Source: Lachnospiraceae bacterium NK4A144 | Lineage (GTDB): Bacteria; Bacillota; Clostridia; Lachnospirales; Lachnospiraceae | Length of the DNA: 64,000 bases | Assembly (NCBI GenBank): GCA_000424365.1 | Contig: AUJT01000002.1 | Coordinates: 1 to 64,000 of the forward strand | Direction of reading: 5' to 3' | In this document: positions 1 through 64,000 of the stretch, piece after piece | Layout of the letters: every line of letters begins with the position of its first letter | How positions within the stretch are numbered: the first letter of the stretch is position 1 | Notes under the pieces: model-generated | The model's database searches: none | Seen by the model: the letters and a program-made list of their open reading frames with translations, nothing else | What the model was told of the DNA's origin: nothing | Translations under genes and position numbers: made by a program

Positions 1-243
1 CACAGCAGGATTGATGCTTTCAAGGAGCTATACCTCAAGATCAAGCGTCACAGAGAGCACATACTGAATGCAATACGGCTCGGTATGAGCAACGCACGAA
101 TTGAGGCTACAAATAACAAAATCAAGCTGATCATTCGCAAGGCATATGGTTTTCGAAACATCCAAAACATGCTCGATATGGTCTATCTGGTATGCTCGGA
201 TTTGCAAGTTCCACTTCCTAACAGAAAGCCAAGGGACGCATAA
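1..243 (+). CDS. ISL3-family transposase, C-terminal fragment
   Basis: An open frame enters from the left edge and encodes 80 residues before a stop at 241-243. It carries the C-terminal block typical of ISL3-type DDE transposases: a Ser-Asn-x-Arg-x-Glu-x-Thr-Asn-Asn-Lys-Ile-Lys stretch (residues about 35-46), then Tyr-Gly-Phe-Arg-Asn. The Glu in this block is the third acidic residue of the DDE site in the family. The enzyme moves its own insertion sequence. The 5' part lies outside the window, so whether the element is intact cannot be judged. The terminal repeat that ends at 300 closes the element just after the stop. Confidence 0.82.
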   Translation, partial: HSRIDAFKELYLKIKRHREHILNAIRLGMSNARIEATNNKIKLIIRKAYGFRNIQNMLDMVYLVCSDLQVPLPNRKPRDA

Positions 244-270
244 TCAGCATACACACTGGGGATGATGGTA

Positions 271-300
271 TTTTTTACCCACCATTACCCCTGAAGAGCC
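271..300 (+). repeat. Right terminal inverted repeat of the ISL3-type element
   Basis: Read on the minus strand, this end begins GGCTCTTCAGGGGTAATGG, the GGCTCTT-type tip known for ISL3-family elements. It lies 27 bases after the transposase stop. ISL3 elements usually make an 8-bp target duplication, which here would be AAATATAA at 301-308. The matching left end is outside the window, so neither the pairing nor the duplication can be checked here. Confidence 0.65.
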
Positions 301-416
301 AAATATAATGTCCATATATAATCCAATATTAAGAAAAAACTAAGAAATGGAACACGATTTGCAAATGCGCAAAATCGTACACAATTTTACAATTTAAGCG
401 AAGGGAGAGAAGCTAA

Positions 417-2411
417 ATGAGGTTCAGAAGAGAAATGAGAAGATCACGGCGTTTATCCACGATGGTGTCAATGCTCCTTTCAGGAGTCATGATATTATCA
501 ATGGGTGTTTCCGCATCAGGTGAAGAGATTGGTGCCGAAAATGGATTCGATGTCACGAAAGAAAGTGATTATACGCATCAGGATGACCATGAATCGGAGG
601 CCGGGATTTATTCATATGGCTTCAATGACACCGAGTCTGCAAGTACATATTGCGGCATCATATTTGTAAAGGAGGATGGATTGTATGATGCCTTAACAGG
701 TGGGAATCCTATAAACCTTAAAGGGTTAACCTATAACAGTGCCACACATACCCTCACTCTTGAAAATGTCAATATAGGGGAGGTATATGACGGACCTCTG
801 TCCCATAAACACAGCGGCAGCCTGGTATTCTGTGACGCGGGGGAGACGGAGATGCGTTATAGTGCTGAGGGTATCAAGACATACGGGCGTATTTATCCGG
901 ATTATACGATAGAGCTCAAAGGCAGCAATTATTTGGGAGGTTTTTCCACTTATGAGAGGAGGAATACCCATACGCAGGCCCAACTCGTGCCGGCAAGTGA
1001 TAACGGAGCGCATATCGGGATCGATTCCTGTATAAGTTTTATAGATCTGAACGCTGATCATTTTTATAAAAATTCGAGTGGGACCATTTGTTCATATGAC
1101 GTATATAAGGATGCTTCGGTGTTATTTAAGGGAGACGGGGAACTGACTATTCAGGGTCGGATAGGACCTTTAAGCGTTTCCACAGGAAACCTCCCTGTAT
1201 GGTATTCCCTTGATGATGAGGGAACCAGTGCGGTAGAAGCATATATTTCGGATAATCGAACCGTGTATCTGAAGAATGAAAGAGATTTCGTTTACTGCAA
1301 CCTGGGTTCCTTTAATGAAAGGGTTTATGCGGACTCTGTTGAAGACATAAATAGTCACTGTTTTCCGCTGAAAACATTTGATTATAAACTTTCAGGCAAC
1401 GATCTCCTGTATGAGAGCAATACCGGGAGTTACTATTACTCATATGGTTATAAACACAGTCATGGTGATATCGAAACCTTCGAGTACTATCCTGAAAGTT
1501 ATATAAAAATAGGAGGGGACAAACCGGATGTTCCTGAAAAGCCGGTTCCCCTAATACCGGTACTTAAGAATATCAAAGCCGGGAGCCATACAATATCAGT
1601 GTGCTACATCGACAATATACCCTATCAGGGGAGAAAGCTGAAAGCCGATGATCTTCATCTGGCGTTTTATGTTGATGGCGAACGATATCCCTATGATGGT
1701 ACGAACGTGAAAGTCAGATTTAAGAATAGTAAGGATGTAGCCTACCAAAAAAACGGAAAGACGATAAGCCCGTGCTTTGCTTTTACTTCAAACACTTCGG
1801 GGAGCTCAGAATTGAAAAAGGCGCTTAAAACTTATTTTAGGAACAAAGAAAACTGGATAGGCTTTAATATCCTTCCTGTCGATATTAAACAGGCGGATAC
1901 CACTTTCCTGTCATTGGCGACGTTCAAAAAAAAGGATGAAAAGAAACTGAAGAGTCTAAGTGCAGATGGTTTCCGTGAAATGGTACTTGGCAAAAACCTG
2001 AAGATAAAGGGTAACGAAATAAAAAGCATTAAGATGATGTATTCCCATTCGGGCTATAAGAAAGGGAAACGGTGTCTGGTGAATTCCGTTCTTAAGTTTG
2101 ACAAGAAGTATTCTGATTCGAAGCCTAACAGGAAAAAGGATTTCCACGCAGCTCTTCAGGATGACTATATAGTGCTTACGGGACAGGGTAACTTTACGGG
2201 AACCGTCATCGTTAATAACCCTTATAAGGGAAATATACATGATGATAATAATTTTTATTATTATCAGGATTTCGAACATACCCGCATCCTGTTATATCCA
2301 GTACCATTTTCCAGTCTGTATGTTTATCCGAGGCAGGGATACAATGAGGAAAGGGCGGCATTTACTTATCATCACAGAGAATACGGTGAAATGTATAGGC
2401 TGAAATCATGA
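417..2411 (+). CDS. Large secreted wall-type protein, function unknown
   Basis: Encodes 664 residues. The start is backed by an AAGGGAGAG ribosome binding site 8-16 bases upstream. Residues 1-35 form a Sec signal peptide (basic Arg-rich start, hydrophobic core, Ala-Ser-Gly exit), so the product is exported. The next third contains a Tyr-Asn-Ser-Ala-Thr-x-Thr-Leu-Thr-Leu-Glu-Asn-Val segment (about 105-120), a pattern I associate with short beta-strand repeats in Lachnospiraceae surface proteins. From about 370 onward the protein is Lys/Tyr-rich and beta-type, broadly resembling the tail of the C1 peptidase at 27536-29800. No catalytic motif or sorting signal is visible. A surface or extracellular role is inferred; I do not recognise the family. 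Confidence 0.75.
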   Translation: MRFRREMRRSRRLSTMVSMLLSGVMILSMGVSASGEEIGAENGFDVTKESDYTHQDDHESEAGIYSYGFNDTESASTYCGIIFVKEDGLYDALTGGNPINLKGLTYNSATHTLTLENVNIGEVYDGPLSHKHSGSLVFCDAGETEMRYSAEGIKTYGRIYPDYTIELKGSNYLGGFSTYERRNTHTQAQLVPASDNGAHIGIDSCISFIDLNADHFYKNSSGTICSYDVYKDASVLFKGDGELTIQGRIGPLSVSTGNLPVWYSLDDEGTSAVEAYISDNRTVYLKNERDFVYCNLGSFNERVYADSVEDINSHCFPLKTFDYKLSGNDLLYESNTGSYYYSYGYKHSHGDIETFEYYPESYIKIGGDKPDVPEKPVPLIPVLKNIKAGSHTISVCYIDNIPYQGRKLKADDLHLAFYVDGERYPYDGTNVKVRFKNSKDVAYQKNGKTISPCFAFTSNTSGSSELKKALKTYFRNKENWIGFNILPVDIKQADTTFLSLATFKKKDEKKLKSLSADGFREMVLGKNLKIKGNEIKSIKMMYSHSGYKKGKRCLVNSVLKFDKKYSDSKPNRKKDFHAALQDDYIVLTGQGNFTGTVIVNNPYKGNIHDDNNFYYYQDFEHTRILLYPVPFSSLYVYPRQGYNEERAAFTYHHREYGEMYRLKS

Positions 2412-2472
2412 TGAAAAGAAGGTTAGCAATTATTTAACTGGTATAGTTTTTCTTTTGGGTGCAAGAGACTAA
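2408..2472 (+). pseudogene. Possible frameshifted start of a lost secreted-protein gene
   Basis: An ATG at 2408 overlaps the stop of the preceding gene (ATGA). It reads nine codons of a basic leader before a TAA. Shifting the frame in the ATT-ATT-TAA region gives a hydrophobic continuation (Leu-Thr-Gly-Ile-Val-Phe-Leu-Leu-Gly-Ala) that stops at 2470-2472. This looks like the decayed signal-peptide end of a once co-transcribed gene. The piece is short and could be chance. Confidence 0.25.
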
Positions 2473-2574
2473 TACAATGTTTCGCTATCAAACTATCAGG
2501 AAGCGGAGAGCGTTGATTTCCACAAGCATTCCGTAAAGAACCGCACAGGTGAGATCCACTGCATACGGAGACTT

Positions 2575-2620
2575 AGCACGCAGAACAAGAGTGATACCGA
2601 AAGCGAATGTTCTGCGTGCT
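2575..2620. other. Perfect 13-bp inverted repeat between convergent genes
   Basis: AGCACGCAGAACA at 2575-2587 pairs exactly with TGTTCTGCGTGCT at 2608-2620 around a 20-base loop. It lies 16 bases past the stop of the leftward GH3 gene and between convergent transcription units. No run of T follows on either strand, so it is more likely an RNA 3'-end-stabilising hairpin or an atypical terminator than a classical one. Confidence 0.5.
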
Positions 2621-2636
2621 GTAGTCGTAGTTGCAG

Positions 2637-4706
2637 TTAGCTCACCGTCGTGTCGGTTCCCCGGGATGCGTTGGAAACAACGCTCTCCGCTTCCGTCACC
2701 AATTTCACTCGCGAAGTGCTGATATTTGAATATCCTTCCGGAAGATCAAACTCAACTTCTGCACTTTCACCTGAGAAAACCATGACTTTTTCAAAGCCGA
2801 TGAGCTCACGCACAGCAGTTTTCTCGTTATCACCGAAGATCATGACTGTTTCTAATCCGTTTCTGTCACCGGTATTTTTTACCGTGACGTACATTTTTTT
2901 GCCGTCAGCAGAAATTATCTCGTCACTAACTTCAAAGCTTGTGTAGGACAGACCGTATCCAAAAGGAAACTGAACTTTAACACCATGCTTATCAGTATAT
3001 TTATAACCGATCTCATAACCCTCAGTGTAGTGAACCTCATCTTTTCTTCCAAATTCACCCACACTGAACGCAGAGCAGTCTTCAGGCTTAAGGTAGAAGG
3101 TTTCAGGAAGACGTCCTGAAGGATTAACTTCGCCAAAAATGATATGCGCCAGCGCACGTCCGCCCTCACAGCCGTTGTAATAAGACCAGAGGACAGTATC
3201 AGCTTTGTCTATCCAGGAGTTCATTTCTACTGAACTTCCGCTGATCAATACGATCACCGCATCCTTTCTGCAGTCAAGAATAGTATTGATAAGCTCATCC
3301 TGTCCGTAAGGAAGCTTCATATCCTTTTTGTCAAAGCCCTCTCTGTCGATCACATGATTAAGACCGCCCACATAAATAACACTGTCATAATCCACGCTCT
3401 TTAAGGTCTTTTCAACTTCTTCTCTCTTTTCTTTAGAGACTTTCTTTATCTGCTCATTTTCCTCTTCGGTCACTTCAAGGCTGTTTTCTTGCCAGTTTAT
3501 CTCAGTAGCATCCGGCGCGATCTCTGCGTCATATCCTGCGATAAAGTCAACTCTCGTATTACCACCCAGATATTCCTTGATTCCAAGGATAGGATTGACC
3601 TCATAAAGTGCCTTGATCTCAGCACTTCCGCCACCAAGTGAATGTTGTCTTATGGCATTATCACCGATAACGAGAACCCTCTTCTGCTTTTCAGCCTTGA
3701 GCGGAAGAACTCCCTTATCATTTTTAAGAAGTACTATAGACTCAGAGGCAACTCGGTATGCTGCTTCCTGATGAGCGCGGGTATTATATGATCCCTTCTG
3801 TCTCTCACCTTCCAGCATATGCAGCTTATCCATCATAAGAAGGATGCGGAATACCTTTTTATCAATGATGCTCTCGTCGATCTTCTTATCTTCGACCATT
3901 TTTTTCAGAGGTTCCGCAAAATAATATTCATCGAAATTATCAGTTACAGACATTTCTATATCGCATCCTGCAGATGCTGCCTTATAAGTATCATGAACTC
4001 CACCCCAGTCGGAGATCACTACGCCCTCATAATCCCATTCATCTCTTAAGATCTTATTTAAGAGGAACTCGCTTTCACAGCAATACTCGCCGTAAACCTT
4101 ATTATACGCACCCATTACAGAGTATGCGTTTCCCTCTAAAAGAACTCTTCTAAAGACTTCGAGATATGAATTCCTGAAGATTTCTTCATCGATTTCAGAA
4201 CTTACCGCCATTCTGGCAGTTTCCTGATTGTTTAAGGCAAAGTGCTTTACACATGCCGCCACATCATTCTGCTGAATACCCTTTACAAACTCTATTGCAA
4301 GTTCGCTTGTGAGATATCCGTCTTCACTGAAATACTCGAAGTTTCTTCCGCAAAGCGGACTTCTCTTCAGATTGATACCCGGAGCAAGGATCACATCCTT
4401 TCCTCTGCCCCGGGCCTCAGAACCAAGTACATCTCCCTCTTCATAAGCCAGTTTTCTGTTAAAAGTGCTTGCAAGTGCACTATAGCACGGAAGATAAGTC
4501 ACGAGATCATCCTGCTGGTTCAGGAAGAGCCATTTATTGTCAAAAAACTCTCCCCTGACACCCATAGGACCGTCAGAAGTCATGAGACGTGGTACCCCCA
4601 GTCTCTCGACTCCTTCGTTATGAAAAAATCCGCTTCCGTGGATCATTCCGATCTTTTCGTCCAGAGTCATCTTCCGCACAAGTTCATTTATCTGTTCTTT
4701 TGTCAT
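2637..4706 (-). CDS. Glycoside hydrolase family 3 beta-glucosidase, cytoplasmic
   Basis: Encodes 689 residues with no signal peptide, so it should act inside the cell on imported oligosaccharides. The N-terminal GH3 barrel covers about 1-300. The Lys-His-Phe segment (about 154-156) and the Ile-Ser-Asp-Trp-Gly motif place the catalytic nucleophile at Asp233. The second alpha/beta domain (about 330-560) contains the Gly-Glu-Val-Asn-Pro-Ser-Gly-Arg-Leu-Pro signature. A fibronectin-III-like domain (about 590-680) ends the chain. It lacks a PA14 insert and is shorter than BglX-type enzymes. It is the last gene of the leftward lacI-binding protein-permease run, 25 bp after the permease. Beta-glucosidase or cellodextrinase activity is the likely role; xylosidase cannot be excluded. 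Confidence 0.9.
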   Translation of the reverse strand: MTKEQINELVRKMTLDEKIGMIHGSGFFHNEGVERLGVPRLMTSDGPMGVRGEFFDNKWLFLNQQDDLVTYLPCYSALASTFNRKLAYEEGDVLGSEARGRGKDVILAPGINLKRSPLCGRNFEYFSEDGYLTSELAIEFVKGIQQNDVAACVKHFALNNQETARMAVSSEIDEEIFRNSYLEVFRRVLLEGNAYSVMGAYNKVYGEYCCESEFLLNKILRDEWDYEGVVISDWGGVHDTYKAASAGCDIEMSVTDNFDEYYFAEPLKKMVEDKKIDESIIDKKVFRILLMMDKLHMLEGERQKGSYNTRAHQEAAYRVASESIVLLKNDKGVLPLKAEKQKRVLVIGDNAIRQHSLGGGSAEIKALYEVNPILGIKEYLGGNTRVDFIAGYDAEIAPDATEINWQENSLEVTEEENEQIKKVSKEKREEVEKTLKSVDYDSVIYVGGLNHVIDREGFDKKDMKLPYGQDELINTILDCRKDAVIVLISGSSVEMNSWIDKADTVLWSYYNGCEGGRALAHIIFGEVNPSGRLPETFYLKPEDCSAFSVGEFGRKDEVHYTEGYEIGYKYTDKHGVKVQFPFGYGLSYTSFEVSDEIISADGKKMYVTVKNTGDRNGLETVMIFGDNEKTAVRELIGFEKVMVFSGESAEVEFDLPEGYSNISTSRVKLVTEAESVVSNASRGTDTTVS

Positions 4707-4731
4707 TTTAGTGCATATCCTTTAACGAAGA

Positions 4732-5655
4732 TCAACCCTTTACCGCACCTGCTGTAACACCGCCAACAATGTACTTTGAAAGGAAAAGGTAAATTACGAT
4801 TACCGGGAAAATGGATGCAGCGATCATGATATAGATCTGACCCATATCAAATCTCAGCCAGTCAGCTCCACGAAGCTGTGCCAGGAGAACCGGAAGGGTC
4901 TTCTTTGTATCAGTATGCAGGATAAGAGCCGGTGTGAAGTAATTATTCCAGCTACCTACAAAACTAAATATCAGCTGAACACTGATAGCCGGCTTGATAA
5001 GCGGCATAATGATAGTGTTGAATGTACGGAATTCACCTGAACCGTCGATTCTCGCTGCCTCAACAAGAGACATAGGCAGATTGCTCTCCATGTACTGCTT
5101 GAAGTAGAAATATGTTATAGGCGCAGCAATAGTCGGGATGATGAGCGGCCAGATAGTATCATCCATTCCGAGCTTATTAATGAGCTGGATAAATCCAAGG
5201 ATAGTAACCTGTCCGGGGATCATCATGATTGCGAGGATAAATGCAGCGACCGCGTTTCTTCCCTTAAATCTGTAAGTATTTACCGCATATGCAGTCATTG
5301 CAGAGAAATAAACACTCAGAACAGAAACCAGCACAGATACTGTGACGCTGTTCACAAAACCCTTTGCGATCGGAATAGTTCCATTTACAAGATTCTGCCA
5401 GTTCTCAAATACATGAGTACTCGGAAGAACTGTAAAACCACGGGTCATCTCAGCATGGGATCTTGTGGAATTAATAAGCAGTATATAAAACCAGATAAGG
5501 CAAAGTGCCGTAAAGAATACCAGCACAGCATATGCGATTACTCGTCTCGCCCTTACGGAAAGGCCGTGACTAACATGACTTTCTATATTATTCATTTTAC
5601 TTTCTTTCATCTCTACTGAAGGACCGTGACTTATGTAACTTTCTGCATTACTCAT
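4732..5655 (-). CDS. Carbohydrate ABC transporter permease, MalG/CUT1 type
   Basis: Encodes 307 residues with about six membrane segments. The EAA loop (Glu-Ala-Ala-Arg-Ile-Asp-Gly-x9-Ile-Met-Pro-Leu, about 200-222) that docks the ATPase is complete. It pairs with the upstream permease (16 bp away) to form the membrane channel for a sugar oligomer. The start at 5655 is backed by AAGGAGG with a 6-base spacer. The N-terminus is odd: residues 1-20 and 21-36 are an imperfect tandem copy sharing Glu-Ser-x-x-Ser-His-Gly-x-Ser-Val. The second copy also begins with Met, but its upstream sequence is a poor ribosome binding site. No ATPase gene is in the cluster, so a shared MsmX-type ATPase encoded elsewhere is inferred. 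Confidence 0.92.
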   Translation of the reverse strand: MSNAESYISHGPSVEMKESKMNNIESHVSHGLSVRARRVIAYAVLVFFTALCLIWFYILLINSTRSHAEMTRGFTVLPSTHVFENWQNLVNGTIPIAKGFVNSVTVSVLVSVLSVYFSAMTAYAVNTYRFKGRNAVAAFILAIMMIPGQVTILGFIQLINKLGMDDTIWPLIIPTIAAPITYFYFKQYMESNLPMSLVEAARIDGSGEFRTFNTIIMPLIKPAISVQLIFSFVGSWNNYFTPALILHTDTKKTLPVLLAQLRGADWLRFDMGQIYIMIAASIFPVIVIYLFLSKYIVGGVTAGAVKG

Positions 5656-5671
5656 TTCACACCCTCCTTAA

Positions 5672-6577
5672 TCATTCCTTGGCACTGTTGATGCGGAATA
5701 CTACCAGACTCAGGATACCTGTTACGATAAACATAAATACTGAAAGAGCGCCGCCCATACCGAAGTTCTTACTTGTAAGATACTGATTTAAGTTCATGAT
5801 AACCGTGATCGTGCTTCCTGCAGGTGTACCCTTACCATTTGTGAGGATCTGCGGTACATCGTACATCTGGAGACCACCGATAAGTGATGTGATCAGTACG
5901 TACAGGAATATCGGGCGAAGGATCGGCATTGTGATACGGAAAAAAATCTGTGTTGCGTTTGCACCGTCAACCTCTGCCGCTTCATAAAGCGAGCTGTCTA
6001 TTCCAAGCATTCCTGCGAGGAGAAGAATTGTTGTATTACCGAACCACATGAGGAAATTCATCAGCATGATAAGAATTCTGGATGCTGCTACGCTGTTCAT
6101 AAATTTGAACGGCTCAGAAATGATATGAAGACTTAAAAGGATCTGGTTTACCGGGCCTGCATCAGCGAAGAGCGCAAAGAATAACATTGAAAAAGCAGAT
6201 GCCATGATAAGGTTCGGCATATAGATAACGGTCTTAAAAAATCTCTGACCCTTAAGTCTGAGGCTTGGATCTGAGAACCAATATGCTAAAAGTAAAGCGA
6301 CAACGATCTGCGGAATAAAACCGCCAACCCACATGATGAGTGTGTTTCCAAGATACTTCCAGATCTCCGGAGCACTGAGAAGCTTTACATAGTTTTCTAA
6401 ACCAACAAAATTCGGACCAATCTGTTTCAGACCTGAACGATAATTTTCAAAAAAACTGTTATAAATTGTAGAAACAAGGGGAATAAAACTGAAGATTGTG
6501 TACACAGAGAAGAATGGAATAAGGAAAATGTATCCCCACCGATCACATCTACTCACGCTGGACGTCTTCTTGTTCAT
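5672..6577 (-). CDS. Carbohydrate ABC transporter permease, MalF/CUT1 type
   Basis: Encodes 301 residues with about six transmembrane helices. The EAA loop is clear (Glu-Ala-Ala-Glu-Val-Asp-Gly-Ala-x8-Thr-Met-Pro-Ile-Leu, about 202-220). It is the partner of the following permease in a CUT1 importer fed by the lipoprotein encoded upstream. An AGGTAATAC site precedes the start. It lies 106 bp after the binding-protein gene, with a strong hairpin in between, the usual arrangement for making much more binding protein than channel. The substrate is inferred from context (GH3, GH94) to be cellobiose or cello-oligosaccharide. Confidence 0.92.
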   Translation of the reverse strand: MNKKTSSVSRCDRWGYIFLIPFFSVYTIFSFIPLVSTIYNSFFENYRSGLKQIGPNFVGLENYVKLLSAPEIWKYLGNTLIMWVGGFIPQIVVALLLAYWFSDPSLRLKGQRFFKTVIYMPNLIMASAFSMLFFALFADAGPVNQILLSLHIISEPFKFMNSVAASRILIMLMNFLMWFGNTTILLLAGMLGIDSSLYEAAEVDGANATQIFFRITMPILRPIFLYVLITSLIGGLQMYDVPQILTNGKGTPAGSTITVIMNLNQYLTSKNFGMGGALSVFMFIVTGILSLVVFRINSAKE

Positions 6578-6614
6578 AGTGTATTACCTCCAAAAAGAGT
6601 GAGCTTTTTTGCAG

Positions 6615-6651
6615 AATTGCCTGCCGGCAAACACATAACCGGCAGGCAATT
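6615..6651 (-). terminator. Intercistronic hairpin after the binding-protein gene
   Basis: A perfect 13-bp stem (AATTGCCTGCCGG / CCGGCAGGCAATT) with an 11-base loop lies between the binding-protein stop and the first permease start. No T-run follows on the minus strand, so it probably protects the 3' end of a binding-protein mRNA or causes partial termination rather than ending transcription completely. Confidence 0.7.
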
Positions 6652-6683
6652 TTAGTGCGTAAAACAATACCGTTTAGCAGTTA

Positions 6684-8138
6684 TCAATAAGTAAGATCAG
6701 GATATCTTGTTGTAGCAAGTGTATGGAACTGGTCCATAGCCTCATCGATAGTCTTGTAGTTACCCTTGATGTAGTCGCCCATAGCTGACTGGAAGTCCTG
6801 AAGAAGACCCTGATCATAAGCTGTAAGATTAGCCATATCAATCTTATCAGCACCTGCACAGAACATCTTCAGAGGATTCTGTCCGCCAAGTACTTCATTT
6901 GCGTAAGACTCATCATTTGCAAGCTCTTCCATAACTGCTCTGTTATTAACGAAATCATTGTCTTTAAGAACGATATCCTTCATGATCTCAGGATCACAAG
7001 TCATCTTCTTCATGATATCGCCTACAAGACCTGCATTGTCTGTGCCTGCTGCTGCGCAGATCCATGTTCCGCCCCAGTAGAAGCCCTGAGGACCTTCGAT
7101 AGCGCCCCAGCCGCCGTCATGTGCGATAGAACCTTCTGTATCCTTAGCCATTGAGAAGTCGATAAGCCAAGCCGGTCCAAAGTAAGAGAATACCTTTCCT
7201 TCAGGATAGAATCCCTTTGTCCAGTCATCAGACCACTGAGCGTATGTATCGCAATAACCGGAATCTACGAGCTTCTTGCTGTCCTCAACCCACTTAATGA
7301 GGTTCTCATCTACCTGGATCTTGTTATTTTCATCGACCCAGGGAAGTGCTGCATTGTTCTGATATACACGGAAAGTATCCTCATGAGAAGAAACTACGTG
7401 ATATCCTGCATCCTTAAGTTTTGCTGCTGACTCATTGAACTTATCCCAGTCAGAGAAATTCTTCTGAACCTCTTCCGGATCATCGGAACCGAATACTTCC
7501 TTAGCGATTGCTCTGTCATAGATCATAACGCCCGGGCAGCCCTGCCATGAAGTACCCTTGATAACTCCATTGGAATCTGTGACAACGTCCTGTGTGTACT
7601 TGTACTGATCCTTCATATCATCAGCTGTAACACCAAGATCAGTAACAGGAAGTGTATAATCTGTATCTGTATACTTAACAGCGTAATCAGCTTCTACAAG
7701 GAAGAGGTCGATCTTCTCATCTGTTGCTGCGCTCTCCTGTGCAAGAAGAAGCTCATCAAGTCTGTTCTGATATGCATTTTCCTGGTTAGGAGTGATGAGC
7801 CATTTTACTGTAACATCGCCAATCTTACCTGTTGTTCCATCAACCTCCTCATATCCCGGATAATGGTCGATAAGACGTGACTTAAACTCCTCGTTCCATG
7901 CGCAAATGTTAAGAACCTTTCCCTCAGCTGATGTGTCAACTGCAGCTGCAGCTGAACCCTCATCAGATGTCTCTCCTGCTGCCGCTGATGTTTCTGCTGC
8001 CGCTGATGTTTCTGCTGCCGCTGATGTTCCTGCTTCCGCTGATGTTCCTGTTGTGCTGTTTGCCTTGCTTCCGCAAGCCGAAAGCACGCTTGCTACCATT
8101 GCTGTAGACAGTAATAATCCGAGCACTTTTCTTCTCAT
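6684..8138 (-). CDS. Extracellular sugar-binding lipoprotein of the ABC importer
   Basis: Encodes 484 residues. A signal peptide ends in the lipobox Leu-Ser-Ala-Cys (19-22), so the mature protein is lipid-anchored outside the membrane. Residues about 30-65 are a low-complexity tether of repeated Glu-Thr-Ser-Ala-Ala-Ala units, visible as 18-bp tandem repeats near 7975-8045. The rest matches cluster B/MalE-type solute-binding proteins (family 1), with many Trp and Asp residues suited to stacking sugar rings. It delivers substrate to the two permeases encoded next. It lies 72 bp after the lacI-type gene and is probably read from the same promoter. Cello-oligosaccharide specificity is inferred from neighbours. 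Confidence 0.9.
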   Translation of the reverse strand: MRRKVLGLLLSTAMVASVLSACGSKANSTTGTSAEAGTSAAAETSAAAETSAAAGETSDEGSAAAAVDTSAEGKVLNICAWNEEFKSRLIDHYPGYEEVDGTTGKIGDVTVKWLITPNQENAYQNRLDELLLAQESAATDEKIDLFLVEADYAVKYTDTDYTLPVTDLGVTADDMKDQYKYTQDVVTDSNGVIKGTSWQGCPGVMIYDRAIAKEVFGSDDPEEVQKNFSDWDKFNESAAKLKDAGYHVVSSHEDTFRVYQNNAALPWVDENNKIQVDENLIKWVEDSKKLVDSGYCDTYAQWSDDWTKGFYPEGKVFSYFGPAWLIDFSMAKDTEGSIAHDGGWGAIEGPQGFYWGGTWICAAAGTDNAGLVGDIMKKMTCDPEIMKDIVLKDNDFVNNRAVMEELANDESYANEVLGGQNPLKMFCAGADKIDMANLTAYDQGLLQDFQSAMGDYIKGNYKTIDEAMDQFHTLATTRYPDLTY

Positions 8139-8210
8139 AACTACTTTTGCCTCCCTTTTCGTTTTGAATCTCTGCTCAAAAATGTTTTTATTTAAAACGG
8201 CGGTGCCGAG

Positions 8211-9251
8211 TTAAATCTTTGCTACGGTTTCGCCTTCATCAAGCTTACCGTCGATCGATATATGCTCTATCAGTGTTCCCTTTGGATTATTGATCAGAGC
8301 TATCAGTTTATTGGCTGCGAGCGACCCTATCATCTTTGTGTCCTGAACTACAGTTGTGAGCCTGGGACTTATCTGCCTCGCAATATCAATGCCATCATAG
8401 CCGACTATCGAGATATCTTCAGGGATCCTGAGTCCTCTCTCTCTTATCGCATTCATTCCTCCAAAAGATGAAAAATCATCCGGATAAATGATACATGTCG
8501 GCGGATCATCCAGATCCAGTAATTTCAGAGTCAGTTCGTAGGTCTTTTCCGTATCTCTGTACGGAGCAGCTTCTACATATTCATCCGGAACCGAAACATT
8601 AAGTTCCTGTAGTGTATTATAGAAGCAGGACAATCTGCTCTGTGTGACAGCTGTATTTTCTATACCATGTATATATGCTATCTTTCTATGACCCTGATTA
8701 TATACATATGTAACTATGTCGCGTATTCCTTTAATATTGTCAGATTGGATTGCCATGCAGTTATTAAACAGATGGTCAATTGTGACAACCGGGATACTGC
8801 TGCTCACAAGTTCATAAACCTGCGGGTCATAGAAATCAACACAGGCGATCACCACTCCATCAAAACCTCTATATAAAGCATGTGATAAATAAGACATATT
8901 ATTTATCCTGTTTTTGCTCGAGTTTATAAAAGTAATGTCATACCCGTTCTTTTCAGCTGTCGTTTTGAAACTGTCAAGCACATGAGAAAAGTAATCATGC
9001 GTCAGTCCGCTGTTTGCTTCATCAACAAAGAGGACTCCGATATTATTTGATCTTTTAGTTTTTAGTGCCTGGGCAGCTGCGTTAGGTCTGTAACCAAGTT
9101 CTTCCGCAACTTTTCGTACATGCTCTTTTGTCTCGCCACTGATATCGCTATGATCGTTCAAAGCCTTTGATACCGTAGCAATAGAGACGCCGCAAGCCTT
9201 TGATATGTCTTTCAAAGATACTGTTTTCTTAGCCATAATTCTCTCGCTCAT
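8211..9251 (-). CDS. LacI-family transcriptional regulator of the cello-oligosaccharide locus
   Basis: Encodes 346 residues. The LacI helix-turn-helix lies at about 10-35 (Ser-Leu-Lys-Asp-Ile-Ser-Lys-Ala-Cys-Gly-Val-Ser), followed by the hinge sequence (Gly-Tyr-Arg-Pro-Asn-Ala-Ala-Ala-Gln-Ala-Leu) at about 53-64. A periplasmic-binding-protein-like effector domain fills the rest. The gene faces away from the GH94 gene across a 358-bp region containing four operator-like palindromes, one at its own promoter. It probably represses both transcription units until a cellulose-derived sugar binds. The effector is not readable from sequence. The second Met (residue 6) is an alternative start. Confidence 0.92.
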   Translation of the reverse strand: MSERIMAKKTVSLKDISKACGVSIATVSKALNDHSDISGETKEHVRKVAEELGYRPNAAAQALKTKRSNNIGVLFVDEANSGLTHDYFSHVLDSFKTTAEKNGYDITFINSSKNRINNMSYLSHALYRGFDGVVIACVDFYDPQVYELVSSSIPVVTIDHLFNNCMAIQSDNIKGIRDIVTYVYNQGHRKIAYIHGIENTAVTQSRLSCFYNTLQELNVSVPDEYVEAAPYRDTEKTYELTLKLLDLDDPPTCIIYPDDFSSFGGMNAIRERGLRIPEDISIVGYDGIDIARQISPRLTTVVQDTKMIGSLAANKLIALINNPKGTLIEHISIDGKLDEGETVAKI

Positions 9252-9255
9252 TTAA

Positions 9256-9305
9256 CTTAATCGTTTTCGTAACTCAAATATACAACACCTTTACTTTAAC
9301 CACAA
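9256..9305 (-). promoter_or_regulatory. Promoter and operator of the lacI-binding protein-permease-GH3 unit
   Basis: On the minus strand, TTGTGG (9300-9305) and TATATT (9277-9282) are separated by 17 bases and give a start near 9270. The 20-base site CTTAATCGTTTTCGTAACTC (9256-9275) covers that start and closely resembles the perfect operator at 9417-9436. This suggests autoregulation of the repressor and control of the transport genes behind it. The -35 is a weak match (3 of 6). Confidence 0.55.
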
Positions 9306-9330
9306 GTATTTTTTTCGTTTTTTTGTGCAT

Positions 9331-9350
9331 CTTTAACGTTTTTGTTTGTT
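9331..9350. promoter_or_regulatory. Degenerate LacI-type operator
   Basis: CTTTAACGTTTTTGTTTGTT matches 15 of 20 positions of the perfect operator at 9417-9436, mainly in the left half and spacer. It may act as an auxiliary site for looping between the two divergent promoters. Confidence 0.4.
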
Positions 9351-9416
9351 TTTAACAAATTATCGGATGCCTTTTGTACACTTTATCTGATTTAAGGTGT
9401 TTTTGCGCATATTTTT

Positions 9417-9436
9417 CTTAAACGTTTTCGTTTAAG
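9417..9436. promoter_or_regulatory. LacI-type operator, perfect 8+4+8 palindrome
   Basis: CTTAAACGTTTTCGTTTAAG has perfect 8-bp arms around TTTT. The central CG pairs and A/T-rich arms are typical of LacI/GalR-family operators. Three related sites in the same intergenic region (9256, 9331 and 9581) support a real regulatory family rather than chance. Confidence 0.7.
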
Positions 9437-9535
9437 ATGGTTCCGATATATATTTTGACATATTTGTACCGTACATCTACCCATAAATTTAGCATTTATG
9501 CGGGTTACTTTATTTAGTTTTTTTCATTTTGCCTA

Positions 9536-9564
9536 TTGCATAATGTACGTTTCACATATATAAT
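9536..9564 (+). promoter_or_regulatory. Promoter of the cellobiose phosphorylase gene
   Basis: TTGCAT (9536-9541) and a consensus TATAAT (9559-9564) are separated by exactly 17 bases. The predicted start near 9571 lies just upstream of the 14-bp operator palindrome at 9581-9594, so a bound repressor would block early transcription. Confidence 0.75.
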
Positions 9565-9580
9565 GCCCCTATAAAATCAT

Positions 9581-9594
9581 CTTAAACGTTTAAG
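9581..9594. promoter_or_regulatory. LacI-type operator in the phosphorylase leader
   Basis: CTTAAACGTTTAAG is a perfect 14-bp palindrome with the same CTTAAACG half-site as the operator at 9417-9436 but without the 4-base spacer. It lies between the promoter and the AGGAGG ribosome binding site (about 9599-9604) of the GH94 gene. Confidence 0.7.
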
Positions 9595-9609
9595 TTATAG
9601 GAGGTATCT

Positions 9610-12051
9610 ATGAAATTTGGTTTCTTCGATGATAATGCGCGCGAATACGTCATTACCACACCCAAGACTCCTTTACCGTGGATCAACTATCTCGGTAATA
9701 AAGAATTCTTTTCTCTGATCTCTAACACCTGCGGCGGTTATTCATTCTATAAAGATGCCAAGCTGTTAAGACTGACCAGGTACAGATATAACAATGTGCC
9801 CTACGATAATAATGGAAAGTATTTCTACATTAAAGATAATAGTGACAACACTGTATGGAATCCCGGCTGGCAGCCTGTTAAGACAACACTCGACAGTTAT
9901 GAGTGCCGTCATGGTCTCGGCTACAGCAAATTTAAGTCATCCAAAAACGGTGTAGAGGCTGATCTCCTGACTTTCGTTCCCATGAACGATAACTGCGAAG
10001 TGTCAAAGATCACCATCACTAATAAAAAGTCTTCTCCTGCAAGCATCTCTCTTTTCTCATATGTAGAGTGGTGCCTTTGGAACGCAGATGATGATATGAA
10101 GAACTTCCAGCGTAACTTGAGCACCGGTGAAGTCGAGGTTGTACGCGGCGGTTCCGTACTCTTCCATAAAACTGAGTACAGAGAGCGTAGAAATCATTAT
10201 GCCGTATACGGTGTAAACAGCGAGGTTGACGGTTTCGATACAAGCCGTGATGCTTTCCTCGGTGCATACAACGGACCGGACAGCCCGGATGTAGTTAAAG
10301 AAGGAAAGGCTACCAACTCTGTTGCAAGCGGATGGTCTCCTATCGCATCTCATCAGATCAATATCGAACTTGCTCCTAATGAGTCAAAGACCTTTATCTT
10401 TACTCTTGGCTATATCGAGAACGACGAGAACGACAAGTGGGAAGCTCCTAATGTTATAAATAAGAAGCCTGCTTTTGAAATGCTCGAAAAGTACAGCACA
10501 GAAGCAAGCGTTGACAATGCATTTAACGAACTTGGCGCGTACTGGAACGATCTCCTCGGAATCTACCATGTTTCATCTTCTAACGATAAGGTAGACCGTA
10601 TGGTTAACATCTGGAACCAGTATCAGTGTATGGTTACCTTTAATATGTCCAGATCTGCTTCCTACTACGAGTCAGGTATCGGCAGAGGTATGGGATTCAG
10701 AGATTCCTGTCAGGATCTCCTTGGTTTCGTACATCTGATCCCGGACAGAGCACGTCAGAGGATCATCGACATTGCTTCTACTCAGTTCCAGGACGGAAGT
10801 GCTTACCATCAGTATCAGCCTCTTACAAAGAAGGGTAATTCCGATATCGGTTCCGGCTTCAACGATGATCCGCTCTGGCTCATCGCAGGTACAAGCGCAT
10901 ACGTAAGAGAGACCGGCGATCTGTCCATCCTTAAGGAAATGGTTCCTTTTGATAATGACATGAGCGTTGCAAAGACTCTTATGGAGCATCTGAAGTGTTC
11001 CTTTAACTTCACCGCTTCTCACAAGGGTCCTCACGGCCTGCCGCTTATCGGACGCGCTGACTGGAATGACTGCCTGAACCTCAACTGTTTCTCCGAGCAT
11101 CCGGGTGAATCCTTCCAGACATTTGGTCCTTCCGAGGGTCCTGTTGCAGAGTCTGTATTTATCGCAGGTATGTTTGTTAAGTACGGCGAAGAGTACGCTC
11201 AGCTCGCAGAGCTTCTTGGCGATACTGCTGAGGCTGAGAGAGCCCGCGCAGAGGTTAAAAAGGTTTACGACGCTACTCTTGAGTCAGGCTGGGACGGCGA
11301 ATGGTTCGTAAGAGCATATGACGCTTATTCAAATAAAGTTGGTTCCAAAGAATGTGAAGAAGGTCAGATCTTCATCGAGCCTCAGGGATTCTGCGTACTC
11401 GCAGGTATCGGTGTTGAGGAAGGTCTCGCAGAAAAGGCTCTTAAGAGCGTTAAAGAGAGACTCGATACCAAGTATGGTGTCATGATCCTTCAGCCTGCTT
11501 ATACCAAGTATCACCTCGAGCTTGGTGAAGTTAGCTCCTATCCGCCGGGATACAAAGAAAATGGTGGTATCTTCTGCCACAACAACCCTTGGGTTTCTAT
11601 CGCGGAAACAGTTCTCGGCCACGGCGACAGAGCTTTTGAGATCTATCAGAAGACCTGCCCGGCTTACATCGAAGAGATCAGCGATGTTCACTGCACAGAG
11701 CCTTACGTTTACTCCCAGATGGTTGCCGGCAGAGATGCAAAATTCTTTGGTCAGGGCAAGAACAGCTGGCTTACAGGTACTGCTGCATGGACATTTGTAA
11801 ATATCTCACAGTACATCCTCGGTGTTTACCCGACTCACAACGGACTGTCCATCAACCCTTGCGTACCTTCTGACTTCGGCGATTTCACTCTCACCAGAAA
11901 GTATCGTAATGCTACTTATCACATTTCCGTTAAGACTAACGGTTCCGAAAAGGGCATAAAGAAGCTCATCGTTAACGGACAGGAAGTATCCGGAAATGTT
12001 ATCCCTTACGATGAATCCGTTAAGGAATACACCGTAGAAGCTATCATGTAA
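9610..12051 (+). CDS. cbp: Cellobiose phosphorylase, GH94
   Basis: Encodes 813 residues with no signal peptide. It splits cellobiose with phosphate into glucose and glucose 1-phosphate in the cytoplasm, saving ATP. The N-terminus (Met-Lys-Phe-Gly-Phe-Phe-Asp-Asp, then Asn-Tyr-Leu-Gly-Asn and Ser-Asn-Thr-x-Gly-Gly-Tyr-Ser-Phe) and the length are those of clostridial cellobiose phosphorylases (about 811 residues). The Ala-Asp-Trp-Asn-Asp motif at 483-487 carries the family's catalytic Asp. The gene has a strong promoter, an operator in its leader, and AGGAGG 5 bases before ATG, so high sugar-induced expression is expected. Together with the importer and GH3 enzyme it completes a cellodextrin route. 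Activity on longer cellodextrins is possible but the sequence favours cellobiose. Confidence 0.93.
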
Positions 12052-12080
12052 TAACTCCTATATACACATACATCAAAATA

Positions 12081-12110
12081 TGCCCCCGCAAGTTTTTTCT
12101 TGTGGGGGCA
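12081..12110. terminator. Terminator after the cellobiose phosphorylase gene
   Basis: A 12-bp stem (TGCCCCCGCAAG / CTTGTGGGGGCA, one G-U pair) with a T6 loop lies 30 bases past the stop. T-rich sequence follows on both strands, so it may also serve the leftward HipA-like gene that ends at 12170. Confidence 0.8.
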
Positions 12111-12115
12111 TATTA

Positions 12116-12134
12116 CTTTTGACCCTGTCATCAT
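12116..12134. repeat. Single arm of the dispersed palindromic element family
   Basis: CTTTTGACCCTGTCATCAT is identical to the right arm of the element at 56977-57015 and differs by one base from the right tip of the elements at 32218-32407 and 34123-34195. No left arm is visible here, so it looks like a solo or decayed copy. Confidence 0.55.
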
Positions 12135-12169
12135 ATGAATGTACATTATAGAGACGGAGAGATATGTTT

Positions 12170-13405
12170 TTACTTCTTGAGAAAAGCATCCGATGGTTTC
12201 TGGTTCATAAATGGGAATACATCGGTATATTCAAACATTTCCTTACTATAACTAATTTGAAACCCATGTTGAAATTCAAGAAACAAATCCAGTTTTTTAC
12301 TATATGTGTCTTTGATCAATTTTGATCGTTCTTCACTAATACCATTTTCTGTATAGAAATCAAAAACTTCTTTCGGAGTCGGCAGTAAATCGATATCTAT
12401 AATAGACTTATCAGTTACCAGATTTAATATATCCGCATCATTACGAATAATATTATTGGTTTCTATATTTAACAAAGTTGCTCTGTTCAATGAAGTTGTA
12501 CTATCAAAGAACATTGAATTTCCACTGTCAAATATTGGTGCCATGCTTATAAAACTCAAACTATCAGCATCTCTTAAAACTCCAAAATTTGACCAATGTC
12601 TATCCGTATTTGAAATAATAAAATCCGTCATTATCTGATAATCCAAAAACCGACGAATATAGTTTTCAGATAAACCATTATTCACACATGTACTAATTAG
12701 TTTATCCAGTTCTTCTTTCGCATCAAATCGACCGTCATATTTCATTCCACCAGTTAATTCATGTGCAGTCAAAAGTTCTGTCTGTTCATCTGTAAAATAT
12801 TTACAGATACTCTTTCGACAAACACCAAAGTCATCTTTTTCTACTGCATAATCAGTATACTCTTTCCAATTCTGTTGTTTATGCACCAAGGATGCAAACA
12901 ATTCATTAACATTCTGCTGGGCATCAGGATATTTAGGATTACTGAATTTCTCCAGATACCATGCTCCGTCCTTTAATACAGCCTCTTTCTCAAGACTTCC
13001 ACCTACTGTTGAATCAGCAACCGGAGCATAATACATTTTCCCAACAGGGTCATGAAATACCTGTTTTTTATACTCATTTTTAAACAGATTGACATCTTCC
13101 CAATCAAAATCTATGGATGCAGGGCAGATCCAATACGCATCCGTTAATGACAATGCCAGATTCTTTAACAGCAGCCCTTCTCTTGTCTCACATTCCATTT
13201 CTTTCAGGAGAGTCTTCAATCTCTTTCTTCCTTCCGGTATTGCCCTGTCTCTCCACCACTCAGCAACACCTTTATCCGGATCAGTATTCATGATTGGTAC
13301 TAACCGGGAATTTGTGACCTTAAGATTCTCAATTTCTCCGTCTTCGTTGAACTGCAGTAAGGCTATATTTTCGTTTTTATGCTTAAATTTAAAATAATAA
13401 CTCAT
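12170..13405 (-). CDS. HipA-like serine/threonine kinase-fold protein
   Basis: Encodes 411 residues. The C-terminal half has the HipA kinase core: Asn266-Thr-Asp268-Arg-His-Trp-Ser-Asn273 (catalytic Asp268 and metal-binding Asn273) and Pro-Ile-Phe-Asp293-Ser-Gly. The N-terminal half lacks an obvious HipA-N1 domain and is instead unique sequence with Trp-rich patches. Its ATG overlaps the stop of the small upstream gene (ATGA), a sign of translational coupling. No HipB-like helix-turn-helix partner is seen, so a classical hipBA toxin-antitoxin role is not supported. A CtkA-type or other HipA-like kinase with unknown substrate fits better. Confidence 0.75.
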   Translation of the reverse strand: MSYYFKFKHKNENIALLQFNEDGEIENLKVTNSRLVPIMNTDPDKGVAEWWRDRAIPEGRKRLKTLLKEMECETREGLLLKNLALSLTDAYWICPASIDFDWEDVNLFKNEYKKQVFHDPVGKMYYAPVADSTVGGSLEKEAVLKDGAWYLEKFSNPKYPDAQQNVNELFASLVHKQQNWKEYTDYAVEKDDFGVCRKSICKYFTDEQTELLTAHELTGGMKYDGRFDAKEELDKLISTCVNNGLSENYIRRFLDYQIMTDFIISNTDRHWSNFGVLRDADSLSFISMAPIFDSGNSMFFDSTTSLNRATLLNIETNNIIRNDADILNLVTDKSIIDIDLLPTPKEVFDFYTENGISEERSKLIKDTYSKKLDLFLEFQHGFQISYSKEMFEYTDVFPFMNQKPSDAFLKK

Positions 13406-13656
13406 AAGTACCGCTCCACTGCTTCTTCAAAGTCAATTTCTGCAATCTTTTTTTTGATGATAGTTTCCATATCAAGCTCAACGAAACCTTTTTTCATTGC
13501 CGTTCCAGGCGGACAATAATACAAAATCTTTCGTTCGCCTTTATAATTAAAAACAAGATAGTATTCGTCGTTTTCTTTAATACAATGATAGTCTATCCCT
13601 AATACTTCAGAATGAATGTCTTCAGGGGCAACTTCTTTTTCGTATTCATTAACCAT
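13402..13656 (-). CDS. Small protein coupled to the HipA-like kinase
   Basis: Encodes 84 residues when started at the ATG at 13656, chosen because GGAGAAG lies 7 bases upstream. A longer reading from 13737 would begin inside the tRNA terminator hairpin. The product is acidic, with a central beta-rich stretch (Tyr-Tyr-Leu-Val-Phe-Asn-Tyr, Ile-Leu-Tyr-Tyr-Cys) and a Lys/Glu helix at the C-terminus. It overlaps the kinase gene by 4 bp, so the two are made together. A partner, regulator or substrate role is inferred only from that coupling; I do not recognise the family. Confidence 0.65.
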   Translation of the reverse strand: MVNEYEKEVAPEDIHSEVLGIDYHCIKENDEYYLVFNYKGERKILYYCPPGTAMKKGFVELDMETIIKKKIAEIDFEEAVERYL

Positions 13657-13710
13657 ATGACTTCTCCACTCGTTTAAGTAAAGCATCTTCTTTTTATTGA
13701 TTATATAGCA

Positions 13711-13756
13711 AAAAAGGTCGCGAAAGAAGTTCTTCACTTTCTTTCACGACCTTTTT
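13711..13756 (-). terminator. Terminator of the tRNA-Thr gene
   Basis: A long stem (AAAAAGGTCG / CGACCTTTTT plus GAAAG / CTTTC across a one-base bulge) lies 7 bases after the tRNA 3' end on the minus strand and ends in a T-run. Confidence 0.85.
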
Positions 13757-13762
13757 AAGATA

Positions 13763-13835
<73 letters not shown>

Positions 13836-13922
13836 TTAGCAACAGATGTTATTATACTCGTACAACCAAATTATTGCAACTGGTTTTTGTGATTTAACGT
13901 GTATATTTGCATGATATTTGAC

Positions 13923-13985
13923 GCCCCGCACAGTGACGGTATCATACACACTCGCCGTCGCTCCGTCGGAAGCGCTGCGCGGGGC
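13923..13985 (-). terminator. GC-rich hairpin after the LRR protein gene
   Basis: GCCCCGCACAG (13923-13933) pairs with CTGCGCGGGGC (13975-13985) with one wobble on the minus-strand RNA. A nested GACGG / CCGTC stem lies inside. It begins 11 bases after the stop of the leftward gene. There is no strong T-run. Confidence 0.55.
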
Positions 13986-13996
13986 TGTTTATCATA

Positions 13997-15727
13997 CTAC
14001 TCCACCACAGTTACTTTGCAGATATACTCCGTCTGCTCAGGTGTGCCGTAGTCCAGGTATGCTATGACTTTGGCTGTGCCGTGGTTTATTCCTGTTATCT
14101 GACCTGTGGTACTTCCTACTGCGACTACTGATGTGTCTGTGGACACCCAGACCGGTGTCTTTTTTGTTTTCTTAAGTTTCAGCTGTGCGCTTTTGCCGAC
14201 TTTGAGGTAGAGCTTTGTCTTGTTGAGTGTCGGGATTATCGCTTTGAGCTTAAAGGTTATGCGTGCTGCGTTTTTTCCTGAGCCGTAAAGCGCTGTGATC
14301 TTTGCGTTTCCTCTTCCCTTTACTGTTATCTGACCTGTTGCGGCATCGATTTCTGCTACATTTTTATTTGACGTCATCCAGGAATCAGGACGATATTTTA
14401 TGCCTGTAATATAACTCTCTGCGGAGATTACTGCACCCATGGATACGCTCTCCACCGTTTTCTCAGAGAACGCTACCTTGGCGATAGTTATCGGATACTC
14501 GACTACTGCTGTACGGCTTGAGCCGCTGCCTGTGTATGCTGTAATGACTGCATCTCCTGCCTTCTTTCCCTTGAGAACGCCCTTATTGTTTATTGAGGCA
14601 AAACCTTTCGGAGAAACAGAATACTTCGTAATCTTCTTATCTCCCGCAAGTTTCTCAATTATCGGCGCAAGATTGACCTTTTCTTTTACGACTACGACCT
14701 GATTTTCACTGGCTGTTGATACTGTAGGACGCGCCGGAAGCATTGAGTACGCATATGAAATTCCATAGATCTTGCAATACTTTTCCATGGCTGAACCCGG
14801 ATCACAGAGGATCACCAAGTCTCCGCTCTGAAATGCCACATTAAACTTTGTGCTGTCAAAGGGATCGATAACAGTATTTCCTCTGAAATCAAGTAGAGAA
14901 ATGGCATTAAATGTACATGCAAACTGCGTGATCTTCTTATTATTTGAAATATCGAGTGCAGTCAGCTTATTATTCATCACATTCAGTGCTGTGAGATCTG
15001 GACACTTTGATACATTAATGCTCGTAAGCTTATTATGTGATGCATCTATCGCTGTTAGCGCTGTATTTGATGTAAAATCTGCCGAAGTAATATTATTTCC
15101 GCTTATGGATATCTTTGTGATTCCTGTAAAGTACTGTATTCCCTCTATTGAGGAAACATTTTTATTGCTGAGATCAAGTCCCGGAACTGCATAGATCACA
15201 GCGATCGGAACTATATCCTCTCCCACCGGTGACTGACCTAAGCTCATGAGGAGCGTATCCATGCTAAAAGGAAAACTATCAGCGTCTACAGCTGCATTTC
15301 CCATAAGTCCTAATAACTGTGCCGATGCCTGATCTCCTGCCGCGGCCTTCTGCTGTATAGCAGCATACATCTGCGGAAATACAGTTGACTCCAAATAATC
15401 CCTAAATGCAGCATCCGGAATAGAGCTCTTGTATTTCAGTACAGGGAACGATGACGGACCGCCCGCTGCAGACAGATCAAGATTCACGATACCTGAGCCT
15501 GTTGCGGTAATTTCCGCGTCACTATTAAGATCCATGTCGTCAAAATCCACACCGTCAATCTCCTGCATTTCAAATGAAACGTCCTGCACTGAGTTTTCAC
15601 TCTTATTAGCTGATACAGTGGTTTCCTCTCTCTCATCCGCAGCCGCCGGTATGGCTGATGTGAAGGACAGCACTACTGCAAGCATAATCGCTGTTAATTT
15701 CTTATATCGCTTCAAATTTGTTTTCAT
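13997..15727 (-). CDS. Secreted leucine-rich-repeat and Big2-domain protein
   Basis: Encodes 576 residues. A Sec signal peptide (1-30, Ala-Ala-Ala-Asp exit) indicates export. Residues about 110-300 hold leucine-rich repeats of the Leu-x-Leu-Ser-x-Asn-x-Ile type (e.g. Lys-Ile-Ser-Ile-Ser-Gly-Asn-Asn-Ile and Ala-Ile-Asp-Ala-Ser-His-Asn-Lys-Leu). Residues about 340-576 hold three bacterial Ig-like (Big2) modules, recognisable from Gly-x-Ile-Thr-Gly/Val and Gly-x-Ala-x-Ile/Val-Thr-Ala-Tyr strands. No enzyme motif or sorting signal is seen. It is probably a surface or extracellular binding protein. AGAGGAG lies 6 bases before the ATG. It is a single-gene unit ending in a GC-rich hairpin. Confidence 0.85.
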   Translation of the reverse strand: MKTNLKRYKKLTAIMLAVVLSFTSAIPAAADEREETTVSANKSENSVQDVSFEMQEIDGVDFDDMDLNSDAEITATGSGIVNLDLSAAGGPSSFPVLKYKSSIPDAAFRDYLESTVFPQMYAAIQQKAAAGDQASAQLLGLMGNAAVDADSFPFSMDTLLMSLGQSPVGEDIVPIAVIYAVPGLDLSNKNVSSIEGIQYFTGITKISISGNNITSADFTSNTALTAIDASHNKLTSINVSKCPDLTALNVMNNKLTALDISNNKKITQFACTFNAISLLDFRGNTVIDPFDSTKFNVAFQSGDLVILCDPGSAMEKYCKIYGISYAYSMLPARPTVSTASENQVVVVKEKVNLAPIIEKLAGDKKITKYSVSPKGFASINNKGVLKGKKAGDAVITAYTGSGSSRTAVVEYPITIAKVAFSEKTVESVSMGAVISAESYITGIKYRPDSWMTSNKNVAEIDAATGQITVKGRGNAKITALYGSGKNAARITFKLKAIIPTLNKTKLYLKVGKSAQLKLKKTKKTPVWVSTDTSVVAVGSTTGQITGINHGTAKVIAYLDYGTPEQTEYICKVTVVE

Positions 15728-15921
15728 TGAATTCTCCTCTATAATACTCTCAGTGCCTTATTATCATAATGCAAAAGCCAAAATTCCTTGTGCTATGCAA
15801 ATCGACACAGTGTTGTTTATTTTTAATATTTTAGTACAGATCACAATACTAATCAACCTTTTACTACAGTCACGAATGTCGCAATCCTTAGCGATTATAG
15901 TCAAACTATAAAGCATCAGAT

Positions 15922-15950
15922 TTTACACATCCTAAAAATCGTCCTATAAT
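15922..15950 (+). promoter_or_regulatory. Promoter of the MATE exporter operon
   Basis: TTTACA (15922-15927) and consensus TATAAT (15945-15950) have a 17-base spacer. Transcription from about 15957 gives a leader of roughly 60 bases before the ATG at 16020, which also argues against the upstream TTG at 15960 as the start codon. Confidence 0.7.
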
Positions 15951-16019
15951 AAATCACTATTGGACGCACGAAATGATCCCTTATATCCCTGCGTCACTTT
16001 TAAAAGAAATCAGGTTTAT

Positions 16020-17390
16020 ATGAAAAAAGTAGACTTTTCCGACGGACATATCGTCCGCAACATCTTCAAAACTGCATTACCGATGCTTCTCGCCCAGATC
16101 ATGAACCTGCTGTACAATATTATTGATCGTATATATATCGGCAGGATCCCCCATGTAGGAACAGCTGCCCTCGGCGGCGTGGGGCTATGTTTTCCGGTAA
16201 TAATACTGATAACCGCTTTCACCGTACTCTACGGAAGCGGCGGTTCCCCACTTTTTTCCATCTCTCTTGGACAGGGAAAGAGGCAGAAAGCCTGCAGGAT
16301 ACAAAACATCGCATTTCGTCTTCTGATCATTAATGCGATAATTTTGACTTTTCTTGGTTTCACCTTTGCGCCGCCTATCTTAAGGCTTTTCGGTGCATCG
16401 GAAACAGCCCTGGAACTCGCTCTCCCGTATCTCCGTATCTATGTTACGGGAACGATTTTTTCCATGATAGCAACCGGCATGAATCCCTTTATAAACGCTC
16501 AGGGATACCCCGGGATCGGTATGTTCACGGTCACACTCGGTGCCGTGTCTAACCTTATCCTTGACCCGATCTTTATCTTCACTCTGGGATTCGGAATAAA
16601 GGGCGCTGCCATCGCAACCGTGCTTTCACAGTTCATATCCGCAGTATTTGTGCTGTATTTCCTCTTCAAAAAAGCCGATCTGCGTATCGTACCGCTTAAT
16701 AAAAAAGACAAAGAAGAATTTTTATCTACTTCCATTGCGATAATAGGTCTTGGTATTTCAGCCTTTACCATGCAGTTTACCAACAGCCTTGTAAATATCG
16801 TCTGCAATAATATGCTCTCAAAGCTCGGCGGAGATCTGTATATCTCAATCATGACGATCCTTATATCTGTCCGTCAGCTAACGGAAGTGCCAGTACTCGC
16901 TATCGCAGAGGGTTCATCCCCCATCATCAGCTTTAGTTACGGCGCAAAAAAGCCCGCGGAAGTGCGTAAAGCCATCGCGACCATGACAATTTTAGGTACA
17001 TCCTATGCCCTTGCTGCATGGCTCCTTATCATAAATTTTCCTGAATTTTTTATCCGAATCTTTAGTTCAGATAAAGAAATTCTTAAAGATGCCATACCTG
17101 CCTTGCATCTTTACTACTTTGCATTTATCTTTATGATGTTCCAGTTCAGCGGACAAACGACTTTTAAATCTCTAAATAAGAGAAAGAAAGCAATTTTCTT
17201 TTCGCTGCTCAGAAAAGTCATAATCGTCGTACCTCTGACTATCTTGCTCCCCACCCTCGGACACATGGGAACAAACGGAGTATTCGCCGCTGAACCAATT
17301 TCTAATGTGATCGGAGGAACTGCATGCTTCGCAACTATGCTGCTCACGGTTCTTCCTGAATTAAAAAGGATGGAAATATCGCATGAATAA
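16020..17390 (+). CDS. MATE-family multidrug/metabolite exporter
   Basis: Encodes 456 residues from the ATG at 16020. A longer reading from a TTG at 15960 is disfavoured because that codon lies almost at the predicted transcription start. About twelve hydrophobic helices fall into two homologous halves, with MATE landmarks such as Pro-Met-Leu-Leu-Ala-Gln-x-Met-Asn-Leu-Leu-Tyr-Asn near the N-terminus and Ala-Glu-Gly-Ser-Ser-Pro-Ile-Ile-Ser near the start of the second half. The protein exports small molecules by cation antiport in the inner membrane. It overlaps the next gene by 8 bp, so the two share a transcript. Substrate unknown. Confidence 0.9.
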   Translation: MKKVDFSDGHIVRNIFKTALPMLLAQIMNLLYNIIDRIYIGRIPHVGTAALGGVGLCFPVIILITAFTVLYGSGGSPLFSISLGQGKRQKACRIQNIAFRLLIINAIILTFLGFTFAPPILRLFGASETALELALPYLRIYVTGTIFSMIATGMNPFINAQGYPGIGMFTVTLGAVSNLILDPIFIFTLGFGIKGAAIATVLSQFISAVFVLYFLFKKADLRIVPLNKKDKEEFLSTSIAIIGLGISAFTMQFTNSLVNIVCNNMLSKLGGDLYISIMTILISVRQLTEVPVLAIAEGSSPIISFSYGAKKPAEVRKAIATMTILGTSYALAAWLLIINFPEFFIRIFSSDKEILKDAIPALHLYYFAFIFMMFQFSGQTTFKSLNKRKKAIFFSLLRKVIIVVPLTILLPTLGHMGTNGVFAAEPISNVIGGTACFATMLLTVLPELKRMEISHE

Positions 17391-18294
17391 TGTAAAAAAA
17401 CGTGTCACCGCAGCACTCCTTTCCGGAGTACTTGCAGTCAGTCTCACTGCCTGCGGTTCAGTAACAAATATAAATAAAACAGCAGAAACAGCTGGAACTA
17501 CTGCTTCCTCAGCGACTTCAGCTGAGATCAACGATACTATCCTAACCATCAACTGCTTTGATGTAGGAAAAGGCGACGCATTTCTCCTCACCACAAAAAA
17601 TTCCGCAGTAATGATAGATACCGGATATAAAGAAAACGGTGAAGACCTTGCAAAAGCTGTAAAGGCAAGCGGTCACGACCGCCTTGATATGCTGATAATC
17701 TCCCACTTTGATAAAGATCACGTGGGCGGCGCCTCGAAGGTAGTTAAAAACATCCCAATAGACCGCATCCTTACTACAAGGGTCACAAACGACAATAAGC
17801 GCACGACTAAATTTTTAGAAGCATTAGAGAAACAAAACAAGACACAAGAAGTCGTAAGCACAGATACCGAAATAATCCTGGACAATGTAACATACTCAAT
17901 ATCAGCTCCGGAAAAACCATCCTACGGAGAAAGCGAGGACAATAATTCATCTCTCCTTGTAAAGGCTACGCTCGGTGATACCTCCATGCTTTTCACCGGA
18001 GATGCGGAAGATCCGCGTCTTTCAGAAATAATTGAAAAGACGGATCTGACATCCACAGTGCTTAAACTCCCACACCACGGAAGTTACTTTCTCCTACTGC
18101 CGGATCTTATCGAAAAGGTAAATCCTCGTTATGCTGTTATCACTTCTTCCTACGATAAACCGGAGGATGATGCAACAAACACCCTACTGAAATCAAAGGG
18201 CATCACACCCTATTACACAAAAGAAGGTGACATCACCATCACTTTAACAGGTGAAGAGATCGGTGTTTCTCAAACACACGAGAAGGCTGCCTGA
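17383..18294 (+). CDS. Metallo-beta-lactamase-fold lipoprotein, ComEC-C-like
   Basis: Encodes 303 residues. The lipobox Leu-Thr-Ala-Cys (21-24) anchors it outside the membrane. The MBL fold follows: Asp-Val-Gly-Lys-Gly-Asp-Ala (60-66), His108-Phe-Asp-Lys-Asp112-His113-Val-Gly-Gly (metal motif), Thr-Gly-Asp-Ala at about 205, and Leu-Pro-His-His-Gly-Ser at about 230. These are features of the soluble hydrolase domain found at the C-terminus of ComEC and in free-standing secreted relatives. The likely role is extracellular phosphodiester or phosphate-ester hydrolysis, but the substrate is not known. It overlaps the MATE gene by 8 bp and is followed by a terminator. Confidence 0.85.
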   Translation: MNNVKKRVTAALLSGVLAVSLTACGSVTNINKTAETAGTTASSATSAEINDTILTINCFDVGKGDAFLLTTKNSAVMIDTGYKENGEDLAKAVKASGHDRLDMLIISHFDKDHVGGASKVVKNIPIDRILTTRVTNDNKRTTKFLEALEKQNKTQEVVSTDTEIILDNVTYSISAPEKPSYGESEDNNSSLLVKATLGDTSMLFTGDAEDPRLSEIIEKTDLTSTVLKLPHHGSYFLLLPDLIEKVNPRYAVITSSYDKPEDDATNTLLKSKGITPYYTKEGDITITLTGEEIGVSQTHEKAA

Positions 18295-18320
18295 TGCTCT
18301 CCGGCAGCGCTATACACGAA

Positions 18321-18360
18321 AGGGCAGGAACCCCAACATAGGATTCCTGCCCTTTTCTTA
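18321..18360 (+). terminator. Terminator after the MATE-MBL operon
   Basis: AGGGCAGGAA (18321-18330) pairs with TTCCTGCCCT (18344-18353), followed by TTTCTT. It lies 26 bases past the stop. Confidence 0.85.
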
Positions 18361-18393
18361 TGTATTCAATGTTTCTGTTTTATAACCGTCCAC

Positions 18394-19335
18394 TCAAAGT
18401 GCTTCCGCTTCAGGCTTTACATGCACATCCAGCTGATTGAACGGGATCTCAATACCATTCTTATCAAACTCAAGCTTTACATTTTCATTTAAGCGCCAGA
18501 GTGTCGGGAAATACTGTGCTGTGGGCACCCATGCTCTTGCACCGAGGACCACTGCGCTGTCTCCGAGTTCACGTACAAAAATCTGCGGTTCTGCATTCTC
18601 CGCAACATTTTCCTCTGCCTTAAATACAGCTCTTAAAATCTCTTTTGCTTTCAAAAGATCTGAATCATAGCTGATACCAACAGAAAAATCCAGCTGACGT
18701 TTTGCCATCTTCGTCACATTTGTAAGTGAAGTATTAGCAAGTGAGCCATTGGGGATCATTATCGCCCTATTATCTATGGTATTCAGAACCGTATAAAAAA
18801 TCTGGATATCCGCTACAGTTCCTTCGTTTTTATGCGCATCTTCTATGATGTAATCGCCGATCTTAAATGGCTTCATCCAAAGGATGATCAGTCCACCCGC
18901 AAAGTTTGAAAGGCTTCCCTGCAGCGCAAGACCGATAGTAAGACCCGCAGAACCAAGTACTGCTACAATAGACGTCGCATCGATACCAAAGGTCGATGCA
19001 ACCATCATTACCACGATAACGTCCAGTATCATTTTTACAAAGGTCGTGATAAAACTCACGATACCCTTGTCATCAAATGCCTTTGACAGCGATTTACGAA
19101 GGATCTTCGTAGCAAAATTTACAACTCTTGTTCCAATGAACAGGATAACTATGCAAAGAACCACTCTGAAACCAAGGTTCATTGCCTTTGTCGGAAGCCC
19201 TGACAGGAAAGTCTCCCAAACAGTCGGGTTTTTAAGATTTTCCTGCAGGTTATTAAGATCGCTGATCTGAGAGATCGTCTCGGAAAGCTCCTCAGCTCCG
19301 GAAACTGTCAGTGTCAGCAGTGCATTGTTTATCAT
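18394..19335 (-). CDS. Small-conductance mechanosensitive channel, MscS family
   Basis: Encodes 313 residues. Three N-terminal membrane segments end in the pore helix, recognisable from Gly-Leu-Thr-Ile-Gly-Leu-Ala-Leu-Gln-Gly-Ser-Leu-Ser-Asn-Phe-Ala-Gly-Gly (about 132-150). The beta domain (Pro-Phe-Lys-Ile-Gly-Asp-Tyr) and C-terminal mixed domain follow. It opens under membrane tension to release solutes during osmotic downshock. Its ATG directly follows the glgB stop (TAAATG), and the GAGGT site lies inside the end of glgB, so translation is coupled. Pairing with a polymer-making enzyme may reflect a joint osmotic or stationary-phase response, which is speculation. Confidence 0.93.
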   Translation of the reverse strand: MINNALLTLTVSGAEELSETISQISDLNNLQENLKNPTVWETFLSGLPTKAMNLGFRVVLCIVILFIGTRVVNFATKILRKSLSKAFDDKGIVSFITTFVKMILDVIVVMMVASTFGIDATSIVAVLGSAGLTIGLALQGSLSNFAGGLIILWMKPFKIGDYIIEDAHKNEGTVADIQIFYTVLNTIDNRAIMIPNGSLANTSLTNVTKMAKRQLDFSVGISYDSDLLKAKEILRAVFKAEENVAENAEPQIFVRELGDSAVVLGARAWVPTAQYFPTLWRLNENVKLEFDKNGIEIPFNQLDVHVKPEAEAL

Positions 19336-21543
19336 TTAACTTTCTACCTCAAAAATCGAAACTCCGAGCGGCGGAACCTTTACACGGATGGAATTATCTC
19401 TGCCATCCCACTTCAGCTCCTCGCTCTTAAGGATACGGTGATTACGGAAATCAAATCCGCCGTACTTCTCCGCATCAGAATTAAAAATCTCTTTATACTT
19501 GCCTGCAAAAGGCACACCTATGCGATATTCCTTTCTCGGAATATTCTCAAAGTTCACAAGTACGATCAGAGTATCCTCTTTCTTTGAAGTCTTTCTAAGA
19601 TATACGAGGATATTCTCATTTGCAGACACACAGTTTATCCACTCAAAGCCATTTTCCTCATGAGCAAGCTCATGAAGCGCCGGTCTGTCTTTATACAGAT
19701 GGATCAGATCCTTCACGACATTATGAAGTCTCTGATTATCAGTATTCTTTACCAGGTCAAAATTAATGGACTTATTCTCGTCCCACTCTTCCTGATCACC
19801 CATGTCGAGTCCCTGTGAAAGGATCTTCTTTCCGGGATGGGTAAAGAAAAATGCCATGGATGCTCTGAATGCAGACAGTCTGTCATCCCACGCGCCGGGC
19901 AGCCTTCCAAAGAAAGTTCCCTGACCTCTGGTAAATACATCATGTGTCATAGGCAGCATATACTTCTCGGCATAAGCATAAACCATGGAGAAGCAGAGCT
20001 GACCATAGTGATGTGTGCGGATTATCGGGTCATAGTGGATATAATCAAGGAATGAATCTCTCCATCCTTCATTCCACTTATAATCAAATCCAAGGCCCTC
20101 CTCTTCCACAGGATTTGTAACTCCCGGCCAGCCGGAATTATCCTCTGCCACACTGATGACATCAGGGCAGTGTCTGTGAAGCGACTTATTCATCTCACGG
20201 AAGAAATCGATAGCTTCCAGATATTCCTTTCCGCCATAAATATTCGGAGACCACGGTCTGTTCTCACGTCCGTAATCAAGGTAAAGTGCCGCAGCAATTC
20301 CGTCTGCACGGATACCGTCCACGTGATAAACCTCAGCCCAGAAAAGAGCGGAGGACATAAGGAAACTCCTTACCTCAGGCTTTGTAAAGTCAAAGGTTCT
20401 GGTTCCCCATTCAGGATGGAAGCTCCTGTTCGGATCTTCACTTTCGTAAAGGCATGTGCCGTCAAACGATGCCAGACCGTGCTCATCCTCAGGGAAATGT
20501 GAAGGGCACCAGTCAAGAATGACACCGATCTTCTTTTCATGCATGTAATTTACAAACCATGCAAAATCTTCCGGAAGACCGAATCGCTTTGTAAAAGCGT
20601 AATATCCCAAAGTCTGATATCCAAATGTTCCGTCAAACGGATGCTCCATGACTGGCATCAGCTCTACATGGGTGTATCCCATATCAAGCAGATACTTGGC
20701 AAGAGGAGCCGCGATATCACGGCAATTGCGATAGGATCCATCCTCTTTCTTAGGCAGAAATGCACCGAGATTCATTTCGTACACAGCCACAGGGGCATTG
20801 GCATTCTGCCGCTTGCCTCTCTCCTTGATCCAGCTCACGTCATTCCAGGTAAAACCTCCGATACTGCGTACCACCGACGCAGAATCAGGTCTGAGTTCTG
20901 TCTCAAACGCCATAGGATCGGCCTTAAGTGTAACTTCACCGTTTAACGCCTTTATCTCATATTTATAAAGATCTCCATCCTCAACTCCAGGGATAAAGAG
21001 CTCATAAATACCGGATTTATCAAGTTTTTCCATTTCATGGACTCTGCCGTCCCAGTCATTAAAGTCACCTACAACACTTACGCGCATAGCATTCGGTGCC
21101 CATACTGCAAAGTGGATACCTTCAACACCATCGACCATCATTCTGTGAGCACCCATAAACTCCCAGAGATTGTCTGCTATACCACTGGTAAATTGAACTT
21201 CCTGTCTCTCAGTGATTATCCTCGGAAATGAGTACGGATCTTCTACAACTTTTTCTTTTCCATCAGGATAATGTACCTTAAAGATGTAATGGAACGGATA
21301 CTTCTTTTTTAATAAAACCGCAAAGTATCCTGCTTCATCTGCCAGTTCCATAGGAACATCTTTCCTTGCGCGGTCAGCACGTACCGATACGCCGTCAGCC
21401 CCCGGAAAAAAGCAGGCGATAAGCGTATTATTTCCCTCCGGATGACTTCCGAGGAGCTTTTTCGGATGGCTCTCCTCGGAATATGTGATAGCCTCTATCT
21501 CAGCCCAATCCATCAGATCATATAACTTACTGTTCATACTCAT
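19336..21543 (-). CDS. glgB: 1,4-alpha-glucan branching enzyme, divergent GlgB
   Basis: Encodes 735 residues. An N-terminal CBM48-type domain (Val-Trp-Ala-Pro-Asn-Ala, Gly-Asp-Phe-Asn-Asp-Trp-Asp at about 146-163) precedes the GH13 barrel. Candidate catalytic residues are Asp414 (Arg-Ala-Asp-Gly-Ile), Glu467 (Val-Ala-Glu-Asp-Asn-Ser) and Asp535 (Thr-His-Asp-Val-Phe). The family norm is Arg-Val-Asp-Ala-Val, Ala-Glu-Glu-Ser-Thr and Ser-His-Asp-Glu-Val-Val, so all three residues are kept but the surrounding motifs differ, most in the last. It would make alpha-1,6 branches in glycogen. No other glycogen gene is nearby. It follows a DUF1015 gene by 50 bp and runs directly into mscS. Confidence 0.85.
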   Translation of the reverse strand: MSMNSKLYDLMDWAEIEAITYSEESHPKKLLGSHPEGNNTLIACFFPGADGVSVRADRARKDVPMELADEAGYFAVLLKKKYPFHYIFKVHYPDGKEKVVEDPYSFPRIITERQEVQFTSGIADNLWEFMGAHRMMVDGVEGIHFAVWAPNAMRVSVVGDFNDWDGRVHEMEKLDKSGIYELFIPGVEDGDLYKYEIKALNGEVTLKADPMAFETELRPDSASVVRSIGGFTWNDVSWIKERGKRQNANAPVAVYEMNLGAFLPKKEDGSYRNCRDIAAPLAKYLLDMGYTHVELMPVMEHPFDGTFGYQTLGYYAFTKRFGLPEDFAWFVNYMHEKKIGVILDWCPSHFPEDEHGLASFDGTCLYESEDPNRSFHPEWGTRTFDFTKPEVRSFLMSSALFWAEVYHVDGIRADGIAAALYLDYGRENRPWSPNIYGGKEYLEAIDFFREMNKSLHRHCPDVISVAEDNSGWPGVTNPVEEEGLGFDYKWNEGWRDSFLDYIHYDPIIRTHHYGQLCFSMVYAYAEKYMLPMTHDVFTRGQGTFFGRLPGAWDDRLSAFRASMAFFFTHPGKKILSQGLDMGDQEEWDENKSINFDLVKNTDNQRLHNVVKDLIHLYKDRPALHELAHEENGFEWINCVSANENILVYLRKTSKKEDTLIVLVNFENIPRKEYRIGVPFAGKYKEIFNSDAEKYGGFDFRNHRILKSEELKWDGRDNSIRVKVPPLGVSIFEVES

Positions 21544-21593
21544 TTAACTGTCCCTCATTACTTTTATTACTATATTTTTACTCTTCCACCTGT

Positions 21594-22832
21594 TCAAAAC
21601 CGATGTATGAACAATCCACTGCGAAGTTTTGGTTCAAACCATGTTGATTTCGGCGGCATCAGTCTCCCTGCATCCGCAACGGAGAAAAGCTCACTGATGT
21701 CAGTTGGATAAAGCGCAAACGCAGCTGCATACTGTCTGGAATTGACTTTTTTCTCAAGTGCTCCAAGTCCATGAATACCGCCGACAAAGTCTATCCTGGA
21801 ATCCGTCCTCGGATCTTCGATATTCAGGATCGGTGCCAGAAGCTCATTCTGGAGAATAGAAACATCCAGTCCTTCTACCGGATCATCCATGATAACCTCC
21901 GGACGCACCGTGAGATGGTACCAATTGCCGCTCATATACATGCCGAAATGATGCTTTTCAAGCGGACGATACTTTTCGCGGCCAACTTTTTCTACCACAA
22001 ACTTCTTTCTCACACGGTCAAGGAAACGATCTTCGGAAAGTCCGTTAAGATCCTTTACTACTCTGTTGTAATCAAGGATCTTCAGCTCATCCTCAGGGAA
22101 AAGCACTGACAGGAAGTAATTATATTCTTCCTCACCGGTATTGTTCAGATTTTGCTCTCTGCGCATCTGCCCTACCTTTACAGCAGACGCACAGCGATGA
22201 TGTCCGTCGCAGATGTAGATCGCATCTATCCCCTGAAAAGCCTCACGGATCCTACGGATATTACGTTCCTGATCAATAAGCCATACTCTGTGCCCCACAC
22301 CATCATGACTCTTGAAATCATATACCGGTGTCTGCTGCTTTATCTGCTGCACGATCTCACGTATCACATCATTGGACCTGTATCCTAAAAATATAGGACC
22401 GGTCTGAGCTGAACACGCATCCACATGATGAATACGGTCGATCTCCTTATCTTCTCTGGTGTTTTCATGCTTCTTTATCACGCCTGTCTCATAATCTGCA
22501 ACGGACGAGCATGCCACGATACCTGTCTGGACTCTCTTATCCATCGTAAGCTCATAAATGTAATACATCGGCTTATCGTCTGTCACAAATGATCCATTTG
22601 CGATCATCTCGTTCAAGAGCTCTCCTGCCTTTGTATATACACGCGGATCATAAGTATCTACGCTTGGCGGAAAATTCGTTTCTGCTCTGTCAATACGCAA
22701 AAAAGACAGAGGCGATTTTTTTATCTCTGCTTCTGCCTCCTGTCTCGTATATACATCATATGGTAAAGCCGCGATATCCTGTGCGAGATCCTCTCTGGGA
22801 CGCACAGCGCAAAACGGTCTGATATCTGCCAT
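21594..22832 (-). CDS. DUF1015 family protein
   Basis: Encodes 412 residues and opens with the family signature Ile-Arg-Pro-Phe-x-Ala-Val-Arg-Pro and Leu-Pro-Tyr-Asp-Val. The conserved Cys-Asp-Gly-His-His-Arg motif (about 209-214) is present. DUF1015 proteins share a ParB/sulfiredoxin-like fold with SerK-type free serine kinases, so nucleotide-dependent phosphotransfer is possible, but no member of this branch is known to me to have a proven reaction. It is the first gene of a leftward unit with glgB and mscS. Confidence 0.85.
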   Translation of the reverse strand: MADIRPFCAVRPREDLAQDIAALPYDVYTRQEAEAEIKKSPLSFLRIDRAETNFPPSVDTYDPRVYTKAGELLNEMIANGSFVTDDKPMYYIYELTMDKRVQTGIVACSSVADYETGVIKKHENTREDKEIDRIHHVDACSAQTGPIFLGYRSNDVIREIVQQIKQQTPVYDFKSHDGVGHRVWLIDQERNIRRIREAFQGIDAIYICDGHHRCASAVKVGQMRREQNLNNTGEEEYNYFLSVLFPEDELKILDYNRVVKDLNGLSEDRFLDRVRKKFVVEKVGREKYRPLEKHHFGMYMSGNWYHLTVRPEVIMDDPVEGLDVSILQNELLAPILNIEDPRTDSRIDFVGGIHGLGALEKKVNSRQYAAAFALYPTDISELFSVADAGRLMPPKSTWFEPKLRSGLFIHRF

Positions 22833-22858
22833 TTTCCTATCTCCTCAATCAATCAAAA

Positions 22859-22887
22859 GATGTAAGGATCAAAAGTCCTTTTTCATC
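22859..22887. repeat. Small degenerate copy of the dispersed palindromic element
   Basis: GATGTAAGGATCAAAAG followed by TCCTTTTTCATC resembles the 39-bp element at 56977-57015 and the first hairpin of the long element at 32218 (GATGTAAGGGTCAAAAG). It is able to form a short hairpin. It lies just upstream of the DUF1015 gene start. Confidence 0.45.
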
Positions 22888-22964
22888 AAATCCCTGTATA
22901 AATAATCATACAATAGTATAAATCAAATCGTAGGTAGGGTCAACGAAACGTATCGTCATTACCC

Positions 22965-22997
22965 ACAAAAAATTCCGGATCATTTCTGACCCGGAAT
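22965..22997 (-). terminator. Terminator after the 43-residue small ORF
   Basis: On the minus strand ATTCCGG (22991-22997) and CCGGAAT (22972-22978) form a perfect stem followed by T6. It lies about 50 bases after the stop at 23048 and has no other nearby leftward gene to serve. Confidence 0.85.
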
Positions 22998-23047
22998 CCT
23001 TGATCGTTTATCAAAATATGAATGGTTGCAGAAATTCCATGCACTGT

Positions 23048-23179
23048 TCACGCAGCGCAATAGTAACGAAGAGTCCAGCCGTGTTCTCCGGCATGACGAG
23101 TGAGATACGCTCTCTTCGGAGAAACGGCCTTTGCAAAAAGTATAGCTGCATAAGCTGTTTCAAAGTTTCTGACTATCAT
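23048..23179 (-). CDS. Possible 43-residue small protein
   Basis: A short frame with ATG at 23179 and TGA at 23048, preceded by AAAGGAAG 3-4 bases upstream and followed by a clear intrinsic terminator. The product has a hydrophobic helix-like start (Glu-Thr-Ala-Tyr-Ala-Ala-Ile-Leu-Phe-Ala-Lys-Ala) and a basic, aromatic end (Arg-His-Ala-Gly-Glu-His-Gly-Trp, then Arg-Tyr-Tyr-Cys-Ala-Ala). I do not recognise it. A good ribosome binding site plus a terminator makes a real gene plausible. The alternative is a small RNA that only looks coding. It is the only gene candidate in the 22833-23893 gap. Confidence 0.45.
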   Translation of the reverse strand: MIVRNFETAYAAILFAKAVSPKRAYLTRHAGEHGWTLRYYCAA

Positions 23180-23484
23180 ATCTTCCTTTCTGACCCGGGA
23201 ACTGATCCCTCAGGCACGTTTGACACGACTACATGATCCACCATAAACAGTAAATCCCGTATTCAACAAATATTTCGGTTTTTTCCTGTTTAAGATTAAT
23301 TGACATTCTATATAAAATATATTGTTTTTATGCGGATACTCGATGAATAATCGGTGAACTTTTTGCACAGAGAGACGTGAGAAATGCCGTAAATACGCGT
23401 TTTTTTATTATTCATCCTATATAACCAAATGTACTTTTAAGAACGCATTTCACACATTTTCACAAAACGAACGTTATAATCGAA

Positions 23485-23522
23485 AAGACCGTTGTTGGAA
23501 CCCCCATTCCAACAACGGTCTT
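23485..23522. terminator. Orphan 16-bp hairpin with terminator character
   Basis: AAGACCGTTGTTGGAA (23485-23500) pairs perfectly with TTCCAACAACGGTCTT (23507-23522) around a 6-base loop. T-rich sequence follows on the minus strand (TTTTCG). No annotated gene ends here, so it may close an unrecognised small RNA or be a free-standing palindrome. The remainder of 23180-23893 shows no convincing ORF. It contains A/T-rich sequence and the leader of the next gene. Confidence 0.55.
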
Positions 23523-23893
23523 ATCTCATACATGGTAGAATTTTATATTCAATATACACCCCTCAGTGAATATTGCCCGTGGAGACGTCGCGTCTCGCCG
23601 ATGTATACAGAATACCAATGTTTTGTATATAATTCAATATGTGCTTCTAAGTGTGCCACCTAACAATAATGATAGTATTTATGCGGCTTTAAGCAACTTT
23701 CTCCCTTACTTAAACGTTTTCTTTTTTTTTGACATTCCCATACTTTCGGCAACGTACAAAAAAAATGTATAATGCGTCGACACAGTGTTTATTTTTTCAG
23801 TTCACATCATCAAAAAAACTTTTATATGTTTACAGTATTCAAGAATGACGATAAGCTAAACATATACATGACCTATTTTGAAAGGAGTACCTC

Positions 23894-25378
23894 ATGTCAA
23901 TCCTCGGAGATAAGCTCAATCAATATATAAAAGCCAGCGGCTACACTGTTTACAAACTTTCTCAGATATCAGGCGTAAACAGGACAACGATCGTGCGTAT
24001 GCTGAACGCAAATCGTCTCCCTGAGCGTAAAAACATGGAAAACCTTATTCCCTTCTTAAAGCTCACCCCTGATGAGAAAAAAGAGCTGTGGAACACCTAC
24101 GAAATGATGAGCTGCGGCGAGGACATTTTTTATCAGCGCCAATATGTGCTCAGCATGATGCTCGCCATTTTTAATCCACCGGAGAGAAAGCACATATCTG
24201 CTTTTCGCGCTGCAAAGGTTGATACAGGCGAAGGCTTTGATCCTATAGAAACCCCATGTATACTGACCGGAAAGTACGAAGTAGCACACGCAATGTCTCT
24301 CGTGATCTTAAGTGAGGAAGCGAAAGATATACTGGTTTTTGCACCTTTTAGAAATGACTTTCTCTCTGAGTTTTTCGGCCATTTCAGCCGCAATATATCC
24401 CAGGAAGTACACATCAGACACTTTATGCACTTCATAAAAAAGCCCAGAGACATCACTCAGGTAAACTATAACCTATCTGTGCTCTCACATGTGCTCCCCC
24501 TCACTCTGGCAGATGACATAGACTACCATGCACACTATTCATACATAAATAATACTGTGGATGCAGAAAATGATATCATGTTTCCGCACTTCATCATCAT
24601 TGGCAATATGCTGGTAGAGCTGTCCTTTGATTTTTTCAGTGCACGCTTTACCTCAGATCCTGAGATCGTGCAGCATTACCGCTCTACCTTTGACAAACTG
24701 ATGCTCCAGTCCAGCCCTCTTGTCCGCACAAGAGATTCCTTCTCAGAAATGATCGAGGACTTTACACTGGCTGATTCTATTAAAAGCGGAACCTATGTAA
24801 TCTCTCCTCAGCCGCGGATGATGAAGATTTTCGATAAAACCATCCTGTCGCACATACTCAGGACTGATAAAAATGAGCAAAGCTACTTTACTCAGATCTT
24901 TCAGAACCATATGTCAATGCTTACAAATGTAAAAAATAAAGTATGCTTCTTTCCTATATCCGGCCTCGAAGAACTGGTTTATGAGGGCAGGATCGCCGAG
25001 ATGCCGGAACAATATGCGCGACCTTTCTCTCTTGCCGACAGGCTTATAATTTTAGAAAGACTGCGTGTGGAATGTATGAAAGAGCAATGCAAGGTCCGCA
25101 TCATGAACCCGGTTAATTTTCCCATGCGTACCAAAATATCAATCCAGGCAACATCAGAACGTCGTATCCTGCTCGCAGCTGCCAACCGCGAAAAAAATAT
25201 CTTCCGCTATCTGGAGATAGACGAACCAACACTTACAGAATCTCTTGTGGATTTTCTGGAATACATGGGTACAGATCCTCAGATTTATTCTGATTATATC
25301 TATTCACGAGAAAAAACTCTGGATACCATCGACTTTTATCTGGGGAAACTCGAAGAAATGATTAAGGCTGAAGAGTAA
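23894..25378 (+). CDS. Large XRE-type helix-turn-helix protein, role unknown
   Basis: Encodes 494 residues. AAAGGAG lies 7-8 bases before the ATG. Residues about 1-65 form a Cro/CI-type helix-turn-helix (Gly-Tyr-Thr-Val-Tyr-Lys-Leu-Ser-Gln-Ile-Ser-Gly-Val-Asn-Arg-Thr-Thr-Ile). The remaining 430 residues are one or more unrecognised, probably alpha/beta, domains without membrane segments. The size suggests a sensing transcription factor rather than a phage repressor. No partner gene is adjacent; a leftward pckA unit converges on it. Confidence 0.7.
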   Translation: MSILGDKLNQYIKASGYTVYKLSQISGVNRTTIVRMLNANRLPERKNMENLIPFLKLTPDEKKELWNTYEMMSCGEDIFYQRQYVLSMMLAIFNPPERKHISAFRAAKVDTGEGFDPIETPCILTGKYEVAHAMSLVILSEEAKDILVFAPFRNDFLSEFFGHFSRNISQEVHIRHFMHFIKKPRDITQVNYNLSVLSHVLPLTLADDIDYHAHYSYINNTVDAENDIMFPHFIIIGNMLVELSFDFFSARFTSDPEIVQHYRSTFDKLMLQSSPLVRTRDSFSEMIEDFTLADSIKSGTYVISPQPRMMKIFDKTILSHILRTDKNEQSYFTQIFQNHMSMLTNVKNKVCFFPISGLEELVYEGRIAEMPEQYARPFSLADRLIILERLRVECMKEQCKVRIMNPVNFPMRTKISIQATSERRILLAAANREKNIFRYLEIDEPTLTESLVDFLEYMGTDPQIYSDYIYSREKTLDTIDFYLGKLEEMIKAEE

Positions 25379-25442
25379 ACGTACTTTTCCTATCCGCACA
25401 TCACAGCGCATGTAATAAGTAATTCCATCGGAATTTCTTATA

Positions 25443-25535
25443 AAACAAGTTACGCTAGGCTCGATAAGACCTCGCCAAGCGAACTTGCATAGCACGCACT
25501 AAGCTCGAAAATACCTCGCTAAGTGCTCCGCATAA
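25443..25535. repeat. Dispersed repeat, family 2, longer copy
   Basis: This stretch starts AACAAGTTACGCTAGGCTCG and ends CTAAGTGCTCCGCATAA. A shorter copy at 34073-34112 has the same start and end with the middle deleted. It lies in the convergent gap between the XRE gene and pckA. It contains no ORF. Confidence 0.6.
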
Positions 25536-25540
25536 CGCAA

Positions 25541-25571
25541 AAGGGATATCACCCAAAAAGTGATATCCCTT
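25541..25571 (-). terminator. Terminator of pckA
   Basis: AAGGGATATCAC / GTGATATCCCTT is a perfect 12-bp stem with a 7-base loop, followed by TTTTGCG on the minus strand. Confidence 0.85.
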
Positions 25572-25610
25572 AAACATTACACTAGATTTTAAATGTGATC
25601 ATCTGTCAGA

Positions 25611-27224
25611 TCAAAGCTTCGGACCTGCAGCTACGAGTGCCTTACCAGCCTCGTTGCCCTCATACTTAGCGAAGTTCTTGATGAATCTGCCAGCAAGATC
25701 CTTTGCCTTTGTCTCCCACTCGGAAGCATCAGCATATGTATCACGAGGATCAAGGATCTTAGGATCAACTCCAGGAAGCTCTGTCGGAACCTCAAAGTCG
25801 AACATCGGGATCTTCTTTGTAGGTGCCTTCTTGATGTCACCGCTAAGGATAGCATCGATGATTCCACGAGTATCCTTAATTGTGATTCTCTTACCTGTGC
25901 CGTTCCAACCTGTGTTTACAAGGTAAGCCTTTGCACCGGACTTCTCCATCTTCTTAACGAGCTCCTCAGCGTACTTTGTAGGATGAAGCTCAAGGAATGC
26001 CTGACCGAAGCAAGCTGAGAATGTAGGAGTAGGCTCAGTGATGCCGCGCTCTGTACCAGCAAGCTTTGCTGTGAATCCGGACAGGAAGTAGTACTTTGTC
26101 TGCTCAGGTGTCAGGATAGATACCGGAGGAAGTACTCCGAATGCATCTGCTGACAGGAAGATAACGTTCTGAGCGTCAGGACCTGCAGAAACAGGGTTAA
26201 CCTTCTGAACGATGTTCTCGATGTGATCGATAGGATAAGATACACGAGTATTCTCTGTTACGCTCTTATCATCGAAATCGATCTTTCCGTCATCAGCAAC
26301 TGTTACGTTCTCAAGAAGAGCATTTCTCTTGATAGCGTTAAAGATATCAGGCTCAGACTCCTTATCAAGACCGATAACCTTTGCGTAGCATCCACCCTCG
26401 AAGTTGAATACGCCGTTGTCATCCCAGCCGTGCTCGTCATCACCGATGAGAAGTCTCTTCGGATCTGTGGAAAGAGTTGTCTTACCTGTTCCGGAAAGTC
26501 CGAAGAAGATAGCTGTGTTCTTTCCGTCCATATCTGTGTTAGCGGAGCAGTGCATGGAAGCGATGCCCTTAAGAGGCAGATAGTAGTTCATCATTGAGAA
26601 CATACCCTTCTTCATCTCTCCGCCGTACCATGTATTGATGATAACCTGCTCACGGCTTGTGATGTTGAATACTACTGCTGTCTCAGAGTTAAGGCCAAGC
26701 TCCTTGTAGTTCTCTACCTTTGCCTTTGATGCGTTGTAAACAACGAAATCAGGCTCGAAGTTCTCTTCTTCCTCAGCGGTAGGCTTGATGAACATGTTCT
26801 TGATGAAGTGAGCCTGCCAAGCAACCTCTACGATGAAACGAACTGCCATACGTGTATCTTTATTTGCACCGCAGAAAGCATCTACTACGAAAAGTCTCTT
26901 ATTGGAGAGCTCTTCCTGGGCGATCTTCTTTACTGCTTCCCATGCTTCCTTTGTAGCAGGGTGGTTATCGTTCTTATACTCGTCAGATGTCCACCATACA
27001 GTATCCTTGGAGTTCTCATCCATAACAATGAACTTATCCTTAGGAGATCTTCCTGTATAGATACCTGTCATAACGTTTACAGCGCCAAGCTCTGTTTCCT
27101 TACCTACTTCAAATCCCTCAAGACCAGCCTTGGTCTCTTCTTCGAAAAGCATCTCGTAAGAAGGATTGTAAACGATCTCAGTTGTTCCGTTGATACCATA
27201 CTTCGTTAAATCAATTTTTGCCAT
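25611..27224 (-). CDS. pckA: Phosphoenolpyruvate carboxykinase (ATP)
   Basis: Encodes 537 residues from the ATG at 27224, chosen because AAAGAGG lies 8-9 bases upstream. An in-frame ATG at 27281 falls inside a leader hairpin. The enzyme interconverts oxaloacetate and PEP with ATP/ADP. In fermentative gut and rumen anaerobes it often runs towards oxaloacetate, fixing CO2. The P-loop Gly-Leu-Ser-Gly-Thr-Gly-Lys-Thr-Thr lies at about 223-231 in this numbering, preceded by the Cys-Ser-Ala-Asn region. Arg-Ser-Pro-Lys-Asp-Lys-Phe near residue 60 binds the substrate. The length matches the ATP-type family. It is a single-gene unit with its own terminator. Confidence 0.96.
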
Positions 27225-27261
27225 AATGTCAACCTCTTTTTTTGATTGATTTTTGATTACG

Positions 27262-27330
27262 GAGAAATCTGAATGGTGCATGGATTTCTCAAAGAACCTA
27301 GTTATCTGCTAATAACCAAAGTTTATTATA
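27262..27330 (-). promoter_or_regulatory. Promoter and structured leader of pckA
   Basis: A -10 TATAAT (27325-27330 on the minus strand) lacks a good -35 at 17 bases; the closest is TTGATG at 19. The roughly 95-base leader contains a perfect hairpin GAGAAATC (27283-27290) / GATTTCTC (27262-27269) and a smaller GTTAT / ATAAC stem just after the start. No known riboswitch is recognised. Post-transcriptional control is possible. Confidence 0.4.
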
Positions 27331-27485
27331 CATGATTGCCAAGCAAAATCATCAAAAATTTAATAAATTACGTAAAAAAATACATAAACGCAGGATAACG
27401 CCCCCTAAATGTATTTATTGTATACAGTAATACACAGAACAAAGAATCTGCTTTTGTCGGATTCTCCGCACAATCGCGGTAGAAA

Positions 27486-27516
27486 AAGGGCTCTTCCTAA
27501 TGAAGGAAAAGCCCTT
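27486..27516 (-). terminator. Terminator of the C1 peptidase gene
   Basis: AAGGGCT / AGCCCTT with further pairing (TTCCT / AGGAA) around a short loop lies 20 bases past the stop, followed by a T-run on the minus strand. Confidence 0.85.
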
Positions 27517-27535
27517 AAGTCAAAACTATATTACA

Positions 27536-29800
27536 TTATTTTTTTACCACAACGCCCTTGTAGTTATTCTTAAATGTGATCGTAAATCCCTCTGATGACG
27601 AACCGGTGTAACTATAGTCAGTTTTCTTTGGTTTCATATCTACACCATCTGCTTTGACAATTATTTTCTTTATCTGACCATTCTTCACCGTCAGGTTCAC
27701 CATGTCAGCTGTAACATTTCGCTCCACCACTTCAAATTTCGCGGTTGATTTTTTTGTACCGCCTTTGTACGGTGCGCTCTTCTTTTTCCACTTCACATTA
27801 ACTTCAGCATCGCCCTTTTTCTTATTCTTCTTATATCCGATCGTATAGTCGGTTTTATAGGAATAAAGCACACCCTTATAAACCACATATGATTTCTTGG
27901 ACGGACAGATCTTCTTTCCTGTGAACTGGAACTTCGGCTCAGGAGTATCTTTACCATCAGCCATGCTCAATACAAGCACATATTTGCCATCCGTTGTTTT
28001 ATATGTGCCGTAGTTAACGTCATATATAAGCGTCACTTCTTTTCCGGATGGATCCTTGAATTTCTCTTCACACTCATTTTCAGTTGTATCAACAGTATGC
28101 GCTGAGATGCAGAAATTACCGGTTCCATTTTCACTGGCCTCGATCAGATCATGCCAGGAACCATTTTCTGCATAAAAGCTCTGATTCTTCTTTATTCCAC
28201 ACTCAACATTGACCTCTGAATTTCCATACGTCATGCTCTCCTCAATGACAACTGCTCCTGCATCTGTTGTCACAACAATAGAGAAATAGCTGTCATTTGC
28301 AAGAAGAACCGGAGAACTGAGCGGAATCGTATATACTCCGGGAAGAATCAGATCTCCATTTGTAGTTGCGCTCTCAACAAGCGTTCCGCTAACAGGGTCA
28401 CTGTTGCTATTCAGATTTCTGTAAACCTTTATCTCATACTTTGTCGAAGCTAAAACCTCTAACCCAATTTCAGTGAGCTTCTGATTGCTGTCACCCTTTA
28501 CCTTAAAAACATTAGCCTGGTTTTTAACACCATCAAAATTTCTCATCCAATGAAACTGAGTATCGTAATAGTAATTGTAATCATAGCTATTTTCTTTTAC
28601 CACGTCATAAATAAATGCGCCCACTAATGACGGGTCCTCATACGAGATCCAAAAATAGCTCCAAAAATTGTAAAAATCTGTATTCTCATCTGCCCAGCTA
28701 TTACGCGCAAGCCACGCGCCATTTTTTTCCGGCTTTTTTGTTCCACCAAAATTTTCTTTTGAAAAATTATCATCCCATCCCACTAATGCAATTTCATGAT
28801 TTGCATTTTTATTATCATCATAAACGTAATATGCATTAGTTGTACTATTATAGTATTTACCATCTGCATGGAACGCAATGCCTACGGCTCCATTCTGCAT
28901 TACAGCTTCTTTTGTGATCGACCTGTTGTTTTCATCCTTTGTAACATCCGTGAGCAACAGATCTTTCAGCTGAAGAACTTTCTTATCCTTGAATGCATCC
29001 AGATCGATATTCAGATTGCCGTTTTCGTCAAATCGTTTATCATCTTTTTTATAGGTGTATGGCAATTCATCTTCATTAATAAAACCATACCCTTTACTCA
29101 GAAACTGTCCGGTAAAAAGACCATCACCACCATTCTGCAGCAGACCATTATCACTGACTGTAGATGAAACACGGCTCACAGCATCGTCATCACCAACAAC
29201 CGGATTCTCCAGATTCTTAAACATACCATACGCCAGATACAATTCGCTTAAGTCAATGCTCTTATCGGCATTCCCGTGTGTTATCTCATAAAACTCGGAG
29301 CTGCACACTGCACTATGTGCCCAGCATGTACCAAATTCATCCTGATCTCTGCACTTCGGGTATTTTCCGGAAATAATTTTCTTCGTCTCCGTATCATTGT
29401 CTCCCGGATACCTTGCAGGTATTTCAGTTCTCGGTGTATAACCGCTTAGTGAATTTTCATCATCCTCTACTTTCGCATTCTTTATCGCAGAAAAAGAAAG
29501 ATCTGTATCATCGATCTGGAAAATATCCTTCCATGGAAGGGAAATATGACCTGTCGTATGCTCCAGGCTGTCCGACTGACCAGTATTAACATCACTAATA
29601 TCAGATGGTTCATTATACCGGACTCTGCCATTCTCTGTTCCTTTTTCATCGGATAGAAACACATCTGTCTCCTGCGTAATACTCCCTACTTCAATGTCTT
29701 CTAAAGCGTCTGCCTCCCCTGCAAAAACAGGACATGTCATCATAGACGCTGACATTAGTATTGCAATAAACTTTCCTGATATCCCCCTAAATCTCCTCAT
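27536..29800 (-). CDS. Secreted papain-like (C1) cysteine peptidase with surface tail
   Basis: Encodes 754 residues. A signal peptide ends near residue 27 (Val-Phe-Ala-Gly). The C1A catalytic domain spans about 130-400. The nucleophile is Cys159 in Gly-Thr-Cys-Trp-Ala-His-Ser, the general base is His335 in Asn-His-Glu-Ile-Ala-Leu-Val-Gly-Trp, and Asn367 lies in Arg-Asn-Ser-Trp, so the triad is complete. Residues about 400-590 resemble the lectin-like beta domain that follows C1 cores in many Firmicutes. Residues about 600-754 are a Lys-rich beta-type tail that broadly resembles the tail of the protein at 417-2411. It probably degrades or processes proteins at or beyond the cell surface. A single-gene unit. 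Confidence 0.9.
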   Translation of the reverse strand: MRRFRGISGKFIAILMSASMMTCPVFAGEADALEDIEVGSITQETDVFLSDEKGTENGRVRYNEPSDISDVNTGQSDSLEHTTGHISLPWKDIFQIDDTDLSFSAIKNAKVEDDENSLSGYTPRTEIPARYPGDNDTETKKIISGKYPKCRDQDEFGTCWAHSAVCSSEFYEITHGNADKSIDLSELYLAYGMFKNLENPVVGDDDAVSRVSSTVSDNGLLQNGGDGLFTGQFLSKGYGFINEDELPYTYKKDDKRFDENGNLNIDLDAFKDKKVLQLKDLLLTDVTKDENNRSITKEAVMQNGAVGIAFHADGKYYNSTTNAYYVYDDNKNANHEIALVGWDDNFSKENFGGTKKPEKNGAWLARNSWADENTDFYNFWSYFWISYEDPSLVGAFIYDVVKENSYDYNYYYDTQFHWMRNFDGVKNQANVFKVKGDSNQKLTEIGLEVLASTKYEIKVYRNLNSNSDPVSGTLVESATTNGDLILPGVYTIPLSSPVLLANDSYFSIVVTTDAGAVVIEESMTYGNSEVNVECGIKKNQSFYAENGSWHDLIEASENGTGNFCISAHTVDTTENECEEKFKDPSGKEVTLIYDVNYGTYKTTDGKYVLVLSMADGKDTPEPKFQFTGKKICPSKKSYVVYKGVLYSYKTDYTIGYKKNKKKGDAEVNVKWKKKSAPYKGGTKKSTAKFEVVERNVTADMVNLTVKNGQIKKIIVKADGVDMKPKKTDYSYTGSSSEGFTITFKNNYKGVVVKK

Positions 29801-30003
29801 ACAGATGCCGCCTTTCTATTAATTTTACAATTTTTCGATGCTCTGCATTTTTTGAACTGCACACATCATCTCGATATATCGGCATCCACCACTATTTTTA
29901 TTACTTACGTCTTGTACATTTTTTAGTCAATATATAAAGAATTCATTGAAACAGGATTCTCTGTGTAAGCAGGAGAACCAAAGGTTCTCCCTATACGCAC
30001 GCC

Positions 30004-30255
30004 AAAAAATGCCCGCAGCAAATGCTGCGGACATCAAAATTCTTTATTACAACCCAGACGGGCGGCTCCTGCCAGTTGACTCCTAGCCATTGCTAGGTGG
30101 GTCGCCTATACGGATCAGCTGTCTTCCACTCCTGCGCGGTTACCCGTGCCCTTTCGGCGGTGGCATGACATTTGACTTTGTAATAACGGCATCCCGTTTA
30201 AAGTAAATGTAGGTTCAAATAAAACAGAAGGTATCGCTCCATCCAGGTTCTTTAT
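30004..30255 (-). ncRNA. Stand-alone structured RNA, identity uncertain
   Basis: A roughly 250-base minus-strand transcript is predicted from a good promoter (TTGTAT 30285-30290, TATAAT 30262-30267) to an intrinsic terminator (ATGTCCGCAGCA / TGCTGCGGGCAT plus T6 at 30004-30034). No ORF of note is inside. The interior is GC-rich and foldable: ACATTTACTTT / AAAGT-C-AAATGT, CCTAGC-AATG-GCTAGG, two small stems with GAAA and GTAA tetraloops enclosed by CCAC / GTGG, and TTATTACAA / TTGTAATAA as a long-range pair. SRP RNA, tmRNA and RNase P hallmarks are absent. A 6S-type RNA is a possibility I cannot confirm. It fills most of the 29801-30340 gap; the rest is A/T-rich spacer. Confidence 0.65.
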
Positions 30256-30261
30256 GGATAC

Positions 30262-30290
30262 ATTATACTATTTTGATTTTAACAATACAA
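30262..30290 (-). promoter_or_regulatory. Promoter of the structured RNA
   Basis: On the minus strand TTGTAT (30285-30290) is followed after 17 bases by TATAAT (30262-30267). It is just beyond the stop of the leftward ABC exporter gene, so the RNA is a separate unit. Confidence 0.7.
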
Positions 30291-30340
30291 GTTCCTAAAC
30301 ACGTACAGAAACAAATTTTTGCAGTCTTTTTGCAAAAATA

Positions 30341-32086
30341 TCATACCGCCTCTTCGGTAACACTTTTATTAGAAATGACGATTTCTCTGTCGCAATAGTT
30401 GAGGACACTCTTTCTGTGTGTTACGAGCAGGCAGGTCGGACGAGGTTCAAGTGCGCAGATGCCCTGCATTACCTTCTTTTCCGTATCTTCATCAAGAGCT
30501 GACGTGGATTCATCGAGAATGATAAATGCTGACTTTCTGATAACTGCTCTTGCGATAGCGAGTCTCTGAGCCTGTCCTTCTGAAAGACCCACGCCCTTCT
30601 CTCCTACTCTGGTGTCCAGTCCATCCGGCAGATCCTTAAGGAAGTCCATGCAATCCGTGATCTCCAATGCTTCCATCATTTCTGCTTCTGTAGCATCGCT
30701 CTTTCCGAGGAGAAGATTATCCCTTATCGTACCGGAAAACAGGGTATTTCCCTGAGGAACATATGAAATGAACGCTCGGCTCGCTCCGCTGACCTTTGCC
30801 TTATGTCCTGCTTTGTCATGAAATACTACGCTTCCTCTGTCCGTCTGAAGGAAATACAGAAGGATTCTTACCAATGTTGTCTTACCGATACCGGATTTAC
30901 CCATTACTGCTACAAATTCCCCCGGCTCGATCTTTAGAGAAACATGACTCAGCACGTCTTTTGATTCTTTCTCAAAAGCATTTTTTGCCATCCCGGAACC
31001 TATAAGTGCTCTGTCATAAGCAAAACTCAAGTCTGAAACTTCTACGCCTACAGCGCCGCTCATTTCTCCTGCATCTATCCTGTCTTCCACAGGAATGCTC
31101 TGGATTTCCATTACACGTCCCGCAGACGCAAGAATCGATACTGCCCCCGAAAAACTGCTGACAAGCTCAACGATAGGAGCCTGAACCCTGCCGAAAAGTG
31201 TGATAAAGAGAGTCAGTGTACCATAAGTGATATTTCCCTTTGCTATCTCATACGCGGCATAAAGAAACGCAAACATATATCCCATGGAAAATGTTCCGTT
31301 CATAACAAGACTCGTAACTGCGCCAAGCTTGCTTTTTTTCCATACCCAATAAAATCTCTCTTCTCTAAGCTCTGTGAGTCTCTCCGAGAAACGCTCCTCT
31401 CCATTAAATGCCTTTACGACAAGAAGATTTGCGAGGCTTTCCTGTATAAATGATCGATATGCAGTCTCGGTTTCCTGTACTTTTACCTGTAGTCTTTTTA
31501 ATACTTTTCCAAGCATCCATGACAGAACTACTCCAAGCGGAGTGAGGAAGAGAGCCGAAACAGCCAGTATTGGCGAAAAGTAAAACAGCGTGAAAAATAC
31601 AGAAACGAGCTGAATTAAAAGCACCAAAATACGAGGTATCAAGTTGACCATACCGTTAGCGATATTTCCGGCATCACTGGTCATACGAGTCATCATATCA
31701 CCGGTGTGAAAACGCTGGGTTCCGATCCATACCGAACGAAGTAATTTGTCATAAACCTGCTTACGGATACCGAAGCTGTATTTCTCATTAATCATTGTAG
31801 ATGCCAGATCAAGAATAACCTGCACCAACAACTGAAAGATCATAACTGCAGCAAATGTGAGAAAGACCGCTGCGTCTGTTTTTCCCTGACTCGCTGTATC
31901 GACGAGCTGACGCGATACCAGCGCGGAAAAGATCGCGAAATAGGTCATTCCTATATTAACCGCCATCATGCCGCCGATCCTGAATTTAAACGGCGCTGTG
32001 TAATGCATGAGCCATTTTATATACTGCTTTGTCTTTTCCTTGTCTGTCACAAATGATTTTAACTGTCTTAAAGATTGTGATGCCAT
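30341..32086 (-). CDS. ABC exporter, fused membrane and ATPase domains
   Basis: Encodes 581 residues. Six membrane helices (about 30-310) are followed by an ATPase domain. Walker A (Gly-Lys-Ser-Gly-Ile-Gly-Lys402-Thr-Thr), Walker B (Phe-Ile-Ile-Leu-Asp-Glu) and a signature Leu501-Ser-Glu-Gly-Gln505 are present. The usual signature is Leu-Ser-Gly-Gly-Gln, so the third residue is Glu. The architecture is that of homodimeric lipid, drug or peptide exporters. LasD/McjD-type exporters of lasso peptides have the same size and layout, so it is a candidate exporter for the RiPP locus starting 8 kb away, but nothing in the sequence proves that. It is transcribed leftwards alone. Confidence 0.88.
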   Translation of the reverse strand: MASQSLRQLKSFVTDKEKTKQYIKWLMHYTAPFKFRIGGMMAVNIGMTYFAIFSALVSRQLVDTASQGKTDAAVFLTFAAVMIFQLLVQVILDLASTMINEKYSFGIRKQVYDKLLRSVWIGTQRFHTGDMMTRMTSDAGNIANGMVNLIPRILVLLIQLVSVFFTLFYFSPILAVSALFLTPLGVVLSWMLGKVLKRLQVKVQETETAYRSFIQESLANLLVVKAFNGEERFSERLTELREERFYWVWKKSKLGAVTSLVMNGTFSMGYMFAFLYAAYEIAKGNITYGTLTLFITLFGRVQAPIVELVSSFSGAVSILASAGRVMEIQSIPVEDRIDAGEMSGAVGVEVSDLSFAYDRALIGSGMAKNAFEKESKDVLSHVSLKIEPGEFVAVMGKSGIGKTTLVRILLYFLQTDRGSVVFHDKAGHKAKVSGASRAFISYVPQGNTLFSGTIRDNLLLGKSDATEAEMMEALEITDCMDFLKDLPDGLDTRVGEKGVGLSEGQAQRLAIARAVIRKSAFIILDESTSALDEDTEKKVMQGICALEPRPTCLLVTHRKSVLNYCDREIVISNKSVTEEAV

Positions 32087-32217
32087 TACTTCTCCCTTAC
32101 TTCTCCAAAAATGATTTTATTTCCTTTTTTCCATCCCTGTACCTATGATAAAATTTCAGTTAGTGCATTGATGACAGGGGAAAGATTGCCTTCAAACCTT
32201 CCATCATGCAATATTTT

Positions 32218-32407
32218 GATGTAAGGGTCAAAAGTAAATTTTGCCCCTTACTGATGTCACGGATTGCTTCATTGCTACGCAATTCCCACAATCCTAAAAC
32301 ACTCGCATTCCGCGTAATAACGCTACTTGCTCGTGTTTTGCGGGTCCCAAGGTCTCAATCCTCTTTGTGCAAGCACAATCGGATTTTGACCTTTTGACCC
32401 TGACATC
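32218..32407. repeat. 190-bp palindromic element, long form
   Basis: The ends are 17-bp inverted repeats with one mismatch (GATGTAAGGGTCAAAAG / CTTTTGACCCTGACATC). Inside are further hairpins: GTAAGGGTCAAAAG / ATTTTGCCCCTTAC, AAAACAC / GTGTTTT and TTGTGC-AA-GCACAA. The last 66 bp (32342-32407) are identical to 34130-34195. No ORF is present. It has the character of a non-autonomous mobile or REP-like element and occupies half of the 395-bp divergent gap between the ABC exporter and the response regulator. Confidence 0.7.
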
Positions 32408-32481
32408 ATATCTTGTGCGAAAACTAAAGTTCCGGTCGTATCGGAGATTTTTATTTCCGCACCCGTAATACGAGGTAATTT

Positions 32482-33159
32482 ATGCATAAACTCATGTTGA
32501 TCGATGATGACAAAGAAGTTTTGCTTCTTAATCAGAAATACTTTGAAAAAGAAGGATATGAAATATCTATCTTTGAAAACGCCGTAGATGCGATCACCGC
32601 TATTCCGAAAAAAAAGCCGGACTGCATCCTTTTAGATGTGATGATGCCCGGTATGGACGGTATGAGCGCACTTCCGGAGATCCGAAAGATAACCGACTGC
32701 CCTGTGATCTTCCTTACAGGAAAAGACTCCGAAGAGGACCGCGTCAACGGACTCCTGTCCGGTGCAGATGACTATATCATCAAACCATACAGCCTAAAAG
32801 AACTTTCTGCCAGGATACAGGTGCAGCTAAGACGCAAAACACCACAGCCTGACAGCAATCTGCGTTCATTTCCACCGCTCACTATAAATCTCATGCAACG
32901 GAAAGTTTACTACAATGAAACAGAAGAAATCAACCTTTCTAACAGAGAATATGAACTTCTTTTACTTCTGACCAAGACACCAAACACAGTTGTGACCTTT
33001 GAAGCCATTGGAAACGCTATATGGAATGTATATCAGGATTCTGACCGGAGGTCGATAATGGTCATGATGAGCAGGCTCCGGAAAAAGCTGGAATTGTACC
33101 AGGGGCTTGAGGATTGCATTGAGACAGCCTATGGAAAAGGGTACACATTTAATATTTAA
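32482..33159 (+). CDS. OmpR-family response regulator
   Basis: Encodes 225 residues. The receiver domain (1-120) has the acidic pair Asp-Asp at 8-10, the phospho-acceptor Asp in Cys-Ile-Leu-Leu-Asp-Val-Met-Met-Pro-Gly-Met-Asp-Gly (about 53), Thr in Phe-Leu-Thr-Gly-Lys and Lys in Ile-Ile-Lys-Pro-Tyr. The winged-helix output domain (about 130-225) has Ser-Asn-Arg-Glu-Tyr-Glu-Leu-Leu and the Arg-x3-Val/Met-Met-x-Ser-Arg-Leu-Arg-Lys-Lys recognition region. Once phosphorylated by its kinase it should bind DNA. The kinase gene follows by 13 bp. An upstream GAGGTAA serves as ribosome binding site. Targets unknown; the divergent ABC exporter is the nearest candidate. Confidence 0.93.
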   Translation: MHKLMLIDDDKEVLLLNQKYFEKEGYEISIFENAVDAITAIPKKKPDCILLDVMMPGMDGMSALPEIRKITDCPVIFLTGKDSEEDRVNGLLSGADDYIIKPYSLKELSARIQVQLRRKTPQPDSNLRSFPPLTINLMQRKVYYNETEEINLSNREYELLLLLTKTPNTVVTFEAIGNAIWNVYQDSDRRSIMVMMSRLRKKLELYQGLEDCIETAYGKGYTFNI

Positions 33160-33172
33160 TACAGGATACGCT

Positions 33173-34036
33173 ATGAATAACAGAAAAAATTACGAACGCC
33201 CGGAGCTCTCAGTCGAGGAATTATCACGCGCTCTTTATGAAGCAAATAAAAAACTGGCGGATATGAACAAACGATTAGAGGAGTCCAACCATGCACTGGA
33301 CGCTGCCAACCAACGTCTGGAAGAAAGCATACGTCTAAAGATGGAGATCTATCAAAATATTTCCCACGATCTCCGCTCTCCCATAACTGCTATACATAAT
33401 TCCATCGAATATCTGGAAAGCCTGCCAGCGATCACCGAGGAAGATGTACGATCTGTGCTCCCTCTTATGTCATCACGCACAGCAGCACTTGAACGCATGA
33501 TAGACGAGATCTTTCTGATCACCAGGCTCGACACCTCCGATTCTCTCATGCAGCTGCAGGAAATTCCCTGTCGCGATTTCCTTGAAGATTTCTTTTTTAT
33601 GACGGAAGCTGACTCGCGTTTTCGTGACCGCTGCCTCATTTTAGATGTACCGGACGATCTGGATGTCACGATCAGTATTGATCCCGATTACATGAAACGG
33701 GCACTCGACAATTTATTTAACAATGCGCTCCGCCACACCGAAAAGGACAGCAAAATCCGCCTCTCTGCTAAGAAAGGCGGATCTAATGATAATCCAACGG
33801 TTGAGATTACTGTTTCAAATAACGGAGCGCCTCTCCGTGACGAAGACGCGGCTCACGTATTTGACCGCAGCTGGACCGGTTCTTCTTCTCGCACACCGGA
33901 CGCCAAAAGCGGCATCGGTCTAGGACTCTCCATCGTAAAAAGCATTATCGAACAGCATAATGGCACCGTCACAGCATTTTCTGATATGGAAAATGGAGTG
34001 TCGGCAGCATTTAAGATTACGCTGCCGGCGGGATGA
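33173..34036 (+). CDS. Histidine kinase without membrane segments
   Basis: Encodes 287 residues from the ATG at 33173, which has AGGA 6 bases upstream. A longer reading from 33107 overlaps the response regulator and has no such site. Residues about 15-60 form a coiled coil rich in Glu, Asn and Leu heptads. The H-box (Asn-Ile-Ser-His-Asp-Leu-Arg-Ser-Pro-Ile-Thr-Ala-Ile) lies at about 62-75. The N box (Asn-Leu-Phe-Asn-Asn-Ala-Leu-Arg-His-Thr) and G boxes (Ser-Gly-Ile-Gly-Leu-Gly-Leu-Ser-Ile-Val) follow. There is no signal peptide, membrane helix or named sensor domain, so it must sense an internal cue or a partner protein, probably through the coiled coil. Confidence 0.9.
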   Translation: MNNRKNYERPELSVEELSRALYEANKKLADMNKRLEESNHALDAANQRLEESIRLKMEIYQNISHDLRSPITAIHNSIEYLESLPAITEEDVRSVLPLMSSRTAALERMIDEIFLITRLDTSDSLMQLQEIPCRDFLEDFFFMTEADSRFRDRCLILDVPDDLDVTISIDPDYMKRALDNLFNNALRHTEKDSKIRLSAKKGGSNDNPTVEITVSNNGAPLRDEDAAHVFDRSWTGSSSRTPDAKSGIGLGLSIVKSIIEQHNGTVTAFSDMENGVSAAFKITLPAG

Positions 34037-34072
34037 TATTGATCAATACTGTTCTCGCCTGTAAACAAGTTA

Positions 34073-34112
34073 CGCCAGGCTCGATAAGGCCTCTCTAAGT
34101 GCTCCGCATAAA
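34073..34112. repeat. Dispersed repeat, family 2, short copy
   Basis: This copy starts AACAAGTTACGCCAGGCTCG and ends CTAAGTGCTCCGCATAA, matching the two ends of 25443-25535 with about 50 bp missing between. It lies directly before the palindromic element at 34123 and after the kinase gene. Confidence 0.6.
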
Positions 34113-34122
34113 CCAACAAAAT

Positions 34123-34195
34123 GATGTCAGGGTCCCAAGGTCTCAATCCTCTTTGTGCAAGCACAATCGGATTTTGACCTTTTGACCCTGACATC
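34123..34195. repeat. 73-bp palindromic element, short form
   Basis: The whole element folds on itself: GATGTCAGGGTC / GACCCTGACATC (perfect 12 bp), then AAGGTC / GACCTT, AATCC / GGATT and TTGTGC-AA-GCACAA. Its last 66 bp equal 32342-32407 exactly. It can be derived from the long form by deletion between two GGGTC repeats. Confidence 0.75.
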
Positions 34196-34201
34196 TTAAA
34201 A

Positions 34202-34264
34202 TAAAAAAATAAAACGGTATCAGAAACCACAAGCTTTCGCTTATAATCTGTTCTAATGTACAGT
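34202..34264 (-). pseudogene. Short fragment of the Rpn/PD-(D/E)XK transposase gene
   Basis: Bases 34202-34260 are identical over 59 bp to 36014-36072, inside the intact gene at 35529-36533, and 34261-34264 match in three of four positions. Translated on the minus strand it gives the same Tyr-Thr-Leu-Glu-Gln-Ile-Ile-Ser segment. There are no flanking gene parts, so this is a relic or micro-duplication, 6 bases after the palindromic element. Confidence 0.8.
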
Positions 34265-34290
34265 AATAAAGCACCTGCCAAAGCAGATGC

Positions 34291-35334
34291 TCAACCACGT
34301 CCCCTTGTAACCTCAAATATGGTCATAGCTTTTTTTATTCTCCTCCGTACAGCTTGCCCCAATGCATATCTTCTGTATAATGACGCAACTTCCCGATCAG
34401 AAAAGAACCGGTGCGCCTCACGAATAAAAGGATTTGCCATGATTTCCTTTTTCCATGACTTTTTAACATCATTATCCCAATCATATTCATGTTTTAAGCC
34501 GTACATCTGATGTATCTCAAACATTATCCAATATTGATACATCTTCTTTCTATATTTCTGTGCTACTCCAATCTGCTCAAGAGTCTTCATATACACCTTA
34601 AAGATCTTGTTTCGGTTATTCATCTCATCTCTGCAATCATCTGGTTTTTTTGTAAAAATCCTGGACAAGCTGGACTTCTGCTGATAACAGTAAACTACCT
34701 CTCTATCATTGATCACATAAACAGAATCTGCAAAAAAAAGATAATCCAGAGAAAACACAAAATCCTCTCCAAGTGTGATTTCCTCTCGAAACCGGATATT
34801 ATGCTTTCTTATGATTTCCATCCGAAATATCTTGTTCCACACCACTCCAAAATAGTGATGTCCGGGGTCGATAAGCGTCTCCTCTAAATACCTTTTGCAA
34901 GACCGTTTTCCACCACGTATGAGTCTTTCTACAGGGACTAAACATCCATGTATCTTTCTGTCATAAGAGCAAACTGCCATATCACAGCCATCTATCCTTG
35001 TCATAACCCTGACAAGTTTCTCAACAAAATCTTTACGCACATAATCATCCGCATCGAGAAACATCAGATATTTTCCTGACGCCTTCTCAATGCCTAGATT
35101 ACGAGCCGCTGAAACGCCTTTATTATCCTGATAGTGATACTGTATCCTTGAATCTATATCCGCTGCTTTTCTAACAGCTTCTCTGGTAGAATCTGTTGAA
35201 CCATCATCGACCACAATAATTTCTATATCAGCAAATGTCTGATTCCAAAGTGAATCAAGACACCTTCCTATCGTCTTTTCCGACTGCCAGGCAGGAACAA
35301 TGACGGAAACTGTCGGCTGTTTCAAAACTTGCAT
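34291..35334 (-). CDS. GT2-family glycosyltransferase, copy A of a duplicated pair
   Basis: Encodes 347 residues. The GT-A fold opens with Val-Ser-Val-Ile-Val-Pro-Ala-Trp-Gln. Asp-Asp-Gly-Ser-Thr-Asp (about 41-46) and Leu-Asp-Ala-Asp-Asp-Tyr (about 95-100, the metal/nucleotide-sugar DxD) are intact. No membrane helix is predicted. It should add a sugar from a nucleotide donor during glycan assembly at the cytoplasmic face. It is closely related to the protein at 38863-39918 along the full length, including the unusual Ala-Trp-Gln-Ser-Glu-Lys-Thr start and the first bases upstream, so the two arose by duplication. Sugar specificity cannot be read from sequence. Confidence 0.9.
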   Translation of the reverse strand: MQVLKQPTVSVIVPAWQSEKTIGRCLDSLWNQTFADIEIIVVDDGSTDSTREAVRKAADIDSRIQYHYQDNKGVSAARNLGIEKASGKYLMFLDADDYVRKDFVEKLVRVMTRIDGCDMAVCSYDRKIHGCLVPVERLIRGGKRSCKRYLEETLIDPGHHYFGVVWNKIFRMEIIRKHNIRFREEITLGEDFVFSLDYLFFADSVYVINDREVVYCYQQKSSLSRIFTKKPDDCRDEMNNRNKIFKVYMKTLEQIGVAQKYRKKMYQYWIMFEIHQMYGLKHEYDWDNDVKKSWKKEIMANPFIREAHRFFSDREVASLYRRYALGQAVRRRIKKAMTIFEVTRGRG

Positions 35335-35470
35335 AACACATCTCTTTCAAAAAACTTATAAACTCCTTAAACAGGATAATTGTGATAAGCCGTTTTTGCA
35401 ACTTTAAAACATATAAACCAAAAGTGCTTAGATCCAGCTAAAAAAACACTCCTAAATCCAAGGCAATGTA

Positions 35471-35512
35471 AAAAATCCCATAACCCGCCACTATTATGCG
35501 GATGGTTATGGG
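35471..35512 (-). terminator. Terminator of the Rpn-family gene
   Basis: CCCATAACC (35477-35485) pairs with GGTTATGGG (35504-35512), with extra CCGCC / GCGGAT pairing inside and a T-run on the minus strand. It lies 17 bases past the stop. Confidence 0.8.
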
Positions 35513-35528
35513 CTTGTTGTATTATTCC

Positions 35529-36533
35529 TTACATTTCCTTGGGTTCTTTTTCTTCCTGCTCAATGAGTTTAAGCGCTTTATCATAAATATCCTTTGGATA
35601 TTTACTAAGTATTTTTTCTTCCGACACTCCGAAATAAAGCATATTTTTAACAGCATTTATAGAAGCATTTTCTGCTTCTAGTTTTGCTTTTTCTACTTCG
35701 ATTTTAGCTTTTTTCTCGGCCTCTATCCTAGCTTTTTCTGCGGCTTTTTCAGCAGCTTCTCTTGCAATTCTCTTTGCTTCATAATCTAAAACCTGTCCAC
35801 CCATGACATCGTCAACTCCCTTCTTTATATTCGAAAATTTAAATGCTAATGCCTCGGCAACTTTACTGCTCATGGCTTTCACTGCCAGTTTTTCAAATTC
35901 GGTTATACTTCCATTATCGACAAAATCATTCAATCTGCACCATAGTTCAGTATATATCTCTTGCATTTCCTTAATCTCATCTTCAGACGCAGACATCTGT
36001 TCCAGATTAAAATTAAAAAAATAAAACGGTATCAGAAACCACAAGCTTTCGCTTATAATCTGTTCTAATGTATAGTCTCTCATCCTGATTATAGGAACAG
36101 GATAAGAAAGTGTCTCACCATTGGGAGCTGTCACTTTAATGATATGCTCCTGAGTGCTGTCTGAGGAACGCAGATACAATATTCCTGAACGTGGAAGATT
36201 AAAACTTGTTATGTTTCCAGTTGAAGTTGCAGTCGAAATCGCTATCTGTGTCGCATATTCAAATATTCTGACTATAATCGTTCCGTCAACACTGCTCTGA
36301 CACTCTATGTGGTATCTCAGTTGATGTTCTTGACCTATGCTGAAATTCGAATCTGTAATCCTTTTTTCTTCTCCGCCTTCTGTGATGAAAGACTCATTTT
36401 GAAACAAACATACTTCATCATCCATAGAATAGTTACTGTGAAACATCAGATTGATGACAGGAATGATCAGTCTACTGCAATCGGTAAGCAGAGTCCTGAA
36501 CGCGTCATCATAAGGGGTATTACTGTTACTCAT
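35529..36533 (-). CDS. Rpn-family / PD-(D/E)XK nuclease transposase
   Basis: Encodes 334 residues from the ATG at 36533, chosen for the GGAG 8 bases upstream. A longer reading from 36587 starts with Cys-rich sequence unlike the family. The nuclease core (about 1-190) has Thr-Asp-Ser-Asn-Phe (acidic metal ligand) and His-Ile-Glu-Cys-Gln-Ser-Ser, the Glu-x-Gln version of the PD-(D/E)XK site. The C-terminal third (about 245-300) is a long Ala/Glu/Lys helix, probably coiled coil, and a final Lys-Tyr-Pro region. Rpn proteins are DNA endonucleases linked to RecA-independent recombination and phage defence in some hosts. An exact 59-bp piece of this gene lies at 34202. Confidence 0.85.
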   Translation of the reverse strand: MSNSNTPYDDAFRTLLTDCSRLIIPVINLMFHSNYSMDDEVCLFQNESFITEGGEEKRITDSNFSIGQEHQLRYHIECQSSVDGTIIVRIFEYATQIAISTATSTGNITSFNLPRSGILYLRSSDSTQEHIIKVTAPNGETLSYPVPIIRMRDYTLEQIISESLWFLIPFYFFNFNLEQMSASEDEIKEMQEIYTELWCRLNDFVDNGSITEFEKLAVKAMSSKVAEALAFKFSNIKKGVDDVMGGQVLDYEAKRIAREAAEKAAEKARIEAEKKAKIEVEKAKLEAENASINAVKNMLYFGVSEEKILSKYPKDIYDKALKLIEQEEKEPKEM

Positions 36534-36690
36534 CGATAAAACTCCAAAACATTTTGTATACTTAGTGTAGCATATACAGCGCCACAAGTAAACAGGTGTT
36601 TGTGCTTTTCATAGAGCAAGATCCTTTTACTAATCTTAATATGACAATCCCAAAGAATCAGTAGGTGATAAAACTAGCTATTACATTTTA

Positions 36691-36723
36691 AAACAGCGCA
36701 GCCGGTCATTTCCCGACTGCGCT
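36691..36723 (-). terminator. Terminator of the lipoprotein gene
   Basis: AGCGCAG (36695-36701) and CTGCGCT (36717-36723), with CGG / CCG inside, form the stem; TTTT follows on the minus strand, 13 bases past the stop. Confidence 0.8.
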
Positions 36724-36735
36724 ATATTTTTACCG

Positions 36736-37779
36736 TTAATCAGCAGGATATACTGCTATCTCCGGACACAATTCCGTTCTATATGTTCCGAGCTGCTCCT
36801 CATCACTTTCTTCAGCATAATCGTCAATAAAACATTCTTTTTCAGTATCCCAGGTACGATGATAATATGAAATACATCCTCTGTCTCCGGGTCTCGAATA
36901 GTTGATATGTATGAGTCCGTTCCGGCGATAGAGTATGTTTTCCAGCCAATCTCCATCATCCAGACAGTCATTTACGAGATCATATCCTGTAATTTTCTTT
37001 ACTTCTTCACTTGTGATCTCAGAACTGCCGTATTCTTTTACGCTCTCGGAATCCTTGTCATAGTAAAAATAGTAACTTTTCCATGTATGCCCGAGAAGGC
37101 CGACGATGTCAGGATCAAATTCTGAATCGTAGCTGCTGTCAATTATCACGAAACTGTCTTCATCCAGCCCCTTTACTGTCCCAAGCCCCGAAAAGATCAC
37201 TTCAGAAACGTTATCCCCGTCTACCTCGAAAACACGAGACAGTTCGCCTGTTGCATATACATCCTGAAAAACAATGTAATTTTTTGAATCAAAATCCAGC
37301 ATGCTATCTTCGCAATCGTACCCCATGCCTACTGAATCTGTAAGCATTTGTGCCTCAGACTTATTAACAAACCAGACATTTCCGTTTATAAGGCCAGCCT
37401 CGCTGTACTCATAATCAGTTTCATCTCCAACCAGAGCAAACGCCTCGTATTCACCATTATTGTCAAAATCATCCATGTCAAAGAAACGAATGTCCTCCTG
37501 CGACCTGCCTGACTCCCCGGAAATCATATTTTTAAATTTTTCAGCAATTTCATCTCTGTTTTCCGAATCACTCGATGTACTTTCTTCATCTTCAGTTACA
37601 GCCTCAGATTCCGCTATACTTTCTTCTTCATCTGAGGTATCAGATTCTAAAGATACATCCTCTTCCACTTCCTTATCAGCCCCTTTATCACCTATCAGGT
37701 CAGAAACCCTTTCGCATCCACACAGTGATAACGCCATGGCTATTCCAAATACAATTATTGCTGCTCTGACGTTTTTCAT
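36736..37779 (-). CDS. Lipoprotein of unknown function
   Basis: Encodes 347 residues. AGGGGG lies 6 bases before the ATG. A signal peptide ends in Leu-Ser-Leu-Cys-Gly-Cys (18-23), a lipoprotein-type exit. Residues about 35-80 are an acidic Glu/Asp/Ser tether. The following globular part (80-347) is rich in Asp and Tyr with no motif I recognise. It stands between two glycosyltransferase genes but has its own terminator. A surface role is inferred. Confidence 0.8.
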   Translation of the reverse strand: MKNVRAAIIVFGIAMALSLCGCERVSDLIGDKGADKEVEEDVSLESDTSDEEESIAESEAVTEDEESTSSDSENRDEIAEKFKNMISGESGRSQEDIRFFDMDDFDNNGEYEAFALVGDETDYEYSEAGLINGNVWFVNKSEAQMLTDSVGMGYDCEDSMLDFDSKNYIVFQDVYATGELSRVFEVDGDNVSEVIFSGLGTVKGLDEDSFVIIDSSYDSEFDPDIVGLLGHTWKSYYFYYDKDSESVKEYGSSEITSEEVKKITGYDLVNDCLDDGDWLENILYRRNGLIHINYSRPGDRGCISYYHRTWDTEKECFIDDYAEESDEEQLGTYRTELCPEIAVYPAD

Positions 37780-37822
37780 ATTCAGCCCCCTAAAAATACG
37801 AATACCGCAACAAGCTTTTTTC

Positions 37823-38806
37823 TTATCTTTTGATAATTCTATGCTTTACGTATCTTAAAAACTTTCTGATACGACAATAATCATACGATTCTTTGAAGGA
37901 AATTTGATAATGCTCTTGTCCTAAAAGCTCCGCAAAATGATTAAAGCTTTTCCTGTCCCCATAATCAATAGCATAATTACAATTAGTTCTGTAATGGACT
38001 AACCTTACCTCACGATTCCAGTATTTCTTTTCATCTTCTTTAATATCAGGAATTTTATTGATCGTTTCACAGCAAAGCTCTATGAAATTTTCTTCTCTTT
38101 TCATTATTTCTTCAAGAGATCTTTTCTGTCTTGAATGACTATCATTATGAGCTACACATCTCAAAAGATACTCGTCTAAATATCCTGCCTTAAACTTATA
38201 AGCTAACGGCAGCCATAATTGCTTATTTTGTCCCTCTCTACTCTCAATAATAAATCTGTCAGGTATCGCAGCTAAAACACATTCACGTCTGACAAGCATC
38301 GTGCCGGGAACCCATACAATATTACGGCCATATATCAGATCTCTAAAATAATTGTCTTCCCCAACAGGCTTTTTCCTGATAATTCTGTCAACCACAACAC
38401 TGTAATCATCATCATTAACAATTTCTATACCATTTAAAACAAAACCACAGTCAGGATTATTATTTAGGAAATCAAGTTTTTTTGAAATATTATCCGGAAG
38501 AATGATATCATCCGAATCCAGCCACATAAGATAATCACCTGTAAAAATCTCCAGACCTTTATTAATAGCAGCTGCCTGGCCTGCATTTTCCTGATAAATA
38601 TATATAAATCTGATTCCCTTTTCCTTTAACTTATCTCCATACAACGCAGCTATTTTTGATGTATCATCAGTAGACCCATCGTCCACAAAAATGACTTCAA
38701 GATTTTTATATTTTTGAGATAATATACCTTCAAAATATCTCTCCAAATACTTAGCCCCATTGTAACAAGGCGATATTATGCTTATCAACGGATTATTATC
38801 CTGCAT
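37823..38806 (-). CDS. GT2-family glycosyltransferase
   Basis: Encodes 327 residues. Start Ile-Ser-Ile-Ile-Ser-Pro-Cys-Tyr-Asn-Gly; Val-Asp-Asp-Gly-Ser-Thr-Asp-Asp-Thr (about 41-49); Trp-Leu-Asp-Ser-Asp-Asp (about 95-100, the DxD site); and Ala-Gly-Gln-Ala-Ala-Ala-Ile-Asn-Lys-Gly between them. Soluble, no membrane segment. The C-terminal third differs from the duplicated pair on either side, so it probably makes a different linkage. It lies 57 bp downstream of the gene at 38863 and is probably read with it. Confidence 0.9.
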   Translation of the reverse strand: MQDNNPLISIISPCYNGAKYLERYFEGILSQKYKNLEVIFVDDGSTDDTSKIAALYGDKLKEKGIRFIYIYQENAGQAAAINKGLEIFTGDYLMWLDSDDIILPDNISKKLDFLNNNPDCGFVLNGIEIVNDDDYSVVVDRIIRKKPVGEDNYFRDLIYGRNIVWVPGTMLVRRECVLAAIPDRFIIESREGQNKQLWLPLAYKFKAGYLDEYLLRCVAHNDSHSRQKRSLEEIMKREENFIELCCETINKIPDIKEDEKKYWNREVRLVHYRTNCNYAIDYGDRKSFNHFAELLGQEHYQISFKESYDYCRIRKFLRYVKHRIIKR

Positions 38807-38862
38807 ATTACTCCGTCCCTTCCAAATACTTCGACTTTTTCAAAATAATTCTATTTTATCCT

Positions 38863-39918
38863 CTAATACAAAGTGCATACAAAAGAACCATGCCTTTGTG
38901 TTATGATCATACCCTTTTTTATTCTCCGTCGTACAAACTGCCCCAATGCATATCTTCTATACAATGACAAAACTTCCCGATCAGAGAAAAATCTATGTGC
39001 TTCCTGTATGAATGGATTTGCCATAATCTCCTTTTCCCAGATTCTTTTCAGATCTTCATTCCAATGATATTCGTGGCGCAATCCATACATCTGATGTATC
39101 TCAAACATTATCCAGTACTGATACATCTTTTTTCTATATTTCTGTGCGATACCGACCTGTTCAAGAATTTTATGATATACCTTAAAAATCTTGTTTCGAT
39201 TATTTAACTCATCTCTGCAATCCTCAGGTGTTTTCATAAAGATTCTGGACAAGCTGGACTTCTGCTGATAACAATAGACCACCAGTCTATCCGTAATAGC
39301 AAACACCAAATCAGCATGGATAAGATAATCGAGAGAAAAAACAAAGTCCTCTCCCAGCGTAATCTCTTCCCGAAATCGGATATTATGTTTTCTTATGATT
39401 TCCATTCGAAAAATCTTATTCCACACCACACCAAAATAATGATGTCCCGGATCTGTCAGAGTTTCCTTCAAATATTCTTTACCTGACCTTTTTCCCCCAT
39501 GGATAAGTCTTTCTACCGGCACCATCCATCCATTGATTCGTCTATCATAGGAACAGATCACCAGGTCGCATCCTTCTTCCTCCGACATGGTTCTTACCAG
39601 CTTCTCAACAAAATCCCTGTGGGCGTAATCATCTGCATCGAGAAACATCAGGTATTCTCCGGATGCCTTTTCAACCCCCAGGTTACGGGCATCCGATACA
39701 CCATTATTATCCTGATAATAATACCTTATCCTTGAATCTATATCTGCTGCCTGTCTAACTATATCCCTCGTGGAATCAGTTGACCCATCATCGATCACGA
39801 TTATTTCTATATCAGTAAATGTCTGCTCCCTAAGTGAAGTCAGACACCTTCCTATCGTTTTTTCTGACTGCCAGGCAGGAACTACTATAGATACTACCGG
39901 CTGTTTCAAAGCTTGCAT
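38863..39918 (-). CDS. GT2-family glycosyltransferase, copy B of a duplicated pair
   Basis: Encodes 351 residues, closely similar over its length to the protein at 34291-35334 (same Ala-Trp-Gln-Ser-Glu-Lys-Thr-Ile-Gly-Arg start, Leu-Asp-Ala-Asp-Asp-Tyr DxD site and Gly-His-His-Tyr-Phe-Gly-Val-Val-Trp-Asn-Lys block). The C-terminal tails differ: here it ends in a short unrelated stretch after residue 335. The two copies lie in the same direction about 4.5 kb apart and flank an Rpn gene, a lipoprotein and another GT2. Role in glycan assembly as for copy A; distinct acceptor use is possible. Confidence 0.9.
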   Translation of the reverse strand: MQALKQPVVSIVVPAWQSEKTIGRCLTSLREQTFTDIEIIVIDDGSTDSTRDIVRQAADIDSRIRYYYQDNNGVSDARNLGVEKASGEYLMFLDADDYAHRDFVEKLVRTMSEEEGCDLVICSYDRRINGWMVPVERLIHGGKRSGKEYLKETLTDPGHHYFGVVWNKIFRMEIIRKHNIRFREEITLGEDFVFSLDYLIHADLVFAITDRLVVYCYQQKSSLSRIFMKTPEDCRDELNNRNKIFKVYHKILEQVGIAQKYRKKMYQYWIMFEIHQMYGLRHEYHWNEDLKRIWEKEIMANPFIQEAHRFFSDREVLSLYRRYALGQFVRRRIKKGMIITQRHGSFVCTLY

Positions 39919-40033
39919 AACACATCTCTTTCAACCACACTAATAAACTCCTTAAACAGCATACTTGCGACCAACTGTTTTTGCAACCAATAAATAATGA
40001 AAAGGAAATATTTGCTTAAATAACACTTAAGTA

Positions 40034-40159
40034 TTTCTTAAACATTAATTATCTGATATAATGTTGCCGTTTCGAGCTACGGTGTTAGCCCAATGCAACT
40101 CTGGGGAGTTAAAACGCTGTAACTTACGCAAAAAGTTATTTTATATAGGAGTAGTACAA
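40034..40159 (+). promoter_or_regulatory. Promoter and hairpin-rich leader of the PqqD-type gene
   Basis: An extended -10 (TGATATAAT, 40054-40062) gives a start near 40069. The 90-base leader can form CCGT / ACGG, AACTC-TGGG-GAGTT and GTAACTT / AAAGTTAT stems before the AGGAG site at about 40149. I do not recognise a riboswitch class. A long structured leader is notable ahead of a 91-residue RiPP protein. Confidence 0.45.
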
Positions 40160-40435
40160 ATGAGGGAATCAACAAAGATCAAGCTCGTAAAAAACCTCGA
40201 CGTAACCGATCTCGCCGGCGACAAGGTCATGGTAGACTTTGAAAGCGGCAAGTATTTCATGTTGAAGGGCACCGCTGCAGATATCTGGAATCTGATACAG
40301 AATGACACAACAGTTGGCGATGTTAAAAAAGAACTTCAGAAGATTTATGACGTGGATGATACCACCTGTCTTTCAGGAATCGAAGGCTTTCTGAACCAGC
40401 TTAAAGAAAATGAATTTGTGACGATCACAGATTGA
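40160..40435 (+). CDS. PqqD-type RiPP recognition element (lasso B1-like)
   Basis: Encodes 91 residues from the ATG at 40160. AGGAG sits 7-8 bases upstream, and an in-frame ATG at 40061 falls in the promoter. The fold is the winged-helix PqqD/RRE type: Leu-x-Gly-Asp-Lys-Val-Met-Val-Asp, Gly-Lys-Tyr-Phe-Met-Leu-Lys-Gly-Thr-Ala-Ala-Asp-Ile-Trp (about 30-44) and a C-terminal helix with Leu-Asn-Gln-Leu-Lys-Glu. These proteins bind the leader of a RiPP precursor and present it to the protease. It is convergent with the kinase gene, sharing a bidirectional terminator, and 1.1 kb from the precursor. It is transcribed opposite to the other RiPP genes, which is unusual. Confidence 0.88.
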   Translation: MRESTKIKLVKNLDVTDLAGDKVMVDFESGKYFMLKGTAADIWNLIQNDTTVGDVKKELQKIYDVDDTTCLSGIEGFLNQLKENEFVTITD

Positions 40436-40449
40436 TAATATTTAACATG

Positions 40450-40501
40450 AAAAACCTGCATTATACTGTATAGACATTACAGTATAGTGCAGGTTTTTTT
40501 A
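40450..40501. terminator. Bidirectional terminator between the PqqD-type and kinase genes
   Basis: AAAACCTGCA..TATACTGTA pairs with TACAGTATA..TGCAGGTTTT over about 19 bp with one mismatch, with T-runs on both sides. Confidence 0.9.
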
Positions 40502-40503
40502 TC

Positions 40504-41427
40504 TCAACTGTTCTTTAGCACATCCATCACCATCTGTGCACGTTCTTTAATGGTCAAACCCTCTTTCGGACGGGAAATCTCATAAATCTTCATGGTTGCA
40601 CCCATTTTTGAGATCAGCTGGAACATCTCCGGCTGCGTACCATACTCCTCATAATCTCCTGCTCTATAAAAGTTATTAAGGAGCATTGTGATCTTATCAC
40701 CACCGGTAATTTCTTTCATCTCCGGCTTATCACCATCATTTATCGTAAGGTAAAACAATATAGATAAAGGGAGAACACGATCTTCATAAACATCAGAGCT
40801 GTCAACAAAGAACTTAAATCTTTCATCCATTGTGACCGGTTTCAGCTTCTTTGGATCATATCCGTAATGCTCAACTGTGTCTCTGCAAAGCCTTCTGATC
40901 GGATGCGCAGAATATGCAACTACTTCTCCGTTCTCATCTGCACCTATCCTTATCACATCATCAGACATAAAGCCAAGTCCCATGCTGATAAGTTCTGTTG
41001 TTATAGTAGATTTTCCTGCTCCGGACTCTCCGGATATCAGAACAGCCTTATCGTTATATGACAAAAGACTTCCATGAACCGTTAAATTTCCTCTCTCAAT
41101 AATGATACGTGGAAAAGCAAAATTCATAAGTGTCAGATAAAAGTTTGTAGGGTTGCAATTCTCTTTTAAACAATACCCAATATGATTTCCTGCCTTAACT
41201 TCATAAAAACCGGTTTCACTTTTATAAAATCTGATAAAGTCCTCACCATAGATATATGCAGCCTTATTAACTTTCATCATCTCAGAATGAACAAGCTCTT
41301 CATCCCAAAGATCATCCTGTCTTTCAAGGACCACGTCCGGTTCGTCAAAATCAGCTGCCAGGACACCATATATTTCGGTATCAGCTAAAACATTAAATCC
41401 AAACAATTTATATTTAAAAGTATTCAT
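40504..41427 (-). CDS. HPr-kinase-like protein of the RiPP locus
   Basis: Encodes 307 residues. The P-loop Gly133-Glu-Ser-Gly-Ala-Gly-Lys139-Ser-Thr and the following Met-Ser-Asp-Asp-Val-Ile-Arg-Ile (about 154-161) match the HprK C-terminal domain, but the HPr-binding N-terminal module is replaced by unrelated sequence. Proteins of this type in paeninodin-like lasso clusters phosphorylate the C-terminal Ser of the precursor. Here the precursor has no Ser after residue 13, so the phospho-acceptor must differ (Thr or the terminal Tyr-Asp region are options), or the protein has another job. It is the last gene of the leftward cyclase-precursor-kinase set, 155 bp after the precursor stop with a hairpin between. 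Confidence 0.85.
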   Translation of the reverse strand: MNTFKYKLFGFNVLADTEIYGVLAADFDEPDVVLERQDDLWDEELVHSEMMKVNKAAYIYGEDFIRFYKSETGFYEVKAGNHIGYCLKENCNPTNFYLTLMNFAFPRIIIERGNLTVHGSLLSYNDKAVLISGESGAGKSTITTELISMGLGFMSDDVIRIGADENGEVVAYSAHPIRRLCRDTVEHYGYDPKKLKPVTMDERFKFFVDSSDVYEDRVLPLSILFYLTINDGDKPEMKEITGGDKITMLLNNFYRAGDYEEYGTQPEMFQLISKMGATMKIYEISRPKEGLTIKERAQMVMDVLKNS

Positions 41428-41477
41428 ATTTTAAGAATCCTTATTATATCGTCCTAAAAATCTCATAAGCTAAAAAT

Positions 41478-41515
41478 GAACCGGTAGTCTGGTATAATAC
41501 CCAAATCCACCGATT
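41478..41515 (-). terminator. Hairpin between precursor and kinase genes
   Basis: GAATCGGT / ACCGGTTC with inner GGTAT / ATACC pairing forms an imperfect stem on the minus strand and is followed by ATTTTT. It probably works as a partial terminator, raising precursor over kinase mRNA, as is common in RiPP operons. Confidence 0.5.
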
Positions 41516-41582
41516 CATCACCATTACTCTAGCCTATGCGTATTAAACAAGCTAATAACAATATTCTGTATTTCAGAAATTA

Positions 41583-41762
41583 TCAATCGTAAGCATTGTC
41601 ATCGCCATGGGGTACCCACCATGCACCCTTTTTACCAGTATCAGGGTTTGTCAATGTTTTATCCCAAACAGCCGGGCCATCAGTTTTATCCTGATGATAC
41701 CAACCACCTGCTGTTGCATTGATTGAAAGTTCCTTGAGCTCAGGAATATTCCAAGTCTTCAT
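41583..41762 (-). CDS. Lasso-like RiPP precursor peptide
   Basis: A 59-residue frame with AAAGGAG 11 bases before the ATG. The leader fits the Firmicute lasso pattern read by PqqD-type proteins: Trp4-x-x-Pro7-x-Leu9-x-x-Leu12 and Thr17 at the expected -2 position, then Ala18 and Gly19-Gly20. If the core begins at Gly19, the ring acceptor could be Asp25 (position 7). From Gly20 it would be Asp28 (position 9). The core of about 41 residues is far longer than typical lasso cores (about 15-25), contains four Trp, two Tyr and seven Asp, and ends Asn-Ala-Tyr-Asp. It lies between the cyclase and kinase genes on the same strand. The class is inferred from partners and leader, not from a known homologue. 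Confidence 0.8.
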   Translation of the reverse strand: MKTWNIPELKELSINATAGGWYHQDKTDGPAVWDKTLTNPDTGKKGAWWVPHGDDNAYD

Positions 41763-41840
41763 AATAGATAATTCTCCTTTCCTCTTGATATGTATATCTT
41801 ATCATACAATTCATTTGTTAAAGGAAATCTATCATATTTG

Positions 41841-43748
41841 TTACATTCCTGTAATTTTGTTAATTTGTTTAAGCAGAAGTACCGTATATAATACTCCAAA
41901 GAGATCAAATGTATCGAGCTCATCTGTGCTCCCCTTAAGCGCATCCGTCAGTTTGTTGAGATCGATCCATTTATTGTCGGCTGACTGATCAATTATCTCC
42001 AGACCATCTCTCCTGATCATATCCCACTCTTTCATAATACGAGCCTTTGCATCCGATCCCTGTACACCCTTATTCTTAATATTCAAAATATAATCCGGAA
42101 CTATACCTTTCATATACTCTTTAATCAGTCTCCTGGTTTCGCCATTTTTTGTAAACTGCTCCACCGGAAGTCCCAAACACCATTCAATAATTCTCTTATC
42201 ACGTGACGGGTCTCTTGTCATGACACCAAGATGAGAACCGTTTAATGATGAAAGATCACTGATCTGCCTCAAAATGATCATTTGACTGATTTTTTTTCTC
42301 ATTGAGTGATATTTTTCAAAAGTAAGAGCATCTTCATGTGCTCTACTCATCAATACATCATATGCATAATCCTTTCCTGGTGCATTATCTAAAAGAAACT
42401 TATTATTTAATTCCACTTCTAACTTTTTCGGCGGGTTGAGTTTCCCATAAAAATAGGCTTCAACAAAATGCTTGAAACTATAATGATTCTTGTTACAAAA
42501 AGCCTTTGCTTCCTTCAGCATTTTTATATATCTGTGTCTATTGAACAGATCATTTATATACATATTATAATCGCCAAACGAAATGCTCAGGTTTCCATAT
42601 TCTCCCGTGAGCATCAGATTTATCCCATTTTCATGAGCTTTTCTATATGCATTATGGAACCAGATCATACTATAAACTGACTTAAGCGGAAGACCAAAAT
42701 AATCCAACAGCTCATTATTTTCTTTCCAAATGCTTATGTCACTCATATCAAGAAAACTACACTCCAGATTCTTGAAAATCTGTGCAGTTTTTCTTACATA
42801 CCCCGACTCGTCCTGTGCCCCTTTACGTCCATCATCTTCAGTAGCAAGTCCTTTTTCCGGAATAATTGTAAATGAGTGCAGCTTTTTACCGTGTTTTTCA
42901 AGGAACGGTGCAGCATAAGCATTTACCGTATTGGAATCATAACCTCCACTAAGTGCTATTCCTGTCTCCTTATCGGAACGAAGAACACAGGTCACGGCTT
43001 CCGACATTAACTCCTGAAATGCCTCTCGATATTCGTCATCGTTTTTTAGTCTTAATTCCTTAAAGTCTGACATGGGCGTCCAATACTGCTTTTCGTGTAC
43101 GCCGCTGTCATCAAACACTATATAACCTCCGGGAGCCGGTCTCCTGATCTCCATTACAGGAGTTTCATGTAGTTCACTGAAAACTCCGAGAGTATCATCT
43201 CCAAGAAAATATGAGATCCAGTTTCCATTAACAGTACACTTATAAAGAGGACGAAGCGCTTCTATAAATGTAGAGTAATACAGTGTTTTTCCAATGATCC
43301 TATAATATACGCATCTGTTTCCCACCGCATCATCTACTAAGATAAAACGTCTCCTCCTTGCATCATAATATGCAAAAACATACGCACCAAGCAGATCGTT
43401 AAGCCTGTTATCTTCGTATTCTTTTACAAATCTGAATACTAACTCTCCATCAGGCAATTTCGCAGTTGTTTCAGGTGCAAGTCCCAGTGCCCTGCCTGTC
43501 TCGCTACGGTTATCCAGCATTATATCCGCGTCAAACCATGTATCTGAATGCTCATCATGTACCGGCAGAACCTCTCCGTGAGATTCCGGTGTCACATATT
43601 GAAGTGCACATCCCATATAAATTCCATCACCGGATATTTCGGATACCCGATCTATATTGCACTTTAATGCCGGTGCCTTCAAAATATCCTGCTGTTCCTT
43701 TGTAATCGGTCTGCCGTCCAGACTCACTGCTCCCCAGATAATTGACAT
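41841..43748 (-). CDS. Asparagine-synthetase-like lasso cyclase
   Basis: Encodes 635 residues from the ATG at 43748, which has AAGGA 8-9 bases upstream. An in-frame ATG 33 bases earlier lacks one. The N-terminal Ntn-like half (1-200) lacks the catalytic Cys2 of true asparagine synthetases (it begins Met-Ser-Ile-Ile-Trp-Gly), so it should not hydrolyse glutamine. The ATP-pyrophosphatase half has Ser267-Gly-Gly-Tyr-Asp-Ser272. Lasso cyclases use this domain to activate an Asp or Glu side chain as an acyl-AMP for attack by the core N-terminal amine. It is 78 bp upstream of the precursor on the same strand. Plain asparagine synthesis is unlikely given the missing Cys and the neighbours. Confidence 0.88.
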   Translation of the reverse strand: MSIIWGAVSLDGRPITKEQQDILKAPALKCNIDRVSEISGDGIYMGCALQYVTPESHGEVLPVHDEHSDTWFDADIMLDNRSETGRALGLAPETTAKLPDGELVFRFVKEYEDNRLNDLLGAYVFAYYDARRRRFILVDDAVGNRCVYYRIIGKTLYYSTFIEALRPLYKCTVNGNWISYFLGDDTLGVFSELHETPVMEIRRPAPGGYIVFDDSGVHEKQYWTPMSDFKELRLKNDDEYREAFQELMSEAVTCVLRSDKETGIALSGGYDSNTVNAYAAPFLEKHGKKLHSFTIIPEKGLATEDDGRKGAQDESGYVRKTAQIFKNLECSFLDMSDISIWKENNELLDYFGLPLKSVYSMIWFHNAYRKAHENGINLMLTGEYGNLSISFGDYNMYINDLFNRHRYIKMLKEAKAFCNKNHYSFKHFVEAYFYGKLNPPKKLEVELNNKFLLDNAPGKDYAYDVLMSRAHEDALTFEKYHSMRKKISQMIILRQISDLSSLNGSHLGVMTRDPSRDKRIIEWCLGLPVEQFTKNGETRRLIKEYMKGIVPDYILNIKNKGVQGSDAKARIMKEWDMIRRDGLEIIDQSADNKWIDLNKLTDALKGSTDELDTFDLFGVLYTVLLLKQINKITGM

Positions 43749-43856
43749 CTTTTCATTCCTTTTATAAAAAACCACTAACACTTATACAACAAATGTTGAT
43801 TATATCATCTGTTTACGCAAAATAACAGAGATGCCTTACGACATCTCTGTTAGATT

Positions 43857-45578
43857 TCACTCTATTGAAACGATCTGGCCATCAACATGCCAACCATCTC
43901 CTTCTTTCTTTATGGAGTACCAGCAGACTCTCTTACCGTCTTCAAGATACTTATCATACGAAGGCATGTTTCCTATTGCTTTAAGGATTGCATCTTCATC
44001 ATCTTTGATCCGCTCTGTCTTTGTGATCGTTCCTGCTCCGAGTTTTATATAATTACTCGCTCTGTAATCTGTACGGCTTCCCTTGCAAAGATAAAACATT
44101 GCCTTGGTCTCTACGATTTGTTCCGATTCTGGAGCTTCTACAACCGGTTCAACAGGTGTTTCTACAACCGTTTCTTCTACCGGAGTCTCAGGTGTTTCTT
44201 CTGATACCTCAGGGATATTTTCAACAGGTTCTTCAACTGTGTTTTCTTCTGTAACTATCTGACCGTCCACATGCCAGCCATCGTTCTCTTTCTTTATAGA
44301 GTACCAGCAAACTCTCTGATTCTCACCGAGATACTCATCATACGACGGTACCTTACCAAGATTTGCAAGGATCGCATCCTCATCATCCTTTACTCTTTCC
44401 TCTTTTGTAATAGTACCCTTACCAAGCTTAATATAATTACTAGTCCTATAATCAGTTCTATCGCCCTTACAGAGAAAGTATTTTGCCTGTGTCTCTATTA
44501 CAGGCTCTACTATTTCAGGTCCAGGTTCTGCAACTGTTTCTGTCGGCTGCTCTTCTACAGGCGCTTCAATCTCATTCTCTTCTTCCTGACTGCCGCCTAT
44601 CATAAAGTTCACAGCATGCGCTTCCTTATCGGTGAGTTTTCCTGCCATCAGCTCACCATTCTTGTCTGTATAGTACCAGAGACCATCTTCAAAAAACAGG
44701 ACATCACTTACATCATGGATAAAGATATCTGAATAAGTATTTGAATCAGCCTTGATCCTGTTATCATTTTCATCATAAGACGTAAAATTCAAGTGTCTAT
44801 CCTTTACTACCGGATAATTCTTAAATTCATCATCAGACTTCAGGAAAAACTTACGCCCAATGATTCCATCAGACCTCGTATGATCCCATGTGGTATCAAC
44901 GTTATACCACTTTCCATCAAGCTGAACTACCGACCATTCATGCTTATTTCCACTTGCTATACCTGCTTTTATACCAACTCTCTTTAAAAGATAATTATAT
45001 GCAGCAGTATATCCCGTACAGCTTCCATATCCAAAGATAAGCGGTCCGCCTGCATAACCGTATATCAGTTTGTCCTTACTATATGATGTCATATCCACGA
45101 TCCTATCATGAAGATAGAGTGCTTTGTCAGCTTCTGTCATATCATCAGTGATACCGGACATGATATCATCTACATTTTCCGTTATAGTCGCATAATTCTT
45201 TTGAAAATCTTCTGCGTACTCCTGGTAATAAACCTTGACCTTTAAAACATATTTCTTATCCCAGGTAGGAGAAATCTGTGCAAATGTATAGCAGTATGAT
45301 GCTAATGCACCTTCATTAGCACACACATCATCAAAGATATTCTTAAGCTCAGCGAAATCATCAAACTTATACTTAGAAACATCATGAGGTGTTTTGTCTG
45401 TCGTAACCAACATCTCAAGGAACATCTCTCTCAATTCCTTTTCCTGTTCCTTTGTCAGATTAGCAGCACTAACTTTCTGCATACTTCCCGGAAGAGCAAA
45501 TAGAATAAGTAAAACCAGTAATAACCACATCACAAACTTAACGATCCAACTTGTTTCAATCACGCGACTCCTTGTCAT
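43857..45578 (-). CDS. Exported transglutaminase-like protein with two C-terminal repeats
   Basis: Encodes 573 residues. GAGGAGG precedes the ATG. An N-terminal hydrophobic segment (about 14-38) acts as signal or anchor. The transglutaminase-like core has a complete triad: Cys187 (Tyr-Gly-Ser-Cys-Thr-Gly-Tyr), His213 (Asn-Lys-His-Glu-Trp) and Asp228 (Tyr-Asn-Val-Asp-Thr-Thr-Trp). After an acidic Pro/Glu/Thr/Val linker there are two roughly 85-residue tandem repeats (about 385-470 and 490-573) sharing Lys-Gly-x-Arg-Thr-Asp-Tyr-Arg and Cys-Trp-Tyr-Ser-Ile-Lys-Lys. Such proteins act on surface proteins or peptidoglycan peptides. It follows the cyclase by 108 bp upstream but is exported, so it is not the lasso leader protease. 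Confidence 0.85.
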   Translation of the reverse strand: MTRSRVIETSWIVKFVMWLLLVLLILFALPGSMQKVSAANLTKEQEKELREMFLEMLVTTDKTPHDVSKYKFDDFAELKNIFDDVCANEGALASYCYTFAQISPTWDKKYVLKVKVYYQEYAEDFQKNYATITENVDDIMSGITDDMTEADKALYLHDRIVDMTSYSKDKLIYGYAGGPLIFGYGSCTGYTAAYNYLLKRVGIKAGIASGNKHEWSVVQLDGKWYNVDTTWDHTRSDGIIGRKFFLKSDDEFKNYPVVKDRHLNFTSYDENDNRIKADSNTYSDIFIHDVSDVLFFEDGLWYYTDKNGELMAGKLTDKEAHAVNFMIGGSQEEENEIEAPVEEQPTETVAEPGPEIVEPVIETQAKYFLCKGDRTDYRTSNYIKLGKGTITKEERVKDDEDAILANLGKVPSYDEYLGENQRVCWYSIKKENDGWHVDGQIVTEENTVEEPVENIPEVSEETPETPVEETVVETPVEPVVEAPESEQIVETKAMFYLCKGSRTDYRASNYIKLGAGTITKTERIKDDEDAILKAIGNMPSYDKYLEDGKRVCWYSIKKEGDGWHVDGQIVSIE

Positions 45579-45743
45579 ATGTGCTCCTCCTCGTAAGGTT
45601 GTTTAGCGACACCCCTTGTGCGCCATGTTCCGCAACTTCCAAACGGTATATCGGAGATTGTGTACAGTATGCAAGCCCTTATATTGCACTTTATTTGATT
45701 CATGTTTTCAAATTAATATGATCACCACGTCCGATATATCGTC

Positions 45744-45763
45744 ATGTGCATTTTTTTGCACAT
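45744..45763. other. Perfect small inverted repeat in the 45579-45925 gap
   Basis: ATGTGCA / TGCACAT around T6. The gap of about 350 bp is otherwise A/T-rich and holds the upstream region of the leftward transglutaminase-like gene. I see no small ORF with a ribosome binding site in it. Confidence 0.4.
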
Positions 45764-45866
45764 TAGTCTATATTCAAAATGCACTATATCACCGTTTTTA
45801 CAGATGAATCAAATTAATATTTTTTGTAACGATATTGATTTTTTCTTAAGGAGTTATAAAAAAAAC

Positions 45867-45915
45867 GATAGCTCCCCCCATAACTCCATTTTTTAGGAGT
45901 TATGGGGGAACTATC
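45867..45915 (-). terminator. Terminator of the GH5 gene
   Basis: GATAG..CCCCCATAACTCC (45867-45886) pairs with GGAGTTATGGGGG..CTATC (45896-45915) over about 18 bp. Eight T follow on the minus strand. Confidence 0.92.
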
Positions 45916-45925
45916 AGTACTTTTG

Positions 45926-47035
45926 CTACTGTACACCATATGCAGACGTTAATGCTCCGACTATAGAATCCGACTCTACCGCACCTGTGATACGGTTAAT
46001 GATACGATACTCACTACCGTTATCCCACCAGAAGTATGCTATCCCATTTTCATGCGCTCTATTTGCCCATTCTGATGCCGCTGCCACGCGAACTTCCTCA
46101 GATGTTCCTCTGCCCGATCCAGATTCATCAATGATCACAGGAATCCCATAAGCTGCACTGCTGGCCGCGAGTCTTGCTGCTATTCCATCAATAGCTGCCG
46201 TATTTGTCGAATAATTATGAACGCTCATTATCAACCGTCCCGAAACACTATCCGTAAACCCCTTATAAAAAAGCTGCTGTATCTGACATGAATCTGATGA
46301 TGCTCCCCAGGTCGGCAAAACCAGATATCGCACCGCATTATTTCCACCGCTTGACCGTACAACATTTATAAAATCCTGTTCTAGATCATGTGTAACCCTG
46401 AAATCAGCATATGCTGTGCCCCAGTTCCAGTTATGCTCTTTATTCATGATCTCATTCACCGGTTCAAAGAGCAGCCGCTCATCATAGTCTCTGAAATACG
46501 AAGCTATCTGACTCCAAAGATTCATGAGATTCGCACGATCTATTTCATAACTATCCGTATCTGAGTAGATCCATGAATAATTGCGATCATTCCCTGCATC
46601 GTGATGCACATTTATGATGACATACATTCCGTCATCCAACGCATACCGCACGACTTCTCCCACTCTCTGAAGCCACGCAGGATCGATATTTCCGTTAGCA
46701 TCCAGATGATTGTACCAGGACACAGGTAAACGAATGGACCTAAATCCCGCTGCCCTTACGCCATCTATGAGATTCTTTGTAACCATCGGATTTCCCCACT
46801 TTGTTTCTGTGGCAGTAGTGTACCCGTAACCAAAGTTCATTGCATCCAGACTGTTTCCGAGATTCCACCCAGGTCCCATATTTCTGACTACTGATGCAGC
46901 AGGACTGTCGGCGGCGTATGCCGTCGTTTTACAACTTAACACTGTCATTTCGGTTACAATAATCATCACCATAAATAATACGATCATTGAATGTCTGCAG
47001 ATCATCGCTATTTTTTGAAATAACCCCTTTTCCAT
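45926..47035 (-). CDS. Secreted endo-glucanase, glycoside hydrolase family 5
   Basis: Encodes 369 residues. GGAAGGGGG precedes the ATG. A long N-terminal signal (1-42, Ala-Tyr-Ala-Ala exit) directs export. The GH5 barrel is complete: Gly-Trp-Asn-Leu-Gly-Asn-Ser-Leu-Asp (about 55-63), Arg-Leu-Pro-Val-Ser-Trp (about 100-105), the acid/base Glu195 in Phe-Glu-Pro-Val-Asn-Glu, and the nucleophile Glu304 in Ile-Ile-Asp-Glu-Ser-Gly. There is no separate carbohydrate-binding module. It should cut beta-1,4-glucans (cellulose, lichenan or mannan are family options) outside the cell, feeding the importer at 4.7-8.1 kb. It stands alone, among glycan genes. Confidence 0.92.
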   Translation of the reverse strand: MEKGLFQKIAMICRHSMIVLFMVMIIVTEMTVLSCKTTAYAADSPAASVVRNMGPGWNLGNSLDAMNFGYGYTTATETKWGNPMVTKNLIDGVRAAGFRSIRLPVSWYNHLDANGNIDPAWLQRVGEVVRYALDDGMYVIINVHHDAGNDRNYSWIYSDTDSYEIDRANLMNLWSQIASYFRDYDERLLFEPVNEIMNKEHNWNWGTAYADFRVTHDLEQDFINVVRSSGGNNAVRYLVLPTWGASSDSCQIQQLFYKGFTDSVSGRLIMSVHNYSTNTAAIDGIAARLAASSAAYGIPVIIDESGSGRGTSEEVRVAAASEWANRAHENGIAYFWWDNGSEYRIINRITGAVESDSIVGALTSAYGVQ

Positions 47036-47125
47036 GCATCCCCCTTCCTTAAATCCATCTCTCCCAAATACTTCTAAGATAAGTCTTAAATGTTACAACT
47101 TTCTCCAAATAGCGTTATAAATAAT

Positions 47126-48571
47126 TCAAGCCCCTACAAATTTATACAAGACCATCTCGTTTTCACCCAGTTCTGAAGTCAGTACATATTCCCAATCCTT
47201 TCCGGGATCATCAACGCTTCCGTCATTAGTATTATGTATATAATAAACTGTTCCATCATACTTTCCGGCTTCTTGATTTATAGCTTCTTGATCAGTACTT
47301 AATGTGTATTTCACATCTCCGAAGTAGTACTCAAATACTATCCAATTATATAAACGACTATCTGTTATGATCATATCATTTTCACCGATAGAATCATTTA
47401 TATAATCAAGAACTACTTCCTGTTTTCGATCAGAACTTATCTCGTCATACAGTGTTTTTGCAAAATCAAATAAAACTATCACGATCCCGGCAACCACACA
47501 TATCTTGCGGATCAAACCTGCGTTATCTTTTATCAAAGCCCCAAGGGCAATTGAAAAGAGAATATAAAAAATACCTGCTAATGGATATAAATATCTTGCC
47601 ACAAACATATGCGACATCATATCCATCGCACATCCTGCCAAATAAACAAATGCAAACGTAAAAATAAGCAAAAACAGTATATTTCTGAACAAAACGACTT
47701 CATTGTCTGTATTTTTCTTATTTTTAATGATATAGATCAAGCTTGAACCAAAGAAAAGAATACACAATATCACAGTCAACAAAGCTTCATAAATCGTCAA
47801 CTTCGATATTGTTCTAAGCGTTCCAAACATAATGCAGATAAAACCGGCCAAAGGTTTCATATAGTAGAACACTGAATTTATTCCCATCGAATATGCTTTT
47901 TCTCCCGTCATCTGCCTGATCACTATCATGATCCACGGTAAATATGCAGCAATACAGATCACTATTGGCAAGATCAACGATTTTAGATCTTCTTTTTTCT
48001 GTATAGCTGTTTTAACGATCATCCAAAAATAAATGATTGCTATAACTAAAAGTGCGAAATAATGCGAATATGCACCACATATTGCCCATACCACCGATAT
48101 ATACAAGGCTTTTTTGTCACGATAAAATACACCGTCCACCATGTAAAAAACAAACAGAGTTATAAAAAGCATTGCCCAACTATACATTCTGATTTCTATG
48201 GTATAAAAAGACGTCGGCATCATCAAAACCAGACTTGCAAATATTAATCCAGTCAAGTCATTAAATTTCCCAGCCAGCCATCTAAATCCATAAACAGCCA
48301 GTATTAACACCGGAATTAAAGACACTATTCTGAAAACGATAGTATGATAACCTAAGATCGAACAAAACAATTTGCAGATAAGATAATAAAGAGGCGGATG
48401 GAAATCATTTATCGTACCCTCTATTATCTTTCCAACACTGTTTTTTACAAGTTCTATAGTAAAACACTCATCAGCCCATACTGTTTTCTGAAATAGTCTT
48501 GCAATATTGAAAAGTAATTCCACAACTATAATCACAGCTGAATAATTTAAAATTTTATCCTTCTTTCTCAT
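47126..48571 (-). CDS. GT39/ArnT-type membrane glycosyltransferase
   Basis: Encodes 481 residues with about 10-12 membrane helices. The first external loop holds Trp-Ala-Asp34-Glu35 and then Asp-Phe-His-Pro-Pro-Leu-Tyr-Tyr, the GT-C hallmark pair. Such enzymes take a sugar from a polyprenyl-phosphate donor and attach it outside the membrane to a protein or polymer. The GtrB-like enzyme at 55328-56260 could supply that donor. GGAGGGG lies 4 bases before the ATG. The acceptor is unknown; secreted proteins or the local polysaccharide are both possible. Confidence 0.85.
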   Translation of the reverse strand: MRKKDKILNYSAVIIVVELLFNIARLFQKTVWADECFTIELVKNSVGKIIEGTINDFHPPLYYLICKLFCSILGYHTIVFRIVSLIPVLILAVYGFRWLAGKFNDLTGLIFASLVLMMPTSFYTIEIRMYSWAMLFITLFVFYMVDGVFYRDKKALYISVVWAICGAYSHYFALLVIAIIYFWMIVKTAIQKKEDLKSLILPIVICIAAYLPWIMIVIRQMTGEKAYSMGINSVFYYMKPLAGFICIMFGTLRTISKLTIYEALLTVILCILFFGSSLIYIIKNKKNTDNEVVLFRNILFLLIFTFAFVYLAGCAMDMMSHMFVARYLYPLAGIFYILFSIALGALIKDNAGLIRKICVVAGIVIVLFDFAKTLYDEISSDRKQEVVLDYINDSIGENDMIITDSRLYNWIVFEYYFGDVKYTLSTDQEAINQEAGKYDGTVYYIHNTNDGSVDDPGKDWEYVLTSELGENEMVLYKFVGA

Positions 48572-48719
48572 AACCCCTCCAACTGTTTTCTTTTTTAGCT
48601 ATACTTTTCACCATTATAATTTGAAAAAATGAATTTTTCAGTAATTCAAACGTAACTTTTTCTTATTCTTTGTTATATAATGGTGAATGTTGGTGAAAAA
48701 AGAGCTTTAAGGAGTTTAT

Positions 48720-49415
48720 ATGACTGTTCTCGATCGTATTTTAAATAAAATAGCATCCTACAGAATTAATCACATAATATTTCCAAAAGAAATTGCAAAA
48801 AAAATGCCCATTTATTGTTCATGGCACGTTGAATGGCAGGGAATTCAAAAAGGTTCTATTGAAATCCACTCTGACAATATTTATAAAGGTATGATTCAGA
48901 TCGGTCATGACAGAATTGCCAAAAGCCTAATTGGTATAAATAAGTCCTGTATAAACCTTGAAAACAACGGAAAACTCATTTTTAATGGTCACGCCGACCT
49001 TTCCCAGGGTATATCAATTTATTCACATGACAACGCTGTTCTTACATTCGGCAGCAACATATACTCCAACGGATATTGCTCTATCTTCTGTCGAAAAAAG
49101 ATAACTATCGGAAACGACAACATGTGGGGTTGGAATGTAACAATAATGGATAATGACGGACATCCTATATTTAATGCTGATAATAAAGTAATCAATGAGC
49201 CTCGTGAAATTAATATAGGCAATAATGTCTGGCTCGGATCTGATTCCAGCGTTATGAAAGGTGCCCGCATTCCCGATGGCTGCATCGTAGGAAAGGGAAG
49301 TACCGCTACACGCATTTACTCCGATGAAAACTCCATAATCGCAGGATGTCCTGCAAAAATCATTAAGAAGAATATCAATTGGAGCCGCGGCGAATACACG
49401 AATTGTCACCGCTAA
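48720..49415 (+). CDS. Hexapeptide-repeat acyltransferase
   Basis: Encodes 231 residues. AAGGAG lies 6 bases before the ATG. The left-handed beta-helix repeats appear as Ile-Gly-Asn-Asp-Asn-Met-Trp, Ile-Gly-Asn-Asn-Val-Trp-Leu-Gly and Ile-Pro-Asp-Gly-Cys-Ile-Val-Gly-Lys-Gly-Ser. A His-Pro pair in Asn-Asp-Gly-His-Pro is the usual active-site His of maltose/galactoside/Vat-type acetyltransferases. It probably O-acetylates a sugar of the locally made glycan. Transcribed opposite to its neighbours, with its own terminator. Confidence 0.88.
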   Translation: MTVLDRILNKIASYRINHIIFPKEIAKKMPIYCSWHVEWQGIQKGSIEIHSDNIYKGMIQIGHDRIAKSLIGINKSCINLENNGKLIFNGHADLSQGISIYSHDNAVLTFGSNIYSNGYCSIFCRKKITIGNDNMWGWNVTIMDNDGHPIFNADNKVINEPREINIGNNVWLGSDSSVMKGARIPDGCIVGKGSTATRIYSDENSIIAGCPAKIIKKNINWSRGEYTNCHR

Positions 49416-49430
49416 TCTCAGCTTTTTATA

Positions 49431-49475
49431 AAAATGCCTTCGCCGGATATTTTTACTCCGACGAAGGCACTTTTT
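49431..49475. terminator. Bidirectional terminator
   Basis: TGCCTTCG / CGAAGGCA with CGGA / TCCG inside. Runs of A and T flank both sides, serving the acyltransferase and the convergent membrane-protein gene. Confidence 0.88.
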
Positions 49476-49477
49476 AA

Positions 49478-51004
49478 TTACTCTTTCATATAAAGAATAT
49501 GTGTCTGCACATGATCTTCAAAAAAATTTGACATTCTATCAACTTCTTTATATCCACATGATTCAATAAATTTCAGTTTTTCCTTTTCTCCATCATTAAG
49601 CTCGACATACCTTGTTACAACAAAATTGCATTTCCTTTGTTTAACATAATCCGCTTGCGCTTCATTTATTTCATCTGATTTCAAATTTGTCCTGCAGAAA
49701 AATCTCATAGGAGGTATCTCTTCCAACGCAAGATAAAAACCCCGATCCATTGTACCATACACATACATGCTCGGATCATTCTTACCCAGCGCTCTGATTT
49801 TTTCCGCAAATATGTATTCGACAGTATCTGCTTTCTTTCCAAAAATCATATATCTATTTGAAGTACAAATAAATGAACCCGCAAAAGAAACAAAACTTAA
49901 AATTATAAACGCAATAAATATGCTGTTCTTACGACTGTTAAACTTATCAGACAAGTAACAAAATAGCTGAACAAAGGCTGCTCCGCCAAAAGTGCCGCAT
50001 ACCGATGCAATAAGCGGATAATATACATAGCTTGTACCACCAGCATATATTGATGCAAAAATAAAGCCATATGCACACACGTTAAGAAAAGCTAATTCAA
50101 TTTTTTTATTAACTGCGAGATAGACGATACCGACACACATCAACATGAATACCACTGTATTATGCTTAATGACAAGTAATTTATGCCACCACAAGTAATC
50201 AAGTGCCGTATGCCCTTCATCTACATTGCTGTACATAAAAATATTATTATAAAAATAGCCTTCCCACAGATAGGATAATGATCCATTTGCCGCAAAATAA
50301 CCCAGGACAATCACTGTCGGAATTGCAACGCCTGCTAAAAGACTAATAAATGGTGCCGCAAGTTCAGTAATTTTCTTTTCTCTAATATATACAAACAGTA
50401 CATATAGTCCAAATAGAAGCGGAAATGCCACAAGTGTAAACTTAATCCAGAAAATGATACCTGAACATATTCCAATAAGCAGTGCATCTTTATTAGAAAT
50501 ATGCTTTGTCTCAGCAATTTCGAAAAGCTTACAAAAAATGAACATATATAACGGAAGGATAAATTCTTCCGCACTTCCACCGTGACTAAATGAAACAGAA
50601 GAATAAACTGCAAACGCAATAATAGGCAGCGCAAGTAATGAAAACTTACTTTTGCTGTAATTATATATGGTCTTGTATGTTTCAAATAAAAATAACGCCG
50701 CAGCTATAACCTCTAAAACAAATATGCCAATAAATGACTTTTCACTTATAAATACTCCCGGCGCATATATAAAATATATAAATGGACCTTTCTGATCATA
50801 AAGATCTCTGTAAGGTACTTTACCATGAAGCATCCCTTTTGTTATTTCAAAATAGATATTTGCATCTCCCCAGTCGTTTATGGGGTAAAAAAACGATGAT
50901 TTTGAACATATCGTTATAGTAACAAACGCAAGAACTACTATCCCCAAATACAAAAGGAATCTTCGTTCCAGCTTATTCTCCGCACCATTTGCACTAATAA
51001 ACAT
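49478..51004 (-). CDS. GT-C type membrane glycosyltransferase
   Basis: Encodes 508 residues with about 11 membrane helices. The first extracytoplasmic loop contains Trp-Gly-Asp-Ala-Asn-Ile-Tyr-Phe-Glu and Val-Pro-Tyr-Arg-Asp-Leu-Tyr-Asp-Gln-Lys-Gly-Pro, the pattern of GT39/GT83-like enzymes. A soluble C-terminal part (about 420-508) follows. It should transfer sugars from lipid carriers at the outer face. It is downstream of the ferredoxin and pyruvyltransferase genes and may be co-transcribed (18 bp gap). Confidence 0.8.
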   Translation of the reverse strand: MFISANGAENKLERRFLLYLGIVVLAFVTITICSKSSFFYPINDWGDANIYFEITKGMLHGKVPYRDLYDQKGPFIYFIYAPGVFISEKSFIGIFVLEVIAAALFLFETYKTIYNYSKSKFSLLALPIIAFAVYSSVSFSHGGSAEEFILPLYMFIFCKLFEIAETKHISNKDALLIGICSGIIFWIKFTLVAFPLLFGLYVLFVYIREKKITELAAPFISLLAGVAIPTVIVLGYFAANGSLSYLWEGYFYNNIFMYSNVDEGHTALDYLWWHKLLVIKHNTVVFMLMCVGIVYLAVNKKIELAFLNVCAYGFIFASIYAGGTSYVYYPLIASVCGTFGGAAFVQLFCYLSDKFNSRKNSIFIAFIILSFVSFAGSFICTSNRYMIFGKKADTVEYIFAEKIRALGKNDPSMYVYGTMDRGFYLALEEIPPMRFFCRTNLKSDEINEAQADYVKQRKCNFVVTRYVELNDGEKEKLKFIESCGYKEVDRMSNFFEDHVQTHILYMKE

Positions 51005-51022
51005 CTTAAAAATCCTATCTTT

Positions 51023-51235
51023 TCAAACCTTTCCGGCATTTTTTATCGGACACACTTTTATACACATGCCGCATCCTATGCAGTTATCATCATCTATAAC
51101 CGGATACACAAATCCTGTCCCATCAGTCTCCATCTTTATTGCATTTACCGGGCACATATTTTCGCATGCATAACACCCGCAGCAATCTTCTTTATTTGAA
51201 TAGAGCGTAGGCGTCTTTTTATTATCTACCTGCAT
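51023..51235 (-). CDS. Small 2[4Fe-4S] ferredoxin-like protein
   Basis: Encodes 70 residues. Two complete cluster motifs of the form Cys-x2-Cys-x2-Cys-x3-Cys-Pro are present (about 18-29 and 52-63). It overlaps the upstream F420-hydrogenase-beta-like gene by 10 bp. In many polysaccharide loci this ferredoxin module is fused to the N-terminus of the beta-like protein. Here it is a separate protein encoded after it. The pair probably forms one iron-sulfur flavoprotein complex. Confidence 0.9.
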   Translation of the reverse strand: MQVDNKKTPTLYSNKEDCCGCYACENMCPVNAIKMETDGTGFVYPVIDDDNCIGCGMCIKVCPIKNAGKV

Positions 51236-52194
51236 AATACTTTCTTTAGCCCCCTGTACAATTTATTTCTCACAGCATATAGCTTTGTCGGGTGCCAAAT
51301 GGCATTAACCGCCCATTTTACACCTTTACGGGGATAATCCCTGTAAAAGACTTTTGACATCACATCCTCGACGGATGTCTTTACGAGACTCGGATTGTGC
51401 TTTATGACTTTATTCACATCAATATTTTTCAGGAACAGGTCTGATCTGATTTCCGACAGAAAATTATCCGCATGTTCATTTTGGATCAGAATCACCGAAA
51501 CACCCTTTTTGTCATAAAAATCCGGTTCTTCCTCCTGAATTCCCCAGAAATCACCCATTGTAATATCAGATTTTCTCTTAATTCCCTTAAATCTGCAGTT
51601 ACAGCATGATGGCCTGAGATAAAGATCATGAATAAATCCGTGCATATATTCATTCTCTCTGAAATCACATTTATACTCAGATCCATCCTGATAAGAAATT
51701 CTGAACTGATAGTCCTGCCAGCCTTTTTCCTTATCTCTGAAACAAATAGATTTTACAGCCTTTCCCTGTGCCTGTTCTTCAATATACTTTCTTAAGACTT
51801 CGGGGTCTGGGACTCCATGACAGACAAAGTCCATTATTATCAGGTTTTCTCGATTTTCCCCGACAATTCCCGCAAGTGCGTTTGCCTGACATGGGGTTCC
51901 GCAAAAAAGGACTTTCCTGCCCTCTTTCAGATACTTTTTTACTTCCGCATAGGATCTTCCAACATTACTCTGTGCATATTTACTTCCGTAAAGATCACTC
52001 AGTTCATCTATATTTTCTACACACTTATGGAAGACATTGCCCTTTTCATCTATGGCTGCACCGCAAACGACACCGCCCGTCTTTATGACATGCTTAGCTG
52101 CCACAGAAAAGATACCTCCGGATGATGACAGCATTCTCTCATCACTATCACTATATCCCGCATAGCAGACAGGATAACGCTCAACTTCATTCAC
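51226..52194 (-). CDS. Coenzyme F420 hydrogenase beta-subunit-like protein
   Basis: Encodes 322 residues with the FrhB N and C domains: Ser-Ser-Ser-Gly-Gly-Ile-Phe-Ser (about 23-30), Phe-Cys-Gly-Thr-Pro-Cys-Gln (about 96-102), Cys-His-Gly-Val-Pro (about 125) and a Cys cluster in Arg-Pro-Ser-Cys-Cys-Asn-Cys-Arg-Phe. Flavin and Fe-S binding is the family norm. Homologues sit beside pyruvyltransferases in exopolysaccharide clusters, where a redox step on a sugar or lipid is suspected but unproven. It starts 4 bp after the pyruvyltransferase stop, so the genes are translationally linked. Confidence 0.88.
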   Translation of the reverse strand: MNEVERYPVCYAGYSDSDERMLSSSGGIFSVAAKHVIKTGGVVCGAAIDEKGNVFHKCVENIDELSDLYGSKYAQSNVGRSYAEVKKYLKEGRKVLFCGTPCQANALAGIVGENRENLIIMDFVCHGVPDPEVLRKYIEEQAQGKAVKSICFRDKEKGWQDYQFRISYQDGSEYKCDFRENEYMHGFIHDLYLRPSCCNCRFKGIKRKSDITMGDFWGIQEEEPDFYDKKGVSVILIQNEHADNFLSEIRSDLFLKNIDVNKVIKHNPSLVKTSVEDVMSKVFYRDYPRKGVKWAVNAIWHPTKLYAVRNKLYRGLKKVLCR

Positions 52195-52198
52195 TATT

Positions 52199-53260
52199 TC
52201 AACCCTCTAAAGCAGCATCGATATATTCCGCTGCTTCCTGCCTCTTTCTCCTTAATATCACTTCTGTTTTTTCAGTATCAAATGAAAATCCAACATCTCC
52301 GTCCGTATTTGTTATCCTGTGATCACCGAGTCCAAAGGTCTTTAGCAGAGTATCGATCCTGGAATTCATATTTCCTGTACCATCTGTACCGATCCTGTCA
52401 AATACAACAAATGGCTTATGGAATAGTATCGAAAAAACTGTTCCATGGAACGAATCAACAAATGCAGCTTCTGCATTAAGGAAAAGATATAAAAACTCTG
52501 CAGGCCCGATCTTCCATGTATCTTCACAGTTCAGGATGTCTATAACCTCTGCACCAAGCTCTGATGCCTTTTTATTGATAAATTCATCATATTCCTTAGA
52601 TTTTTCACCAAGAAAATACTTAACTACAAATTTATCTTTAACTTTTATTTTACTTTTTGAAGATGCTTTAACCCACTTATCCCTGCTAATCAGCATTGTA
52701 GGATCAAGCAAAACCGACGCATCTCTTCCCGTAAGGTCCTTTATAATATCTGCGCCCGCTTCTTCTCTTACAGACAGCGCCTTGAATTTTGAAAGACTGG
52801 TCTTAAATTCCTCTTTATACTCATCAGGAATTTCAGATACCCCAAAGCTCGCTGCATATGAAACCTTCTGCTCATCTCTCGCGAATTTAAGAAGTGCCCT
52901 CGGAACATAATAATAAAAATTTGGATTCCACACCTGATCGCTTCCTACCATGAAGTAATCATACCTATCTCTTACTTCATCAGAAACACTTTCTGCTTCA
53001 TACGGGATAACGGCAGAAGACCATTTGATATTCAGGTCAAAAATCTCCCAGGTGTAATTATATGATTTCTTTCTCTTATTAATCTTCAGATAAACGTTTT
53101 TTATAAGCGTTTTTACAATGACTTTAAGCCTGCTGTACTTTTTCCAGCCAATCGTCTCAACATCATATCCTTTATCTGTAAGATACTCCTGCAGAGCATA
53201 GTTCTGGAGTCTGTTACCCAGATTCAGATCAACAAGCGTGATAATACCTATCTTCTTCAT
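52199..53260 (-). CDS. Polysaccharide pyruvyltransferase family protein
   Basis: Encodes 353 residues from the ATG at 53260, which has GAGGA 5 bases upstream. An upstream TTG at 53281 is unlikely. The CsaB/WcaK-type fold opens with Gly-Ile-Ile-Thr-Leu-Val and Asn-Tyr-Ala-Leu-Gln. Gly-Ser-Asp-Gln-Val-Trp-Asn-Pro (about 89-96), Asp-Pro-Thr-Met-Leu and Asp-Ser-Phe-His-Gly-Thr-Val-Phe-Ser (about 256-265) are the family signatures. It adds a pyruvyl ketal from PEP to a sugar, giving negative charge to a wall or capsule polymer. It sits in a run with a GT2 upstream and the FrhB-like gene downstream. Confidence 0.9.
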   Translation of the reverse strand: MKKIGIITLVDLNLGNRLQNYALQEYLTDKGYDVETIGWKKYSRLKVIVKTLIKNVYLKINKRKKSYNYTWEIFDLNIKWSSAVIPYEAESVSDEVRDRYDYFMVGSDQVWNPNFYYYVPRALLKFARDEQKVSYAASFGVSEIPDEYKEEFKTSLSKFKALSVREEAGADIIKDLTGRDASVLLDPTMLISRDKWVKASSKSKIKVKDKFVVKYFLGEKSKEYDEFINKKASELGAEVIDILNCEDTWKIGPAEFLYLFLNAEAAFVDSFHGTVFSILFHKPFVVFDRIGTDGTGNMNSRIDTLLKTFGLGDHRITNTDGDVGFSFDTEKTEVILRRKRQEAAEYIDAALEG

Positions 53261-53277
53261 ATTATCCTCAGTAAACC

Positions 53278-54267
53278 TCAAAACATCAGATTTCTCATGC
53301 GATATACAAGTGAACAGAGCCTATATTTAAATAACACATAAAATAATTTCTGCCGCGGCCTTAACAGCTTAAACCGTATCGTTTTAAGTGTGTCCTCTGT
53401 AAACTTATCCTCTCTTATACTTTTTATTTCCGTAACAGAGCTTTTCTCTCCATCAAGCAGATATGCGTTTGTTATCGATACATAAAGGGTATAAAATGCC
53501 GAGCCCATAAGTCTCACATCATTATCTATCTTGTGCTCTCTAAAATAATCGCATACTATTCCATGTCTTTTCTTCAGCATGTCAAACATGCCTTTTCTGT
53601 ATCTTCTCGTAAGAGACTCAGAATTATCCCTGTAATACACAAGCTTGTCTTTTATAAATACAATTTTTTTCGCATTCTCTGCGATATACATCTGAAAAAT
53701 ATCGTCTTCTGTGTAGACCTCTCTCTCGGATATAAAACACTTTTCTGTAAGGCACTCTCGCCTGTAAAGCCTGCCCCAGACATATCCCGGATAATTATCA
53801 TATCCCTCTGCATAGACTTTTCCGATTATAGGAAGAACATACTTATCTATGATATCTCTGTCTATGATTCTGTCCGGCATCTCGTAGGTATGCTCTATAA
53901 TAGTGCCGTTATCGTCTCTGTAATGCCCGCAAACGCTCACATCAGCGTCATTCTTCCCGATAGCCTCATAAAGCTTCGAAACAAACCCAGGTGCAACATA
54001 GTCATCACTATCTACAAAACAAACATATTCACCTGTAGAAACGTCAAATCCGGCTTTTCTGGCGCTTGTAAGACCACCGTTTGGCTTATGGATTACTTTT
54101 ACTCTCGGATCACTCTTATACTCATCACAAAGCGCAGGGCTTGCGTCCTTTGATCCGTCATCTACAATGATGCACTCTATATCCTTGTACGTTCCGTTAA
54201 GGATACTGTCTACGCATTTTTTCAGATATTTTTCCTGATTATATACAGGCACGATAACACTTACCAT
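53278..54267 (-). CDS. GT2-family glycosyltransferase
   Basis: Encodes 329 residues from the ATG at 54267. AAAGGA is 9 bases away from this codon but only touches the ATG at 54276, so the inner start is preferred. Val-Ser-Val-Ile-Val-Pro-Val-Tyr-Asn-Gln opens the protein. Val-Asp-Asp-Gly-Ser-Lys-Asp and Phe-Val-Asp-Ser-Asp-Asp-Tyr (about 88-94) form the nucleotide-sugar site. No membrane helix. It is directly upstream of the pyruvyltransferase (ends 18 bp before its ATG) and should act in the same polymer pathway. Confidence 0.9.
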   Translation of the reverse strand: MVSVIVPVYNQEKYLKKCVDSILNGTYKDIECIIVDDGSKDASPALCDEYKSDPRVKVIHKPNGGLTSARKAGFDVSTGEYVCFVDSDDYVAPGFVSKLYEAIGKNDADVSVCGHYRDDNGTIIEHTYEMPDRIIDRDIIDKYVLPIIGKVYAEGYDNYPGYVWGRLYRRECLTEKCFISEREVYTEDDIFQMYIAENAKKIVFIKDKLVYYRDNSESLTRRYRKGMFDMLKKRHGIVCDYFREHKIDNDVRLMGSAFYTLYVSITNAYLLDGEKSSVTEIKSIREDKFTEDTLKTIRFKLLRPRQKLFYVLFKYRLCSLVYRMRNLMF

Positions 54268-54291
54268 TTCCCTCATTCCTTTATATACTTA

Positions 54292-55230
54292 TCATTTCTT
54301 GAGTAAAACATAGAGACTTGGAAGATAATAGAAAAACGCAAAGAACTTATCTTTTTTCAGGCTGCTGCTCTCTCTGTAAAGCTCTCTGTATCGTTTATAA
54401 ACCTGTTTCAGTTCTCCAAGAGAAATGATACCGCCCTTTTTTTTCGCGAGATCCACGATCCAGTACATATATGTTCGCCGCGGATAAGAACTTAATTCAG
54501 GATATTTCTCATCAATATATCTTATCTCGCGCTCCAGCACCCAGAATACGTCATCATAAAACTTCTGATTTAACCCAAATGTAGAACTGCTCACATTTCC
54601 GCGGAAATAATAGTAAAGCTTTTCACTGCTGAAAACTGACTTCTGTGCTTTATCATAAAGCCTGTATAGCACATCCAGGTCTTCACATATCCTGCCTTCA
54701 GCAAACTCTATTCCATTAAACAATTCCCGCTTAAAAAGCTTTCCCCACATTACAACATACAGTTCATCCTTTACCATATGGATATTTCGTATCATCTGTA
54801 TATTGTCCATGGAAGTAGTTTCTGTTTTTCCCTTATTATCAGTGAATTCTGCCTTTTCTCCTGTAAAGGTCAGATAATCCACCATGGAAATATCTGCGGT
54901 GTTTCCTTCAGCAAGGCTATAAAGCTTTTCCACCATGTCAGGTGCAATGTAGTCATCAGAATCCACAAAGCAGTAATAATCTCCCGAAGCTATTTTTAAT
55001 GCGTTGTTTCTTGCCGCAGACTGCCCTGCATTTTTCTGATGAATGACCCTGATCCTTGAATCCTCAGACGCATATTCATCGCAGATCTTCCCTGCGTTAT
55101 CAGGGCTTCCATCGTCCACAAGCAGTATTTCAAGTTCCTTATATGTCTGACCGAGAAGGCTCTCCACACACCGCACAATATACTTCTCAGTTTTATAAAC
55201 CGGAACTATAACAGAAACTGTTTTACTCAT
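54292..55230 (-). CDS. GT2-family glycosyltransferase
   Basis: Encodes 312 residues. Val-Ser-Val-Ile-Val-Pro-Val-Tyr-Lys-Thr start; Val-Asp-Asp-Gly-Ser-Pro-Asp (about 38-44); Cys-Phe-Val-Asp-Ser-Asp-Asp-Tyr (about 88-95). Soluble. GAGGGA just before the ATG lies within the T-run of the terminator that follows the GtrB-like gene, so this gene may be made both by read-through and from its own start. It heads a run with the next GT2, pyruvyltransferase, FrhB-like and ferredoxin genes. Confidence 0.9.
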   Translation of the reverse strand: MSKTVSVIVPVYKTEKYIVRCVESLLGQTYKELEILLVDDGSPDNAGKICDEYASEDSRIRVIHQKNAGQSAARNNALKIASGDYYCFVDSDDYIAPDMVEKLYSLAEGNTADISMVDYLTFTGEKAEFTDNKGKTETTSMDNIQMIRNIHMVKDELYVVMWGKLFKRELFNGIEFAEGRICEDLDVLYRLYDKAQKSVFSSEKLYYYFRGNVSSSTFGLNQKFYDDVFWVLEREIRYIDEKYPELSSYPRRTYMYWIVDLAKKKGGIISLGELKQVYKRYRELYRESSSLKKDKFFAFFYYLPSLYVLLKK

Positions 55231-55238
55231 TCTTCCCT

Positions 55239-55270
55239 CAAAAAAGCGAGGCAGCCCTCGCTGTCTCGCT
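55239..55270 (-). terminator. Terminator after the GtrB-like gene
   Basis: On the minus strand AGCGAG / CTCGCT with CAGC / GCTG inside forms the stem, followed by T6 that runs into the next gene's ribosome binding site. Confidence 0.7.
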
Positions 55271-55327
55271 ATTCACATTTATATATATATGATGTCACGA
55301 CTCGCGGAGCGTTTAACTCCGACTGAG

Positions 55328-56260
55328 TTAGAATTCTTCCCCAACCAGATAAATCGGTCTCTTCTTCACTTCCAGATAAGTCTTACTGAGATACTGTCCT
55401 ACAATTCCAAGACAGAAGAGCTGAACACCGCTTATAAGAGAAATGATGCACACTAAAGACGGCCATCCGCTTGTAGGATCCCCAAGCACCAATGTACGCA
55501 CAATGATAGTGAGTATCAGCACACATGCAAGGACGCAGAAAAGACATCCGAGAATAGACGCGAATGCAAGCGGCACAGTAGTAAATGCAATGATACCATC
55601 AATAGCATAGAGGAAAAGCTTCCAGAAAGACCACTTTGTTTCACCTTTCTTTCGCTCTACATTCTCAAATTCCATCCACTTTGTACGGAATCCAACCCAG
55701 CCAAATATACCTTTGGAGAAACGGTTGTACTCTCCCATTGAAAGGATCGCATCTACAAACTTTCTGCTCATCAGTCTGTAATCACGTGCGCCGTCTACGA
55801 TGTCAGCATTTGACATCTTATTGATCAGAGAATAGAACTGACGGGCAAAGAATGAACGGATAGGCGGTTCACCCTTTCTGTCAACACGTCTGGTAGCAAC
55901 CGAGTCATACTCTCCAGATTCAAGATATCCGTACATCTCCGGTAACAATGCCGGCGGATCCTGAAGATCTGCATCCATCATTACTGCAAAGTCGCCCTTT
56001 GCATGCTTAAGTCCTGCATAAATTCCGGCTTCTTTTCCGAAATTTCTGGAAAAACTTACGAGATGGACTCTCGGATCTGTCTCGTGAAGTTTTTTCACTT
56101 CCGAAACAGTTCCATCCTTTGAACCATCATCTATATAAATAACTTCAAATTCAATGTCTTTCTGCTTAAAGAAGTTCTCTGTCTTCATAAGCTCATCATA
56201 AAAATCCCTAACATTCTCTTCTTCATTGTAGCAGGGTACGATCACACTTAAGAGTTTCAT
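55328..56260 (-). CDS. GtrB/DPM1-like polyprenyl-phosphate glycosyltransferase
   Basis: Encodes 310 residues from the ATG at 56260, preceded by AGAGGAAAAGG. An ATG at 56323 lacks a site. The GT2 domain has Val-Ile-Val-Pro-Cys-Tyr-Asn-Glu-Glu-Glu, Ile-Asp-Asp-Gly-Ser-Lys-Asp-Gly-Thr and Met-Asp-Ala-Asp-Leu-Gln-Asp-Pro-Pro (about 93-101). Two membrane helices (about 230-300) complete the GtrB architecture. It should load a hexose onto undecaprenyl phosphate, the donor used by GT-C enzymes such as those at 47126 and 49478. This links the cytoplasmic and outer-face steps of the glycan locus. Confidence 0.93.
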   Translation of the reverse strand: MKLLSVIVPCYNEEENVRDFYDELMKTENFFKQKDIEFEVIYIDDGSKDGTVSEVKKLHETDPRVHLVSFSRNFGKEAGIYAGLKHAKGDFAVMMDADLQDPPALLPEMYGYLESGEYDSVATRRVDRKGEPPIRSFFARQFYSLINKMSNADIVDGARDYRLMSRKFVDAILSMGEYNRFSKGIFGWVGFRTKWMEFENVERKKGETKWSFWKLFLYAIDGIIAFTTVPLAFASILGCLFCVLACVLILTIIVRTLVLGDPTSGWPSLVCIISLISGVQLFCLGIVGQYLSKTYLEVKKRPIYLVGEEF

Positions 56261-56343
56261 CCTTTTCCTCTTTTCATTAAAATCACTATTCTCTACTTTA
56301 CCTTTATATGAGATAAACTTCAAGTATTGCTATTTCTAAATTT

Positions 56344-56475
56344 GTTACTTTTCGCTCGCTTACAGCTCGCTCACGTAACGGATTTTGCTAATTAAATCGC
56401 CTTCGACGATGAGCAAAATCCAATGACCTTTCAACTTTCTTGGTCGTAAACTCCGCAGTAAATGCTCCGTTTACG
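56344..56475. other. Three consecutive small inverted repeats
   Basis: GTTAC / GTAAC (56344-56379), GGATTTTGC / GCAAAATCC (56380-56421, perfect 9 bp) and CGTAAAC / GTTTACG (56445-56475) follow each other between the B2-like protease stop and the GtrB-like start. There is no T-run. The arrangement suggests another small structured repeat element. Confidence 0.5.
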
Positions 56476-56484
56476 TCTGAACAA

Positions 56485-56910
56485 TTACCTAAATTTCGCA
56501 ACAACAGCGAAACCATCGCCATTTCCTCCGGTAAGATAGTAGCTTCCGCATCTAAGCCAGGCATGCGCTTTTAGTTTTCCCTCTTCTTCCATTACACCCA
56601 GATAGATCGTAGATGAAATATTTTTTTCATTCAGAAGTTTACGAAGGGTGAGCGCACGTACGAAACATTTCGCATCCCAGGGCAAATGCTCTGTGATACG
56701 GTTTACATGAAATGCACAAAGTCTCACATATCTACCCATACCTTCCGGGAAATCATATGTCGATTCCTCTCCCCTGATTCCAAATTTTTTTTGAAGCTTT
56801 TTCATCGGCACTTTCATTACCAAAAAACGATAATAAAATGAGTAAATATAAGCTTTTATTGTAAGTCCTTTTTCACCGTTTTTCGTCAAAAAGCTGTAAA
56901 AATCTATCAT
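56485..56910 (-). CDS. Lasso-peptide B2-type leader protease (Transglut_core3)
   Basis: Encodes 141 residues, a normal size for stand-alone B2 proteins. The cysteine-protease triad is readable: Cys82 in Trp-Asp-Ala-Lys-Cys-Phe-Val-Arg-Ala-Leu-Thr-Leu-Arg, His116 in Lys-Ala-His-Ala-Trp, and Asp132 in Gly-Asn-Gly-Asp-Gly. In the family it cuts the leader before Gly1 of the core, guided by the separate PqqD-type protein. No other RiPP gene is adjacent: the precursor is 14.7 kb away and the neighbours are glycosyltransferases. Cytoplasmic, no signal peptide. Confidence 0.85.
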   Translation of the reverse strand: MIDFYSFLTKNGEKGLTIKAYIYSFYYRFLVMKVPMKKLQKKFGIRGEESTYDFPEGMGRYVRLCAFHVNRITEHLPWDAKCFVRALTLRKLLNEKNISSTIYLGVMEEEGKLKAHAWLRCGSYYLTGGNGDGFAVVAKFR

Positions 56911-56976
56911 AAACCCTTCCTCGTCAGTTTTTATTTTTTCTGAGCTATGATATGCTATATTAGTTATAGAAATGAT

Positions 56977-57015
56977 ATGATGTTAGGACAAAAGTCCTTT
57001 TGACCCTGTCATCAT
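56977..57015. repeat. 39-bp hairpin element of the dispersed palindromic family
   Basis: ATGATGTTAGGACAAAAG and CTTTTGACCCTGTCATCAT form an imperfect hairpin with a 2-base loop. The right arm is identical to 12116-12134 and near-identical to the tips of the elements at 32218 and 34123. It lies in the divergent gap between the B2-like and GT2 genes. Confidence 0.6.
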
Positions 57016-57055
57016 AATATTCTTAAATCCTTTGAAAAGGAGTTCTTTCACGTAT

Positions 57056-58009
57056 ATGAAAGTCAGTATCATTGTTCCCGTTTATAATGTCGAAGACTAT
57101 CTGCCAAAGTGTCTTGACTCACTTATCAGTCAGACACTTAATGATATAGAGATCATTGCCGTTAATGACGGAGCAACCGATTCATCACCGGAAATCCTTA
57201 GGCATTACGCTGAGCAGGATTCCCGTATAATCGTTCTTGATAAGCCTAACGGTGGTCTCTCTGATGCCCGTAACTACGGTATTCCATATGCTACCGGAGA
57301 CTATATCGGTTTCATCGACTCTGACGACTTCGTTGATTCGGAGATGTATGAAGTCATGAGCAATAAAGCGGATGAAACACATGCTGATATAGTTGAATGT
57401 AATCTGCACCACACCTGGAATGATCACGAAGATACCGAAATCGGTCCGCATATTACCGACCGCAAAGAAATGCTAATGACAGGTCGTTCTGTTGTATGGA
57501 ACAAAATTTACAACCACAAATGGCTGCTTTCTACAGGTGCATTGTTCCCAAAGGGATTTATCTACGAAGATGTTGAATTCTTCTCAAAGATCGTTCCCTT
57601 CATTAACCGCATAGACTATGTAGAACCGGCATTCTGTCACTACGTACAGAGAAATACTTCCATCAATAATTATCAAACCTTAAAGACTCTGCAGATTTTG
57701 GATATTTTGGATCACATTGTTGATTTCTATAAATCTAATGGATTTTACGATGAATACCGCGATGCTTTGGAGTTTTTAGCTACACGCATCCTCCTTTGCA
57801 GCTCTCTGTCAAGGATGTCACGCATCCCAGCTCCGGCAGACCGTAATGAAGCAGTCACCAAAAACTGGAATAAACTTAACGAGCTTTTCCCCGAGTGGAA
57901 AAATAATAAATATCTCAAGACATTTCAGGGGCGAAACGGTCGCTTCATGCGTGCCATGAATCCTGTGACCTATCCACTTGCAGCATGGCTGCTATCACTT
58001 AGAAAATAA
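57056..58009 (+). CDS. GT2-family glycosyltransferase
   Basis: Encodes 317 residues from the ATG at 57056. AAGGAG lies a rather long 13 bases upstream; a TTG at 57032 is the alternative start. Lys-Val-Ser-Ile-Ile-Val-Pro-Val-Tyr-Asn-Val opens it. Asn-Asp-Gly-Ala-Thr-Asp (Ala in place of the usual Ser) and Phe-Ile-Asp-Ser-Asp-Asp-Phe (about 85-91) form the donor site. It is the only glycosyltransferase gene here on the plus strand, with its own terminator. Specificity unknown. Confidence 0.9.
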   Translation: MKVSIIVPVYNVEDYLPKCLDSLISQTLNDIEIIAVNDGATDSSPEILRHYAEQDSRIIVLDKPNGGLSDARNYGIPYATGDYIGFIDSDDFVDSEMYEVMSNKADETHADIVECNLHHTWNDHEDTEIGPHITDRKEMLMTGRSVVWNKIYNHKWLLSTGALFPKGFIYEDVEFFSKIVPFINRIDYVEPAFCHYVQRNTSINNYQTLKTLQILDILDHIVDFYKSNGFYDEYRDALEFLATRILLCSSLSRMSRIPAPADRNEAVTKNWNKLNELFPEWKNNKYLKTFQGRNGRFMRAMNPVTYPLAAWLLSLRK

Positions 58010-58015
58010 AGAGTT

Positions 58016-58050
58016 TCAGCTGTCTTTTATGACAGCTGATTTCTTTTTAT
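58016..58050 (+). terminator. Terminator between convergent GT2 and nucleotidyltransferase genes
   Basis: TCAGCTGTC / GACAGCTGA, a perfect 9-bp stem with 6-base loop, is followed by TTTCTTTTT. Confidence 0.88.
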
Positions 58051-58067
58051 ATTTTTCTTTATACTTT

Positions 58068-59375
58068 TTACCTTATCTCATCAAGTCCAAGCAGTTTCAC
58101 CATATACATTCTCTTCTCAGCAACATTAACCTTCTCGGCCGGATTATAGTAGTTTTTCTTATGAACAAAGTAATTGATGATAAACTTAAATCCTCTGTGA
58201 ATCCATGCGACCGGAAGAAGTACAGGATATTTTCTTGCATAGGAATATGTATATGGCATACTTTCACGATTAGGGAATATCATCTCGATCTTTCGCTTGA
58301 ATTTTGAACCTTCTACCTTGGCTTCTCCGAGGAAGTATGCTTCCATGGCACCTAGTATCTGCCATTTTGCATCTCTGTCCATACCGTCACCTACACTAAA
58401 CATATCTTCAAGAAATTCATCGAGATCTTCATCAATTATCTCTCTCTTATTAGGGAATATATCTCCTCTCATTCCGAGATGCTTTTCACAAATAGTAAAG
58501 AAACACGTTACAAAACGATGATATCCAAGCCTGTCTATCTTTTCCCAGAAGCTTTTCTTATCTATCTTGTCGAGGTGCTTATTTACAAATAATGTAATAT
58601 CTACCAGATATCGGATTCCCACACCCTCAAGTGAAAAGTGCTTGATAATATGGAACAATTGATACACCAGATGTTCCTCATATCCCAAGGTTGTAACCTC
58701 CTGCCCGCACGCATTTGTACGGATCAAGGAATTTCTGTCCGTCAGTTTCATCGAATCCAGTATATCAATTCTGCGTCCCTTGTAATCCTCCCAAAGCCTC
58801 GTATGCAGCTCGATCATATGCTGCACAGGTCCTCTTAGACGATATACCTGCACCTGCTCCTTGCTGTCGACTTCGTCTTTTACATAGCCCATCCTTTGAA
58901 ACAGCTTTTCTGCAGGTTCTCTATCTTCTTCATATACAAAGATATCTGTATCACATCCGGGACGCTCACTAAACTGTGGATAAAGGTCTGAGAGAAGCAT
59001 TCCCTTAAAGAAAACGAATGTCATGCCTTCTTTTTCTGCTTCAGCCTTAACCCTGGCTATCTGAACATTTTTTTGAAGCTCTGAGAACATTGATATTTTT
59101 GTGAACTGTCCCCAGCCCTCAAGCATCTCAATATCATCTATATCATAATTTTCAACACAATATTTCACTACCGGATATATAAGAGACGCTATCTTATTGG
59201 ACCTTGCTATTCCAAAGAAAGCCCTCCAATCCATAACCTCAAACACATCTTTTAGTTTGTCGTCAGGTTCTGTCTTTGTGATCGCACATTTCACAATATA
59301 AAGATATAATTCTCTAAGCCTCTTATCACGGAGACCTCTCTCCATTACTTTCCTAACTTCTTTATCCCTAATCAT
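58068..59375 (-). CDS. Uncharacterised nucleotidyltransferase (NTP_transf_5 type)
   Basis: Encodes 435 residues. AGGAGAG lies 9 bases before the ATG. The family signature Phe-Phe-Lys-Gly-Met-Leu-Leu-x-Asp-Leu-Tyr-Pro and Arg-x-x-x-Asp-Thr-Asp-Ile-Phe-Val (about 125-150) gives a minimal nucleotidyltransferase site. The rest is helical. Such proteins are frequent companions of lasso clusters in Firmicutes, often beside B2 proteins and kinases, with no proven reaction that I know. Here it is 1.2 kb from the B2-like gene on the same strand, but a plus-strand GT2 gene stands between them. Confidence 0.82.
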   Translation of the reverse strand: MIRDKEVRKVMERGLRDKRLRELYLYIVKCAITKTEPDDKLKDVFEVMDWRAFFGIARSNKIASLIYPVVKYCVENYDIDDIEMLEGWGQFTKISMFSELQKNVQIARVKAEAEKEGMTFVFFKGMLLSDLYPQFSERPGCDTDIFVYEEDREPAEKLFQRMGYVKDEVDSKEQVQVYRLRGPVQHMIELHTRLWEDYKGRRIDILDSMKLTDRNSLIRTNACGQEVTTLGYEEHLVYQLFHIIKHFSLEGVGIRYLVDITLFVNKHLDKIDKKSFWEKIDRLGYHRFVTCFFTICEKHLGMRGDIFPNKREIIDEDLDEFLEDMFSVGDGMDRDAKWQILGAMEAYFLGEAKVEGSKFKRKIEMIFPNRESMPYTYSYARKYPVLLPVAWIHRGFKFIINYFVHKKNYYNPAEKVNVAEKRMYMVKLLGLDEIR

Positions 59376-59406
59376 TAAATAATTCTCTCCTGATCAATAG
59401 AAATGA

Positions 59407-60351
59407 TCAAATTCTTTTTATATACGCCAAATACCAGTATTTCAAAATCTTTTTTGTTGAAAATGTTCTGGTCGGCTTTAGATACCTTACTGCCTCTCTC
59501 AAAAAACTAAAGTATGGTATCATTTTTTCGCGGTATTCAATGCCTTCTTTTTTCATATTTCCTATGTTACACCAAATCCAATACATATAGGCATCCAAGG
59601 ATATTTCTGTTAACCGCTGCTTTTTCATTTCATGAAAATACTGTATCTGCTGCCTTTTGGCTTCTATATGGTTTAGCATTTTCAGATTGTATTTTTCTCG
59701 AGTGATCGAATTTTTCCGTATACGATACGCATATAGCTTCGCATCGGTAAATACGGTACATTTTGAGCGGTCAAGAATTCTGTAATAAACATAATCATCT
59801 TCAAAAACCTTTCCCTCCGGATAAAATAGACCATCAAAAAGTTCAGTTTTATAGAGTTTATTTGTAGGTGAGACAAGTTTCATTGAATCATCTACGAATT
59901 TTTCCTCATACTGCGACGTATCTGTATAAACTTCTATCTGTGCTGTTTCCTTCGTTTCTGAAAGATCGATTTCCTTCTCTCCGTCATTAAAAAGATGAAA
60001 ACTACATATAGCAAGATCCGCATTTTTCTCCTTTATACACTGATACATACTTGCCAAATAATCTGTACGAATCATGTCATCAGAATCCACAAAGCAAAAA
60101 TACGGACTTCTAATCGCCGCAAGACCTTTATTTCGTGCTAACGAAACGCCTCCGTTTTTCTGATGTATTACCTCTATTCTTTCGTCTTCACTCGAAAGCC
60201 TGTCACATATTTCTCCGCTTCTATCCGTAGAACCGTCGTCGATCACTACTAATCGAAAATCTTTGAAAGTCTGCGCCTGAATGCTCTTTATACAATCTTC
60301 TATATAATCTTCGTTATTGTAAACAGTTACTATTACATCTATCTCCGCCAT
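59407..60351 (-). CDS. GT2-family glycosyltransferase, tandem paralogue 1
   Basis: Encodes 314 residues. Asp-Val-Ile-Val-Thr-Val-Tyr-Asn-Asn start, Asp-Asp-Gly-Ser-Thr-Asp (about 37-42) and Phe-Val-Asp-Ser-Asp-Asp-Met DxD site. The last 110 residues are nearly the same as in the next gene (shared Glu-Lys-Tyr-Asn-Leu-Lys-Met-Leu-Asn-His-Ile-Glu-Ala-Lys and Lys-Tyr-Trp-Tyr-Leu-Ala-Tyr-Ile-Lys ends). The two have equal length and stand 25 bp apart: a recent tandem duplication. They may act one after the other on the same glycan. Confidence 0.9.
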   Translation of the reverse strand: MAEIDVIVTVYNNEDYIEDCIKSIQAQTFKDFRLVVIDDGSTDRSGEICDRLSSEDERIEVIHQKNGGVSLARNKGLAAIRSPYFCFVDSDDMIRTDYLASMYQCIKEKNADLAICSFHLFNDGEKEIDLSETKETAQIEVYTDTSQYEEKFVDDSMKLVSPTNKLYKTELFDGLFYPEGKVFEDDYVYYRILDRSKCTVFTDAKLYAYRIRKNSITREKYNLKMLNHIEAKRQQIQYFHEMKKQRLTEISLDAYMYWIWCNIGNMKKEGIEYREKMIPYFSFLREAVRYLKPTRTFSTKKILKYWYLAYIKRI

Positions 60352-60376
60352 AACCCAGCCCCCACATCCTTCATCT

Positions 60377-61321
60377 TCAGATCTGTTTGATATATGCCAA
60401 ATACCAGTATTTTAATAACTTTTTTACAGAAAATGTCTTTGTTGGTCTTAAATACAGCACAGCTTCTCTTAGAAATTTGAAATATGGTTTCATTATTTCA
60501 CGATAAGACATACCTTCTTTTTTCATGTTCTCTATATTCCACCAAATCCAGTGCATATAAGCATCCAAAGATATTTCTGTTAGCCTCTGCTTCTTCATTT
60601 TATGAAAATACTGTATTTGCTGACCTTTAGCTTCTATATGATTTAGCATTTTCAGATTGTATTTTTCATGCGAGATCGATCCACTCTGAATACGGTACTC
60701 ATAGAGTTTTGCATCGGTGAATACCGTTTTTTTTGAACGATCAAGAATTTTGTAGTACACATAATCATCCTCATAAACTTTTCCTTCAGGAAAATAAATG
60801 TTATGAAATAACTCTGTTCTATAAAGCTTATTCCATACACACACCATCTTTATGGCATTATCATTAATAGAATCAGCATATTCAGATATATCTGTATAAA
60901 CTTTAATATCTTGATCACCAAAAGCCCCAGAAAGCTCCCCCATCGGTCCATTGTCACCAAAAGTATGATAGCCGCATACAACCAGCTCTGCATCCCATTT
61001 CGTTATCAATTCATACATATGCTTCAGATAATCTATATGTATCACATCATCCGAATCGATAAAGCAGATATATTGACTGCTGCTCACCTTTAAACCTGCA
61101 TTTCTCGCTACAGAAAGACCACCATTCAGCTGGTGAATGACCTCTATTCTTTTATCATTTTGGGCCATTTCATCACAAATATCACCACAGTTGTCTGTCG
61201 AACCATCATCAACCAGTATCAGCCTAAAATCACTAAATGACTGCGACTGAATACTATAAATGCACTGTCTAATATATTTTTCTGTATTATAAACAGGAAC
61301 AATAATATCTATCTTTGCCAT
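60377..61321 (-). CDS. GT2-family glycosyltransferase, tandem paralogue 2
   Basis: Encodes 314 residues. Asp-Ile-Ile-Val-Pro-Val-Tyr-Asn-Thr-Glu start, Val-Asp-Asp-Gly-Ser-Thr-Asp-Asn and Phe-Ile-Asp-Ser-Asp-Asp-Val (about 88-94). Tandem copy of the gene at 59407. The middle regions (about 110-160), where acceptor binding is usual in this family, differ most, suggesting the pair have diverged in acceptor. AGGTAGGGGA precedes the ATG. It follows the GT2 at 61347 by 25 bp in one operon. Confidence 0.9.
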   Translation of the reverse strand: MAKIDIIVPVYNTEKYIRQCIYSIQSQSFSDFRLILVDDGSTDNCGDICDEMAQNDKRIEVIHQLNGGLSVARNAGLKVSSSQYICFIDSDDVIHIDYLKHMYELITKWDAELVVCGYHTFGDNGPMGELSGAFGDQDIKVYTDISEYADSINDNAIKMVCVWNKLYRTELFHNIYFPEGKVYEDDYVYYKILDRSKKTVFTDAKLYEYRIQSGSISHEKYNLKMLNHIEAKGQQIQYFHKMKKQRLTEISLDAYMHWIWWNIENMKKEGMSYREIMKPYFKFLREAVLYLRPTKTFSVKKLLKYWYLAYIKQI

Positions 61322-61346
61322 TCCCCTACCTTTTGTATCCCCATTT

Positions 61347-62354
61347 CTAATATCCCATCTTTTTCATCTTCATCCGTATGTAATACTTCTGAAGCCCCGG
61401 AAAGAAACGATAAATCACATATTTAACTCTTTGACCCTTAGAAAAATCTGGATTTGTAACCGCCTTCATATAGTTTTTTCTATATAGCTTTCGCATTTCC
61501 CTATATATTTCTTTACTATCAGGAAGTTTTTTACATTCACGCATTATCTTTAGAACTGTCGTAAGATACGCTGTATATGCCATTCTTAATAACTGTGGTT
61601 CTTCCTTTTCAGTATAAAAAGATATCTTATCTTCTTGTGTATGAAGGCCATCATAAAGCCTTATCTTGCTTTCATTGCTCCTCGTTGCAGAGCCTTCTGA
61701 ATAAAAATAGTTATAGAGCTTCAGATCAGAAACAGCGACTTTCTTTGCCTCATATAAAACCTTAAAGGTAGTTGCCCCATCTTCATAATAATGATAATTC
61801 TCCGGAAACCTGATCTTTTCCCAAAGCTTTGACTTAAAGAGTTTCCCCCATACCATGCTGTACATTATACGCAGGTCTTCTCGCATAAGCAGCTGCTTTC
61901 CGGTAAGTTCATACTCATTTGCAGACTCAAACTTTATATCTGGAAACAATAACTCTTTCTTCTCAAAAGTATTATTCACAGACACCCATGAAATATCAGC
62001 ATTTCGCCGCTGTAAAAGATCATAAAGAGACTCCAGGTACCTTGGATGCAGATAATCATCACTATCAAGAAAAGCTATATATCCATTGGTAAAATCCAAT
62101 GTATCAAGACCCGTGTTTCTGGCCGCGGCAGCTCCGCCATTTTTCTCATGAAGGATCAGCTCTATACGTTCATCCCTTTCACTCCACTTTCTGCAGACCT
62201 CTCTTGAGCCATCCGAAGAATGATCATCAACAAGGATAAGTTTCCAATTTGACCATGTCTGATCAATAACGCTCTGAACACAGCGGTCAAGAAATTTTTC
62301 CGCATTATAAACCGGAACAATAATCGAAATAACGGCTTCTTCTCTTCTGCACAT
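61347..62354 (-). CDS. GT2-family glycosyltransferase
   Basis: Encodes 335 residues. Ile-Ser-Ile-Ile-Val-Pro-Val-Tyr-Asn-Ala-Glu-Lys-Phe start, Val-Asp-Asp-His-Ser-Ser-Asp-Gly-Ser (Asp-Asp-His rather than Asp-Asp-Gly) and Phe-Leu-Asp-Ser-Asp-Asp-Tyr-Leu (about 92-99). Soluble. GGGGA lies 4 bases before the ATG. It follows the flippase by 83 bp and starts the run of three GT2 genes. Specificity unknown. Confidence 0.9.
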   Translation of the reverse strand: MCRREEAVISIIVPVYNAEKFLDRCVQSVIDQTWSNWKLILVDDHSSDGSREVCRKWSERDERIELILHEKNGGAAAARNTGLDTLDFTNGYIAFLDSDDYLHPRYLESLYDLLQRRNADISWVSVNNTFEKKELLFPDIKFESANEYELTGKQLLMREDLRIMYSMVWGKLFKSKLWEKIRFPENYHYYEDGATTFKVLYEAKKVAVSDLKLYNYFYSEGSATRSNESKIRLYDGLHTQEDKISFYTEKEEPQLLRMAYTAYLTTVLKIMRECKKLPDSKEIYREMRKLYRKNYMKAVTNPDFSKGQRVKYVIYRFFPGLQKYYIRMKMKKMGY

Positions 62355-62437
62355 AATTCCCCATGCATCACACTACAACAATAATATATTTTTCTTATAT
62401 TTCTTAAACTCAAAAGCTTTGAATTACAAATATTCTT

Positions 62438-63967
62438 TTATCTAATCCTAACAATTTTAAGAGTTTTTAAGACCAACTGTATTAAGTATGCGTACTCCTC
62501 GGTTTTCCTAAATAATATGTAATTGATAACATTAGGTACAACCACACAGATAACTGCTTTACAAACAAATAGAATATAAATATTAGATATAGGAATACTA
62601 ATACATATAAAGTATGTTACTAATTCCTCAAAAACATATAAGGAAAAACACTCAAGCATCAACAATAAATATTTTCCGCTTCCTTCATAGAAATAATCAT
62701 TGAATAAAAGTTTTGCTTTTAACAGCATCTGTACTGATTGCGAAATGATCGTTCCAAGTATTACTCCAACCAGTCCAAACTTCAGAACCAAAATGATAGA
62801 TACAACTAAATTTGCTATCATTCCTATAAATGAAATATACTTATCCTTCTGAAACAGTCCTGCACTTGTAATTGTCAGCCACAGAGGTGTCTTTATAAAC
62901 TGAAAAAAAGAATTAAACATAATGACAAAAACCGTTACAATAGGTAATGTCATATCCTCATTCCTTGACCAGACAATGGTGATAAAGTCATTTGAAAGAC
63001 AAAACAACGATATTGACGCAAATGATCCAATATATAATGTTATCATTGTCAGTTTCTTTAGAATTTTATAAACATATTCTTTTCCTTCTGATGCTATTGC
63101 ATTACCTACACTAGCCTGTGCCGAGTACAAGGAACCATTTATAAATGTTGTTACATAATTTATAAGCGTATTGTAATTGGACATAAAGCCAACAGAAATG
63201 ACATTTACAAAAGAAGATATTATCAGATTATCTGTTGAAGTCAGAACAGTTGTTGATACCTTACCTAAAAATATGTTCTGAACATCTTTCAATATTTTCT
63301 TTGTTTCAATCTTATCAAGCCTTGATCTTGTATCTTTGAGAACCGGATACTGCTTTCGCACATACGATGTACTAATGTAGTTAACAACCACAGTCAGAAC
63401 AATCTCTGTACATATGTAAGCAATAAAACTCTTGGTAATCGCAAGTACCGAAATCTTCAAAAGAGGAGTAGCAATATTGCTCACAACTCTGATTTTTCCG
63501 GTAATATAACCTCTTTGATCTGCTACCGCCAATGTATAGTTGTAAGAATACAAATATGTCACTGCAGTTTTTACCAAAAACAGAACATATACGATTTTTA
63601 CGAATCCAATATCAAAAGTCGAACCTTTTATAATAAACTGCAAAAAAGGAACCAGAATAATTCCTACAACAAAAATAAAACCCGCAACCATCCTGTAAAT
63701 CCACTTATAAAAATTCATGATAGCTGCTATTTTTTCATCATCTCTTTCTCGTAACGGTTTGTATAAATTAAATGTTACCGCAGAGCCGAAACCCAATTCA
63801 GATAAAGATAATAAAGATAAAATGTTGGTAAAAAGACCATCTATTCCCAAATACTCAGAGTTCAGGATATATATGAACAAAGTTCTGGATATAAAACCGA
63901 TCAGTATTGTGATAACCGTATTTATCGTCGTCCAGACACTATTTTTAATTACATTCTCACTACGCAT
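62438..63967 (-). CDS. Wzx/PST-type oligosaccharide flippase
   Basis: Encodes 509 residues with 12-14 membrane helices. It belongs to the MOP superfamily polysaccharide-transport branch, seen from Tyr-Leu-Gly-Ile-Asp-Gly-Leu-Phe-Thr-Asn (about 43-52) and Leu-Ser-Leu-Ser-Glu-Leu-Gly-Phe-Gly-Ser-Ala (about 55-65). It should move undecaprenyl-linked repeat units across the membrane for polymerisation outside. It heads the leftward run of three GT2 genes. No polymerase (Wzy) is recognisable in the window, so it may lie to the right. AGGA is 13 bases before the ATG. Confidence 0.9.
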   Translation of the reverse strand: MRSENVIKNSVWTTINTVITILIGFISRTLFIYILNSEYLGIDGLFTNILSLLSLSELGFGSAVTFNLYKPLRERDDEKIAAIMNFYKWIYRMVAGFIFVVGIILVPFLQFIIKGSTFDIGFVKIVYVLFLVKTAVTYLYSYNYTLAVADQRGYITGKIRVVSNIATPLLKISVLAITKSFIAYICTEIVLTVVVNYISTSYVRKQYPVLKDTRSRLDKIETKKILKDVQNIFLGKVSTTVLTSTDNLIISSFVNVISVGFMSNYNTLINYVTTFINGSLYSAQASVGNAIASEGKEYVYKILKKLTMITLYIGSFASISLFCLSNDFITIVWSRNEDMTLPIVTVFVIMFNSFFQFIKTPLWLTITSAGLFQKDKYISFIGMIANLVVSIILVLKFGLVGVILGTIISQSVQMLLKAKLLFNDYFYEGSGKYLLLMLECFSLYVFEELVTYFICISIPISNIYILFVCKAVICVVVPNVINYILFRKTEEYAYLIQLVLKTLKIVRIR

Positions 63968-64000
63968 TATTTTACAAACTTCCTAATAATATACTTTTTA

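Follow-up and report, generated by a model that had tools for sequence, protein, structure and literature searches.

A probable paeninodin-like lasso peptide pathway scattered across a capsule- or exopolysaccharide-type locus of Lachnospiraceae bacterium NK4A144

Gene content of the locus

The window, by which we mean the whole 64-kb stretch of DNA that was analysed, carries a capsule- or exopolysaccharide-type locus, and lasso peptide genes are spread over 29 kb of it. The features are as follows.

30341..32086, minus strand: D, ABC exporter (ABC domains), probable lasso exporter
40160..40435, plus strand: B1, PqqD-type RRE (leader-binding protein); PqqD PF05402, 61.8 bits
40451..40497, no strand: terminator-like palindrome of 20 pairs between the convergent K and B1
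40504..41427, minus strand: K, HprK-like kinase with the His-Lys-Asp-Asp of lasso kinases; Hpr_kinase_C PF07475, 40.3 bits
41583..41762, minus strand: A, lasso precursor of 59 amino acids; predicted core Gly20-Asp59, predicted ring Gly20-Asp28
41841..43748, minus strand: C, lasso cyclase with asparagine-synthetase fold and no Cys2 (NF033535, tree)
43857..45578, minus strand: secreted-looking transglutaminase-like protein; PF01841, 24 bits (cut-off 23)
56485..56910, minus strand: B2, lasso leader peptidase (Transglut_core3), 13 kb away; PF13471, 62 bits
57032..58009, plus strand: GT2 glycosyltransferase, candidate tailoring enzyme, tail-to-tail with N
58068..59375, minus strand: N, nucleotidyltransferase; PF14907, 138.7 bits

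A first-pass annotation had placed a lasso-peptide-like locus at 40160..43748, and this was borne out: the PqqD-type gene, the kinase, the short precursor frame and the cyclase lie where it put them, and their domains were matched by profile search. The lasso gene set is complete but scattered; B2, N and the exporter had been missed, and these three, GT2 and the transglutaminase-like gene fall beyond the first-pass coordinates. The frame between cyclase and kinase does have a ribosome binding site of its own, with AGGAG upstream of its ATG. The opposite-strand PqqD gene, described as unusual, proved not to be so; B1 lies opposite to C in 6 of the 13 loci seen to have both genes on one contig (the window, G030, G029, G089, G107 and the Butyrivibrio fibrisolvens plasmid) and on the strand of C in G004, G023, G167, G155, G136, G365 and Priestia. 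Rfam gave two matches in the window at the gathering threshold, neither near B1, and a related-locus search with C as query confirmed no locus.

The four residues H-K-D-D, described as a lasso kinase motif in the available text of PMC9266682, are kept in all 21 aligned kinases, K included. B1 scores 64.5 bits against NF033536 (below the cut-off of 80), and among solved structures it best matches 9x90 chain B (E 8e-8), identified in PMC13381572 as a paeninodin-type RRE in complex with its leader. Both B1 and a matching [Y/W]xxPx[L] leader are therefore present, with binding predicted. The other PqqD protein of the genome (C2:112874) was rejected as a second lasso B1; it matches no lasso PqqD model, and its gene adjoins OPT-transporter and pyruvate-oxidoreductase genes. 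B2 exceeds its curated cut-off (NF033537, 65.3 bits versus 33) and keeps its Cys and His along with every one of the 15 aligned rows. A, B1 and C all fall under the NCBIfam curated cut-offs, which counts against the lasso assignment.

N is a PF14907 protein; proteins of this kind have been linked to the addition of a hexose to pseudomycoidin, and copies 44-49% identical to it adjoin B2 in G004, G023, G039 and G022. Among 48 genomes of the genus, 4 others have a copy of GT2 (63-92% identical), and all 4 also have B2 and C; a 66% copy in the B. fibrisolvens D1 plasmid is likewise tail-to-tail with N. GT2 is not strictly tied to the lasso system, as a 56% copy in G242 lies on a 29.8 kb contig with no lasso genes. 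The best NCBIfam model for D is MsbA (249.5 bits, cut-off 602 unmet), and its homologues (44-84%) were found in the examined lasso loci of G030, G004, G023, G155, G167, G136 and G236.

The precursor and its cleavage site

The leader of A has W4, P7, L9, L12 and T17 followed by Gly19-Gly20, exactly as the first-pass annotation had read it. A search for this leader pattern gave a single hit in the window and no hit in 100 simulated windows. The lasso precursor model NF033524 (lasso_PadeA_fam) does match A (E 7.4e-4, 19.2 bits), though under its cut-off of 27. A lasso core is expected to start with a small residue and to have Asp or Glu at position 7-9; Gly20 to Asp28 spans nine positions if the cut falls before Gly20. 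Serine is the usual kinase target, and a C-terminal Ser is expected in the paeninodin family. The core of A contains no Ser, at the C-terminus or elsewhere, leaving Thr27, 36, 38 and 42 and Tyr22 and 58.

In order to place the cut we aligned 27 precursors, which were hand-picked from those pattern hits that adjoined K or C and had a plausible leader, many other hits being dropped. The set also took in the precursor at G030 C13 and that of the B. fibrisolvens plasmid, and the Priestia row was kept outside the counts. An Asp stands 11 residues after the leader Thr (T+11) in 19 of the 27, against 2.9 expected under random draws from the 20 residues that follow Thr, a figure that ignores kinship among mutually related rows, three of them from G089. 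The search pattern did not demand this Asp. It did demand the leader and a G, A, S or N few residues past Thr, and so the invariance of the leader, and the Gly found at T+3 in 21 of 27, are partly built in. As a consequence of the Asp at T+11, either the cut breaks the rule that Thr stands at -2 or the ring has ten residues; with a nine-residue ring Thr17 would stand at -3.

Taken alone, cleavage just before Gly20 appears likely to us. A distinctly less probable possibility, though one that deserves consideration, is that B2 cuts two residues past Thr, giving a core from Gly19 with a ring of ten (Gly19-Asp28) or seven (Gly19-Asp25) residues. A Thr at -2 is described as common to every previously reported lasso precursor except an Ile/Val class (PMC10368454) and is called highly conserved (PMC12670498), as far as the accessible parts of these papers go, and a seven-residue ring would draw on an Asp at T+8. 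That Asp is not conserved, however, being present in only 8 of the 27, which rules out a seven-residue ring as a general rule, and ring positions are stated as known for 7-9 (PMC10368454). T+2 is variable, while T+3 is mostly the Gly mentioned above. Other work available to us in part predicts that Thr stands at -3 (PMC7533575) or requires Gly-x7-Asp (PMC13289728). The calculated mass of the unmodified product minus water is 4523.06 Da for a core from Gly20 and 4580.09 Da for one from Gly19.

Relatives and mixed ancestry

Homologous short frames adjoin C and K in related genomes, where the first-pass annotation would have taken their lack as refuting it. In the sister locus G030 the genes are arranged in the same way, with identities of 96% for B2, 87% for N, 84% for B1, 77% for K, 60% for C and 41% for A. 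Its precursor homologue, of 53 amino acids, lies at the same place, has the same residue in 15 of the first 20 codons, and scores 22.4 on NF033524 (cut-off 27).

The trees of the individual proteins do not agree. C rejects grouping with the same-genus G004/G023/G039 plus B. fibrisolvens (p-AU 1e-62), B2 rejects grouping with G089 plus G029 (p-AU 1e-4), and N rejects grouping with G089 (p-AU 9e-4); the N and B2 trees hold 13 and 15 rows, and the groups tested were defined once the first trees were known. This suggests that C is of different ancestry from B2 and N, perhaps together with its precursor and kinase, and exchange is therefore likely. A single moving cassette is unsupported, because grouping of K with the same-genus set gave p-AU 0.058 and B1 rejects both groupings, in a tree that holds one very long row. 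The genome contains a second precursor-kinase-cyclase locus, and the B2 and lasso-type B1, each present once, would serve both loci. In six loci the lasso parts are dispersed over 25-54 kb; dispersal is not a general rule, as they lie close together, within about 5-10 kb, in B. fibrisolvens, G107, G167, G365 and Priestia.

A transglutaminase-like neighbour

Cys187, His213 and Asp228 of the transglutaminase-like protein are invariant in six aligned sequences. In all five genomes of the window clade a match of more than 100 bits lies within two genes of C, and scores are at most 64 bits in the other 18 of 23 hand-picked genomes (14 with lasso genes, 9 without a found C). Among 396 family genomes, a fifth genome above 100 bits is G170 (110.7). 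It does not belong to the 8 in which C was detected at E 1e-60, and the 17 kb of its 88 kb contig that we examined contain no lasso gene. An exclusive link to the cyclase clade of the window is thus ruled out, and the link is strong rather than exclusive. A further 15 family genomes score 66-85 bits, and no lasso gene was found in the surroundings searched in two of them (G293 and G393). The transglutaminase-like protein and GT2 each tend to accompany the lasso system, with one counterexample each.

We rejected the idea that the transglutaminase-like gene forms one operon with C, as in the window its own terminator (43852-43823) separates it from C, and in G030 the two genes are divergent. The predicted structure has a mean pLDDT of 63.6, and the top Foldseek matches (TGase, menin and putative cysteine proteases) do not exceed a TM-score of 0.30, so the structure points to no function.

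Relation to known systems and proposed pathway

Lasso systems of this kind have already been predicted in Lachnospiraceae (Sabino et al. 2020, PMC7533575), and the published precursor of KH1P17, a Lachnospiraceae bacterium, is that of G030 letter for letter when compared by eye. The rumen clusters in the accessible text of that paper share the leader type and the Gly-Asp spacing of 9 with the window, and likewise have kinases, N and glycosyltransferases alongside; their Thr is assigned to -3. Its Table 3 does not include the precursor of the window, and the portion seen makes no mention of mixed ancestry, a transglutaminase-like partner or a second precursor-kinase-cyclase locus. A literature search with three fragments of the precursor, supplementary files being outside its scope, found no paper. 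The paeninodin and pseudomycoidin systems of Bacilli share A, B1, B2, C, the HprK-like K and the WxxPxL leader, and in pseudomycoidin also N; the window differs in its lack of a core Ser, its longer core and its dispersed genes, and in the annotated Priestia precursor the Asp is at T+10 rather than T+11. The B. fibrisolvens D1 plasmid pNP243 (L068) shares B2, K, C, A, N, GT2, the opposite-strand B1, and GH5 and pyruvyl-transferase genes, but there B2 and B1 are about 6 kb apart in a compact locus, C is of another clade, and an extra PqqD and S24/S26 peptidase pair lies nearby.

We consider it very probable, judging from sequence, that the window encodes a complete paeninodin-like, phosphate-tailoring lasso pathway. 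From the genes, their domains, phylogeny and co-occurrence we infer each chemical step, the sequence of the steps and the involvement of the exporter. B1 would bind the WxxPxL leader, and K would phosphorylate a core hydroxyl, here Thr or Tyr since there is no Ser. B2 would then remove the leader just before Gly20, and C would activate Asp28 and join it to Gly20, so that a nine-residue ring encircles the tail. A sugar may be added to the phosphate by N, perhaps together with the adjacent GT2, and the ABC protein would export a product of about 40 residues. This length counts against the reading, as typical cores have 16-21 residues in the available text of PMC7533575, though the rumen set of that paper reaches 42-44.

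Several other readings of the whole locus were weighed. The scattering of the genes over 29 kb and a core strongly unlike that of the sister could point to a degenerate remnant that makes its product no longer; this we regard as improbable, as all frames are intact, G030 keeps the layout with high identity, and several relatives are equally dispersed. Also improbable is an extension of the preferred pathway in which lasso peptides belong to the glycan programme of the cell surface in this lineage: a cyclase/precursor cassette open to exchange would feed a resident B2/N/GT module cutting at Thr(-3), the kinase would phosphorylate the Thr or Tyr bearing the sugar, and a dedicated secreted transglutaminase-like protein would fix or trim the knotted peptide at the surface. 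Linear polyphosphorylated peptides (LPP) share the RRE, HprK-like kinase, N, MsbA-like exporter and capsule-locus setting (PMC13381572, seen in part), and K and N might thus modify a linear core; this is very unlikely, because a cyclase and B2 are present and the leader is WxxPxL, whereas LPP have no cyclase and a YxxPxVLxHQ leader (in full YxxPxVLxHQxIxFETxxS). The leader peptidase of LPP is signal-peptidase-like.

We give almost no credence to C being a primary-metabolism or polysaccharide amidotransferase beside a chance frame, even though its surroundings are a glycan locus and the AsnB model TIGR01536 gives it 109 bits, since its best model is NF033535 (206.9 bits, below the cut-off of 525), it begins MSIIWG and so lacks Cys2 as first noted, AsnB-type genes lie elsewhere in the genome (C30, C20), and precursors stand beside C in sister genomes. 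C also has Asn_synthase PF00733 (78.5 bits) and an SGGYDS motif. The phylogeny that the first-pass annotation had named as a possible refutation rejects the AsnB reading: C groups with lasso cyclases, four AsnB rows falling beyond a 100/100 branch, in a tree whose reference lasso cyclases were assigned by annotation or a neighbouring B2, none being experimentally studied.

Conclusions

The system is paeninodin-like, of a known kind, and the sister peptide is already published. What is new is the mixed ancestry of C versus B2 and N, the second locus that would share B2 and B1, the Asp at T+11, the Ser-free core, and the company of the transglutaminase-like protein and GT2. The role of paeninodin is stated as unknown in the accessible part of PMC13381572, yet it is often found in capsule loci. 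The dispersal seen here may explain why cluster finders call some such clusters incomplete. If the ring is closed through the Asp at T+11, either the Thr(-2) rule or the rule of rings of 7-9 residues must bend for 19 of 27 precursors, and these loci provide a concrete test set, including a kinase that faces a core without Ser.

The predicted lasso peptide pathway

The genes considered here are the following.

30341-32086, MsbA-like ABC exporter
40160..40435 (+), PqqD-type RRE protein (B1)
40504..41427 (-), HprK-like kinase
41583..41762 (-), lasso precursor, 59 aa
41841..43748 (-), lasso cyclase
43857..45578 (-), transglutaminase-like protein
56485-56910, lasso leader peptidase (B2)
57032..58009 (+), glycosyltransferase (GT2)
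58068..59375 (-), PF14907 nucleotidyltransferase (N)

The positions of the four core genes in the first-pass annotation were borne out by the window sequence, as was its short frame between cyclase and kinase, a 59-codon ORF with its own AGGAG ribosome binding site; the cyclase was rightly described as lacking Cys2, its N-terminus reading MSIIWG, and it retains SGGYDS. Domain scans of the window genes are consistent with the assignments, and the leader pattern has a single occurrence in the window, whereas 100 simulated windows yielded none. The top NCBIfam models for the precursor, B1 and the cyclase are lasso models, all three proteins scoring below the curated cut-offs. A domain search found a single lasso leader-peptidase match in the whole window genome, at 56500-56739, and B2 passes NF033537 (lasso peptide biosynthesis B2) with 65.3 bits against a cut-off of 33. 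Homologues of the exporter are present in the lasso loci of G030 (the sister genome), G004, G023, G155, G167, G136 and G236. As judged from sequence, the predicted lasso pathway gene set is complete in the window, with the ABC exporter as its last part. A Clostridiales-1 RNA (RF01699; 32252-32408 (-), 126.8 bits) lies directly upstream of the exporter gene.

N sits beyond B2, on the far side of GT2. The enzyme of this type in pseudomycoidin is PsmN, which knock-outs tie to hexose addition on the kinase-made phosphate, though a host glycosyltransferase may have taken part (PMC9266682); removal of the N gene from a linear polyphosphorylated peptide (LPP) cluster gave no detectable change (PMC13381572). 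Among 48 genus genomes the cyclase is found in seven, B2 in seven, N in six and GT2, at 63% or more, in five, and all five GT2-bearing genomes have B2 and the cyclase (GT2 versus B2, Fisher p 1.2e-5, uncorrected for kinship). G029 has cyclase and B2 with GT2 at only 40% and N not found at E 1e-20; in the fragmented assembly G022, B2 and N were found and cyclase and GT2 were not; G047 has a cyclase of the second type only. The window shares its tail-to-tail arrangement of N and GT2 with G030, G004 and the B. fibrisolvens D1 plasmid. At 56% or more, GT2 occurs in 4 of 396 family genomes, namely the window's own, G030, G089 (64%, about 18 kb from the cyclase) and G242, where no lasso genes were found on the GT2 contig.

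Precursor anatomy

Using the leader pattern near kinase or cyclase genes, we gathered 27 precursors. Counted from the leader Thr, the acidic residue is Asp at +11 in 19, Asp at +10 in five, Glu at +10 in two and neither in one; random draws from the 20 residues after Thr gave a mean of 2.9 for Asp at +11 and reached 19 in none of 20000, without correction for kinship. Gly occupies +3 in 21 of the 27. If the core begins at this Gly, the ring would have nine residues with Thr at -3, while Thr at -2 would give a ten-residue ring to the same Asp. In a Bacillus paeninodin homologue the known core begins two residues after Thr. Because this start differs from the -3 at which Sabino et al. place Thr both in rumen precursors and in that homologue (PMC7533575), we take their assignment as a prediction. 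Thr is stated to lie at -2 in all earlier-reported precursors except an Ile/Val class, with ring positions 7-9 (PMC10368454), and a literature search, largely at the level of listings, found no experimental cut site for these precursors.

Ser is absent from the window and G030 cores. A C-terminal Ser is the target of characterised paeninodin-type kinases (PMC9266682), and most candidates of Sabino et al. have a conserved Ser near the C-terminus (PMC7533575); LPP and Bsf kinases target Ser3 (PMC10368454, PMC13381572).

Further loci and genomic setting

The window genome has another precursor-kinase-cyclase set (L034, G000:C5, 7786-11017) without its own B1 or B2; starting at the leader Thr, its precursor has the sequence TAYGILGWYEDGG, with a Pro/Asn-rich tail. 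G030 likewise has a second set on C13 (L036). The window genome contains one B2 and one lasso-type B1, G030 has single matches to each, and we infer that one B1/B2 pair serves both loci. In G089 (L023, C4, 1324-16797) one lasso set is surrounded by three precursors that resemble one another, two N genes and a pair of transglutaminase-like genes, and a further ORF matches the transglutaminase-like proteins in the repeat part only. Near the lasso set of the B. fibrisolvens D1 plasmid pNP243 (L068, 26614-27603), a 57-aa ORF, a PqqD gene and an S24/S26 peptidase gene are consecutive, resembling the published LPP arrangement.

The window's pathway genes are scattered across 29 kb in which most genes are glycan-related (glycosyltransferase, pyruvyl transferase and GH5 genes). 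The outermost pathway parts located are comparably spread in five relatives (about 25 kb each in G030, G029 and G089, 33 kb in G004 and 54 kb in G023), and compact loci of about 5-10 kb occur in the B. fibrisolvens plasmid, G107, G167, G365 and Priestia. Two glycosyltransferase genes alike by eye (34291-35334 and 38863-39918 (-)), possibly a duplication, flank one Rpn-like gene, one lipoprotein-like gene and a third glycosyltransferase gene.

The gene before the cyclase, separated from it by a terminator of its own, encodes a secreted-looking transglutaminase-like protein whose Cys187, His213 and Asp228 do not vary across six aligned sequences; its structure model is weak. Of 23 genomes searched, the five that make up the window's cyclase clade each have a homologue above 100 bits no more than two genes from the cyclase, and the remaining 18 have none above that score; among 396 family genomes the fifth above 100 bits is G170, where no lasso genes were found within the 17 kb examined. 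Our guess is that this protein may fix or trim the exported peptide.

Phylogeny and relationship to known systems

The lasso reading of the first-pass annotation depends on a cyclase apart from the primary-metabolism asparagine synthetases, and in a cyclase tree of 27 rows a branch with 100/100 support sets all four AsnB proteins (two from the window genome, one of these on a long branch) apart from the other rows. The window cyclase clusters with those of G030, G089, G155 and G029 (100/99), and the window's B2 (100/99) and N (97/99) cluster instead with G004, G023, G039, G022 and B. fibrisolvens. In forced trees, whose groups were chosen after the first trees, placing the cyclase in one group with both the same-genus set and B. 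fibrisolvens was rejected (p-AU 1e-62), as were grouping of B2 with G089 and G029 (1e-4), G089 alone (0.004) or G029 alone (2e-5), and of N with G089 (9e-4). The kinase does not discriminate between the two groupings (the same-genus one gave p 0.058 and the other, found in the best tree at 78/94, was not starred); for B1 both were rejected (0.023 and 0.00095). We read the cyclase as differing in ancestry from B2 and N, which would imply exchange.

The tested features that define lasso systems are all found in the window, except for the position of Thr, which would be -2 or -3 according to the cut site. The system differs from the paeninodin family proper in two tested features, the curated precursor score and the C-terminal Ser. 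Popov et al. have already described paeninodin-like clusters in capsule loci, leaving their role open (PMC13381572), Sabino et al. printed the sister precursor, identical to that of Lachnospiraceae bacterium KH1P17 (PMC7533575), and for the Hungate collection a 2026 survey predicted 21 lasso clusters, mostly in Butyrivibrio (PMC13289728); the window system is therefore of an already known kind. The pathway is predicted to work like a lasso pathway of the paeninodin/pseudomycoidin type.
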